A stretch of 64,000 nucleotides of DNA from Protonemura montana (taxonomy: Eukaryota > Arthropoda > Insecta > Plecoptera > Nemouridae), in NCBI GenBank assembly GCA_947568835.1, contig OX387602.1, positions 29,099,633 through 29,163,632 of the forward strand, written 5' to 3'. The position numbers were made by a program, and so were the translations under genes. This document shows, in pieces, positions 1-64,000 of this stretch. Each line of letters begins with the position of its first letter. The stretch's first letter is position 1. Under the pieces are notes generated by a model. The model saw only the letters and a list, made by a program, of their open reading frames with translations. It did no database searches and was not told where the DNA came from.

Positions 1-13
1 TTAATTTTTTTAG

Positions 14-593
14 ATGGAACAAATGAATGCAGAAGGAAAGACAATTACTGCCACAGTTCAAGCTTCTTCAGTTTGTAATGAGAAGTTTTGGTGGGGATAA
101 CGTCAACTAATTTAAAAGTACATACACCTAATTGTTTTGCACAGCGAGATTGCATTGCTGAATCGCCGAACAGCGAAGACGATAAGTTGAACGAAATGAG
201 AGAAATGCAAAATCAAAATGATTCCCGCTCGAGTGAGTTGCAAAAACTGAATTCGCGTTTCAATTTCCATATTGAGTCTGGATTGATCGATGGCGATGAT
301 ACCGTTTGCTGCAAGACCTCCGCGTCTTCGCCAATCCAATTTTGTGAAACCAAGGATTTCGTCACTGGCTGGGCGCTCTCGGCGCTAGTGTTGCTCGTTT
401 CTCTGGAAGCACAGAGCGCTTCTCCTGGAACAAACCAGGTTCGATTGGTACTGGGGTCTGGATGGGATCTACCTCGCCTAAAGGCATCTGCGTCCTGCAT
501 TTCTCTTACGGCCACCGCCAGGAGTACATCTGGGTTGCTGAGCGAATCGCTCTTAAAAGCTACCACCTTTTGAAGGTTTATAGTGCACCACAA
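14..593. other. Weak coding-like patch, unidentified
   Basis: A T-rich tract ending in AG is followed directly by an ATG at 14 whose frame stays open to a stop at 98-100. A second plus-strand frame is open from about 88 to 573, and its first 70 or so residues are rich in Glu, Asn, Gln, Ser and Arg, like a short coiled coil. The minus strand is also open from 593 to 213 with ordinary composition. I recognise no domain in any of these frames. The two plus frames would need a frameshift or a splice to join, so this could be an exon cut by the window edge, a decayed gene or element fragment, or chance. I favour chance or a relic. Confidence 0.18.
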
Positions 594-3500
594 CCAGTGA
601 CTGCGTAGTTCTTGTCAACATTTTGCATAGCAAACATCAGTAAACGTTTGTGAGTTGAGACGAAATTGCACACATTTTGAACCGCATTAAAGCGTTGATT
701 GCAGTACTTTTTCTGTCGAAGATATGTCTTCATGGGCCTGAATGCATCTGTGACTTTATCGCGTCGAGATAAATGATAAAAGCAACGGCTAAACGTGTTA
801 TTAATATAAATTGATAAGTCTAGTCTCTGCAGAGAGTAATCTAATAATGTATTCATATCATAAAATATGAGTGTGGGTGGAGCATGGGATGCGATTGCTC
901 GTCGGTGGCTGGATATGCCGGCAACGTAACTTCACCAAAGGCTACAACCAAGCTGGAAATTAAAATAAACATTCGTAATTGCATGCCGTTGCCGTTCTTG
1001 GCATATTTTTCTTTAATTTTCTCTCGAAACTCTTTATTATGTGTTTGCATTTCGCCGTGGGTGAGGCAGAGGTTATTGCTGTAATGGTCGATGAGCCTGG
1101 GACGCGAGATTCGCGAGTCGCCGGCGGTAGCTAAGTTTCAAGCTTGAAACATTCCCCCTCCCTCCCGCCACACCCACGGGGTCCCATCCTCAACGATTGG
1201 AGTGACAGAATGCAGGTTGGTCATTTCGCGACGGATAAAATGATGCAAATCGAGAGCCGTATTCGACATTTTATTTCAATGCTGCAATGAAATTACGTTT
1301 GCAACGAAGTGACATGGCAATCGGCTGCTAGTTTCGGTCGCGAGTGCATGGAAATAGGAGTAAAACGCACGGTTATTTCCGCGAAAATTCTGTCAAAATA
1401 AATCTGCTATATTTTGATTCACTTTGATGTTCAACAGTGTAAACAAATAACGACATGTTTTTATTTGATTGACATCTGCCAGTATTTATCTACGTTGGTA
1501 AATTCAATTAAATCAGTTTGTAATTCATTTTATTCAATTCCAGCGATTGATTCGATATCATCAAGGTACGAACATCGTTTATACCTGAGGCGGAATGTTG
1601 TTGCTGTGCTGATGCTAACTGGGGGCTGTTGTTTGAGAACTTTTTGGGATGGTATATGCACTACCCAAGGCGCGATGGTTATGGTTGATTAACTCCCCAG
1701 GTACCAAATCTATCGAGTTTTGGAGTACATTTTTTTAAAAACAAGTTCAAAAGGTCGATTCAGATTGCATTATAGTATTCTTGACACGTGGACTTGCGCA
1801 TGCCTCTTCTTACTACGAGAGCGAATGCAGAGAAATCTTGAAATCCGGAAATTTCAGGAAAAAAGTCGGAAACTGTCGCCTGTCGGCGCAAAAAGTGTTC
1901 GCAAGAAATCGCGCTAATGTGTCGGGATAATTTGATCTTTTAAGGTCCAGAGAAATCTTTTTCGAGGCAAAAGTAAACATGCTGGTGGTTTTTGGTTGAC
2001 AGAGGACGCTAATGGATAGTCGTATGTCAGAAGGTGCGCTTGGTGTTGACTCGATTGCATCTCTGCAGAATCATCATAATAATATTGGTCCAGTTTTGAT
2101 GAGAGGAAATTACGAAAAAGTTTTCATTGATTGCAAAAACATTGTTGGGGAAAAAGATATTTAAAGCAAAATCAAATTTCATGGATTCAAATAATTAAAA
2201 AAGAAATGTGTGTGTTTTTTTTTGGATGCTATGAAAATATTGACCAACGAATGAATAATGGTTAGCATAGATCAAACAATGAACGCGGATAAAAAGTAAA
2301 GCATCCTAGTTTTAAAATCAACTTCGGTCCAATTTTGTTAAATAAAGCGCAGAACGGTCAGATGATATTGCCTTGCTACTTGAAAGTAACATCTCCTGTG
2401 TAACCCTCTTACACCCCCTCTACTACACATACCCCCATCCCTACAACCACACAACCAAGACACATAATTGTACACAATTGATAAGTAGAATCATCTTCCC
2501 CGTCGATAAACTGATACCACGACCAATTTGATCCCCGCCAGTTTGTGAAGACAAAGAAATTGAACATCGTTCATCATCTGAAAGTGATTTCCTCGAACGA
2601 GCGAAGCTAATCTTTAGCCCATCAATCACGCGAACCGCTTTTCCTTGCATCCGACGAGATTGTATTTCCTTACCTTCCCCGCGCGACCAGCTTCACCTTC
2701 GACCGGGGCCCGCAAAGATCGTTCCGAATCCATTTGTCCAAATCGCAAACTGATTGAATCTGCATCGATGTCGACGCCCTGCAGGCACCAAGAGTCGACG
2801 TCGAGTGCACAGCGTTCACCGAGGCTACCAATGGTAGACCGACCTATTCAATATTCTCCAAGCGACAGGCCGTGACGGCCAGTATAGCCACCTAAGTGTG
2901 TGGGGGCGATTTCCCAGTTATAATCACATCAATCACTCCGTTATGGCTTATCAATTTGTGGCCGAAAAACAGGCCTGGCAAGAGGGCTTAGAGGGGGGGG
3001 GGGGCGAATTTGAATGCCATTAAATGCAGACTCAGCGACCATTGCCGCTTGATGGTCTACTCTTTTCCAGGGGGGTGGAGGGGGCTGCAAACTTACCTCG
3101 TTCAAGTCGCCGGGCTCGCACACACACACGTCAAAAACTGTTTTGTATGTTTTCAAATTGCACCGAGTCGACTTGGGCCAGATGTGTCATGTTAAACATG
3201 CATGATAGGATTGTTAATCAAACGGTCCGACTTTAATAAATTCACGATTGAAAATTATGCCTCGCACGAAAGAGGGGTGCCAGTCGAGGTGCCCGGCGCC
3301 TCCACCGTCACGCGATCGAAGCGGTGACGTCACGGGCTCGAAATGAATGAGATCGGGTTTAATTAGTCCGCGCCGCGGCGGTGGATTTGTCGGCGTCGAG
3401 TTGTAAACATGCAATAACACGACGGACAACATCATAACTTCGTCTGGTTCGGGGGACGCGTGCAATGTGTGTCGGGGATAATGTCGATACTGACATTGAA

Positions 3501-6072
3501 GCAGGGGCTTTCATCTTTATTATCTTATATCAGGACAAGTGTTGGAAAGTGGTGGATCCCAAGGTGGATCTATTTCGTTCTTGTTCGGTGGGAATGAGGC
3601 TTTGAAATTCATGCTCATAACATATTGGATGCCATTATAAAGATTCCACGAATTAACCTAGACCATATAAGCCATGCGTACATGTCTAAATTTCAGCGGC
3701 CAAATATTTTCTACCTGTATGTATGCACAGAATTGAAGTAATGGCGGTACCGTCGAAAGTTTCTGGTTCATGTCTTTAGAGTCATATTTTAAGCCCTTTT
3801 GAATAGTGGTTATCTGTAGTGGAGATAGACAAGTTTAAAGATGTCGGCAATATATAAATGCGGGACACAGTTGAAAATAATTTTCCATATACACGCCGTT
3901 CCGGGGGGCGACCGCGAAAAGCCTAAAAAGGGGCGCCGAGCCGACTCCGGCGCGGCGGGGGGTGCCGTTGTAGTGTGATTGTAGTCCACACTCTCGTCGT
4001 CGGCCTCCCGGCCAAACAAGCTAACACAAACACGAGACCCGGCTCGTAAAGCCGACTTTAACGATGGACGAGCGATGAACGGCGTTCGGCCGGCTTGGAA
4101 CACAACCCCGCACCAGGTTTACTGCCCCTGGCAACGTCAATTACAGCCGCGAAATTACCTTTTATTTCTGGGCGAACACGATGTATTTCCGAGATGGTTT
4201 CAAGCAGCGATGTTCCCAGTTGTTGCCATGGCATCGCGGTTTAACGATCTGATCGAAACTTGTCTGAGGTCACTTTTAGAGCCCTGGTAATCAGCTTGGA
4301 GAGGGTCGCCTTCGACACCCGGCAGGAGTTGGATAATTGGACAGATTGCAACACTCGACTAGGTGCTAGGAAATGTTCTCTCGTCTCTTCGATAAAGACT
4401 TTATACTCTTACAAAACTCTATCACCTAAATGAAAAAAAAAAACTAAAAAAAAAAATCACATTTGCGACCTTTGTGACACGCCCAGTTTTTTCAATCCCG
4501 CAAATATATTTTGGCCTCGCCGGAGTTTAGGAAATAATGGCCATCAATTTTATAACCGGGTTTTCCCGTTCGCAGAGTTTTCCGGGACGTCTTTTCCGCG
4601 CGTTTCATGTAGTTTCCAATCACTTTCCGATCGCATTTGTGTAATCGAACGTCAAACGGACGCTCGCTGGCGTCGGGCGTCGGGACGCATGTCACAACTA
4701 GAAATCGTACCGTGTGCATATTTTATGTAAATCTCATTTGAAGAAATGTTGTTTGATCGATATGTTTAAAGAAGTGGGGCAGCACACTTCGAGAAAGCTG
4801 CTCGAGAAAGCCGAGTGCGTTTTTCCAATATTTGCCTCGCGCTTTTCCACAAAGAAAAAGTGACACGGAATTAAACCTGGTTTTCGTGAGTTGCACTGGA
4901 TGTTTCAATGACCTGGCCGTCCGCTTGAGCCAGAATGAACACTCCCGCTGCTGGCGCCACTTTCCGCGTGAGATAACAGAAGGAGAAAGAGAAGAAAAAG
5001 AAGAAGAAAAAAGATCAAGAAAGTAATCTAAAGAAAACTAAACTGCCAGATAAAAGTACATAACGACTCCTCGAAAGCCATGTATATTTGGATGGGGTCT
5101 CTGCTAGAGATCAAACCGGCCGCGTTCGCCGTCCATTAACGCGCGTAACTTTATTGCGCCCCTAAAGAAGAACGGCCTCCCGTACCCTCCTCCTGCCCCT
5201 CACCAGCGCCGACCTGATACACTTTTCTCCACGGTAATTCTCGAAACTTTGTCGCGGCCTGCTCGAGTCTTCAACGGCCACCCGCGCGTTCTTTAGTTTT
5301 ATTTACGTTTGACCTCCTCCGAGGATAAAACCCCCGACCCCCGGCGCGGATCCAGTCAAGTTGGATTACGTTAATTACCTTTTTAATGGATTCCTTGTTT
5401 TACGGCCCTCTCGGATCGGGTGCTCGTCTTCCGTGGTCGTCGCACTCCGTCGCCTCCCACGCAACAGAGTTTTTTGGGCGCAAGAAAAGGGTGGAAGAAG
5501 CTCGCGGCGGTTTTGGGTTGTTTATGTTGAATGCCACTCAAACAACACTAAACAGACAGGCGTATGAAGTACTTGCATCACGTCATCGAGTACGTCACGT
5601 GATTGCGTGATTGATTTCAATTGCTCACTGCGATAATCAGTATCACAGTGTTTTTCTGCTCGACTTTTTCATTGAAAATGATTTTTATTGGTTTACCTGC
5701 GTTTTTTGTCATGTTTTTTTGATATATCTCATTCATTTTTTTTCAACGCACGTGTAGGTCGAGCAATGAAATCGTTCAAGTATTGCTTTTCCACGAAAAT
5801 AAAACCTGTGAGGTATAAACTGGAGCTTTCCGTGCAATATTGTCACGACATGAGATGTAGGAAAGCATCCCTGCTGCGGCTTGGCATAGATCCCAACCGC
5901 ATTCACCGAGCAACAAGGAAAACAGCTTCCTTTACGACGTTAATGCATTCTTGGAATCAATCTCGGCTCCAAGATCTGCAAAGCGTGAGAACTCACCATT
6001 AACACGTCACCCACGTGTGATGCGATCGTACGGATATCCCGTGAGAACGCGTGACGCCATTGAACTTTTCCA
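594..6072. other. No gene recognised
   Basis: Single-copy-looking DNA. All frames are short and lack recognisable domains. Landmarks are a 12-base G run at 2993-3004, a CpG-rich patch around 3290-3400 and an A-rich stretch at 4433-4457. A GTAAGT-type donor-like site on the minus strand near 3094 and another near 2672 have no convincing acceptor to pair with, so no exon is called. Confidence 0.5.
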
Positions 6073-6820
6073 CCGAACGCTTTGGAGCGTTGTAAAACAT
6101 CTGTTACCATGGGTTCGTAGAAGTTAAGCAACACCGAGCTGAGTCAGGTATCGGATGGGTGACTCTCTAAAGATGAGAAGGCCAGAGAGGCTGAAGATAG
6201 GAAAGGTAGTCCTTCTTGCCATGCTTATGCATGTCTCGACAGCTGTGGAAGAATTTTTTTGTTAGAGTTGTACGGTCCTTTGAAAGGGAAAACCGAACGG
6301 TTTGGCGTGTTGGAAACACCGGTTCTCGTTGGATCACCGAAGTTAAGCAACACTGCGCAGAGTCAGGTATTGGATGGGTGACAATTATGCACATGACCAG
6401 TTCTGTTCGGGAGAGAGGATGGAGGGATGAAAGTTAGTACAGCAACTTCACTCGCCTTGCTTATCAACCTCTCGACAGCATGGATTTGTGGAGGAATCCT
6501 GTTGTTCGAGTTGTACCGTCCTTCGGACGTTAAGCCGGTGGTCCCCTTTGTGCTCTTCGACAGGAGTAGGCTACGTGCCGGCACCGGGTTTCCCCTCCTC
6601 CCTTCTAGGCTAGATAAGGTGTATCATCATCATCCTCATCATCATCATCCACTCTTTCACCGACGCCATTAGACCAGTGCCGCATGGCCAGATGTCAAAA
6701 CAGTGCGTCGTTAAACACCACAAATAAAATAAAATGAAATGGAAGTTAAGCCGGTGGTTCTCTTGTCCTCTCGGTGCCAGGATCGGGCGTAGGTAAGGCT
6801 AGGTAACTTCTATCATCATC
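6073..6820 (+). mobile_element. Older 5S-derived SINE, split by a younger copy
   Basis: The left part runs from CCGAACG at 6073 through a recognisable 5S segment (AAGTTAAGCAACACC, then GGATGGGTGAC) into the body of the family. It breaks off after GTACGGTCC at 6290. The missing body sequence resumes at about 6735 (GGAAGTTAAGCCGGTGG) and fades near 6820 at the TCATCATC run, without the usual 3' tail. The interrupting sequence at 6291-6734 is a younger member of the same family. Divergence from the other copies is clearly higher than in the inner copy. Confidence 0.8.
6291..6734 (+). mobile_element. Full-length 5S-derived SINE, nested
   Basis: This 444-bp copy is complete. It has a CCGAACGGTTTGGCG head, a 5S rRNA-like segment containing AGTTAAGCAACACTG and TTGGATGGGTGAC, and a spacer with TTCTGTTCGGGAGAGAGG. 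The body includes GGTTTCCCCTCCTCCC, followed by a TCATCATC-type microsatellite, the 3' tail ending in GCGTCGTTAAACACC, and an AAAT-rich end. The flanks carry an imperfect 10-bp duplication, TGAAAGGGAA at 6281-6290 and TGAAATGGAA at 6735-6744. The host is an older copy in the same orientation. A SINE encodes no protein and relies on a LINE for mobility. The 5S part is the presumed Pol III promoter. Confidence 0.88.
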
Positions 6821-8415
6821 GTTGTCTACAACAAAACCGGGCCGGACTGGCATCGAGCAGCCAGCACACCCAGTCTCTGTCGGCAGCAACGAGTCGAGCA
6901 GTGGCAGCAATATTAAATACATGGCTTAGTTTGCCGTCGAAGCATTCTAAGCCATTGAATTATGCGCAATTTTAAGCCGACTTAAAAATGCATATCCAGT
7001 GCACATGCACACGTGAAATTTGTACGTCTGTCAGATTGCAAAACAAAACACGGGAATGGAACAAAAGTGGAACTATTTATTAGTGGGATTCGAACCGGAG
7101 ACCGGCGGCTCGCAGCGCTGGAAGCGGCTCGTTGATATTTAACTCTGCATACTTCTGCAAATTTTTTTTTTTACAATGCGCGTCACTGTTTTAACAGTGC
7201 CCGGGTGAAATTATCACTAATAGAACAAGACGAGTAGGTTCATAATCCGCGTGGGGCGCTGTGTTCGCGGGCGAAAATACCCGCCGCCAGTTCCATTCAG
7301 TTCGCCGTAATCCACAGATTAGCATCTCTAACTGTATTTATTAGAAATAGACTCGCGTGTTATGTTTAACTTGAATGTTTAGTTGCAAAATGTGGAAACG
7401 ACCTACGGATGGTTTTATCTGCAAGGTGGAGGTGCCGTTCTGCGGCACAGTAGTGGTTTTTGAGTTGATTTGTAACTGCATCATTGCGTTGATTGGTTTA
7501 GTCACAATCTCAGCGCCAAAGTTTAGCTGTCTTTGTAAAAAATTCCGACCGCTTAACTTCCTAATCGACACAAATAATGTCGTTATTTCTCAGAAATGTC
7601 TCGTACTTGAAACTGATTTACGGACAATTAATCTTCATTGGCACTGAATTCATCGATTGATTTACATTTATCATAATTTTGAGTCGTTAGGCATTACTTA
7701 ATTGCAAGGGTTTGTTAAAAAGGTTGACCAACAGAGCCATTGGCCCGCGATGACTTCCGTAGGCCAACGCAACGTTATTGGTCAACGTCCCCGGCAATCA
7801 TACCACAATAACGAAGCCAAAAACACCAGACAGAGTTACGAAGAAAGCACATGAGGACGGCATGCGTCAATAGCGCCGTGTCCCAATTTGGCCACCCCTA
7901 GTCTAGACCTGACAAGGCCTTCTCGCACCTTGCAGTGCTCGGTCAGACGTAGATGGGCCGCACTGTGCGTGATTTGACAGCGCGGCCGATGAGTGACCGG
8001 AAAATTGCTACAAGCCATCGAACTGCAAATAATGGTAACAAATTACCAAATACCATGAAACGGTCACTAACTGCACAGGAGGTGTGCCATGTTACGACAG
8101 CAAGCGAGAACCAGGAGACTGCGACGTTGTCATCGAAACCACTTCGGCCTCCTCGATGCAAAGCTTGTTTCGCTTGCGAGGGTCGGGTCGGGGGGGGAGG
8201 GGGAGGGAGACGTCACGTGTCAGTTCCCAAGTGGCTCAGCTCTATCAACAAGAGCGTTGCCAAGATACTTATCAAACTGTTGTGCCAATCCCTAGTGCTC
8301 TTGGACTAGGTTCATGAGCAGAGTCGTGATAGATGAAGGGAAGCCCTGGCACCCATACCGAGCTCTCTAAAAGATAGGGCTGTTGAACCTCAGATTCAGC
8401 TAGGGCAAAGAAGTA
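6821..8415. other. No gene recognised apart from a tRNA-like fragment
   Basis: No coding region is supported. The stretch holds the tRNA-like fragment at 7083-7130 and a G-rich patch at 8188-8209. The frames at 7953-8317 overlap each other in several phases and look fortuitous. Confidence 0.45.
7083..7130 (-). repeat. tRNA-like SINE remnant (B-box half)
   Basis: On the minus strand this reads as the anticodon-to-T-arm half of a tRNA, with GGTTCGAATCCCAC matching the Pol III B box. I cannot fold an intact cloverleaf, because no matching D arm or acceptor stem is seen. It is therefore more likely a decayed tRNA-derived SINE or tRNA pseudogene than a working tRNA. Confidence 0.4.
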
Positions 8416-8490
8416 GTGGTCACCTATTCAATACCGAACGCTGCGCTGTGTAGCTTAACCTCGGTGGTGAAGCCCATTGTTTCCAACTTG
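8416..8490 (-). repeat. 5S-derived SINE fragment
   Basis: Read on the minus strand, this matches the 5S head of the SINE family: a GGTGACC-like end, CAATACC, GCGCAGTG-like sequence, and a CTTAACCTCGGTG block that is the complement of CCGAAGTTAAG. The body and 3' tail are not recognisable. The copy is clearly diverged and old. Confidence 0.6.
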
Positions 8491-11400
8491 TCACAACCAA
8501 TCGCTGAAGGGTGCGAATGGCTGACAGACTTAAGTCCTATGATGGGGCGATTGAAAGAGGACGGTCGGTGGGGCTGGGGGTGGGGGCGTTGTTTCGTGTC
8601 TGGTGACACCGGATCACTTCGAAGAGCGCTCGAAAATGCCGCTACATGACGTGCTATTTGCCAGGAGGTAATCAATCAGCTCTGTAATTAAATTCTGAAC
8701 GAGTTCTGTGTAATGATTGTGTGCTCAACCGCGTCAACTCTGCGAAACAACCAATCAGCAGCTAGATTTTTGTGTCAAACACCGGTGCGCAAAGTGATTT
8801 ACTGAACTTATATAGAGAAGTGACTCTTTATCAAGCGAGGCCTGGTCACGGGTCGCAGTATCGAATGCTTTGAAATATCTATTGATATTGACGATTGAAG
8901 TGATTCACCCTTGATATGACAGGAGGGTTAGAGCGGGAAACAAAGCGAAACGGGCTTGCTTTTTGCTGTCATCATAAACAAAACAAAGTTCTATCAGGTG
9001 GAGTCCGCATGTTTGAAGATTATTCCTGACACAGAATCGTAAAGTGTCGATGCCCTGGACAAGTAACAAAAGAAAACCGCCAGTCTTGACTAGTTCCACT
9101 GTCACCTTGAGTTTCCCCGCCACAAGCGATCCTGGCGGACGACCGAAGCAATGCACCCATCGCCTTTCATTTCGTCCCGCCGCCGCCTTCCGCAGTTCAC
9201 TGCGGTTCCCGAAACGCTGTCTCTGGAGTGAAGTGAAAACATGGCCACCCATGGTCTTCTTAATAAAGTTTTTCTTTTTTGACATTTATGGGTGTAATGT
9301 TTCAAGAAAGCTGATCCATGATCCTTGTTCACGCGAAATTGGCAACTGTTGTTTCGCTTGGCCTCTTTCTGCCTATCAGGGCTCTCTTAGCAAATCCACC
9401 GCCGCCATTACCATGATGTGGGTGGCACACCCACAATGCCGTGCGCCCACCACGCCTTTGTTTTCCACCGCCTTGTCGACCACCGCCACCGCCGACGAGA
9501 CACCACCAGAGATTAGCTTTCCACTTGAATGCAGCCTGTCAATTTTCCACATCGCTTCGTTTTGTTTTCCCCTTTTTCCTGCTCTCTTTCTTACTGTATT
9601 TCCAGCATAAGCAAACTTCTTTTCTCTTTACTTTACTCTCGAGCCATCGCTGCCGTGCCAGCCCTTATGCTCCTGCAGAGGCATAAGCACACACACACGT
9701 GGGCAAAATCCATTGTCACGACGACATGCCGCGAATCCGTGCATTGTCATGTTACTGGCATCGCTTGCCTATAAACTTCAATAACATACGGGTAACGATC
9801 TTTATATCGCCGAACATCAATTTGGGCCAACGCATGCGACCCCCGGGTTCTTTATTACCGCCGCGAAAGTGTCTCCATCTATGTCGGCGTTCTCTTAGAT
9901 TTAGAGCGTTCGCGTTCGTTTCCCTTGTCGATGGATCGTCGCCGCCTTCGCGACTCTAGGCAATATAATGCGGCCTTTATCATATTAATATCATCATCTC
10001 CGAAATCCTTATCCCCTGTCATGGTTTAGCATTGTTACGGCAAACCCGTTGCGCTTTGACAAGGTGATATAATATTAGTGCGATGGTGGGAGGGCGAGTT
10101 TCTTTAGTGGCTCATTGTTAGTCAACGGAGGTGGTCTGTTAACCTAGATACGGGTCTGTGCGTGTCTTTGACGTGCCAATCGCTGGAGGCGCTTGAGACG
10201 CTTGAGGTGATTATTTGCCTTGTGGTTATTTGAGGTGGTGTATGCCTGCGAAGCCGCGAGATGGAGCTGGGGTATAACTATTGACGGAGGCGTTGCCGAT
10301 GCTTTGACTGCAATTGTGTAAACAATTAGTGAAATTGAGTGGTTTGTGCGGTGTTTAGAGGTATTGGTTTGGTAGTGATTGAAAATAGGTCAAACGCAGG
10401 CAGAAGTTGTGAAAAAAGGGTTGAAAATCCCTTAATCTGGCGTCGTTTTATCTTAGGAAGAGAGAAAATGTTTCTAAAACTTAATTTCCTTGATATCTTG
10501 TGCAGAAAATAAACCTGAATATTTACAAGTTTGCCATTAATAAAGGAGCAAGTTTAAGCTTTTAAACGTTAGTAGAAAACATGTTTTAATGGAGCTAATT
10601 CTCACGAGGAAATAACTTAGACCAATCTTTAATCTCAAATTCTCAGTGCAATGAAGTAAGTATTTAAACATTAATTCACAATGGAAAAAAAAGAAAATCT
10701 TTGTACTAGTGGACTTAGAAAATTGACTGCTTTAGGTCACAAAACTCAACTGGTCGATTGAATTCATCTTTTCAGATTAAATATTGCTTTATTTTTTCAA
10801 CGTCTCCACAACTCACCGGCCTGCTCATATCCGAATTCCACCCCAAGACGCCAATTTGTAAAACGGCCACCCTTCGGTACACATTTGCTGCAATCTGCCG
10901 ATTGAACCTCTTCCCCTCATCCCACGGCCACGGTTTGGTTACAACCAGCTTGTAATTATTTGCCCAGCTTAAACTCTCTGCTTGTACATCAACCTCGCGG
11001 GAACCGGGTATCGAAAGACCGACTTGAGATACGGTACACGGCGACGTTATTTCTCACACACTCTTGTCGCCAAACCGCTTGCGCTAGAGAGAGAGAGAGA
11101 CACACACCGAGAGCATTAGCAAAGTTTAGACATCATAACAGACTATTGAACTTGCAGGCATGGTCCCCGGAGGGCATATGTTTCCCATCCCGCACAACTA
11201 TAAACTTAGGGCAAGGCTTACCCGCACCACCACCAAGCTATACAGATGCATAAAGCAGCCTTCGAAGGCTGCTATGTAGTGTATTTATGGTTGTCGATGT
11301 ACTGAATTTGTATCCCCGCGATTCATGTACCCATCTCTAAAAGTTGTTTCTCTCGCTCAAATGATCAATATCGGTTCGCCAGATTTGTGTTGCGAGGACT

Positions 11401-11865
11401 TAGCTGGTGGATTTGACACGAAGTCGCCCTTCTCATGGTGTTCGGTGGTTGGGAAACGCGAGCTGTGAAGGCGCTGTACCGCATTGACGGCGCCCATGTG
11501 TGATATCAATGGGTGGATGGAAGCTAAAATATATATAGTAAGTTATGGATCCACATTGCCGTACGTTTGGTGCTCTCAACTTATAACAATGGCCTCTCTG
11601 TGATTGCGGCAGCTTTGATTGGCTTCTGAGAACTACTATTGTCATCGGGAAAACACTTTTTAAGGTCAAGACCTGACCCCGAATTTAAACCTCCCGATGT
11701 TCACGTGGGCAGACCAAAGCAGGGTAACAAAGTTCAGAATCGGCTTCATGTGCACTCAAAATAACTCTATCAATAGTTTGGATTGGGGGAACCGCGCAGG
11801 GAGGGCGATTTACGCACATTTCCGTCTTTGTGTAAGCTTGGGAATGGTTGTAGGCATAGCCACAA
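8491..11865. other. No gene recognised
   Basis: The longest frame here (9044-9610, plus, 188 codons) overlaps minus-strand frames, has a proline, serine and threonine-rich composition typical of GC-rich noncoding DNA, and shows no domain. A short GA microsatellite at 11086-11100 and a 20-bp perfect palindrome at 11254-11273 are the only discrete structures I see. Confidence 0.45.
11254..11273. repeat. Perfect 20-bp palindrome
   Basis: AGCAGCCTTCGAAGGCTGCT is identical to its own reverse complement. Pairing weakens just outside it. It could be a dimeric protein-binding site or chance. No gene lies beside it. Confidence 0.6.
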
Positions 11866-12130
11866 CTCGAACAACAGGATTCCTCCCCAAAATCATGCCG
11901 TCGATACTTTGATAAGCAAGGCGGGTGAAGTTGTCCAAACTTTCATTCCTTCAACCTCTCTCCCAAATATAATTGTGTTGCCTTTTGGTCACCCATGCAA
12001 TATATAGCTTAGCATAGGGTGACCTCAAGAGAACCAGGGTTTCCAGCACTTCCAACCGTTCGGAGATCACCCATCCGATACCTGACCCAGCGCAGTGCCA
12101 CTTAACCTCGGACCAAACGAGGACCAAAAA
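11866..12130 (-). mobile_element. 5S-derived SINE relic with an extra 5S head
   Basis: On the minus strand a 5S head segment (about 12130-12064) ends at GGATGGGTGATCT. It is followed at once by a second complete head beginning CCGAACGGTTGG at 12061. That second copy continues through its own 5S segment, the TTCGGGAGAG-like spacer and the start of the body (down to AGGAATCCTGTTGTTCG near 11868), where it stops. The 3' tail is absent. The doubled head could be a dimeric source element or one copy landing beside another. Confidence 0.7.
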
Positions 12131-13412
12131 CCAAACTCGTGACAGCGCTAGGGTAGTTTTGAGTGATCCATCTCATGACGCATTGCAAGATATTGTTGGA
12201 GGCTGTTGCTGCGTGGACCGCTCTGCGTCTCGGCTGCCCTGAGGGCGCTCTGGCAACTTAAGACTAAGACATGGAGTTTGCTGGCGGGGGTTGGGGGTTT
12301 ATCTGATACAGTGATTATATTATCATCGACTTTGCTGGGAATTGCGGGGGTAGGGGGAGGTTAACATGGTAAGGACGTTGCGTGTTACGGGCCTATGAAT
12401 ATATTACAATCCAAATTAACATGATAAGGTGAATGTGGTTGTCTATCTGGAACTTTGCTTACAAGCAAGTACGGCATGAATGTCTTCTCCGAAGGTTTCA
12501 ATGATGGTAGTGGTACAGCCACAGTATTTGATATATTATCTATTCAGGTAAATCATATTTATTGTCTTATTTTCATACAATTGTGATGCTTTGCAGAGCC
12601 AGTACCTAGATATTTTCGCGCAGCTTTCTAATACGTAATTATTTTACTCAAAAAGCTCTGAACGCAAATTGTATTCTTGTTCCAGAACTGCGAACCAGTT
12701 CGAATCTATTCCCGGTGCTACGCTAGCGTCCAGCACGGCTCGCTTATCCTCCCACGTGTAATTGCCAAAATGGATCAAAACGACAAGTTTTTATTTCAAT
12801 TCACGATGACCCTCAAATGAGACCCACGGATTTCCAGTGGACAATGCCCGCCTAAACTCTGGTATTAATCTGCCTTGTCCCAAAATTACCAGCAAAAGCA
12901 CAGTAAAGCGAGCAGTTATCTATAGCGCATTGTCATTTAGTAAGCTGACACCACGGCCCACGCGATGCCGCTAGTACCAAGAGACAATGACACAGGTCGT
13001 CATTGTGTCCACTTATTTACCGCGGTTTCAAGCCTACCTTAGTGTCACGGCACATTTACTAGCGAAACAAGCTCGGCAAAATGAACCGCTCTTTTGTCGC
13101 TCACGATCCACCGAGCCGGGGTCAATCCAACATGGCCGCCGGCGAGCACGGCTCAAAAGATCACAGTCGTTGTTGGGCGCTTATATCTCTCTCTTTTGTT
13201 ACGCACCGCATACTGTCTTCCCGAGGCGCACGTTCATTTGATTTGTTTATTTGTTTCCATGTTTGCTTGAAATTCTAATCACAACTAAATAATTGGAACT
13301 CGGGATACAAATACTGTACGATAGTGTATCTGTAACTCTGTTGCGTTTTATGACGGATACATTCTGCCGTCGCCCCAGGCAACGTTGTTTCGTTATCCCC
13401 CCTCCCCCCTTC

Positions 13413-13434
13413 AAACACACACACACACACACAC
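13413..13434. repeat. CA microsatellite
   Basis: About ten AC dinucleotides are followed by a CACACTG-like edge. No gene is linked to it. Confidence 0.85.
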
Positions 13435-14092
13435 CCACACACTGATAAAGGCACACACGGATAGCGCTACACGCCAACTGTGGAGTGTGGTAGTGAGCAT
13501 AACAATGCCATACATCCACTTGGGCAGTGGTGCCGGCGAAACGAGCAGCTCGGTTTTTCCCGCGCTCGAGTCTAGGGGGCTTTTTATCGGTCGCGTATCA
13601 TCACGGCCACTTCAAGTGCAAAGCTCGTGCGTAAGCTGAAGGTTTCCAAATATAATGATCCGTTTTTTTTTTGTTGTTTTTTTGGTTTTTTGTTTTGTTA
13701 CTTTTTTCGATTCAAACGGCATCCTCGTTTTCCGAGTGGATTAGGTGGCTAGTTTTCTGCTCGGCTCCTTATTTTTCTGTTTTATTGTGGCTTTTAAGAT
13801 CGTAACTATATTATAATTAGCCCTCGAGTCGAGTTTCTTCCTCCTGCCGATGAATCTTCGCTCAGTTTTCTCGGCTCCCCTTGAAAGGCTAAAAGTGATC
13901 ACATAATGTGTTGATAATTTTTCCTGCACCCCCGCGTTGTTCTCCAGCCTTTGTAAAACTTTCACCGTAAACAATTTGCAAGCCATAAAAGAGGCTGTAA
14001 GGACATAATTTCCTCGACGCGAAACACCCTTGTAAACCAATTTAAGTCTCGCGAGCGGCGCAACACGGCGCTCTTTTCCCTCCAGAGGGGGT

Positions 14093-14110
14093 GGGGGGGG
14101 GGGGGGGGGG
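14093..14110 (+). repeat. G18 homopolymer
   Basis: Eighteen consecutive G on the plus strand, with further short G runs on both sides. It can form an intramolecular G-quadruplex in principle and will vary in length between alleles and reads. Confidence 0.9.
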
Positions 14111-14303
14111 AAGGACGAGGGTGAAGGGGGGAGGCGGTGGTGCGATCCCACCTCCGACCAACCCCAAAAATTGATCGCACCCTACGCGCCAAAAACCGCA
14201 TTCAACAGTTATTGCAATATCCTATCGAATCATCTTCCAAACATCCTCATCACCAGAGTTTGCCTCCCATTTCCGCTCTGCCAAATGACAGCCACCCTCC
14301 GCT

Positions 14304-14319
14304 CCCCCCCCCCCCCCCC
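14304..14319. repeat. C16 homopolymer
   Basis: Sixteen consecutive C about 200 bases from the G18 run, so the two tracts could in principle pair with each other as a stem in single-stranded DNA or RNA. Confidence 0.9.
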
Positions 14320-14624
14320 GGCACCACGCCACTTTACCGACAAGTTGGCTCCTGACGCACGCAATAGGCCGTGGCGTCGCGACGCCTTGGTTGCCCCGGG
14401 CGTCCAACAAGCCGGGGAAAAAGCAAGTCAAGTAATTTCCCAGTTTAGTGCGCACGGCCCTTTGGATGCCGCTGGTAGACAACAGGAGATTGGAAATTTA
14501 AATTGTTTGACAATTGGAACCGGACCTTTTATTACGCTCGTTTGCTTGCCGGCCTCGTTGAACGCCTCAACGCCTCGCCTCGTTAGAGTCAAGACAGCGC
14601 TCGGGTTGAGGCGAGCGACTTAAG

Positions 14625-14754
14625 ATTAGATGGTAAACATCTAATAAGTTGTTGAAAAGGAGGCTAGACTGGAATAATGAGCGACTGAACTGGGATACAA
14701 ACCCGGGACCTCCCAAGTGTCGGTCGGGTGCTCTACCGACTGAGCTATCCGGAC
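14625..14754 (-). mobile_element. tRNA-derived SINE-like repeat
   Basis: The minus strand from 14754 gives an acceptor-like GTCCGGA, a D arm GCTCAGTCGGTAGAGC matching the A box, an anticodon stem CCCGA/TTGGG around a seven-base loop, a short variable region and a T arm with CCGGGTTTGTATCCCAG. The 3' acceptor strand does not pair with the 5' one, the base before the predicted GAC anticodon is C instead of T, and one T-stem pair is mismatched. It therefore cannot be a normal tRNA. About 60 bases of unrelated sequence follow the tRNA part, as in a tRNA-headed SINE. The end of the element is uncertain and no target-site duplication was identified. Confidence 0.6.
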
Positions 14755-15137
14755 ACACATATTTCAGCTTTCGCGGGGTGGGATAAGGGATCCATTAAAG
14801 AAGGAAAAAGTGGTTGTTATTTTAAAATTAAAACAAATCAAAAAATACCAAGAAAACGACCAAGTTTTCATTTTTGATGTTGTGTTACTTTTTAGAATGA
14901 AATACATTTTGAGATAAATGACTGTTCTCAAATAATTCGAACAGATGAGAGAAAGACAGATCTTTCATTCCTCTCAGCAGAGGACTGTAGAGTTGCTAAG
15001 ATGTAGAAATCAGACCGTGAAATTGTTCTCTGAAAATTACTGTTTTGCTAAAAGGAATACATTTTTATACTCTTTAAATATTTGTCTCATAAGAAACTTC
15101 AACTTCACTCGACTGAAGCCATCTTTATATCATGCGA

Positions 15138-16122
15138 CCGAACGGTTTGACGTGTTGGAAACACCGGTTCTCGTTAGATCACCGGAGTTAAGCAACACTG
15201 CGCTGAGTCAGGTATTGGATGGGTGACCATCATACACATGACCAGTTCTGTTCGGGAGAGAGGTTGGAGGGATGAAAGTTAAGCAACACTGCGCTGGGTC
15301 AGGTATTGGATGGGTGACCATCATACACATGACCAGTTCTGTTCGGGAGAGAGGTTGGAGGGATGAAAGTTAAGCAACACTGCGCTGGGTCAGGTATTGG
15401 ATGGGTGACCATCATACACATGACCAGTTCTGTTCGGGAGAGAGGTTGGAGGGATGAAAGTTAAGCAACACTGCGCTGGGTCAGGTATTGGATGGGTGAC
15501 CATCATACACATGACCAGTTCTGTTCGGGAGAGAGGTTGGAGGGATGAAAGTTAAGCAACACTGCGCTGGGTCAGGTATTGGATGGGTGACCATCATACA
15601 CATGACCAGTTCTGTTCGGGAGAGAGGTTGGAGGGATGAAAGTTAAGCAACACTGCGCTGGGTCAGGTATTGGATGGGTGACCATCATACACATGACCAG
15701 TTCTGTTCGGGAGAGAGGTTGGAGGGATGAAAGTTAAGCCACACTGCGCTGGGTCAGGTATTGGATGGGTGACCATCATACACATGACCAGTTCTGTTCG
15801 GGAGAGAGGTTGGAGGGATGAAAGTTAGTACATCAACTTCATTTGCCTTGCTTATCAACCTCTCGACAGCATGGATTTGTGGAGGAATCCTGCTGTTCAC
15901 GTTGTACCGTCCTTCGGAAGGAACGTTCAGCCGTTGGTCTCCTTGGTCTTCGACAGGAGTAAGCTACGTGCCGGCACCAGGTTTCCCCTCCTCCCTTCCA
16001 GGCTAGGTTAGGTTCATCATCATCATCATCATCATCCACTCATTGAGCGACACCATTAGACCAGTGCCGCATGGCCAGATGTCAAAACAGTGCGTCGTTA
16101 AACACCACAAATAAAAAAGAAA
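15138..16122 (+). mobile_element. Young 5S-derived SINE with an internal 91-bp array
   Basis: This 985-bp element is flanked by a perfect 13-bp target-site duplication, TTATATCATGCGA, at 15125-15137 and 16123-16135. It starts at CCGAACGGTTTGACG, carries the 5S segment, and ends with the TCATCATC run and the GCGTCGTTAAACACC tail plus an A-rich end. Its excess length over the family's usual 430-444 bp is explained by six extra copies of a 91-bp segment at 15187-15823. Removing those six copies gives 439 bp, as expected for a full element. The perfect flanking repeats and near-identical units indicate a recent insertion or recent expansion. Confidence 0.92.
15187..15823 (+). repeat. Seven tandem 91-bp units carrying 5S promoter boxes
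   Basis: Units start at 15187, 15278, 15369, 15460, 15551, 15642 and 15733, each exactly 91 bp. Each contains the 5S box A region (GTTAAGCAACACTGCGCTG), then box C (TTGGATGGGTGACC), then about 49 bp of SINE spacer ending GGAGGGATGAAA. Unit 1 has CTGAGTCAGG where units 2-7 have CTGGGTCAGG, and unit 7 has a single A-to-C change in GTTAAGCC. Otherwise the units look identical by eye. The array ends where GATGAAAGTTA continues into GTACATC instead of AGCAACAC. Confidence 0.95.
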
Positions 16123-19100
16123 TTATATCATGCGATTCCTATGTCTTTCTGACTACGGTTTCTGATCTCGTTGGCTTGACCAGAAGAAGCGAGATGAAAC
16201 AATTGACTTCTTCCTACAAATGTTTGCTTTGCGCGGCGTAGTGGCCGTGTCCAGGATACAGTGCAGGCTCGGCGCTCATCTTTTGATTATTGTCGCCGAC
16301 GATTGCCGATGATCATTTCAGAGGCTCGTGACCGTCTGCCCGCCATTTGTTTTCATATTTATTCAACGTGTGTATTTGCATTGGCGTGTTCGTTCGTTTG
16401 TTTGTACGTTTTATCGGAACTTGTTTGAAAAGCGTAATTAAATTGATATTTGCTTGCGGAAAAGGCTTCGGTTTCTAAGTAGAGTTTGTGTGCAGCGGTG
16501 GTTCGGTCTCTGAAACTACTGCCTTGAAAGCGTGCACCGACTGTCGTAGTTTTTTCTTGCCATGATTGCTTCGAGATGAGATTAACCTTTTGCTCGAAGA
16601 GTAATTAAATGGTTTAATCAGCGAGTAAACAGATGTACCGAGTGGAGAAATCAATTCGGTTCACTTACGAAATGCACTTGCAAAACTTGAATGGCGTCAT
16701 GGGCGCTGAGTAAAACATGCATAGAAACTACCGCGTAAACTCATCGTGGTTTCTCATTAATTATCTTTTATTATTATTTCATACGAAAACCTACACACAC
16801 ACAGACCCAAAAAAAAACTTTTCACATCGCTCGCTTAGAGAAGTTTTTGGTATTTATTTTAATTGTACCTCTACATAGTTTTTTTTTTTTTTGGCTTTAT
16901 AATGTAACTAAATTATAGCCGTGCGCTTTTAGTTTTAATTAAATGAGCTTTTTTCCCCTCTTTTGTTGCCCCGCGAAAGATAACAGCAGAAAACACAGAA
17001 CTCTGTATGAAGAATTAAGAGCTAGTTTAGCTCATTATTAAGAATGAGGAGCCAGCTCACAGTTCGTCGTTTGTTTTGCCAAAAAAACAAGAAGCGAACT
17101 AAAAGAGTCAACAGATCCCGGCAGCAACGTATCATCCGGTGTGTGTACCCATCTCGTTGCCACGGAGACGTTGTGCAATTTCAATTCAATTATTTAATTA
17201 CGTCCGCTTTTTATTTGTGCATCTCTTAATTGATTCTCGTCACGGCACGTTGGATTGTTTTACTATCACGAGGTGCGGTACGTTGATTTCAATACTTACT
17301 GCTTTCCAAAGCTTACTGGATTCACAGGCTCTAGTATAGGCTTGCTATCGAATCTTCTGGAAGAATCAGAAGCAACTTCCAGTAGCTAGTTTTGCTGTGG
17401 CGGTAGATTTTGTTACCTCCAGCACCGAGCATTGTTGAAGCTAAGGAACATCACCAGGGAAATATTTTAGTGTAAAAACACTACCAGTTTTCCTCATCAA
17501 AGCATAAACACAGAAAACTCTGCGATCTGTCACGTCTTGCCAAGATCAACAGGATGCCTAAAAAAGTTAGGTTGGATCTGTTATGCAAGATTATGATGTT
17601 AGAGTTTGTAGATTACATAATACTTAGATTGAATGAGCACTATTCATAAAATACTTTGCCCATTGCAAGAATGTCCAATTGAAAGCCGAGTTCACTGCAC
17701 AAAACGCATCCAACGTCAAATTGTGATTACTCGAGATTGACAGGTTGTGACGTGGTATATAGCGTCACTGGAATCAGAGTGACTGTGAGTATTCACAGTC
17801 TCGTGGTTATCTTTCTTGGAGATCCGTCATTCTCGTCAAAGGCACTAAAATCGTTTCGAAAATTACATTTATAATCAGCTCAATTGGTGAGAGCAACACC
17901 CGCGGCAGGTGGAAATCGGAAAAGTACCGATTTTTGATAGGTTATTAGTCTTTTTAATAATAAAGTTCTTTGTCAATTGCAAAAATGTGTAATTTAAATC
18001 AAATATCATGACATAATATTAATTTAATTGCACAATATTTTTGTGTGCAAGAAATCAACTTGACGCAGTCAAGTTCCCCACCTGCACTGTTGATGCCATT
18101 CCTACAAGTATAGGTAGCGCTAATGGTGGACCATTGCTGCATTTCATGCCACATTGAAATCACCGGCTGAAACGAACAAAATACAATTAAATTATGAAAA
18201 ACGACGCTTAATTTTCATCGTGCAGGTCGCGAGAATAAACGTTTCAACGATTCATTTCCCCCGAAGCCGAACAAAAACATTATCGCTCCCGAACCGCGAT
18301 CCATTACAATAGATGGCACCCGATGACCGTTTCCTGCGTTTCGCCAAATCCAACCCCCCGCCCCCCCCGCTTTACGTTACAATGGAGTTTTTACACCGGG
18401 ACAGTTCATTTTCGACCGTGTGCACGCTGAACGCTGTCAAACGCCCTCGCCCGGCGCTTCCTGTTTCGCGAACTGGCGTCCACGCTCCATTGTTTTTCGC
18501 TTGCAGCGATGGCTGCAATATAGAAGCGCCGGTGACACTTGCATCGGTAAATCGATCTCTATCACAGTGGACGTAATTTCCGATGCTCTGACGTTTTATC
18601 AGAACAAACTTATTGAAAATTAATTGATTCTGCCATTGTTTTTAAGCGAAAATAAAATTAATTTGTATTTATTACTTTGCCAAGCTGTGCCATGCAACTT
18701 TGCCCTGTTGTATCAATCACCGTAAGTATCATAATTGCATAACATTATATTCATAAGCAGCGTGAAATTTATAACAACGCTGTGCGCTTAGTTTCCTAGC
18801 GAGTTACGTCCGCGTCGACGAGCTGGTTAATTAATTAGCAGTTTGTCAGGTAGGAGCGCGTCTGGTGGTCTCTCGATGAACTAAACTGCCGAACTGTGCG
18901 CGCCATCTGGTGATGGTTGGTTGTTTTGCACGCACGGCGACATCTAGGTGGTGGCTGCAACGTATGGTTCACATAATTCCGCCGAAATATCTGGTGCGGG
19001 AGAGTTGTCGGAGGGTAATAAAATTATTGATATTTTGTTATCATGACATACCCAATCAAAACGAAATATCCGGGCCTTAATGTTTGGTACCAAAAAGCGA

Positions 19101-19135
19101 CAATCAAAGCTACAAGCAATGTCTATGAGTACTCT
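16123..19135. other. No gene recognised
   Basis: AT-rich single-copy-looking DNA with homopolymer T and A tracts (16880-16892) and a C-rich patch at 18354-18369. TTAATTAATTAG at about 18827-18838 resembles a homeodomain-binding cluster. No coding frame exceeds 90 codons and none has a recognisable motif. Confidence 0.5.
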
Positions 19136-19523
19136 TGAACGGTTTGAGGTGTTTGAAAAAAAAAAACGGTTCACGTGAGATCACCGAAGTTAAGCAACAC
19201 TCCGCTGGGCTAGGTATTCATTGGGTAACCATCTTCCTTGGATGTTAAACGCCAGTTCTGTTTGAGAAAGATAACGGTAACGTCAATAGCTTTATACCCT
19301 CTTTGTTTATTAACATCTCGACAGCACGGATTTGTGGAATAATCATGTTGTTTGAGTTGCACCGTCCTTCGGAAGGGACATCTTTGTCCTCTTGGTCGGT
19401 AGCCATGTTTCTCTTCCAAGGCTAGGTTTGGTTCCAAATTGTTTTCACCGTTATTGACTGACGCTAGAAGACTCGTGTCACATTCCCGTTGTCAAAACAA
19501 TGCGTCGTTAAACACTTCAAATA
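19136..19523 (+). mobile_element. Older, nearly complete 5S-derived SINE
   Basis: It begins GAACGGTTTGAGG, has an A10 tract inside the head, then ATCACCGAAGTTAAGCAACAC and a changed box C region (TTCATTGGGTAACC). The body is diverged, with CACCGTCCTTCGGAAGGGAC and GGCTAGGTTTGG, and the 3' tail TGCGTCGTTAAACACTTC is followed by AAATAAA. No target-site duplication is visible, which fits the substitution level and an old insertion. Confidence 0.82.
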
Positions 19524-21195
19524 AAGAAATAATTTTAAACTGAAAATAAGCGAAAGTTCCGCCAGGTAAAGGAGTAAACTTGAGACTTAAGACAACCGCT
19601 GAGTGATCTTTTCAAATAATAGGAGACTGAGATGTCTAGCTGACGAATACTGTCTCTCAGAAAAGTCTGAAAACCCAATTTTTCGCCATTGAAAAGTGCC
19701 ACAATTTTTCCAATTTCGAGCAAGCTGAACGACGTGCGTCAAAATTGCAACTTTTCCAGCTGCAGACGCAAAGCAAGCAGCGAAAAACTTGAACCAGCTG
19801 CAGATCTACCAACATTATAAATGCATTCTCATATTTCCCTTGCACCGAGTCTTGACGTCGATCTGAAGCGCAAAAAAAAAACAACAACAAATCTGTTTAC
19901 TTTTCTTATTTTTGGATGCCGCTCGACCACCCCATCCTGGAAGCTGCAACTTTCCCAGCTGTGCATCCAGTGTGCCGTGTGCCGTGCACGGACAGTTGTA
20001 TGCATTTCTTTGCCAGTTGCATTCACTGGTTGCTACAGATTGAGTGCACTCGGTTTTCTATGCGCCGGATTTTGTTTTTGTGCCGCAAAAGTTCCATGAA
20101 TAGCAAAATTGTGAACGACATGGTGAGCTTCGCGTTGACGGTGGACAATCACAGATCGTCACTTTTTCCAGTTCACTCGTTTATGTGAATCCATTCAGCT
20201 GTGACGGGCTCGCGGAATATGTTGGACGGCCCACAGGGCAGAGTTTAACAGAATTCACTTTTGATTATCACAAAAAAAGTAATTGTGTTAGGCAATAAAT
20301 TTCGTCATTTAAAGATATAATCCAAAAGCGTCTGCTCATGGGAGGGGATTAATAGTTTAAACGTTGCTGCAAAGTTATATGTTGGGAAGTTTTGCACAAT
20401 AATATCACCGCATAGTCTAATCTCACGCGTTTGGAGACGGCCCCTGAACGCAGCCCGCAGAGCAAACATGGCACCTCCACCAATGCCCCTGAACGCATCC
20501 CGCAGAACAAACACAACACATTTTTTTTTGTGTGTAATTAAAGTCTCTTTTGAGTAGAAAATAGGCTTAGAATTCGCATTTCCATTCCAAAACACATATG
20601 CGAAGAGCCGAATTTGCTGCTTGTGCCATTTTCGGCAAACAAATCCATTGTAAAGTAGGCGTTTTACAAAAAAAAAAAAAAAATGGGCTCCATACAAATT
20701 TAAAAAATGCTGATAGAATAGTTAATTCATGACAATTTTGTTGAAATTTTGTTGAAATTTTGTGTTCGTATTAACATAATTCAGGAGCTTTTAGACCGTA
20801 ACCTACTTTTGCCTGGCGATTATGGCCACCATTTGATACCACGCCTGCCAAATCAATAAGGAAGTACTCAGCAAGCATAAACAAAACAAAAAGAATATCC
20901 AAAATACTGACTCGATATTCAAACACCGCTTGATCCAGCCAGCCGTGCCACGAGAAACCGATATCGGCTCGGAGACTACCGCCTTGTGGTTCGCCGAGGT
21001 ACCAGAGCGCCGCACTTGCGGATCAAGCCGATATCGGGAAGGCCGTTTTTTTTTATGGCAGTCACTCTCCACTTGTGTCTTCCTCCTGGAAGAGATGCAA
21101 ATGACTGTCGTCAACAAGATTTGCATGCAGGTAAACAGCACAGTCGTCGTTGTGCTGTCTGGCGTGCTGGTCTGAGTTTCACGGTGAAGTAACTA
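19524..21195. other. No gene recognised; two short tandem repeats
   Basis: The region holds a two-unit direct repeat at 20440-20513 and a repeated TTTTGTTGAAA motif at about 20734-20762. An A15 run near 20669 and a T9 run near 20520 are also present. Frames are short and lack domains. Confidence 0.45.
20440..20513. repeat. Direct repeat, 45-bp period
   Basis: A 29-bp segment starting GCCCCTGAACGCA at 20440 recurs at 20485 with two mismatches, spaced by 16 bp of unrelated sequence. It is a simple two-copy duplication. Confidence 0.75.
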
Positions 21196-21292
21196 GGTCA
21201 CAGAAGTTAAGCAACACTGCACTGTGTCAGGTATTGAATGGGCAACCACCGATGCGTTTAGAAACACCGATCCTTTTGAGATCGCTTGCTTG
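21196..21292 (+). repeat. 5S-derived SINE head fragment, doubled
   Basis: GGTCACAGAAGTTAAGCAAC, a TCAGGTATTG-like segment and GAATGGGCAACCACC give one 5S head. Immediately after it, GATGCGTTTAGAAACACCGA and GAGATCGC resemble the start of a second head. No SINE body or tail follows. The same head-then-head order appears in the relic at 11866-12130. Confidence 0.6.
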
Positions 21293-22799
21293 TTACTAGA
21301 TTTCGTTAGTATGGGAAAAATATATAATTAATGCAGGCAGTTAATATCTTAAAGAATGTTTTAAGATTATTAATTAACTAAAGCCAGAAGTGTTTTTTGT
21401 TTGCCGACCTCCCTTTGCTGTTTTCGAAGAATTCAATAACCAATACTTGGGGATGGAAGGTTAAAAATACCCCATAATCTAACCTTTCCAAATCTCTGTG
21501 GCTTAGTATTGACAATCTTCGACGGGGCCGTGGAAGTGATTGGGGAACGACACAAGGGGGCGGCTTCCAAAATGGCTGCTTTTACCTGATCACGAATGGC
21601 ATTCCGGTGCTGAGTCGCTTCTGAAGGGGGGGTGGGGCACGCAAATTCAACGCATAGCGACGCACTTTCCCGGTGATTGCGTCATCAGCCGCTGATTGGT
21701 TTCCTGGCGTCAGTCGACCGGAAGCGCGGCGTCGCGGCGCCTGGCGTCGGTGTGCTGGGCTCGGATTCGTTGCGAGATTCGCGCAGGTTTTTTTTTGCTT
21801 GCTGATTCGTGGTTGCCGTCAAACCGTGGCCGCTTGACTCCATATGTTTCCTGGCAGATCTTGAGGCAAGACGTTTGACCAGGCGCTTCAGTTGCCTTTT
21901 GATCATATTTTCTCCACACACGATACATTTTGGGACAAAGCAGACTTTCTGTTTAAAACTCTAGAAATAGAACATCTATTTCATAGACTCGTCTACTTGC
22001 ATCAATGCCATTGGCGAAAAACATCCAAGCTAGTGTCTCCTGCTGCTAGTGCCACCCGAAATCAACCATTGTCTTAAGATCCAAAACTACAAATAGGAAC
22101 CACCATGGTCTTCGACATGGTACGTCCGGTCCCTGACGGAAGACGATAGTTTGAACCTACGACGCCGATTGCCGGATTAGCGCCTCGACGCTCGGACCTG
22201 GCGTCGTTACTTTTTCACGACCTCGTCTCCCAAGACGCACTTTAAACGCGTCGTCCTCTCTGCGTCTCCCAAGCGAACGCTAAAATGATATTACTTAATC
22301 ATTACAACTGATGAAAACGTTTAAGGTTTTAGTTTTTCAGAAGATGTGTTTCCTGTTCCTGCAATTGGTCGCTCGCACGGAATTGTTCGCAGTAAAAAGT
22401 CGATTAGAAAATCGCGTTATATATAACCAACATTATAACGATCATAATAAAGATTTAACTAGTTGGCTCTCTTCCGAAGCAATCTCTCTGGACGATTGAT
22501 TTTGTGGGCAGCGAAAAAAAAAACAGGGGGGTTTTGTTTGTTCTGGTTTTTAGAAAATGTCATAAGCATCAGATTTTAACATCTCAAAATTAAATGATAT
22601 GTCTTTCGGCGCTTTTCCGACGCCAGTTACTGACTGGACACAGTCACAGTTTCAATTGATTGAGTAGTTAATGACTTCTTCTGAACGAAGGGTCTTGCAA
22701 AACTGGTCTGAATATGGTTTGAAAATCGTGACTCACAACAGGTGATAATCACAACTGTTTTTGACTCTATCGTGTCGTAAGCTGCAATACCCTAGGATG
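21293..22799. other. No gene recognised apart from a tRNA-like fragment
   Basis: The overlapping frames around 21685-21928 lie in a locally GC-rich patch on both strands and have no recognisable domain. A tRNA-like fragment lies at 22146-22195. Confidence 0.45.
22146..22195 (-). repeat. tRNA-like SINE remnant
   Basis: The minus strand reads as a tRNA 3' half with the B-box-like GTAGGTTCAAACTAT preceded by CCGGCAATCGGCGTC, which could be an anticodon arm. The 5' half is not convincing, so a decayed tRNA-headed repeat is favoured over a gene. Confidence 0.4.
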
Positions 22800-22853
22800 C
22801 CCGATGGTCACCCATCCAACACCTAGCCACCTAGCGTTGTGTCGCTTAACTCG
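22800..22853 (-). repeat. 5S-derived SINE head fragment
   Basis: The plus strand shows GGTCACCCATCCAACACC and later GTGTCGCTTAACTCG, the complements of the 5S box C and box A regions. No body or tail is recognisable on either side. Confidence 0.6.
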
Positions 22854-23258
22854 ACCAGGCCACCAAGCTAAAGACGGTCAGACGATTTGCACGGCCGCAC
22901 GCATAAAAAAAAAAAAAACGCGAACGAGCGTGAAATCGATACACGCCTTCCCGTGACGGCGTCATGATTGACGACGTCGACTGACCACTAACTCAGTACG
23001 TACAGTGTTGAGCACGATGCAGGGCGCCCGATTGCGCTGGAAAGCAAAAAAAAAAAAAAAAGAGTTGATGGAAGGTATCCACGTAGAGCGGTGTCTATTT
23101 TCTGCATATAAAATTTGATTTTCACAAAACCGGGCCGTGTTTGTTTAATCCGGGACTGTGATGCTGCAAATATTTTTGTTCTGCGACTAAAAACACATTT
23201 AGATTGAGGTGGCCGGCCGTCACTACTCGTTTGAAAAATGCAATTTTTTCGCTAACCC

Positions 23259-23288
23259 TTTGAATTGTTTCTCTTGTTACAGGTAAGC
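23259..23288 (+). other. Possible recursive splice site
   Basis: A pyrimidine-rich tract (TTGTTTCTCTTGTTACAG) ends at an AG at 23282 that is followed immediately by GTAAGC. This gives a good 3' splice site abutting a good 5' splice site with zero exon length, the arrangement of ratchet points in long animal introns. No exon of the host gene is visible here, so the assignment rests on the motif alone. Confidence 0.3.
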
Positions 23289-23815
23289 TTCACAGTCTGC
23301 AGAGCGGAAAAGCTGCAAAGAGGATCCGATCCATGGCCGCCTTTGTCCCGATTTGTGGTCAAGTCAAAAGGATTACACCATTGTCCAGCGCAGATTGCCA
23401 AGCGAGGTCAAGGTTTGTTGGAAAGAACCGACCGTCGTGACGTTTTAACATGTTGTTGTTGTCGTGGCAGAGTAAATAATTAAACAAATATAAAATTATT
23501 TTCAAAGAATCCCTGCCGTTGAACAAAAGCTGTGACAATCTAATTATTCCTAGTGAAACAAAACTACCGCCAGCTAATCACCAACCCCAGCCGGGTTGAT
23601 CTTTCACCTGACGCGTATGCTTGAAAATTTAAAACCTATTCGAACAAAGGCACGGCCCGGCTGATTGTAACCCAATCCACGCTCTTTGGAGAGACACAAA
23701 GAATCGGACGCCGATTTTAAACACGCGTTCTTCTGTCTCACTTCCACACATTTGCGGCTGTAACGCCGCGGTCTTTGTCTGTGGATGGATGTGCTCGCCG
23801 GGTAAAGGTTGGTGA

Positions 23816-23833
23816 GGGGGGGGGGGGGGGGGG
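23816..23833 (+). repeat. G18 homopolymer
   Basis: Eighteen consecutive G, then T and more G, on the plus strand. Confidence 0.9.
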
Positions 23834-25695
23834 TGGGTGCGTGAAAGTCGTGCCTCTTTCTTTGGCGCGACCGGCCGATAATGCGTTGTTTAATTGCATT
23901 ACGTGCGTGGACTGCGAGCGAGTGCGTAGGGGGTGCTGCCGAGCGGCAGGGACTGGAGTGAGAGATCAGTTAAACGGCAGATTAACTGGTGCCGAGCTTG
24001 GGAATGGCCTGGCGGAAAACTGATTGATGGATTTAGGAGGCTTGGCAAGATAGCGTTGAGCCCTTTTTTTCGAATTATTTTTAGATTATTGGGACTGTCT
24101 CGTACACATTGCGAAATGTAACGAAATGTGGGATACATAAGCGCGGAGGGATTTAGTGATAAACACGAGATTTTAAAACGAGAGGAAAAATTGGTCCATG
24201 ACGATATTTACAATTTTTTTTACAAAATACGTTACTTCAATAAGCAATTGCCACGGAAATCACCGTAGCAACGCTATTCCAAGGTCATGGCGATCGCACG
24301 CTTGACGTTCTAGAAGGCCGTGGAGCAGATTTCCCAGCGGACAGTTTGATGTTTGTTTGAATTTTTCTTCACCAGGAGCGCTCCTGGTGGGTTGTTTGTA
24401 AAAGAGTCTCGCGTCAATGCAGCCAAGCTCGTCGAGTGTTTGCTAAATGTGTATAGTTATTTTAATTCAGTTCGAGCATGCGCCGTGCTCGCCAAACATG
24501 GCTCTTTTTGTTCGGTTGAAAGCGATTGCCGGTCTTCTGGAGAGACATTTCGTTCACCTTTGGTATTTGCATGACTTCTCTGATACGGTAATTTCCACAA
24601 AGTCGTAGTATTTTGTGATTATTTTGAAAAAAAAAAGTCTTTCCCTCAAAATGTAGGAACACATAAAAACGCAAGAGGCGCGAGTGAACTTTATGCACCT
24701 ACGCCCACAAAAAGGCCTAATGAACAAAGATACATATTTCGCTCACCCACGTCTTCGTCTCATATAGGAAAACTCGTAGCGCTCTCTCCCTTTCACTCGT
24801 GCGTACCCCATACATCTGTCTCTCTCCTTCGCGACTCGGGCCCAGCGAGCGCTCGATGGCCCAATTGAATTAAACGGCAATTTCCTGGCATACCGGCACA
24901 GAACCGGTACAAGCCTCGTATGTACCGGCTTTGCCAGCACCGGGCCGGTTCGGTGCCGGGGGATGAATCATATATAAAGCACAATTTGGCGACAACACCC
25001 TTCCCCTTCCTCATCATCCCTTGCCCTGTGTACGCCTTAGGTTATTGCTTACTTCATTTAATATGAGCATATGGTGGTAAATCCTCTCTCCGCCCTGTTC
25101 CTTCTCACTTGCTCTAGTCATGTCTTTCCATATTTCATCTCACATTAAGCTCGCCTTCTCGCTCAATCCTGTACCTTTTCTATCATGTTGTCTCTACCGC
25201 ACTTTCGGGGGAGGGTGCGTACCATGCTCGTTGGCAAGAAAACGCCTTGCGGATCTAACTTAATTCCATCTGGGAAGGTATCTCATGTAGAATGCTGGCT
25301 TGCACGCTCGCTTGTGTGGAGCGCTCGCTGCAGACAGGGTCCTATAGATGCATTCAATCAGCCGTTGTCATTGGGTTTATAGGGTTAGTCAGAGTTCCAG
25401 CGCTAATGTTAAACGCTCTTCGCCAAACAAATACTGACAGATTGACAATAGCAATGCAAGTGGTAGTTGCTTCTTATGCCCAGCACTGCAATTATCGTAA
25501 CTACTGGATAAAGTTAGAGTTAAATCGGTTTCATGGCGATAACCAATCACGTGCAGTAGAAGTCGGGTGTTTCTGAGAGCTAGAAAATCAACTCTGAGTT
25601 TTAAAATATTGTATAACCGAGCCTAAAGGAAGTAAACAATTTTTTGAGAGTTAAAATATTTAATTTTGTTATATCTTGTAGAGTATTTGCATTAG

Positions 25696-25742
25696 AGACT
25701 TAATTACACTCCAATTATCTGTATTGGAGTGCAATTAAGTCT
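25696..25742. repeat. Near-perfect inverted repeat, 19-bp arms
   Basis: The arms AGACTTAATTACACTCCAA (25696-25714) and TTGGAGTGCAATTAAGTCT (25724-25742) are complementary except for one position and are separated by a 9-base loop. With one bulge the pairing extends three more bases outward. The stem is AT-rich and each arm contains a TTAATT or AATTAA core. It could be a short hairpin RNA, a remnant of terminal repeats or a paired homeodomain site. It is too short for an ordinary animal microRNA precursor. Confidence 0.7.
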
Positions 25743-26767
25743 GCTAACCTCAACGTGCACAGTTATCAATATTGTCAGTCGTTATTATTTCATTCAAGAA
25801 GTTTGTTACAAAAGATCTGCTAGCCAGCCTTGTGTGGTGGCAGCTACCTCAGCATGACGTTAAAAATTAGCGCTGTAACTCTGACTAGACCTGTAAACCC
25901 AATGAAACTCGAACTAACTTCCCGTTCAACATGTTTCGATAGAGAAGTTGAGCCGAGATGTTCATCCGTGGTCTGCGTTTGTGAAGATCGCTCGCACTCG
26001 CTCTGTTATTTTGATGACTGTAGCGCAATGTTCTAATCTACATCGAGGACGGGAGTCGAAAACAAATTTAAACAATTTGCTTACCTTGCAGTTTTGCGAT
26101 TTAGATCTCGACTAGCTGATAGATACGCTACACATTTTTCACTTGTTTCGCCTCTGATGATGAGGCCGCTGAGCGGAAAGGATTATCTTTTTCCAAATTG
26201 ACGAATTCATTTTTATCGGTGACGTAGTAAATTAATGTCCGGCGTGATTGAATCTGGGATCTCCCAGGCCGTGCAATCGAGTGAAGAGCCACAAATAATT
26301 AACAAAATGCACGTCCATTGCGTCTCTGAAATCTCTCGTTTTTTTTTTGTTACCACAACGCTTTACGACTCCTTAAAATGGTGCTTCGGTCAAAGCTGCC
26401 GACAGCAGACAATATGTAAAAGCTCACCTGGAAAACGCCGTCCGTTTTTAGTTTCTGGATAAGTACCTGTGCTGGTTTCATCAACTCTACAGGAACATTA
26501 AATATGAATTCTATTTCCAATCCAGTTTGTGTCCAGGTGGTCCCGTTCCTCCCTAGTGGCATTTACTCTTTTTTTTTAGGTATTCTATTCATATTTTCGT
26601 GGTCGAAATTTACTGGACCACCGCACGGAAGCGTATCGTCATATTTTTCCAAAAGGGCATGCACGATGGTAATCGAATATAAACTATACGGGGCATGGCT
26701 GGAAATATGGCGCCCTACTCTATCCCTTCGGCAAACACGTGTCCCACGCAGCGAGTATGGAAGGGTT

Positions 26768-26785
26768 GGGGGGGGGGGGGGGGGG
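26768..26785 (+). repeat. G18 homopolymer
   Basis: Eighteen consecutive G on the plus strand within a G-rich stretch. Confidence 0.9.
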
Positions 26786-29700
26786 ACTCGCTCCCAGACG
26801 CTCCCGGGGATTAAATAAGGAATGAGAAGAGTTTCCGATATACCCCGGCCATTAGGTCACCCGTCCCCTGGGAGGCTCAGTTTTGGGCAAGGGACCCGCG
26901 CGCTGACTTATTGTTTATGTTTTAATAATTTGTGGCGTAGCGACGAAAGATTAGACCGCGGGATGGGGCTGCTCGGCTGCAACCGCAGAGTACAATCTTG
27001 GTAATGGATCTATTGCAGCTAGGATTAGTGTTAGGGCGATTTTGGCTTTTGAGGGTCAGGTGGCGCGGAACGGAAGGGTTCAATAGAAGGGTGGATGTAA
27101 ATAGTTGAGCAAAGGGCTGGAGTCAAATGGCGGCACGTACACATTGACTGTTCGGAACAATCATTCTGATGAAGGTCCTCAGCTGGAGTCGCTGCTTTTC
27201 GGTTTAAACAGAGTGGATATTGCTGTTTGTTACAACACATTCAACAATTAAATTAGTTCTCTGGGGCTCGTTACCAAATAAAACCAGCACACAATGCAAT
27301 TAAAGGTATGCACTTTTTGACAGTCTTTATATCAAAGGAAAGCAGTTTATTCTGTGGTCTGGCGAATAAGGAAACCTAGGGCAACGATTGCGGTGATATT
27401 TGCTTCGACTATTTGCCTTCGCTTTTGCAGCGAACTAGAGTCCGCGATTTCTGCATGAAAACGCAGCGCGTCACGAGACGCAAGGAGAAACTTCAAAAGA
27501 ATAACATTTCTAATTATATTCCCGTGTGGAGTCGTATAATAATAAAAATTGAGTCAATTCCCTTCAGCGCAAAGTGGCTGTTCCGTTTTTTTTTGCTCCC
27601 CGAAGAATGTTATTCCTTGAAATTAAAATGCAATCAGCAGCGCAATAGAAACCTTTGGTGTAATAGGTCGCTGTTTTATATTAGCTTGTCGTTGGTTTCC
27701 TTGTCGGGCCGGAAGGTGCGCTATGGGCGCCTAATGACCTCGTGACACGTGACAGGGGGAGCATTATGCCCCACATGAGTTACTTGCACGTGTGCACACC
27801 ACTTCCTCGGGTAACGCCCTCTTGGTTCGCGACAAGCCACGCGGAGATCAAAATCGGGCCACCGCGAGGCGGACCTAAGGTATGCAAGAGAGTAGAGTTT
27901 GTTGGAAAAAATGTTTTTAACCTGCTAAGCTGAGGAAACGAGATAGGTTTGGGTAGTTTATGTTAGGTTAGGTAAGTTAAGGTTGGGGGTATTATTTCAG
28001 TTACTGAATTGCTCTCATGTGAATATTGAATGGATAATTCGTAATCGAAATAACCGAGGTGGATTTGTGAAATGGATTTTATTGCCATGGATTGGATCAG
28101 TGAATATTTCAATGATAAAACAGGTTATAAATTTATAAAGAGACGAGTGATTTGGAAAATGGTATTGTTGACATTACAGGTAATGCACGCGAATGGCTGA
28201 GTTGTCCAATGCTCTATAAGCTATTTTGTTTCGTTCCGTCTCCACTCGCGAAACGCTTCTGTCATTTTCTTAGCTAATACAACCCCGTCGATGGAGCTGC
28301 AAGTCTTTGATGTCGAGTGCATCCAGCAGCCGAAGTGAAGTACCGAACAGAGCAGCTCCGACAGAGCTGCGCTGCGTCCGTTTCTCGCAATGTATACGCA
28401 AGCGCGCTCGAGTATTTCCTTCCCCGATTCGAAATTGCAGCTGCCGGCAATCGCCTCTAGTCTTCGCGTCGTCGAGCAGTGCCCTCTATGTTTGCCTCCA
28501 GTAACAGGATTGTTGTTCTAAGTAAACTTTAGTGTGCTCATTACCAACGTTTTTATGCTTTGCTTTTTTTTTTTGTGTGTCTAATTGGACGATTCTCTCG
28601 ATGGCTCGCGTTTTTGATTCGACGAATCAACGCCGAGCTACAAGACGCTGCCCTATTTCTCTCTTTCTCTATCCCTGTTTCGCGACAAGTTGCTTTGAAG
28701 TAATGAACTCAAAGCACTTTAAAGTTCGCTTTGCATTTTGAGAAGGTTTACTGGAAACAACTACAACTAATATTGCATAGACTTAAAACGTAATACATTT
28801 GGTTCGATAAAATGCTTTCTGCTTAATTATACAATCATATAGTTAAATATTACCAGCGTTAGCTTGTGCCAAGTGCCCGAAACAGCATTGGTGACCAACT
28901 CAACTTTAAAGTGCAAGCTTGCAACGTAAACATGCATTATATACGTGTCATAGACAAAGAAAATTAGTACACGAGCATCACTTTTATTGGTTGGGGTGGT
29001 TTGGTTCTCTTTCAAGGTCATACAAAATCTCAAGGTCGTGCTAACAGATACAACTTGACTTCGGTGGTCCAGGCATGTCTCCATAACACACGATTCATTT
29101 GAACAAAGTAAAAGACCAAGCTGTTGCAGCTAGTTTATGGAAAGCCAGGCGGTATTTGGGAGTCGTAACCTAGCTGCTGGCTGCTAGAGACGCCGGAAGT
29201 GCTTGCAGGTAATGTCTTCGTAAAACAAGCACACAACAACGAGCTGCCACAGGCAGAACCGGCGCAGGAACATGTCTTAGTCTCGGGAGATGTTCTACTG
29301 GGTTGAAGGAAATGAAACATCAAACCAAAACCAAATATGTAAGTTGCAAAATTGTAGCCCCGATTTCTCAATGCTCGATCCGAGCCGGCCCTTTACAATG
29401 ACAGCGCAATAAGAAAACATTAATAATTGTATTCCTTTCGGGGAAAGCACTCTTCAAAAAACAGCTCTCGCGCTGCAAGGAACTGTTCTCATAAAAAAAT
29501 AAAAATAAATAAAACCATCTACAAAGCTGTGTTCATTCGGAATGATTTTATTTCCGGGAAAGAAACACTCGGAAAAGGCGTTCTATGTTTTCCTTTGACG
29601 CTCAAAAGGAACTGCACATATTTTCTCCTCTCGCTTATCTCCGACGTCTTTTGATCGACCGTCTCACTCTCGGCATCGGCGTCGTCGTCGCGGTACAGGC

Positions 29701-30649
29701 GTCCCTGTGTGTGCGACGCCTTGGCCGGCCAATCGCGTGCGTGCAGTGGCGTGGTCGAGCCGTCCGGTCAGCTGGTCGACGGTGTCATCCGTGCACGGGA
29801 AGAAACCTGGTCGCTTACCCTCGGCATTGACGGTAGAAAATTGAGCGTTAGCCGTTGTGCGCATTCCTTTGTGCGGGAAACTTGCTCCTTCTCGGGGTAC
29901 GGATGGGCTTTCTGATATTGTGTTGTCAAAAAGAACATTTAATAAAGAAAGATTTTAATGTCAACTTCTTCGCTGGAATTTTCCTATATACCGAATGAAA
30001 TGTCGCAAAAGGAACGGCTCGGATTGTAATGACACTCAACTATTTGCCTATAGTTGTGCAAAATTCTGCGAAAGGATAATCAGTATTTGAGTTTGTAAAC
30101 TGCTGCGACGACACTAAAGTGACACTCGTCGAAATGTAACGACAAGGTCCACCACTGGAGTCGTGTTGAGTTCACAGTAACAGCGCTGCCCGCTCAACTC
30201 GCAATTTTCCTGCAATGATTGCTATGCACGGCTCGTGCTGCTTAATATTTGGTTGGACCTATGAACTCTCTGACGTCCCTCTAGGCCGAGCAAGTTTCAT
30301 AACGAAGTAACATGTGTGTCGGCAGTTTCTTATGCGATGCGTGCCGCGTGCGAAACTTGCCGCCGATTTGATGGTCGGCAGTCCCGCTTGTACACAGCCA
30401 TATGCCATGACGTTGCCATGACCATAAATACCTCTAAATCAAGGAGTTATCCTTCAAAATTGCCAATAAAAGTTAGATGCCCGCGAGAGTTTATCTTGCC
30501 GGCGGGCAACGTGATACGACTAGCTCCTACAGAAGCGCAAGTAAAACTCGGCGATCTCATCAAATAGCGAAGCGAAGGATAGAGACGTATAGAACCCAAC
30601 GAAACCATTCAACGATAAAATATAAAACGAACAACTCGCAGCTGATATT

Positions 30650-31050
30650 TGCAGTTACAAGAAAATGCACGGTCCGATTTTCCAGGGTTTTCCCCCCGAC
30701 TGTTTCCCGACGGGCCAATAAAGACAGTGGCAAAGTTTTCCTCGACGCACTGCACTCGGGGAACGGCGCAAACGTCGAGCAGTTTCGGCGCGCTGGGACT
30801 GTACCCGGTGTTCGGCGACGACCTGCTGATAAGAAACGGGGAGTCGGGAGGAGCGGCGTTTTTTCTTTCCCTACCGAGTTGCAAAGCCGTAATAAGAGTT
30901 GTCTGCCCTTGCTTTGAAGTCGCGCGCCGTCGACGTCGGCCTCAGGTCGGCGACGGCGTCGGGCGTCCCGCCCGTAACACAGCCTTACCTCGCTCAAGCC
31001 GGCTTTGCTCGCTCTGCCTGCACGTCGAAGACGACGACGACGACGTCAAG
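30650..31050. other. CpG-rich block with overlapping open frames
   Basis: CpG is dense by eye. The plus strand has the longest open frame of the window (30649-31314, 221 codons), while another plus frame and two minus frames are open across the same bases. The long frame contains an Arg run and an Asp run that come directly from GTC/GAC repeats, and it has no domain I recognise. High GC alone explains the lack of stops. A promoter-like CpG island is possible, but no core promoter can be pointed to. Confidence 0.25.
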
Positions 31051-31937
31051 GATGTGTGCTTTCCACGCGACGGCATATATATCCACGTTCTTGCCGACTG
31101 CTTTTCGTTACAGCCTACCTTGCACACAATTCCCGTCTCAAACAAGATAGATTTTGATTTGTCGACTGTTTTATTTTCTGACATTCTCTTGCGAATCATA
31201 AAACGTTTGTGTGTTTTTTCAAACCGCTTCTTCCTTCGCAGAGAGCTCATCGCTCGCAATAAGTTGAAAACACACGGTGAACACTTGATCAAAATGAAGC
31301 ACGTGTTTATCTAGTTTACTTCATTAGACAGGAGCACGCTGTTCCGATCTCGTACCTGCAGCGCTACACGGTTATCTCGCCGAGAGCACGTCTTCGCCGA
31401 GCACAAAGGAGGCAAGGTGCACGACTGCCGCGCCAGAATGCGCGCTGCTGCAATGCAAACTAATCCCAGACAACTGAAAGTTAACACCGAGCTGAAATGA
31501 GTGCGAAAACAACCGTCGATTACCAATTCGAAGCAGGTAGCACAATTCCATCCCGGCTGCAACCCGGCGATAATCTCCCGTGCGGCGCGCTTCTTGCAGC
31601 TAGCACCGTGCCAGTCGAGGGAGCCGTCGACCGGGCTTCATTAAAACCACCCCATTGGTCGCACGACGTCGAGACTAGGTTAAGACGCTGCTGCAATCTT
31701 CTTGCTTAATTGAAACTATTGTTCGCTCCGCCGCAGACTTCGACAATGATTCCGGCAGTCAGTCGTTCTCTCGAGAACTCATTCTCTGGTTCGATCGCGC
31801 TGGCTGGCTGGCAATCGATGAAACGGAGGATGAGCTCTCTTCACGGGGGAGATTGCCAGCGTGACGCCGCTTCGAATTATCGGATACAATCGCGTGGTTT
31901 CATCGACTGGCAACGCTGGCATTGTGCTCGGGAAGCC

Positions 31938-31962
31938 GCCGTCGTCGTCGTCGTCGTCGTCG
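31938..31962. repeat. GTC/CGT trinucleotide microsatellite
   Basis: About eight CGT units. Smaller GAC or CGT arrays occur at about 31028-31046, 58965-58982 and 62298-62312. Confidence 0.85.
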
Positions 31963-32426
31963 CACGCGTGCGATCGCGTGTGACAGATTAATCTGTCGAA
32001 GCCGTGACGACCAATCACTGGCTTACGACGGACGGATCAATGCTCGAAGATGTTCTGATCAGCCGCCGCAAAACTACTTTATATTGGTCGTAACCATTCG
32101 CATTGCAATGCTTACCGCGTCAAGCATGTTTCCACTTTATTTCAAAACTTCTGAAATGCCATTTCTCTGCAAATGAATTGATTTGTGTCTATCTTGGTGC
32201 GATCTGCGGCCACCACAACAATTTTACTCCGCAAAATAATGTGGAAATGCGCTTGATATGAAATGCAGCGATGACCTGTGCCGATATTCCACGAATTGAA
32301 AAAAGAACAAAAAAACTGCACTCGCTGTTTCGTCGACGCAGTTGCACTGCGAAGAGAACGCGTTTCCCTTGCAACTGCATACAGAGGTGCCTGCCAACGT
32401 GACCCCGATGCCCGAATGGGAGGTGC

Positions 32427-32470
32427 GAGTGTCGAACCCAGGACCTCTCGCTTAAATCCAACCACTCAAA
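32427..32470 (-). repeat. tRNA-like SINE remnant
   Basis: The minus strand contains GGTTGGATTTAAGCGAGAGG followed by TCCTGGGTTCGACACTC, which has a good B box and anticodon-arm spacing. The flanking 100 bases towards 32340 may be the tail of the same repeat. The acceptor stem and D arm are not intact. Confidence 0.45.
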
Positions 32471-32857
32471 ATTCATATCAACAATCGATTAAACCCCGCG
32501 GTGTCGACGGCTTCCCCGCGCGTGAAGCAGCGCGCGGGTCACAGTTCAAAACCCATCATTTTCAATTCGTGTAATCATTTCGCAGCGCGCATTCATTTGA
32601 AAGGAATTTAAGTGGAACTGATTGCTCGCGATCTTGATTTCGAAAATCCATTATTATTGCACGCTACGGGCCGCAGTGAAGGGTTTACAAGGGGTTCGAG
32701 GGTACACAGTCATTTCCTGTTCGCTCCAATATACTCCTGCCGGGTGGATGGGTGGGTGGGTGGGGTGTGAACAACATACGCGGCGTAATGATATATCAGC
32801 GTCGTGCACGTTCGAGTGGCTCTACCCCGCGAGTGTGTAGGTTGGTATTCGCCGTGA

Positions 32858-32887
32858 GGGGGGGGTGGGGGGGGGGGGGGGGGGGGG
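32858..32887 (+). repeat. Interrupted G run, including G21
   Basis: Eight G, one T, then 21 consecutive G, followed by TAGTGACG. It is the longest G tract in the window and a strong G-quadruplex candidate. Confidence 0.9.
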
Positions 32888-33950
32888 TAGTGACGTGTCT
32901 GTGTGAGATCGAGAAGATTTTCCAATTTCCGTGCACACACACACAGAGTCGCGTCCCCGTGAGAGTTTACCAGCCAGACTCGAGAGGCGGAGCGCCTTCG
33001 GGACATGGCTCAGACCACGAGAGGCGTTGATCCGCGTTCGAAGGAGGCGCGTTAGACGTTGTTGGGCAGGTTAGGAAACGTGTGGTTTTTAGCGGTGTTT
33101 CTAAGACGCTTACTTTCGGCGAATAGGTAGTTTCGTTTGTCCTTTATTGGGGATTAATGTTAAAGAGATTACAACTAGAAAGTTGTATGCTTCCCGTGAA
33201 TCTGATTTAATTTGCAAATGCTTGCAATTGACAGACCACTTTATTATTATATGCACGAATAACATTCTAAAAAATAGGAATGCCGAAAGTGCTACCTTCT
33301 TTATTCTGTACTTAGAAATAAAACCGAGAGACGAAGATAGCACGAGATTCAATTTTCTTTCTTTGTGAAAAGTTTTACTTTCCCTTTCTTTGCATAACTC
33401 TAAATTGCCGTGATTCGTCAAAAAAACGTTGCTTTCCAAGGCCACATATAGTTTCCCGTTGATGGCAGCACTGTGTGGCTAACGTAGTTCTGTGATTTCA
33501 AGGTCAGTCCTTGATATGACTGCATTGATGACTAGTTTTGGTTGGAGATCGAGCACTTGGAGGTTAGTTCGGGCCAATTAAAGTAGGTAATCACACAACG
33601 GGCTATTCACTAACATACAATTACCTGTTTTTTGTGAAGGCGGCTTTGCATATCTCGCAGAATCAACGCCAGAGCGTTACTTCTCCACTTTAACAGTAGA
33701 CATTCACACATTTAAATATTTGTCCACTTTGCCGACTTAGCGCCTGCGCACGCCAGCAGCCCTACGACTACACGATCATCTCCCGAGAATGATTACAGCC
33801 GTTACACCGGGATCACCTGCATTTACATAACAAAATCTACGCTCAGCCATTAACTTCGCTCACAGCCATCTCGATGTCTCCTCCAAATCCCGGCTTTCCT
33901 TCACAGATCCGAAGTAGGTCTCTAGACCGCCACGTGGCTTCATCTTATCG

Positions 33951-33975
33951 CCCCCCCCCCCCCCCCCCCCCCCCC
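33951..33975. repeat. C25 homopolymer
   Basis: Twenty-five consecutive C on the plus strand. Length is probably unreliable in any assembly. Confidence 0.9.
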
Positions 33976-34410
33976 GCCACCCTCTCCAAACCCCTTCAAG
34001 AACTCAAAGTGCACCTTTGCACACCCGATATCTGGTTTCGCTGTCTGGTCTTTGATGTGTACCTTGAGGTCGCCTCCGCCAAAGATGCGCGTGTCGCTCT
34101 ACGACGGTCGTGAAACCCTTGCCTGACCGACCGGCGTTTAATGTTGTTTACGTGGGTAGCGGTTACGCGTAGGTCGCCAGTGGTGCAAGGTTGACAGAAA
34201 ACGAGCACACTGACAGCTACCTTAGCAAGCGATGGCTGAAATAATTTGTCGTTTCTTTCTCTAAATATCAACTTTTCTCAAAATTTGCTGAAATTAAACC
34301 CGTTTTTATGTCATTTTTTTACATTTAAGTGTGTGTGAACTCCTGATGCCTGGAAAAAGCATCTTCAGTTCACCACCACTACACCGTGTGTTAAAAAATA
34401 AAGGCAAATA

Positions 34411-34449
34411 ACCAGACCTGAAAACAGTGCGTCGTTAAACACCTCGCAA
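34411..34449 (+). repeat. 3' tail fragment of the 5S-derived SINE
   Basis: ACCAGACCTGAAAACAGTGC followed by GTCGTTAAACACCTC matches the final 35-40 bases of the family. Upstream body sequence is not recognisable. Because this tail is probably shared with the partner LINE, the fragment could equally come from that LINE. Confidence 0.6.
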
Positions 34450-37400
34450 TGTCAGTGTCTGCAAACTTATAACTCTTTGATGTTCGATTCCTTTTCTGGC
34501 CCTAAAAAACACACCTGTTTGTCATTTTTGCTGGGTCATGAGGAGGATCTTACTTTTTCAGTTTTTCAAATATTAGTTCTTAAGTAAATGGTCGAGAGTG
34601 AAGTTCATTAATCAACTTGGTGCTCGACTTCCACTCAATTAGTGAAGCATTTTGAAGCCAGTAGAGTAACATAGGTGAGTGAAGTAGCTGTGGTCATCGG
34701 CGACGGCAGCCAACTCACGGCGCATTGTAAAACGCCTCTGTACCTGACATGAGGATCGTGGATCTGAGAGCTATTTATTAAATAATGGACCGCGTCGGTG
34801 CTGAGGTGCCTCGGTGGTAGCCTGCACTTACGCGACGTCTTCGACTCGCTTCTCAGCGTCGCCAGGAAAAATGGACGGTACTTCGTGAACTTGGCACTTT
34901 GGCAGGTGCACGGGTCTGGTGGCACTTCGCCATTGGCTGTGGTAATTTGATTTTGTCATTAGTCGGGCTCTGATTGGAGCGGTGCAAGGAAACTGGCGAT
35001 GGATTTTCTTCGTGGTCTTTTGCTTTTCCGGGTCGATGCAATTTACTGTGGAAAACGCAAGATGCGAAGTTAGTAATTGCTGGTACCTTGAAAAATCAGG
35101 CACTAGGTTTCACACAATCAAGTTGAGTCGTTATTCTTGTTAAAATTGACAAGAAAGTTGGAAACCAAGTGATTTTTTTGCTATTTAAAAGAATAATTTA
35201 TTCCTGGTTTATCAAAATACTATGCATATTCAACCCTCGTCAATTGCATAATGCCGTTCGCGCAGCTGGAAGCTTTTCTGAAAGTTAAAGCATTTACCTT
35301 TAAAATGTACCCATACTTCTCGGCAACATTTGTGAATGGATTGTTGTTGACTTATAATGCCCCCCTAGTGGTTTTCATGCAGAAACCGTCCCAAGCAAAC
35401 CGGCACCGGGTTTTCCCCCCATTTTGTTTACAGGCCTGTCGCATTGTTAAACCCAAAATCCAAAATAGTGCTTCAGGACTTCAATACAAACCCATCAAAG
35501 TAGAGCCGATGATTCTCCTGGCCTTCGCTCCTGACCTCACCAAGTCTCGTGTCGAATTCGTCGACACTTACGCCGCCTAATTATTCATCGTCGGTATGGC
35601 AGCGGACGACGCCTGCTGCTAACGCCGCGTCGGTTAGCACTCAATGTTAATTAATACCCAGCACGCGGTGAAAGACGGACACATGGCGCTCCTTTCGGCG
35701 AACTCTGGCGGCCTTCATGCACTGCATTAGACATGTGAGCCGTGCGTGGTGTGACGGGATTCCCGACTCGGATGTTGAACGGCTTGCATCTTTAGGGAAT
35801 CGTTCCCGTTACAAAGGTAAACGAGTGGTTGTACTGATCCGTTTTGCGTCATGTTCTTTCAAGTTCCTTAAACCCGCTGTGAGAAGAACGAGTGGAAAAT
35901 ACACGATGAAAGAAGACAAAAATAATTTCAAAAACATTGCGATACATAAGGACAACAGCTTCTTGTCTACTACAATTGGTGCCATTGGTGGGTTCATAAT
36001 GCTAAAATTGGTTTGGTGAGATTATAATGCTACCATCGGCGTTAATGGCGTTTGTTTATCATCCGAATCATTAAACGCCTTCTCAAGTTAACACTCGAGT
36101 AGTCAACTGAACTCGCAAATAGAAATAAATAATGTAAAAGCTGATGCTGATATAGCTCTGGATAAGGGAGATACATTTTCTGGTTGAATGGCACAATATT
36201 CGAATTCAACATCTTTCCATCGACGCATAGATACTACTTGTCCACCCCGCTGGACACATGTGTTTGCGTTAAGAATGCAGGGGGGGTTGAGAGGTGGGGG
36301 AGAGTGGTCACGTGTCTATGATTTAGAGCCGGCTCTTCGCGGCGTTGGCGACGTTGGCGGCGTTGGCGACGTGTAGCATCACTTCCGCTCTGTGCGACGA
36401 GTCACTCCTCGAAGCGGCGAGCCGAGAAAATGCTCTCGGATGAGGTCACACTTTTATTTAGCTCCTCGGGAAGTAAGCCGCACTCTCCTCCCCCTCCCGA
36501 CGCCCAACCTAGCCCCTCGTCATGCGCTTTTGACTGACACCTTCTCGCCCGCGAGGAGGGCGACAGTCTCAAGGCGCGGAGAAAATAATGGATAGTGAAG
36601 ACGGAATTGCATTTCTGTAAGGTTCAAACTTGTGTGTCTCCTTTTCGCTTTGGAAAATTGTAATTTTATTCTTCGCTGCGATGTCGTCGTGCATGCAAGA
36701 AGCGCAATGGAATGGAATCATTATTTTTAACAAAGGCATTTTAGTCTCGCGCGGCAAGGTACGGTGACCGAACCGTGTTTACGACGCGACGATGCACTTC
36801 CAGGCAATGTGCAGATGCATCTGCCGGGGAAATATAAAATTCAAGTGACAATTATGATTCGTGCATTTCATTTACACATCGCTTCGTCTTCGTTTCGGTT
36901 GCAACGAATAATGAGAAATGAAAATCGCATCTTTAGAAATGTGTGGATGTTTGAAATCTCTTTTCTCGATGACTCGTTAATGCCATGTACCTCGTTATGT
37001 TTTGCCCCGTGTATGTAAAAAGTTGGGAGGACGATAATGACAGCGTCGAGAGATTCCGACTGACAGCACTCCACTTCGTGCCCCCACCCCTCTCTCCTCT
37101 TTTCTGAGCCCCCTTTCCCAACTAGTTGTCAGGAAGACCGCTAACGAGTTTAGAGTAAATTAATGGCATTAATTCTTTGCAATCTTATGCTAAGTGTTGG
37201 CGCTTCGGTGTCTCGAAGAGGAAGAATATGAAGGAGGTTCTGCGCGTTGCCAAGGCAGACTTGTCGACAGGAGGAAACAAATCATCTTTTTAGATATATA
37301 TTTTCTGTCAGAGATGGATGGTGGAGATGAAACGTCAATTTCACCAGCCGGAACTTTTTATCTCGCCCCTTCGGTTTTCTTACAAATTAAAAACTTTGTT

Positions 37401-39175
37401 GGAAATAACAGAGAGCATAAAGAAACTCGGAAGTGATATTTTAACGGGACCTGGTTCAGGTTTCATCGCCCAGTTAAGATAGTAGGAGTGCAGGGATCCT
37501 CCTCTATCCAGTGTAGGTTTGATGGGTCAAAATAAATCTATTTTTTCAGGACACCGTTCTGGCAACTCTTGGTCCTGCCGAGTCCTTTAATTGCAAGAAT
37601 TCGTCGCGTGTACCTGTGATTCGGAAATACACATGTTTTACTTATGGTGTGGATAAAACATTGAGGTACGACTACGAGCTTTATCTATAAATCCACTGCC
37701 CCTAAGCGACAACACTCTTGCACCAAAAGCCAAACCTTTTTAGTACCTCGGAGGTAAAATATTAATCTGTCGTGTTGGGATTGCCATGCACTTTCTTTAC
37801 AGCAATGCAGTGGTTCAGTATATCTGAACTTTTGGTCAGCAATACGCCAATTGCCTATGTAAAGAGAAAAGTCCTTTTAACTATTAATTCACATTCTAGA
37901 ACTGCACATTTGATAGTTACGTTCTTCATAAATCTTCGAGTGCCTAAATATTAAATAACCTAACTTTTAGGTGGATTTCAAAACAAAACGAACGTTTTGG
38001 TCAAACAGTAGCCGTCAAACGCCTCACTGGGTCAAGGTCCCTGTTCGTTGATTGAGCGGCGAGCGCTCTGCGGTCATCGAGCACACTAGTCACCACTTCA
38101 ACGGCGTGTACCGAAGCCAGGCGACCCAGGGTCGAGTCCCACGCAGCCCCCCTGGGCGCTGGTTAGAAGCGCGAAACTTGGGCGCCGGTGTCGCAGGGAC
38201 GTGACTGGCACGCCGATGCGATTACGCCGGCGAATAACAATGCGCGTATCACGCGGCGTCGTTTCGTTGCGACAAAGTTTCCAAGTTTCGCAGTGTGTGT
38301 TTGTGTGTGTGTGAAGATACAATGCCCTTCCTTTGTTTTGGGCGAGATGGCCAACTTTCAGTCGTCTTAGTGTTTCTAACGTGCTCGGCGAGAACGGCGA
38401 ACTCAGATTTTGACAACGTACTCGGTGATAATTTGCCGGAGAGAGTAATACTTTGAGTCAACTTTGTTCAATAGAAAGATAACTTGGGGCTAATCATGAA
38501 TATGGATATCTTATTTTAGGTTATAAGTTTCCGAAACTTTTAATTTAAGTCACTATTTTATTTAGCTCAGTGACAGATTTGTAAAAAGATTTGACATGTT
38601 GCACTGTTAAGTCGTTTAGTATACACTATCTGTGCAAGTTTTGACCTGTCAGTTAGAGACATCGTCGTTTTGATATAAATTAACTGGCAGTTACCGTTAA
38701 CCGAACTTAAGCGTCGCCTTTTATTTTAGCGAACTCGAAGCCAAGAACAATTCATAAGAAAAAACGCGCGTAAACTGTTAGCTCGGCAAAGACGACGAGC
38801 TCGACCCCCGAAAAGAACACGATGCCGTCGTTTCGCGGCGGCGTCCCGACTTAAACCAAGCGCAGCGTGGCGTAAATGCTTAATTCAGCCCGCGCAAACT
38901 CGACTATAATTCACAAACTTTTAGCAGCCGACCCCCGACCCGTGGGAGGCAAGAAAAAAACCAACTTTTCCGTGTTAGAAATTGTTTTTTTTTCCGCTAC
39001 CCTCCCAAGTTTATCAACGCGTTATTGCCATGAAGGCGCCGGTCACAGGTTTGACAGGTGATTGCTTTATTGTCGAAGCCGTGGTCGCGGCGACTGCCAC
39101 GGCACCGTGGGCACGTGCGGACGCGACGGGAACTAGGCGCGCCAACCGACGCATCGTACAAATCTTGGCTAATTT
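34450..39175. other. No gene recognised
   Basis: About 4.7 kb with only short frames that lack domains. It holds the 9-bp minisatellite at 36341-36372 and a GT microsatellite near 38292-38312. GGCACCGGGTTTTCCCC at about 35402 resembles a piece of the SINE body but is too short to call. Confidence 0.45.
36341..36372. repeat. 9-bp minisatellite, GGCGTTGGC/GACGTTGGC
   Basis: Three and a half units of nine bases alternate GGCGTTGGC and GACGTTGGC. The shared core GCGTTGG recurs in the array at 42031-42066. Confidence 0.8.
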
Positions 39176-39236
39176 GACGACCCAAGTTAAGCAACATTGT
39201 GCTGAATCCGTCTGCTGAATGGGTGACCACTGTTGT
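39176..39236 (+). repeat. 5S-derived SINE head fragment
   Basis: GACGACCCAAGTTAAGCAAC, TGTGCTGAATC and GAATGGGTGACCAC keep the order of the 5S box A and box C regions. Nothing of the body or tail is seen. Confidence 0.6.
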
Positions 39237-40150
39237 CTTGGACTGGAAGCTAAAGCAATGTGTAATTAAATGGGACAAGGATGCTACAGACTTACTTTCT
39301 GTGGGTATTTTTATTATTATTTACATTATTTGGATTGAAATGACCCAATTATTAAAAGTGACGGGATTGTTTTGTTAAAATTTATTTCTTTTGTAGAATA
39401 ATGTTCTACAAATAGGTTCTTTAGATAAGAAAATGCATTTTTATATTTTTAGTGGGGGAAAAATAAAAAAAATGCAATATTATACAAAGCTATTTCACTT
39501 AAAAAAAAACTATTTGAAATGGGTTTTGAATGCTAAGTAAAGAACAACTAAAATTCCCGACGTTTTCTTTGACTTGTAGTCGGTTTTTCTCTCAGCATTG
39601 GTCGATACTTGCTTATCACACAAGTGCAGGAAAAATGACAGGTGTCAAAGAAACAACACACAGCCAGTGACCTTGTCGCGGCGTTCAATGAGTTTCCCAT
39701 TTTCACAAGGTCGTGGGCCGCGACTGAGAATCGCTCGCTATCAGCCAGTTTTCCCTCTTGAAATCGCCCCCATGCTAACCCAAACAGACAGGATAGAAGG
39801 AGGGTAATGAGTGCGGTCGGGGGTTGAGTTCAACTCTAAGATGAGGAATGCGACTGGATTGGCAGGAAATGGGATCCTGAAAGAGATGAACGCTACCTTG
39901 AGAAAATCGGTAGGCTCATCAATTAGCTTAATTAGATCCAAGAACATGGTACGTGAGGTTTTTAGCGTAGCTCTTGTGCTATCTGCTGTCATTTTTCTTA
40001 ACTATCCTGGTTGATATTAAAGCGAATGTTTTTTTTGGGACAGCCCTTTTTTCCCAAATTTATGCTCGTTGAAAAATAGCCTTTAGCGATTGTAGTGTAT
40101 TTAGAGTGCGTCGTTTACCAGTAAAAATATGTGGCAGGTACATTTTTGTT
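39237..40150. other. No gene recognised; contains one copy of a dispersed repeat
   Basis: AT-rich DNA with the dispersed repeat at 39501-39575. The frames around 39741-40014 overlap on both strands and have no domain. Confidence 0.45.
39501..39575 (+). repeat. Dispersed repeat, copy 1
   Basis: AACTATTTGAAATGGGTTTT, GAATGCTAAGTAAAG and ATTCCCGACGTTTTC align in order with the copy at 58463-58558. Similarity stops after CCCGACGTTT. The family is unknown to me, but a CCCGACGTTTCG-type motif beside a terminus is common in invertebrate retroelement ends. Confidence 0.55.
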
Positions 40151-40998
40151 TGTGGAGTTTAGCGACGTAATGTTTTGACAACGGTCAGTTCGGAAATGGT
40201 CTAATGGCTTCGGTGAATGAGTAGATGAAGAACTTACCGAGCCTAGAAGGGTGGAAAAAACTACCCGATTTTGGCAAGGAGAGAATTCCTGGCGAAGAGC
40301 GCTTAGATAATCACAGGATTAACGATCTTTAAAAAAGAAAATTTGAAAAGGATGCCTCCACTAATGCATCCTGTTAAGAGATTAATAAGCAAGACAAGTG
40401 AAGAAGCTGTACTAATAATCTTTCCAACCTCTCCGTCTCTCCCGAACAGAACTAGTCATACCGAACGGTTTGGCGTGTTGGAAACACCGGTTCTCGTTAG
40501 ATCACCGAAGTTAAGCAACACTGCGCTGAGTCAGGTATTGGATGGGTGACCATAATACACATGACCAGTTCTGTTTGGGAGAGAGGTTGGAGGAATGAAA
40601 TTTAGTACAGCGACTTCACTCGCCTTGCTTATCAACCTCTTGACGGCATGGATTTGTGGAGGAATCCTGCTGTTCGCGTTGTACCGTCCTTCGGAAGGGA
40701 CGTTAAGCCGGTGGTCCCCTTGGTGCTCTTCGACAGGAGTAGGCTGCGTGCCGGCACCAGGTTTCCCCTCCTCCCTTCTAGGCTAGGTTAGGTTCATCAT
40801 TATCCACTCATTCACCGACGCCATTAGACCAGTGCCGCAGGGCCAGTTGTCTACACAGTGCTTCGTTAAACACCACAAATAATAATAATAGAACTAGTCA
40901 TAATCCGATAATAATCCGATAAGGTCACCCATCCGACACCAAACCCGTCGCAGTGTTGCCTAACTTCGGTGATCTCACTAGATCCGGTATTGTTAACT
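40151..40998 (-). mobile_element. Older 5S-derived SINE, split by a younger copy
   Basis: The minus-strand copy starts near 40998 with its 5S head (the plus strand shows CCTAACTTCGGTGATC and GGTCACCCATCCGACACC), which runs down to 40903. It is interrupted by the plus-strand element at 40461-40889 plus its duplicated target. It then continues from 40460 through the spacer (TCTCTCCCGAACAGAA), the body and the tail GTGGAGTTTAGCGACGT at about 40156. Joining the two outer parts restores the normal family order. The copy is more diverged than its insert. Confidence 0.82.
40461..40889 (+). mobile_element. Full-length 5S-derived SINE, nested
   Basis: This 429-bp copy lies between perfect 13-bp duplications, AGAACTAGTCATA, at 40448-40460 and 40890-40902. 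It has the CCGAACGGTTTGGCG head, a single 5S segment without tandem expansion, the spacer, the complete body with CTTCGGAAGGGACGTTAAGC, a short TCATCATT run, and a tail in which GCGTCGTTAAAC has become GCTTCGTTAAAC. It ends in AATAATAATA. It inserted into the spacer of an older minus-strand copy of the same family. Confidence 0.93.
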
Positions 40999-41069
40999 CG
41001 GCGTTGTTTTAAAAAGTGTACCAAGCACGAGCAATTCATGAACATATCATTGACAAAAAGTTACCAGTA

Positions 41070-41476
41070 TTTATTTATTTATTTGTGGTGTTTAACGACG
41101 CACTGTTTTTACATCTGGCCATATGGAACTGGTATAATGGCGTTGGTGAATGAGTGGATGATGATGATGAGGATGATGATAAACCTAACCTAGCCTAGTT
41201 GCTGTACTAACTTAACTTTCATCCCTCCAACCTCTCTCCCGAACAGAACTGGTCATGTGTATGGTGGTCACCCATCCAATACCTGACTCAGCGCAGTGTT
41301 GCTTAACTTTCATCCCTCCAACCTCTCTCCCGAACAGAACTGGTCATGTGTATGATGGTCACCCATCCAATACCTAACCCAGCGCAGTGTTGCTTAACTT
41401 TCATCCCTCCAACCTCTCTCCCGAACAGAACTGGTCATGTGTATGATGGTGTTTCCAACACGCCAAACCGCTCGGT
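41070..41476 (-). mobile_element. 5S-derived SINE with 91-bp duplication and internal deletions
   Basis: This minus-strand copy is flanked by the 14-bp duplication AAAAGTTACCAGTA at 41056-41069 and 41477-41490. Reading from 41476, the head CCGAGCGGTTTGGCG reaches GGAAACACC and then jumps straight to ATCATACACATGACC, losing the first 5S segment. Two full 91-bp promoter units follow, at 41302-41392 and 41211-41301. After the second unit an extra AGTTA precedes GTACAGCAAC. Most of the body is then missing, joining directly to TAGGCTAGGTTAGG, the microsatellite and the 3' tail with an AAAT-type end. Confidence 0.9.
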
Positions 41477-42994
41477 AAAAGTTACCAGTAGAAAAGACCC
41501 AAAGAAACGAAGGTAATATTCGTGCGATAACGCGCTGTGTTTTCGATTACACAGCTTTCTCAAAGAGCGGTGTTTCATCTTTGTCCCTATCCTCTCAAGT
41601 GTATCTCTCGGATGATATCTGTCTCAATTTGGGTCACTCGTTTCCCCATCTGTCCGCTAAATACAATACACTTTACCACGACGCCTTCCATTGCGCACAT
41701 CTTTGCGGTCGTTCCCTCGGCACTCTTTAAAGACGTCCTGAATGTCTTTCCAGGACCCGCGTTCCTGCACCACTAGCGCCGCCAATGGAAACGCGGAATT
41801 TTGCAAAACTAATTAGAAAAGCAGTTACATGAGTCCCAAGAGTAAGTCTGTCGTCCTCAGCAACATTCTTGCTGTTTTGCCGCCTGGCAAGAGGAGTTAT
41901 TCTCTTTCTAGATTCTAAATGATATTCTTTTGAAATCAGCGAACAAATGAAAAAATAAGCTGGAATAAAACAGCGTTAAAGAAACTAATTTCAAAGGCGT
42001 TTATGATTTCTTTGTGCGCGAGCGCGACGACAGCGTTGGCAGCGTTGGCAGCGTTGGCAGCGTTGGCTTATTTAAAGCTGAATATGTAGTGAAAATGTTC
42101 ACCATTCAATTTTCCATGTAATTGATCTGATTATTTTCTTCACTGCCATCAATTTTCTATGAATTGTCCAGGAATTTTCCAGGAATTGCGTTGCACTTCG
42201 CCATTTAAGTCTTTCTAAAAAAAAAATCTGTAATTTGCGATTTTGACAAAGATGACTTGACAGTTAAAATCGATTGTCTAATCACCCTGCTTTGACCTCT
42301 CGACTCTGCAAACAAAACGTCACTTAAAAGTTCAGAAATTCGAAGTGGCCGCGTTTTAAAAAGAAACGCCATTTAGATTTCCTTTGACGCGTTTAGAAAC
42401 AAAAGAAAACAAACGCGAATTAGGTTTGTGCCAAGAAGTCTGGCATTCTTTTAATTCGATTGAGTGAAATTAAGCCGCGTTACCCCCTCGACGTGGTCAC
42501 GACGCTCTCGTGCGGCGTGCGGCGTCGCCTTTGAAGTCTCTCGACGACGAGCGTCGCGACGCTCGAGACGCTCGTCCACGGGCGACGGAGGAATCGCTGC
42601 AGGCTCGACGCCTCTCGACTTTGATGCGTTATTCCAACGAAACGCAGCGTATTTTAATTTTCTTTTGGTTTTTCGAGCGTGGAAAATATGTCAAACGCCG
42701 TTTCAAGGACATTTTCTTTCTCAAAAGTTCGACCTTACACTGTTTTTTTTTACTTGTTTTTGCTTCCCGAAATGGCGTCAGCTTTGTTGAAAGGACAATT
42801 TGTTCGAGAGTTAAAACCGTGGAATATTTTCTATTTCTTTAATGGAATTTATCAGTTACTTTTGTTGAGAAAAAACGCCTTTTAATAACGTATTTTCAAA
42901 GAATCACGAAACTGGATTTTTAATCGTACTCTTTTTAAAAACGTACTCACATTGATGTTAGGATTTCTCAAGTTCCAGAGACAGATCTACTAAC
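41477..42994. other. No gene recognised; 9-bp minisatellite and GC palindrome
   Basis: Contains the GCGTTGG array (42031-42066) and a CpG-rich block at 42478-42620 with an 18-bp palindrome. The frames at 42464-42885 are open in all three plus phases because of local composition, and no domain is seen. Confidence 0.45.
42031..42066. repeat. 9-bp minisatellite, CAGCGTTGG x4
   Basis: Four perfect tandem copies of CAGCGTTGG preceded by a GCG-rich lead-in. Confidence 0.9.
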
Positions 42995-43153
42995 TGGATA
43001 TGAGGAGGAATCCTGATTCCTCATTCAACCTTCAGCCAGTGGTCCTCATTCTACTTGCCGGCACCGGGTTTCCCCTCCTCACTTCTACGCTACTCCATGC
43101 ACCGACACCATAAGACCTGTTGACAAAACAGTGCGTCGTTAAACACAACCAAT
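42995..43153 (+). mobile_element. 5'-truncated 5S-derived SINE
   Basis: It begins within the body (GGATATGAGGAGGAATCCTG) and continues through GCCGGCACCGGGTTTCCCCT, a shortened segment lacking the TCATCATC run, and the 3' tail AACAGTGCGTCGTTAAACAC. The 5S head is absent, consistent with incomplete reverse transcription or later loss. Confidence 0.78.
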
Positions 43154-46100
43154 TTAGTAACCCAAATGATGAGCGCTACTGGTCTGTCTTTTGAGCCCGT
43201 TCAGTACGATCGCCTTCCTCCCCCTACCCCTGCGCAAAACACACAATGGCCGCTGCCCGAGTCTTGCTTTCTGCCCGCTGGCCCAAGAACTCACACAACG
43301 GCCTCCTTTGTGTCCTTTCCCTGGCTTAATGTCGCATCCGGAGTTGCGGAGACGTCGTCCCTTGAACGTCCGCACATTCTGATATTGCCAAGGACATCTA
43401 ACAAATCGATACCAAGAACTCCAAAAAAAAAAAAAACTTCTCCAGTAACAAAGGGCGTCATCGATTGGTCGACAAGCGCCTACTTCAGCTGATATTCAAA
43501 TTTCCGGCGAAAAGTGAACCAATGTGGTCGTTGAAAAAGAAAAGAAGGGCGCGATTGACTGTCACCCGATGCAGTGAGATGAGTTTTTCCGCATTTTTCA
43601 CAGCCCGTTGGTTGATAAAATATGCGCTTCCCTTGTGCACGAAGAGATTTTCTTTGGATCATTTTCTTTTATTTAGTCACGCCACGTTGGGAAAATCTCG
43701 AAGCGGATCGGCGATACTAGGGGGAATGTGTCAAGACAAAAGACAAAGCCAATTTCTAAGCAATAAAAGCAATATTCCCGACCGCCGTGCGCTGCTCTGT
43801 CTCTTGTTTTTCGCCGCGCATTATGGACCGCGTCTCTAGGCGGCCCAGGACTCCGCCAGAGTCGCGTGCCATTTGTTTTCTCCATAGTTTTTTTTTTGTC
43901 CCCGGCGCGTTGACTTGTTTTATTGGCAATATTTATTTGTCTACCTTGTCGCTCTACCGGCTCGCAGCGATCCAGGAAGTGTGCCAGAGAGAGAAGGCAT
44001 GTGTCGAGTCTCAAAGTGACAGTGAATTCAATAACGAGTCACCCCCGTGTTAGTCTGCGCCCGTGAGTTAGACAAGGACAGCTTGTGTTTCGATGTTTTG
44101 CCGAGAGACCGAGAGAGAGAGAGAGAGAGACAGATAGTGGTGGACTTTCGAGGCGTTGGGTTTATTTTCATCTGTCAAACGCTTAGGTTTGCTAGCCTGT
44201 GCGACATGGCTTGCGTCCCTGGGGCCGTGACGTGTTGGTTGGCTAACCTGACAGCTGGCTAACGAACCAGACGCGACATACGCGGCAAAAATACAACGTT
44301 TTCATTGGATCGAATAGGATTCTGTTTTATCGGTTTATTGTCTATTGTTTTTTTTGCGTTTTTTTTCCGGTGTGAAAGGTGCGAGGCTGTGTGTTGGCGT
44401 ATTTTGTTTTACGGGATTTGGAGGGGAAAAAGGATGGTTACACTGTTGTTCATTTGTTCATTTAGGGATAACGATATAAATGAAAACATAAGTCCTGGTT
44501 GAATTACTTAGTTTGTGGCCAAACACATTGGAAAAATGGTTCTCGAAATAAAGTTTCTAAGTTTGTAAGATCTGCGGAGGCTTTGTTTGACGTGCTCTCG
44601 CCTTTCATACGAAGCGAACGCGGCTTTTTGAGACCCAAAGGGCTTCGAACGGGTACCGTCCGATAGCGCGCCCCGCCAGGGGCTTACAACGGCGACCCCC
44701 GCGGGTCAAATAAGAGGGGGGGGGGGGCGTTGACCCACCACCCTACACCCTTGTTTCCGGCTTGTTTTTATACTTTCAGCCCACCTGATTTACGACCACC
44801 TGCCACGGCCGAGGTTAGCCCATAAAAGTGCTCCAGTTGTGTGTAGTTAATTAATTTCTGAAAGAGATGTAATGTTTGTACCTAGAGCTGCACACAACGG
44901 CGGGACGCCGATCCAGTCTTCCCCGGACAGCTTTATGAGAATGTTATTGTGTTGACGATTACTAGCCGCCCTTTAAATGTGAATTAGGGTCCGATGATCA
45001 CAGAGATTTACATGTTTTGCGGATAGAATGCATCGATAACATAGACTTAGCGTAGGGCTCGAACTAAGCCCCTGAAAACCCTATCAATCGGGCAATTTTT
45101 ATACCCGTATACCTTTCCAAATCTCTTTGAATGATGACTGATTGAATATTAACGATAATGTTTTGCAGCATGGCTTTTTGCAGGCTCTTAGATTTATTAG
45201 AGGTAGACATGGAAAGGAAGCCGATAATATCAAACGGTCTCTTTGTCCTGATAACATCGAATCAATCCAGATTCTGTAAGTTATCATAAGAAAACATCAT
45301 GCTGAAGTCACGATAATGTTTTACCTACGACTGGATGCAAATTAAATTCCAGTCCAGCAAGACTGGGTGTTGTCTGCATAAGGCTTTCTTCCCGATTGAG
45401 TCATAAATCAGCAATTTCTCCTCGCCAGAAAACGCCCCAAAAAGTATCATAATTAAATTACCTCATCGCGCACAGACCTCGCGCAGCATGGCCCCCCGGC
45501 TTACAGACGACCAGCCTTTCCACCCGAGCCAGGACGTCGGCTAGGGACGTCGCCGTCAGCTCGGGCCAGGAGTCGTCGAGCAAAGTTGGTGTCAATTAAG
45601 CCTGTCCACCGTTTGACGGTGCTAGTTAACTCTTTCGCCGCCGCCACGGGGAACGGCGTGTTTTGCTGCTGGTAGATTTGACCTGACCGTGACGTCAGGG
45701 TCGTCCCCGAAGGCCGGTAGACGATGGAAAGTTCTGTCCCAAACAGGTTAGGTATACACACGTCTCAGCCAAATGAAGCATATACCAGCCCCATGTATGC
45801 CTTTACGGTGCTGGCTCAGGGTTATGAGATTTAATGCTGTTAATTGTGTTTGTTCCGAAAGCTGTGTCCGGCCATAGAGACACTTGGTTCTAGTGTCTCA
45901 AGCAATTACGCGGAGCCTGGCCAAAGAGGATGGGCGTCGTGGGTCCTCTGGAGCGTCCCGGAATGGTTTATGCATGAGAAAACGACGACCTACGCGCGGT
46001 CAAAGTGACAACTATGATAATAAAGCGGAAAGTTGACGCGCTCGGTTAGGGGGTGATGATGGGGGAGGGGCGGCGACGATGAAGCTCTGCGTGGGGTGGG

Positions 46101-49100
46101 TGCTGAGTTTGGGGTCATTCCGTAAATGCTGGGTTCAGTATCGAGCGGAATTCCGATGTTTTGGAGATCTCATTTACGTTTTCAGAACTACACACAGACT
46201 CCCGTAGATGGATTCGGCTAATTTCTTGCTCCCTCATGCTTCAATTGCTTCTGAACGCGATTGTATTGCGTATAATCTCTTTTGCAAGTCTTTGCCTGTC
46301 AAAGGAAGCAGAAGACATATTTAAATCACTCTATAGATGCAATCAAAAACATCTTTGATAGTACCAAAAAACGCCCGTTCAATCGTGAAATCTCATGCCT
46401 GTTAAACGTTTCTCTCTGCAGAGAGCGCCCATATTTGGGCTGGAACAACGCCCTCCCTCATGGCTCCTTTACGTCGTTGATTAGGGTCTGCAGTCGTCGA
46501 ACATGCGTACGGGTATTTAAAGGCTGGGCTCGGATGCGTTTCGCCGGGTTGCGTGCCGCACGCACGGGAATCTGGTGGCAAAGAGGGAAGATTTTTTTAT
46601 GGGTCCAAGCCTGGGAATCCAGCTGGACGAGATTAGAGCCAAAGGGTTATACTGTTAAGCATTGAAGTCGAGCGCTCGATATATATTCATTGGTTTATTT
46701 GATGAGCGAGCTCGATGAGTATTTGCTTAAATCCCCCTGTCATTATTATTTATTGCCTACTTCTTTATTAATTCCATAATCCAACTCCCATAACCACTCG
46801 CGGCTGCTGCTTGATAATCAGTTAATCCCTTGCTCTACAAAGTAAAATGCTGTCTTCCTTGTGATTTCGTTTGAATCTGCTGATCGACTTCACCTGACAG
46901 GTTTAAACAACCCGGCTTGCCATGTTGGTTTTGATCTAATTATGTGACGCCGGCTTCCAGCTTTTAGTCGAACTTTGAGGCGCTCTAAATTGTGAATGAG
47001 ATGGCCGGTATAATTAAACATTTGTGATTACAGCCAGCTTGCATTGTGTCAACACCATGAGGCCATCGATGTACAAATTGAGTTGGTTACAGATTCACGC
47101 CAAGATAACGAGATCGCCACACGCGATCAGAGAATCGACTTTGCTTCTCTATGGAAAAGCTTGTGGTAGAACGGAGATAAAGGATGAGTGAGAAGACAAT
47201 AGTGGACGGGAAGGGAGAGCAAAGGAAAGAGCTAGTTGGGATTAAAATCCAGTGAGCCCGTTCAGGCTGCAAGCTCGACTCTAACCCTTTGGCCCAAGTT
47301 CAGTCGAGGCGAACTCTCCTGGGCCTCCACCGAACCGTCCTATTAGTTAGCCTTGCGTTTGGCTACAGTTTGGAATCCATGTAGCCGGGGCCGGCCGCCG
47401 AGCGCGCTCTCAAGTGACCCGGGATTTGTCGACACTAACTTTGTTAGACATTGTTTACTCCCGTCGAAATGTAAACAGAGTTTAGCTGGTCGTGTGTTTT
47501 GTTACGCATTCTGCCATTGGTCAGTTGTGCACGGGCCCGGCTAGCGCTAGTCGGTCTAGTTGCCGAGCCAGCGCTTCCTAGAACAACACTTTCCGATCTA
47601 ATCAGTCGTGACCGAGCAGGCTGCAACTGTTTGGAATAAATTACTGACAGTGGGTGCAGAGAGAAGTTGAGTCGGGAGCGGTTTTGACGTGGCACTGAAG
47701 CGCCGATCGTCGATTGTTTCTATTTTCTTTTGTCTTTTTTTTTCCGAGATCAAGATGTTACCGCTCGGCCGTGATTCAGTTGGAAATGATTTTCGATAAT
47801 GTTTTCCCTTTATATTCGATATTCAGACAAGAATCCGTTGCTTTGCTTACAACCTGATTACCATAGTGAATACGAAATGCTACAAATGGAATTCAGATGA
47901 GAAAATACCATTTTAAAAAAACCGCGCTTCGTCACAGCCGCGTGAAAAACGTCAACTTGAAAAGCTACTTCACGGCATACTTTAATCTGTCGCTGTCACC
48001 ACGTCACCGTGGTGCACTGTCATTGTTTTAGCAACTAACAGAATCGCTCACTTACTAAGCTCGCCGTTCCAATAGGAAAATATTTTACCTCCCTATGACG
48101 GCGCAGCGTCAACGAGCGCAGACTTCGAAGGTCGTTAGCAACCGTGTCGTCGACGTCGAGACAACGGCGTCCTCGACGGATGACGGGCTGCTCTTGAAGC
48201 TTCATTAAAATGAATGACGGCGTCAAGGGCGCGCTGTCACTCGCGTCGTCTTCGACTGGCTCATCGATTTCCAGTACAGAGGGCGACGTCGGCGTCGTTA
48301 TTTTAGCCGATTCGAGATTTTTTTTTGCTTGACCTTGGCGGTGGCCTTGGGTGCTACGCCAGGAAAGCGTCTGTGGACCAAGGATGTGCAATAATAACAC
48401 CGCTATAAAATTAAAACGCCGAATTTCCGAAGTCCCATCTCGGGCCAGGCTGTGTCCATCATACCCCACCTCGCCACCACCCTCATGTTCATTATGCCAT
48501 TGCCATATGGCTCGTCGTCGAACTACGTTAACAAAATCTGAAGCTTTTTACCTAAGGTGACACTGAACTTGCGATGATCAATCCTATTCAAGCAGCCTCT
48601 CGGTACAATACACATGGATTATAGTACCTTAGCGATTCCTCATCGTACAAAATCAATATCGCACTGTCTGCTCCAGGAAACGCTTTAAAATCCTTTAAGT
48701 CAAAAATAAATTACAATACATGAATGCTAAGCGCCGGGGGAAGACAGGAACACGAACCGATTCCAGAGCATATTTCCGTGCCGGGCTGGCAAGTACCGTG
48801 GTCCTGGAATAACAGCAAGAATCCAACTCGGAAGTCCCGGGCACTCCTCGGCGCGTGCTCCCGCCATTCATACTTGCCCCCGCAGTCGGCGTAAGCTTAT
48901 CAAATGTATTGAACTTTTTATGCGCGCGACGTGTAAGCCGTTTCTCTTGGCGTTCCTTCGTCTCATTACACAAGTCGTGGGGGCGTTTGGAGGCAAAGAT
49001 TCAGTCGGAGAGAGAGAGAGAGAGAGAGCGCGAGAAAGGATCGCGTTTCTTTGGAGAAAATAAGCTTTTGGAATCTGCTTTGAAGACGGAGCAGAATGCT

Positions 49101-49566
49101 GCGAAATAATCCTAGCAATCTTATTCGTTGTACAATTGCAGATATGAGCTAGCTTGATGTCGACGCTGGCCGGGGTTAGGTTGAGAGGGTATTGGCGTCG
49201 GGTTTACAGGTTTAGTCGAGGGTTACAGCACTAATTTTAAATGTGTGCCACTGAGCAAACGAGCCGGTAAAACATGCCTGTGATAGCTGCTTGCGGTGGT
49301 GTGTGCGGTTGTCTTTTTTACAAAATCTTGCTAAGAAATAATTGCTACTCATTATATCGATAAGTGTGTATCAATCGTTGGGGCAAGCATAAAAAAATAT
49401 TATTTTGTAGAGTAATCCAGGCTTAAATTAAACTGAATAACCATTTTCTTAATTGTACTTTGGTCAGTATTTTAATGCTTGTTTGGGACTCTGACTGGAC
49501 TGTATACTCCATGGTTCTGGGGGCTGGTGCTACCCTGGCGGATACATTATGCTACCAGGCTGCTGG
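43154..49566. other. No gene recognised; microsatellites
   Basis: About 6.4 kb without a supported coding region. It contains GA microsatellites at 44111-44130 and 49009-49028, a G12 run at 44716-44727, and a small hairpin with 8-bp arms GAGACACT/AGTGTCTC at 45877-45899. The minus-strand frame at 48035-48469 (144 codons) is acidic and serine-rich but lies in CpG-rich repeats and shows no domain. Confidence 0.45.
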
Positions 49567-49602
49567 TTGCAAAGTTGCAAGGTTGCAAGGTTGCAAGGTT
49601 GC
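49567..49602. repeat. 8-bp minisatellite, TTGCAAGG
   Basis: Four tandem units, the first being TTGCAAAG, followed by a partial TTGC. Confidence 0.9.
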
Positions 49603-52600
49603 TGTCAGCTCATTTAATGACTAGGTATCTTCCTAGCCTGACGAGATTATATTCATTCCACATGCATCCTTAAGTGGTCCCTCAGGACTTGTTGGGATAA
49701 ATGTTATCCTGAATCTGTTTACGAGATATGAACGAAAGTAATGTCTCTTTGAACCTCTTTGTGATAATATTTCATTGTTTATTATGAACTAGTTTCACGA
49801 GTAAAAACTTTATATTAAATAAAAAAAAAAAAAAATGTTGCATTAAATTTCAAGTCAATTAAAAAGCCAGTAAATTTATCTGCCGGAAAAATAACAAATT
49901 GGCTATTATCAAAAGTGATTTCACTTCAATTTTCCACGCAAACTATTCGGTAAAAAGTTTAAAAAATGCAATTTCAGAACTAGCGAGTTTCTTTACAACG
50001 CGTGGTCCGCTCGCAGGCTGTGCGATAAATTACAAGGAATAATTGCTCCAGAGATACTTTAATTACATTGCCAAGAAGATGCGATAAATCACTATTTTCT
50101 GCAACATAATATCACGTGGACCAAAAATTCCTGGGGCTTAAAAAGAATGAAATTTCACCCCGGCTGTAAAAATCTTCTTCCAGTCTCGATGGCAAGATCT
50201 TGACTCCCGAAGCGTCGTGCAGCAGGTGAAGCCAGCACCGAACGGTAGCGCGGCGATGTCGCAGGCACCGAGTCAAATGACTGCAGCAATTCACTAGCAG
50301 CGTTCATTTTTTATGGTAATCGAAGTTCCAGAAGTGAATAAAAAACAATTGGCAAAGTTGGGACCAACAGCGAGTCCCCGCCTCCTCGACGAATGTAGCA
50401 CAAAGGGTGACCCAGATCGCCAGCAAGTCTCTTCCGACGTTCAACTATCTTGCATCCTGATTAATTTTTCCTCCCGTTTTACGAGCGCAGACACGTGCGA
50501 AATGACCGTCTACCGCGCGTGCGCCAGCCTTTAATATTTGATGGCTGTCAAGTTTTTTTTTTATGGTGAATTTTCGGTCGTAAAATTTGAATGCCGCGTG
50601 GTCTTAGTTTCTGGGAAAAAGAAAAGCTATTCAGTTGAAGGACTCGGAAACAACTTTTGTTTTGTTTTATTGTTCAAAGAAAAGCCGAGGCCCATAAAGA
50701 CGAGGACTTCTTTTAACATAATGCTTGAGCTGTTGCTGGCACCCGCCATTTTCTACCACTTTGGCGTATGCAAAATGGCGATGTTGTTATAGTCGAACAT
50801 AAATCTGTCTTTTATTTCTCAGGCCACGGCTTTGCTAGGTTTCAAAAATAGATTTTTGTTTTGCAATTAAGCTGATCGATTTAAAGCGCCTCTGGAACGA
50901 GCGTGGTAAGCGGTTTACTTAATCGTCGACTAACTTGGTGTGAGAAACAAAGTAGTGGCATGAAAATAAGCTCGACTTCCGGTCGAAATATTTATGCATC
51001 TACACCAAACATTCCCTCAATCCAAAACGTACTTTATCTGATTGACACGACTAAAACATTTCACAATGAGCTTCCTCTTCTTTCCCCCCATCTCACACGT
51101 TCGCTTTGTCCACCTACACACTCTCACTCCCCTCTTACCCCTTTAAAATCATTTTTATCATCCCCCCACCGTCTAGCATCCCTTCTCCCTTCTACTAACT
51201 CTATCCTTGTCGATTGCACTCTTTTCCTCGTCCGCCTGTTATCGCAGACATAAAGGATTTGAAATTCCATTTGATCCAAGCCATTGCCTCCTTTCTCCTC
51301 GTTAGCCCCGCCCCAAGCCGTCCACGGGCCCCGACGGGCCCCCAGCGGTGGCCGTCGCCGCCGCCGTCGCCGCCGCCGCCGACCCAAGCTCCGGTCGGCG
51401 CTGATTCTTATTACCACTAATCCCGGATCGGTTTTCGATACACAAAAGGTTTTCTTGGAGCTCGCCGTGCTTCTTTTCCTTCTTTATATACTCTTTTACC
51501 TTCCTTAATTTCAGCCCTTTTCTTGTTGTGGCGTGATAAAGATTCGGGTGACAGCTGCTGCTGACTTCTAAACATTTCTCTTCTTTGGAAAATGCTTGCA
51601 GATTGGAAATAAAGTGCGTTCATTTTGTAACCGCTCGGCAGACACTCTGGCCACCACGCAATATCGATGTGACAAGGCTGAAGACCTTTCTTGTGGAGGA
51701 CCGAAAGACATTCTTAGCTTTGATGCCTAATTTCCGATAAGTTCCTGTTTAAAAGCAGTCTTCAGAACTGTTCTGACACGCACACAGAAGTTCTTGCGTG
51801 GCAAAAGTTTTTTTGTTTTTGTTATTTACCCATCGGTTTCATTGTGGTTTCACGCAGTTTCGTTTTCATTTAATTCTATTTCTGCGCCATCCTGCCAGCG
51901 AAAAGTCTTCAACAAGACAAGCAACTAACGGTTCTCACCGCCTTGCGTAGGTAGTCGGAACACAGAACTCCACTTTCAGTTTGATATATTTCATTTGAAA
52001 CTGACTGAGCCGGTAACCCCCGAGTGTTTTTGACTTTTCATTACACAGGCCGCTTGATGAAATGACACCCTTTAGAGAGCGACCCTCGGGAGTTATCACA
52101 CAGGATTATCCTTGCCTATCTTGGCATGGCCATCCGACTTCAAAACCTCCTCCTCCTAAGCATGACCTGCACCACCCGCGTGTAGAGCTCGCGCGTAACG
52201 GAGCGTGCGTAAAGTGCGTACACACACACACACGTGGGGGTTGACGTAGGCGCTCAAAGACGCCGCCGATGCATGACGAAGGCAGGAGGGTAATGAATGC
52301 GTTTGCCTTGCCCTTGGGTGCGATGCCCTAATGACAGGCGTCGGCGTCGGCGTCGGCGTCGGGAAACGAATAGCACGCGATTCTGTCTGAGGGCGTCCTT
52401 TTCTCGGCCCCCGTATCGCCGTCAAGCAAGACACGATCTTTTGCAGCAGATAAGACGGCACTCGAGATGGAGTGATACCCGTTCCAGAGTGATGTCAATG
52501 GTGGCACTTTGGGGATGGTCACGTGGGCTGAAAGAGATTTAAAAGCCTCTCAACGTCATGAACTATGCTCTAAAGCCTCTGTACCGAACGTATTCAATTT

Positions 52601-53079
52601 AAAGTTGCATGCAAGATGTCTTTTACCTCAGCGCGCAAAAGTGTGAGGACAAAAAGAAATTCGTTCCAATCCAGTTTGTCCTTCAAGTTGCCAGAATGCT
52701 TGATGAGATTCAACCACTTTGAATGTAGCTACGCGCTCCTTGAAGAAATCAATGCTGAGCGTCAATAACGAGCATTTTTGCTGAGCGTAGGCCTTCGAAG
52801 TAACTACCTACCTAAAAGTTGGCACGGTCCCCAAACCGCGCCACAGCAAAGCTACGGTGATTCCTGTAAATTTTACCAAATGGCGTTAATGCAGGTAACT
52901 GTCTCCTGTGTTCTCAAGAAATTTGTGGCTGAACAGTAATTGCTAGTTAAGAATTGTTAAGAGCTTTAGTTAGATCGGTGAATAAAGAACATAGGTGTTA
53001 TAGATGCACCTGATTAAAACGCCGCCACTCGGTTTAATCTAGAGAGACTTTTAATTGAAAACATAGACAAATTGATTGG
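49603..53079. other. No gene recognised
   Basis: Simple-sequence features only: a CGCCGC patch near 51355-51381, a CA run at 52219-52233 and a GGCGTC array at 52337-52362. A C/T-rich block (51070-51250) gives long frames that I regard as compositional. Confidence 0.45.
52337..52362. repeat. 6-bp repeat, GGCGTC x4
   Basis: Four tandem GGCGTC units ending in GG. Confidence 0.9.
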
Positions 53080-53600
53080 CGCTCGGCGCTGGCGTGGGTA
53101 TTATGAATTTATTTTCAATTAGTACGGTATGAAAACAATTACTGTTTGTCATTCTGATTATAATTCCTCTAGGATCGAACAACTATGTAGCTCAAACCGA
53201 TTTTAATTATTTAGAAACGCCACGTCGCGTTTTGTGTAAAACACCGACGGAACGTTTACACATTCATTAGCAACAACACTTCTGTAGCGAGCCGGGTTTA
53301 ATATTTGCAAAGCAGTGGTGGCAATTATTGTTAATAGACGCCCGTGATTGCTCTATGCCAACTATCCATCACGACCAATCGCGTGTCAATTGCATCACTT
53401 TGTCAGCTTCGTTCTGTCGCATGTCGGTTTGGTCTGCTGGCAAAGCATGGACTGGTCAATTAATTGCTCTTGTACGACCATGCGGTCGGTGTGATTACCA
53501 AAAGTGATTGCTGTTGGACTGCCCCGCGACAAGGGGAAAGGGGTGAATGTATGGGGTAAAATTGTGTCAAAATCAACTCGGGCCAATAACTAGCCCTGTC
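53080..53600. promoter_or_regulatory. Candidate enhancer-like block
   Basis: This stretch is repeat-free and unusually rich in ATTA, CAAT and TGATTG-type motifs (for example GGTCAATTAATTGCTC near 53454 and TAATTATTTAG near 53203). These resemble homeodomain and CCAAT-type sites. There is no direct evidence of activity, and AT-rich DNA produces such motifs by chance. Confidence 0.18.
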
Positions 53601-56600
53601 AATGACCCGACAATCTCGCAGTCTTGTTTTGAATGTTGTTAGGAAACTAGTATTATGGGAATTATTTTTTTCTTTGGGATGAGGTTTCAGGAAAGTGAGT
53701 TTTGCTTGACTTTATGAAGTCACCGAAGACGCGACTACGGAATATCAATGGCAGACAGCGACGGTTAAGCGTATGGCCCAAGTTTAATGATTCGAAGAAA
53801 GCCAATAAAAAAGTTCTAAAATATACCGTCTACCCAATGTTTTCGGTACAACTGTCCCTTATTTATGAGGTTTTATATAGCGATATTATTATAATACTGC
53901 ATCCGCTGGGATTGGGAACAGACACGGATAAAAAGAAGTCAAGTGCTGTTGCCATTCATCTCGTTCATAAACAAAGCTCGGGCAAATGGCAACGCTGGAA
54001 ACCTTGTTTTGCATGCCCCCATCCCCCCTGGGTTTTTGAGGACTTCTTAACGCCTGGACCCCCCGTGAAGGTAAAATCCCAAAGTTTTGATGCCAACCAA
54101 ACGCCCTCCACCCGCGCGTTTGCCAACGGGGTCTCTTGACTGATGCTCCCTCGAGGGAGTTTTCTTTTACGAGCTTTCTTTGGCATCCACTGGCTTAATT
54201 ATACGCTGATGGGCATGCAGTAAAAAAACATGATTTATGTAATCAAAGTATGATCGGGGCATAAACGATTTTATTGCCTGGTGTATAAGAGAAGAGGCCA
54301 TAAAGACCCGGTGTAGATTGTTTACTATGCACCCCTGCGCTGTGCCACGGGCTTTGCCATTGAGTCTGTGTTGTCTGTGAAGAGATCGGTCGGGGGTTCA
54401 AGCCCGCCAACGGGCATTGCTACTTGATTTAACCTGAGGGTTTTATTATTTTATTATATAATCAGGAACTAAACATTTAAATTGCTGGTAAAGTTATGTT
54501 TACTACGCCTCACCATACAGTCGAGCATCGAGTCGGGACTTGTAATGCTTGAACAAGTCGTTCAAATTTTACCGTTGTTTTTAATAACAAACTCGATTCT
54601 GCGAAGTTATTAATTTTATTTTATAACTTAAATATCTAAATTCACCGAAATAGCAGTCTTTCATGTATAAACTGAAACTCCGGATTAAACCTGTGAGTTA
54701 ATTCTGTCATAAACACAGTCCTTAACGGCAGAACGATACCCTCCCAAAACCCACCGATGATTTGGCTGCATAGTGAAATCGTTAGGGCCGTATCGCACCC
54801 TCTACTCGACGGCATCCTTAAATTATTAATGCCTGGATTGAGTGTGTTACATGCGGCGTTCCTGTTCGGAGTCTGGTAGAGTTGAAGGGATTACATTTCT
54901 GTCAGTCATGGAATATTTGAGGAGGCAACGCGATGCTTTCGCTGAAATCATGTCTACACTCCTAAGCCAGGGTTGGAGGAAACATGAGCCTAGTTATTTG
55001 TAATCATCTTAAATGACTACTGATTCTACATTAGGATATGTTTAGTGATATTGAAGGTTTGTTTATGTTTGGACTTTTGGTGTTTGTAAAACTTTCTTCA
55101 ATTATAATTGTACAAGATGTTGCTTTAACGTCTTGGGAACTACTTTTGTATGTGCATACTTAGCATAGCGAACTCTCTCCAAGTGACTAGTCCGCAGGGG
55201 ATGATAATTTAATAAGAAAGATGCTCACACTGTTCTACATAGCTGAAGGTGCTCTCTTCAATTACACCCATAATTTGAAACTAAAATTCTTGGCGCAACA
55301 TAAAATATGGACAAGATGATTGTTTATGCGAGCTGGGAGCATAAATCAGCCGGCGGTAGAATCACGTTTCGAAATTGCGTTCCACACTCCCCTGCATAAC
55401 GAGGATGCAGCCACGCAGTCGAGTGACTCGCTACTCTCTCTCTAGTATTAGACCGATGCAGGAGGTATTTATCCTAACGCTCGGATTAAATCTCTCCGCC
55501 ACGACGGGGTCCCGAGCAGGGTGGAGAGGGATGCTTTTCCGCGGCAAACCCCACGCGACTGACGCCTTTGAAAGTGCATTTTGCCCCCGGCGTGGTTGGG
55601 GCGTTGCAACGTTAGAGCCGAGATTTTGGCGGTGATTGCACAGGCTTTAGCTTTAAGACGAGATTACGCTGAGGGGAGGTTAATCTGCATTACAGCTTCG
55701 TTTGGTTAGAGAAGGCGCGGGATTTGTTTAGATTGGGGAGCTCGAGAGTTCATCTCTTTTAAGACGTGCTCAGGTTTTTGTGACAACGTCGATTTGCCGA
55801 TGACTTGTGGCTAGAGATTTTAACCTGATCCTTGCTTCGACTGAAAGCTCAATTAAAAATGGCTGTCAATGTGATCTGTCTTTTCATAAATCATTACCTG
55901 TGATTTAAATGCAAATTGGTATGAATTTTATTGCTTGTGCACTTTTTCAATAGTTTTCTGTAACTTTTCACTCCAAAAACTACGTTCAAAAGACTGATTT
56001 GTGTTCTTTTCTTTTTGTTGCAGGTATGTCTCTCACAAAGTTTCCCAAAAAATGCCCTGCACATGATGACCAACAGTCCGTAAGTCGGAGATTCGTTTAC
56101 ATTTCAATAGATTTAGAATTTACAAATCCTCGCAACCCACGAGATTGGTGCGCCGTTGTCTGAACGGCAATCAGCATGCGATTCTGGAACACAAAAGGAG
56201 ACATCTTTTCAACGAAAGTCAATTTTCTTATCTGAGCCGTAGAACGCTCAAGGCCTACGCTTGAAACTCTAAGCAATTGAGCTTTCATTGCTCACGACAA
56301 GGAATACAAATCCCAGCCACATTTCCCAGACCCGACATCGACTCACTTTCCCTGGCAAACGGCACCGCGACGCCGAATGCCGACGCCTCGAGGACGTCCC
56401 CGTCGACCGCTTTGCCCACATCGCGGCAGACTCCGTCAGCGACGCGAGATTGAGTGTTGTTATTAGAGGAACGATTCGCGTAGTGCGTGTCGACGCTGAT
56501 ACGCTGCGAGAACTTGCTCAGCGCGCCATTAGACGGTGATTCATCGGCAGAGCGCGCCACCATCGCGCGCTGATCAGTCACAATGAAATGTTCGTTCGGT

Positions 56601-57837
56601 GGAGCGCGGGATTTCAGTGCGATTCGCCGAGAAGCGCGACGTGGAAAGCCCGGGGGCGGGAGATTAGTGCTCTGTCGGGACGCGGTTTTAGCCTCACAAG
56701 CGTTTCTTACGAGTTGTCATGATAACTAAGGTTTAAGCAAGTGCTGGCAGCAATTTGCAGATTTCGCTCTCGGGCTGCATGCCCCGAGTCTTTTAACTAT
56801 TTCAGTGCAAGTGCTTTTTCTGATCATTGATCTAAAAATAAAAAAAGGGAATCGGTATTTACAAAGCTTCTAACAAGATCATGCTTAAAAAAAAAACTGA
56901 CTTTCTTTGCAGCATGTTTCAACAGACTTAACGTTAATTTCACAACTTCTAGGTTGTTTTTATTGGAAAGCTCTTATCACTTTTTATAACAGCTATAATG
57001 GTACAAGTTGTGGCTATTCGCACGTCGATTGGATAGCGCGTTTGAGTCTGGCGATGCTGTGTCTCGTGCGGATAGCAAGCTAGCTTGGGTTTTCTCCAGA
57101 GGACCGTGACAGTTAGACCAGGCGCCACTCAGGAAGGCGTCAAACTATTTTTATTGCCACTGAGAGCTGAAAATCGAGGCATTAAATTGGGAATGCGGGC
57201 GTCCGCCTTTCGCCGTCCTTGGCCGGGTGATTTCGATTTTTGATCTGGAAATTAAGGGAAGTTAAATGATTTAGTAGTTAGTCTGAGTAGGCAAGTAATG
57301 ATCTTCAATTTTGCAAGTGTTAAAAAAAAAAAACCAGTGTGGGCGATCTCAATGCAAATATTTGCAAAAAAATCTCTAAACTATTGCTCGTGCCGTAGTT
57401 TTCTTGACGGAAAACAACCATCGGTAATTACACAGCCGAGAAAAAGTTTTTCTACAACCATACGCTACACTTTCGAGCTAAACGACCAATTCAACAAACC
57501 GATTTGCATACGAATGTACGCGAAACATATTTGAATAATTCCCTGCATATGCCGAGCGAATGAAATCCTAAACTGCCTCCACGAAATCGGCAAACTTTCC
57601 CCCCCGGAGCGGTCTACGATCGCGCCAAGTTCGCCGCCTCCGTCGGCTTCCCATTAAAACTTGTCTCTCGTTACGAGTCGCGATCAACGCCCCCCCTCTC
57701 AGGTAACACCGCCGGCTATTAGCACGCCGCACCGTCGGCTAATGCGTTTGACATCACGCGTATGCGTGCCGCCGTGCGTGCTGCGACACCTGTTTCACGC
57801 GCCCCGTGAGTCGAGCGCGATGACGACACCTGCGAGA
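53601..57837. other. No gene recognised; one potential small exon
   Basis: The plus-strand frame at 53702-54139 (145 codons) has no domain. A B-box-like GGGGGTTCAAGCCCG at about 54393 has no convincing tRNA around it. The potential exon at 56024-56079 is described separately. Confidence 0.45.
56024..56079 (+). other. Potential 56-nt exon behind a ratchet-like acceptor
   Basis: A strong pyrimidine tract (TTCTTTTCTTTTTGTTGCAG) ends at 56023, directly followed by GTATGT. At 56080 there is a strong donor, GTAAGTCGG. The 56 bases between can be read as an exon. The phase starting at ATG 56026 is open for 18 codons up to the donor, and a second phase is open throughout. Neither peptide is recognised. 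Alternatively the AG/GTATGT junction is a recursive splice site and the following segment is the short cryptic exon that usually accompanies such sites in vertebrates. Confidence 0.3.
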
Positions 57838-57930
57838 CATAAACTAGCAAGTTTGTTATTAATTGGTAATATTAATTATGACAACAACGTGTGCCGCTCT
57901 CGCGGGGGGGTTAATTAATGAGAGTTTAAT
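57838..57930. promoter_or_regulatory. TAAT-rich candidate regulatory block
   Basis: TTATTAATTGGTAATATTAA, TTATGACAAC and TTAATTAATGAGAG lie within 90 bp. These resemble clustered homeodomain sites. This is motif density only. Confidence 0.2.
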
Positions 57931-60900
57931 AAGGGTTTTGTTTTGGGGGTTGGGGGGATGTTATGTTTGCGTGTGGTTAAAGAGGGCTCTGATTAAATGT
58001 GAATCTTTATGGCTGTGTTGACTGGAAATATTTGGTGCAGTCAGCGACATTTTGTTTCAAGCATTTCAGTAAACAGGGAATTAAATTTACAATTGTTTAA
58101 CTGCAAGTGTGTTTGCAATTAAACGCGTTGCCATTTCAAAACATATCATATTCTAATGGATATATTATTTCCTTTTTATTTAGTATAGGGTTTGCTGCCA
58201 TGGATGGAGGTGCCAGGTTTGCTCTGCGGGTTGCGTCTAGGGGCACGCGCTAAAACATTCTTGACCACTGAACACAACTCTTAAAACGCATGCAAATAAT
58301 TAAAAACTATATATTTCTTGGTTTAAAAATTACTTTTATGCGTAATGAGCTTTAACACATGTGTAACCAAACATTTTCGTGCATTTATGATTGATACAAA
58401 TGTCTAGAGCATATGATGGTTTTTAGACTCATGTCTACTTGATGTAAACTTAGCACTAGTTTTAAGAAAAACTATTTCAACTGGGTTATGAATGCTAAGT
58501 AAAGGGCTACTAAATTTCCCGACGTTTCGCAACATATACTAGTTACTTCTTCAAGGGGAAGAGCATCTTTTTTGTCTAGATCATCTTTCAAATCACTCTC
58601 TTTTAAGAATATGCCAAACGTTCCATGCTTGTCATTTGAGAAGTGACAGTAGCAATGACTTTAAAATCAAAATATCACTAGCGGCAACAAGGCCATACTC
58701 ACCTCCAACTTTGTCAAGTTACAGAAACGAAAGGAAACATTCAGTCAAAAATTACAGAAGACATTCGTCATGTCGCAAAACAAATTCATTCCGATCGAGC
58801 ATGACGTTGAACAATCAAAGCGTGATCACGTTTCAAAAAAAAAAAAAGTTGTAAAAACACTTGTCGTTTTCCCGGCGATTTTTTAATCAAGCAACACCAT
58901 CTTCTGTCCTCGTCGCTCTCTTCACCGCACACTTGACTGCTAATATTCTTTGTCTTGCGAACCGTCGGCGTCGTCGTCGTCGAGCACGTCTTGAGGCGCA
59001 CGCGCCGGCCACTCGACTACATGTCTGCAATTAATAATGCATGTATATTAACATGCATGGCCCATATTCTGCTAATGTTTGGAACCCTCCCCTGCGCACC
59101 CAACTGAACCGTGCCGCCGGGCTAGGGGCATGGAGGGAGAGAGAGACGGACAGCTTGGTACCGAGGCGACTGACCTCCGTTCGGCATCTCTACAGACAGG
59201 CCAGGGGCTAAATTTGCTGGATTTACACATTTCAAAAATGTTAATTTTAGGTGAAAATTTTGAGCAAGTTAATTTAATTTCCCCTTAAAAAAAAAAAAAA
59301 CTTACATAATTCTTTCTATTTTTTTTTCCTCCAATTCCGAGCTCTTTGTCAATGCGGTGATAAAGGACAAGAAGCATGCGTACAATACAAATACAATCAC
59401 TCACACCTTGCTTTCACTTCTTTCCAAATAGAAAGCTCTTTTTGATGATTTCAGTTTGAGCGAGTGGGTCGGTACACAAATGTTAGCAGTGTGCGTTGTT
59501 GACGTCATGGCGCTGGATGTATGTACAATTTAATACCCTAATGTTGTTAGCACTCAGAATACAGCCGGAGATTATGCGAGGAGAATTTTGCTTTGTGAAT
59601 CTAAATGACATCTAAAAATGTTTGCACACGCTTACATCTACGAAGTTTTGTCACCGTGGTTTCATTCGCATCGTGTCCCTGCCAATCGCTATGGACGCGG
59701 CACGGAGATGACCGGCAAATCGTGCTAGTTTCTCTGCAAGACAAGCTCCCCCGTCGCCTCCCGACGCCTCCCCACGACGGCCTCCCCGAGCGGACGCCGA
59801 TCCCCGTAAGCCCAAAGCCCAGGCCTACACGAAATAGTGATTGCCAGAGGTCTCTCCCTGGAGGACTCTGATGTATACACTTTATGCTTGTTGCCTCCGC
59901 CGAGAGAGCGCGCAAACTGTAAACAGAGACAAGGGATAGACTTTGCCGGCCTGCAAGAGAGACGGAGAAAGGGGGAAAAAATATCAGTTCTCTTTGTATG
60001 TTATTGTCTGCGTGAAGCTTGCGGTGGTTTTTGCGTGTGTTTGCGAGCTCGGCTCTCTTTCGGGGTGTTATTTGTTTCGCTTTTTATCTCTGAAAGTAGT
60101 CGAAATAATCATGTTTCTGTCGTCGTGCGCACGCGCTCGGCGCCGGCAGCGACGCGAGCTCGAAATTTGCTGCGTCACCAGTCGCCGGCGAAAGCCCGTG
60201 CCTCGTTTCAGCCGGCGCCGTCCTCCTTTGTCGAGTAATTCCGGCTAATACAGGTTCGTCGAGGACTGGCTAATGGACGCTGGCTTGCATTTACATAGTT
60301 TTAGGCAAGGCTCCAAAAATTTTCTCTTTGTGTAAAATTAGAGAACGCAATTTTTTTTTTTTTTTTTTTTGTGTGTATGTGCTCGGAGTAATTTGGCGGA
60401 GAGTCTCGTAACAGAATACTCCCGAAAAACTTAGCTCCATGATATCCTTTCAGGAAAACGTCCACATAAAACGGGATATCAAGACATATCCCCACCATTT
60501 ACACTTTCGCTTTCCTTTTCTTGCGCCTTGGGGTTTTTTTTTTTTCCCCGCCAACTCTCGGGGTCCGCCGAGTCTTGCCTGCCGTGTCGAGCACGCGATC
60601 CGACCCGCCGTGTGCCACATTTGCGTAGAACAAATGTAACGCATGATTGTAGCCGAGTCGGGCGGCAATCACGGCCATTCTGATACCCCTCGATTGCTGT
60701 GTAGAAGTTATCTAATCTTGCAGCACTGATCTCCCTCTTCTCTCTCTCTCGTACTCCTACCTTGTCGGTAAGCTACCGTCTCTTTCTACCATTCTGTCAG
60801 AACATTTGTATTTATCTACTTTTCTACTTTTACACTAACTTTCAATACCTACCCAATTCCATCTCCGAATGGCTGACTAGTCTTTTATGTGCTTTGAAAA

Positions 60901-62559
60901 TGACCCTGGGGCTTCCGACCTATACTTTAGAGTCTGCTTTATAGCTTTTTGCTTCATTCAGAAATCTTCTTTGCTAAGAAATTGACCATTTGAGATCCTC
61001 GGTTCGGCAAAGAATTGATTTTTATTTCTTGTTGCCAGTTGTATATAAACTACATTTGGATGATAGATCTTCAATCGCATGGGTCTTATTGCATGTGACA
61101 CTTCTCGTATAAGCCCTTGTCGACGAGAGCGATGGTAGCACAAGCAAAGCGATTAGTACATTCGACACAAGTTGTCAATAAATTGTTCATGTTCATACCA
61201 CTACTTACTTGGATTTCAAACGATCACGGACAAGCAACAATCACTCAGGAAATTGCACACAAATCCTTACCATATATATATAACAACGTGCATGCATCTC
61301 CCTCCAATAACCTCAAGTCTTGACCACAACGGCGACCGCCATCCGCCGCCTCCCGGCGCCGTACAATGGAATCAAAGCGTCAATGCGACACAAATTCCTC
61401 GTCCTTAAATCGCGCCTCTCGCCGAGAACCACATCAAATAATTATCACCGCCACCACAATGGAACTAATGCAAACATATCCCACCCCGAGCGCTGCCAGA
61501 CAATGCGACGACACGAATACCCGATGAAACAATCGCTGTCACGAGAGCCAGCTCGCGGTGCTCACGGCAATGTCGCGGGGATCACACAAGGCGTTGATTT
61601 ATTTGGCCCTAATGAGTTTTGTATGAACACACTGGCTGGAACAAACACGCCATTTTCACAAATAACGCGCTGAATTGAAAATGCTCACCGTTAAGCGAAA
61701 TGAAACGCGAAGAGAGAGCGAAACGAGCACTTAATAGAGTTCGCTTTCCACGTGCCATTTTCCATCTTAAATCATTTGGAACAATGTTTTTGTTTGAAAC
61801 GTTCGCTGCAAAGAAAGCGCGTATAATCAGCTTTGACTGTAGCGCTCCGCGGCGGTCGGCGAGCGAACTGAAAGCCGTTCGGGCAAAGCCTGCGCCTTGC
61901 GAATGCATTATGTAGAAGAATAAGAAGTAGAAAAAGAAAAAGAAGGAGAGGAAGAAGATCTAGTGAATAAACAGACGGCGCTGCGTGTGCGTGTGTGTGT
62001 GTGTAAAAGAGGCAGATAAACGAGATGAGAATCAGGAACACGGTTCTGTCTCGCGGTTCGGGTGTATAGAGGTGCCTGCCAGAGTATCGCGCGATGGAGG
62101 TGGCCGCGAAATTCTCAAGGGAAACGGAATCGTTTGGCGGTGAACGGAAGACGTTGGAAAGACACTATTTGCCTGTGAATAGCAAAAGGGTTGATCTTCT
62201 TATGTGTTTTGGCGCGAGCTGATGCGATATATTCATGAAATTCACGTGCACATTATCGTCCGATGCTGTCTGTACCCGCGCACGTGGTTTTTTTTTTGAC
62301 GACGACGACGCACGCGATTGTTGACTTCGGGGCCGAGATCTTTCCGCGTCGGGACCTGCGGTCCCCCGTGCGGCAAGCGTCCACGTCGCGGTCGCGGAAA
62401 GTCGAGCATGTCTCGTTAGCGAGCAGCGAGCAGTTACGAGAGCTCGCCAAGAAGTTGTGTCGGCAATTCATCTTGCCGTAACTCGCCTCGCAAGGTGTTT
62501 CATTTACATTTTGCTAATAAGATTTGCAAGCCGAGCGACGCCGGTCTGTGCCGCAATGT
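57931..62559. other. No gene recognised
   Basis: No coding region is supported. It contains repeat copy 2 at 58463-58558, a T-rich run at 60352-60370, a GT microsatellite at 61985-62004 and a short inverted repeat ATGCATGT/ACATGCAT at 59037-59058. The frames at 59837-60248 lie in a GC-rich patch and have no domain. Confidence 0.45.
58463..58558 (+). repeat. Dispersed repeat, copy 2
   Basis: It shares AACTATTTCAACTGGGTTAT, GAATGCTAAGTAAAG and TTTCCCGACGTTT with the copy at 39501-39575. It extends further through CGCAACATATACTAGTTACT and TCTTCAAGGGG. The extended part, read on the minus strand, folds like a degenerate hammerhead ribozyme. Confidence 0.55.
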
Positions 62560-62672
62560 GCTCTCGCTACATTAACGTCGGTTAAATAAATAAAAATATT
62601 AATTTCCTCCCGAATGCAAGTGCGCAATTAATTCAGAGCATGTATTCAATTACAATTCAATTAAGTTGAGTG
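62560..62672. promoter_or_regulatory. TAAT-rich candidate regulatory block
   Basis: TAAAAATATTAATTTCC, GCGCAATTAATTCAG and CAATTACAATTCAATTAAG lie within about 90 bp. It could be a homeodomain-factor cluster. No other support. Confidence 0.2.
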
Positions 62673-64000
62673 GCTTTTCTTTGAAATATTTGCTATTTGA
62701 TAATACCACTCCCTGCCTTATTGTAGTGCTGCCTTATTATTGTAAACACATTTCACCCATTACTAGAATCAGCTCCGTTCGTCCTGAGTCAAAGGCAGGA
62801 GCGATCAATCCTGGCTTGCTGAAATATGAAGGCTGGTGTCGAGGCTGGTTATCAGCGGCGACGTTGCGAGTGTTTTCCGCTAGAGGCGCGCCGAGTGATA
62901 GCATCGATGCTGTCGATGATTAATGCTTGGAGGACGCCGCTTGATTTCATTGTGAAGCAAACGCCTCCCCCTTCTCACACCGAGCAACTCTGGGGCAAGG
63001 CGTTGATCAGTACGCCTCTGAGATTGATTTCATCGTTCCTACACCCGGCCTTGAATGGCATGTCAGAACGCGGAATTATTTAGTGGTATTCAGTTGTTAT
63101 ATGGTAGTCTTGAGGCTGAACACAACTGGAAAAGTGTGGAAATGGAAAATGCATGGATGTGAACTGCAGTTGTTTGTGGAAATCAACGAGACGGTGGATC
63201 TTGCCGACCGCATTTATTTTCCTGGGTCATCGTAATTGACACAGATTGGGAAGCGTACAAATGACGACTTCTTCGAACTTGTGGATATTGTTTGAATTCT
63301 AGTTTCACAGCTTGGTGGTTCATTGTTATCAATTTGCGTTCATCAGACCGTGAAATCGGTGGTTAATGGAATGCGTTGGAATTCTGGTTTAACATCCGGG
63401 ACCTACGCTGGCAAGAAGTGACTGTCCTGGCGAGTGAAACTTGCACTAAGCCTCAAGGTTGGTTCAACGAACCAGGACTCTATTTGGCTAATAATTAATT
63501 TTGAAGAAACTGCAGATTTTTTTTCTTGTGTTTGTTTGCTCTCTACTGATTAATCGGCTTGACCGATACGACAAAATTTCTCAAACATATTTTTAATCTT
63601 AAAAATAAGATATGCTACGTTACTTAAAAACGGTCGGCCATATAGTTTTTCTTCGTTAATTTTTGCATTTTTTTTCTGAATTTCAAAACTTGTTCAATAC
63701 CAAAAGTTCTTTCCAAAGCGTAATCAAATTTTGCAATTTTCTTATCGTAGTTGTAGTTATGCCACAGTGGTTTTTCGTTGCTTGTTTTCCTTTTTAATGC
63801 CATCGTCAAAACTGTTTTGGATCCATCGACATTGATGACCGGTTACCGTGAATCGCGGTAAAGACTGTTTTCAAAGTCCCAGAGGGAACGGTAATGTAGT
63901 TGAACATAATTTTGTTAATGGCAAATCTCGAAGCAAAACTTTGCTTGATATTTGCATCGGTCACTAAAAGCATACTATCACAGTCGCGCTAAAACCGATG
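62673..64000. other. No gene recognised
   Basis: Short frames only. The minus frame at 63624-63809 is lysine-rich because of A/T-rich composition and has no domain I can identify. Confidence 0.5.

Follow-up and report, generated by a model that had tools for sequence, protein, structure and literature searches.

Satellites that come from tRNA-derived SINEs have been described from squamate reptiles as sSat1-3 (Vassetzky et al. 2023, PMC10702118). As portrayed there, they resemble the tandem repeat dealt with here in several respects. The unit is shorter than the SINE and cut from it and, in snakes, has promoter sequence (box B), just as the present unit has a promoter part. Likewise, arrays of a few to hundreds of units occur at many loci with SINE termini as end units, unit variants alternate in long arrays, and orthologous loci differ in unit number. 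The squamate satellites prefer subtelomeric regions; here the long arrays lie mainly towards contig ends. However, the squamate SINE is tRNA-derived, whereas the present unit comes from a 5S SINE and contains box A and IE along with most of box C. Also, sSat usually keeps one SINE end, retention of both being uncommon, unlike the present case in which 16 of 32 arrays of at least three units (duplicates of one insertion included) span the element from its head to the exit into its body. No true dimeric Squam SINEs are reported in the sections of that account drawn on here, whereas one locus below, L015, indicates multi-unit retroposition. Its authors are uncertain whether SINE-derived satellites are restricted to squamates, and point to amphibians (newt, Xenopus OAX, Rana and Hydromantes) for older, inconclusive cases among Pol III tandem repeats.

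For a promoter array within a retroelement, the nearest analogue is found in the mouse L1Md monomers, promoter repeats that lie in tandem at the 5′ terminus of a non-LTR element and whose number varies by copy (Zhou and Smith 2019, PMC6454616). L1Md is, however, a Pol II LINE and, in the parts of that paper pertinent here, its 5′ truncation sites lie near the monomer start site, whereas no such cluster is found in the small sample below. With regard to 5S sequence, the nearest analogue is the plant Cassandra TRIM, which combines 5S sequences, a Pol III promoter and long tandem arrays (Kalendar et al. 2020, PMC7215508). As characterized there, it is an LTR element whose tandem unit is LTR plus internal domain, but no LTR is seen here. 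A search of open-access papers, covering titles and the starts of abstracts, gave no SINE-derived satellite or tandem-unit 5S SINE outside squamates. What follows concerns a 5S-SINE version of a SINE-derived satellite, possibly mobile as an array.

The array-bearing element and its parent SINE

The window, i.e. the whole stretch of 64,000 nucleotides that was analysed, contains an element reported in a preliminary description as a 5S-type SINE with seven 91-bp periods. Both points hold, the first from an Rfam match and alignment to the genome's 5S gene, the second from TRF and direct reading. TRF gives 15186-15827, period 91, 7.1 copies and 99% matches with no indels, and direct reading gives seven 91-bp units at 15186-15822 (637 bp in total), one base away from the frame first assigned. 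Units 2-6 are identical to the letter, and the array has just two single-base differences, A for G at position 21 of unit 1 and C for A at position 9 of unit 7. Rfam RF00001 matches four SINE copies in the window, in this element at 15137-15257 with 58.1 bits (gathering score 38). The features are as follows.

15125..15136, no strand: 5′ target-site duplication (TSD) TTATATCATGCG, 12 bp, perfect copy at 16123-16134
15137..15185, plus: H, the 5S-derived head and element start, 5S positions 1-49 (Rfam match, alignment to the genome's own 5S gene)
15186..15822, plus: seven 91-bp units, each an A part plus spacer S (TRF, unit list)
In each unit: A part of 43 bp, 5S positions 50-92, holding box A, IE and most of box C
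In each unit: spacer S of 48 bp
15823..15992, plus: SINE body after the exit AGTTAGTAC (genome search with 15828-16110)
15993..16122, plus: (ATC)n stretch, 3′ region ending CGTCGTTAAACACCACAAATAA, and A-rich tail (sequence)
16123..16134, no strand: 3′ TSD, matching 15125-15136
6292..6730, plus: single-unit (ordinary) SINE copy, order H-A-S-B-T (Rfam 5S, 53.7 bits)
40461..40886, plus: single-unit (ordinary) SINE copy with 13-bp TSD AGAACTAGTCATA (Rfam 5S, 63.5 bits)
41056-41069 and 41477-41490: 14-bp TSD AAAAGTTACCAGTA of the second array copy
41070..41476, minus: second array-bearing SINE copy, rearranged, with 5S 1-29 joined to spacer, then two units and a shortened body

The element spans 15137 to about 16122, and its target-site duplication is perfect, as first described; random window pairs share a word of at least 11 bp at a frequency of about 0.0008. 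Both box A and box C had been ascribed to each unit. This is correct for box A, but the 5S homology takes in box C only in part: in the alignment with the genome's own 5S gene, clear identity stops near 5S position 92. (The positions of box A, IE and box C in the 5S part are those at which we take them to lie.) The AGTTA at 15186-15190 is present again at 15823-15827, in agreement with the proposal of a duplication at this microhomology by which box A is restored in each unit. A tRNA-Val (GAC) gene is present at 14681-14754 on the minus strand, about 380 bp upstream of the array element.

The second array in the window, absent from the preliminary description, was found by TRF as a 91-bp period at 41211-41450 on the minus strand, in a copy that lacks most of its body as well as some of the promoter. 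At the single-unit copy at 6292..6730, comparison of the flanks revealed no target-site duplication.

The ordinary SINE monomer is about 440 bp and consists of H, A, S, body, ATC repeat and an AAATAA-type tail. The order H, A, S, body, ATC repeat and 3′ end is common in 40 sampled exits, with some copies truncated, and the 3′ region of the window element recurs in many sampled SINE copies. A 5S-derived head, target-site duplications, shortness, dispersal, high copy number and a simple-repeat tail make the family SINE3-like; no terminal direct repeat of the LTR kind, as in a Cassandra-type TRIM, occurs in the sampled copies, whose order is H-A-S-B-T. A shared end word of at least 7 bp is present in 17 of 30 listed elements and none in the other 13. 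Many copies begin at H1 and detected target duplications often end there, starts that fit, from sequence, a presumptive Pol III start site 49 bp ahead of box A, the spacing of the 5S gene. TTTT is absent from the unit, the body consensus and the window element. A literature text search with three stretches of the SINE sequence yielded no match.

Abundance and chromosomal location

A genome-wide search for the spacer-to-box-A junction, as the preliminary description had proposed, finds it abundant outside the window locus, contrary to the absence named there as a refutation. With up to three mismatches, GGGATGAAAGTTAAGCAACACTG occurs 27,294 times in the 258-Mb genome and a reversed control pattern once; pattern counts for normal SINE entries and exits are 9,670 and 9,970. 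By multiplication, junction units of 91 bp amount to about 2.5 Mb, or 0.96% of the genome, these copy counts, like all unit numbers here, being those of the assembly alone. The order H-(AS)n-B-T is seen with n = 1, 2, 3, 4, 5, 7, 8, 9, 10 and 13, and one further array, of at least 16 units, ends at the edge of the fetched stretch. The suggestion of a retrotransposon-born satellite is supported. The accompanying suggestion that it is in its first stage is not, given the number of junctions and arrays that reach at least about 115 units.

A second tandem type has the whole 5S part head to tail with a period of 92 and 2,566 junctions. Its junction is GGGTGACC-ACCGAACGG, an example being at about 4365-4870 on the minus strand of L017. 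At C2:608810-609837, head entries are present in a run, spaced 91 bp. The first 15-16 bp of the spacer also form their own minisatellite at the 5′ end of arrays, at about 2336-2650 in L027 and at about 315-630 (minus-strand count) in L089. True 5S genes are found near a contig start (G000 C11:70-105743) in a pattern of about 9.5 kb with orientations +, - and +.

Long arrays were sought with a 2.7-kb array as query, 32 of 8,644 candidates being scored, and merging of the listed matches over gaps of up to 600 bp yields 35 blocks, 32 of them at least 1.5 kb. The longest, on C12, has about 108 units in scored hits, with one 165-bp gap between listed hits; its left stretch continues as units up to the fetched edge, the 5′ border being beyond it, so that the array has at least about 115 units. 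The 3′ borders at C12, C5, C13, C15 and C1 pass into SINE body, and the C13 block, which comprises about 37 units, is bordered by H on one side and by body with tail (B-T) on the other. The remaining fetched borders are of units only or of unrelated sequence.

Of the 35 merged blocks, 31 are no more than 2.6 Mb away from a contig end, a distance picked after the positions were seen, and such ends constitute 23% of the length of those contigs. On C1, in a sample of 40 of the first 44 listed exact exits, at least two units are present at 7 of the 10 exits that lie below 1.8 Mb and at none of the other 30. Exits left out of this sample include one with seven units at 0.49 Mb (L015) and one with five at 8.96 Mb (L019, reverse); with both added, the figures are 8 of 11 versus 1 of 31 (P about 1e-5). 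Two C1 exits near 1.5 Mb are also outside the sample, and one of these has the junction one unit upstream. C1 is, in addition, array-rich at 19-27 Mb, partly within a larger duplicated block. The telomere repeat is absent at three of four fetched contig ends, where there are other satellites, and the fourth reads N; because of this, a subtelomeric position is unproven. Among L093, L094, L095 and L002-L004 there are satellites at contig ends, with repeats of roughly 100, 105 and 40 bp, and a different satellite, of 118 bp, that adjoins an array block common to C2, C11 and C13.

Turnover of units and proposed spread of arrays

The window array is, with good probability, one of many SINE-derived satellite arrays that come from a 5S-SINE and undergo turnover at the DNA level after spread. 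Its origin would be a tandem duplication at a short match between GAAGTTA (box A) and GAAAGTTA (spacer end), which would have fused spacer to box A to give a 91-bp unit with an internal promoter region. A founder with at least two units would then have been copied by retroposition to many sites. Inserted arrays gain and lose units at the DNA level, as examples show, and long arrays are located mainly towards contig ends and reach the lengths given above. At the window locus, units would have been amplified or overwritten after H and body had diverged.

Evidence for turnover comes from several loci. A repeating order of unit variants, in blocks of 4 or 5, is clear in L005, L006 and L022 and weaker in L013. 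L022+ and L023+ represent a single insertion within a block that has been duplicated, with both flanks at least 98% identical, and have 10 versus 9 units, one whole unit being absent. In L025 and L026-, also one insertion, four units are retained in each. (The latter pair was considered as a moved array, but equal flanks and equal TSD identify one duplicated insertion.) At the window locus the body is off consensus at 17 of 286 sites (5.9%) and the array at 2 of 637, a divergence whose lowness, at the unit rate of single-unit copies, has a Poisson P of about 1e-9; one of the two differences is the position-21 A that single-unit copies usually carry. In a search with 15828-16110 (41 rows, 40 of 4,236 candidates scored), no other body copy exceeded 94% identity, because of which the changes in the window body look private and the insertion is older than its array. 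Of the youth initially ascribed to the element, that of the units is supported, the array being pristine, but that of the whole element is not, its body being diverged. It was also considered that the pristine array came by recent retroposition, from a source whose body was just as diverged; this was rejected, with no close sibling among the 40 scored of 4,236. The first and last window units are near consensus as well, which makes overwriting, through gene conversion by other arrays, and amplification in place equally likely. Divergence of units and divergence of body are unrelated in a comparison of 22 arrays (rho 0.06).

Inverted pairs of arrays about 2-3 kb apart (L019, L022-L024 and L026) raised the issue of terminal inverted repeats of a larger transposon. 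For L022-L024 this was rejected because similarity extends kilobases past the SINEs and the centre of L022 has one ORF of 82 aa; the array SINEs there sit inside a larger duplicated block. That block (L022, L023 and L024, with parts in L026) is multi-kb, of about 95% identity, and carries two inverted array SINEs; in its 2.7-kb centre the only ORF of at least 80 aa is that of 82 aa, in L022. In L019 the inverted arrays are of three and five units, with mirrored 5′ flanks (99% identical) and 3′ flanks that differ.

With regard to spread via RNA, L015 (C1, about 0.49 Mb) is the one clean case of a retroposed array. It begins at unit position 52, within the spacer directly before the next box A, and is flanked on both sides by AAACACTGGACTCC, a 14-bp shared word whose first three A may belong to the tail. 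Since this spacer start is bounded by a target-site duplication, the RNA that was copied must have held two units or more. Unit position 21 is also pertinent. It is A in 19 of 27 single-unit copies and G in 6, and G in 164 of 222 internal units. Inside arrays of at least three units, G exceeds A in 34 of 43, duplicates of one insertion included, and the nine exceptions include L015 itself (A 3, G 2); with hand-selected distinct insertions, the G majority is found in 11 of 14 (P 0.0008). Unit divergence is 5.4% within loci versus 5.7% between loci, a near-equality that speaks against each array having grown from its own single unit. Gene conversion could mimic both the shared position 21 and the divergence pattern. 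That the promoter-bearing array was itself retroposed, giving a mobile satellite whose ready-made multimer seeds are scattered over the chromosomes and then grow, or are overwritten, where recombination is frequent, is a proposal for and against which the balance is about even.

Alternative explanations and significance

A purely local origin, with recurrent duplication at AGTTA in single-unit insertions followed by unequal exchange and with no multimer retroposed, would account for some of the above. A junction dictated by microhomology could form repeatedly, contig ends are crowded with arrays, and the higher-order blocks and the 10 versus 9 units at one insertion also count in its favor. 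Nevertheless it is unlikely, as the partial-spacer 5′ end of L015 needs a two-unit RNA, internal units are mostly 21G where single-unit copies are mostly 21A, and units within a locus are nearly as diverged as those of different loci. For the window locus specifically, an assembly or polishing artefact, by which the true unit number would differ or units would have been made identical, draws on the identity of units 2-6, an outlier among sampled arrays. In the other sampled arrays of this assembly the units differ from consensus by a mean of 1.6 to 9.4%, the junction is abundant genome-wide and two unit differences have been kept in the window array itself, so that such an artefact is highly improbable.

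In a functional promoter array, Pol III would be recruited by each unit, much as the L1Md monomers serve Pol II in the mouse, and selection would favor extra units for transcription or for protection from 5′ truncation. For this reading it can be said that every unit contains box A and IE, together with most of box C, but no T4 run, and that arrays of both type I and type II include the box A-C part. The preliminary description envisaged seven Pol III start regions, provided that TFIIIA can bind each unit. Conservation does not favor the boxes over the spacer: in 244 internal units the A part has diverged by 2.5% and the spacer by 2.4%, and the number of these units with an intact box is 187 for box A, 224 for IE and 128 for box C. 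If initiation were internal, insertion ends would be expected at unit position 43. Among 60 array starts, 12 run off the fetched edge, 23 are in H, 10 match neither H nor unit well and 15 are in a unit, at positions 9, 10, 27, 29, 30, 39, 41, 41, 52, 56, 60, 61, 61, 77 and 86. In this small sample of 15, ends are not gathered at the predicted start. Three are within 4 bp of it, but these have other causes (L027 and L089 follow the 15-bp spacer minisatellite, and the minus-strand window copy is a fusion to H), and the TSD-bounded start of L015 is at 52. Working Pol III start sites in every unit, and with them the seven start regions, thus seem unlikely, and selection for a promoter array decidedly doubtful, though each unit may bind Pol III factors.

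Returning to the preferred reading, in which arrays from a 5S-SINE turn over at the DNA level after their spread, its significance is as follows. The origin of satellites is usually inferred from the end state. Here, one genome holds the ordinary element, intermediate arrays and arrays of about 100 units, several of them still joined to the SINE. With body divergence dating the insertion and unit divergence dating the array, there is opportunity for tests of when and where units multiply. SINE-derived satellites, in the literature found so far described from squamates with tRNA SINEs, would hereby be extended to a 5S-derived SINE.
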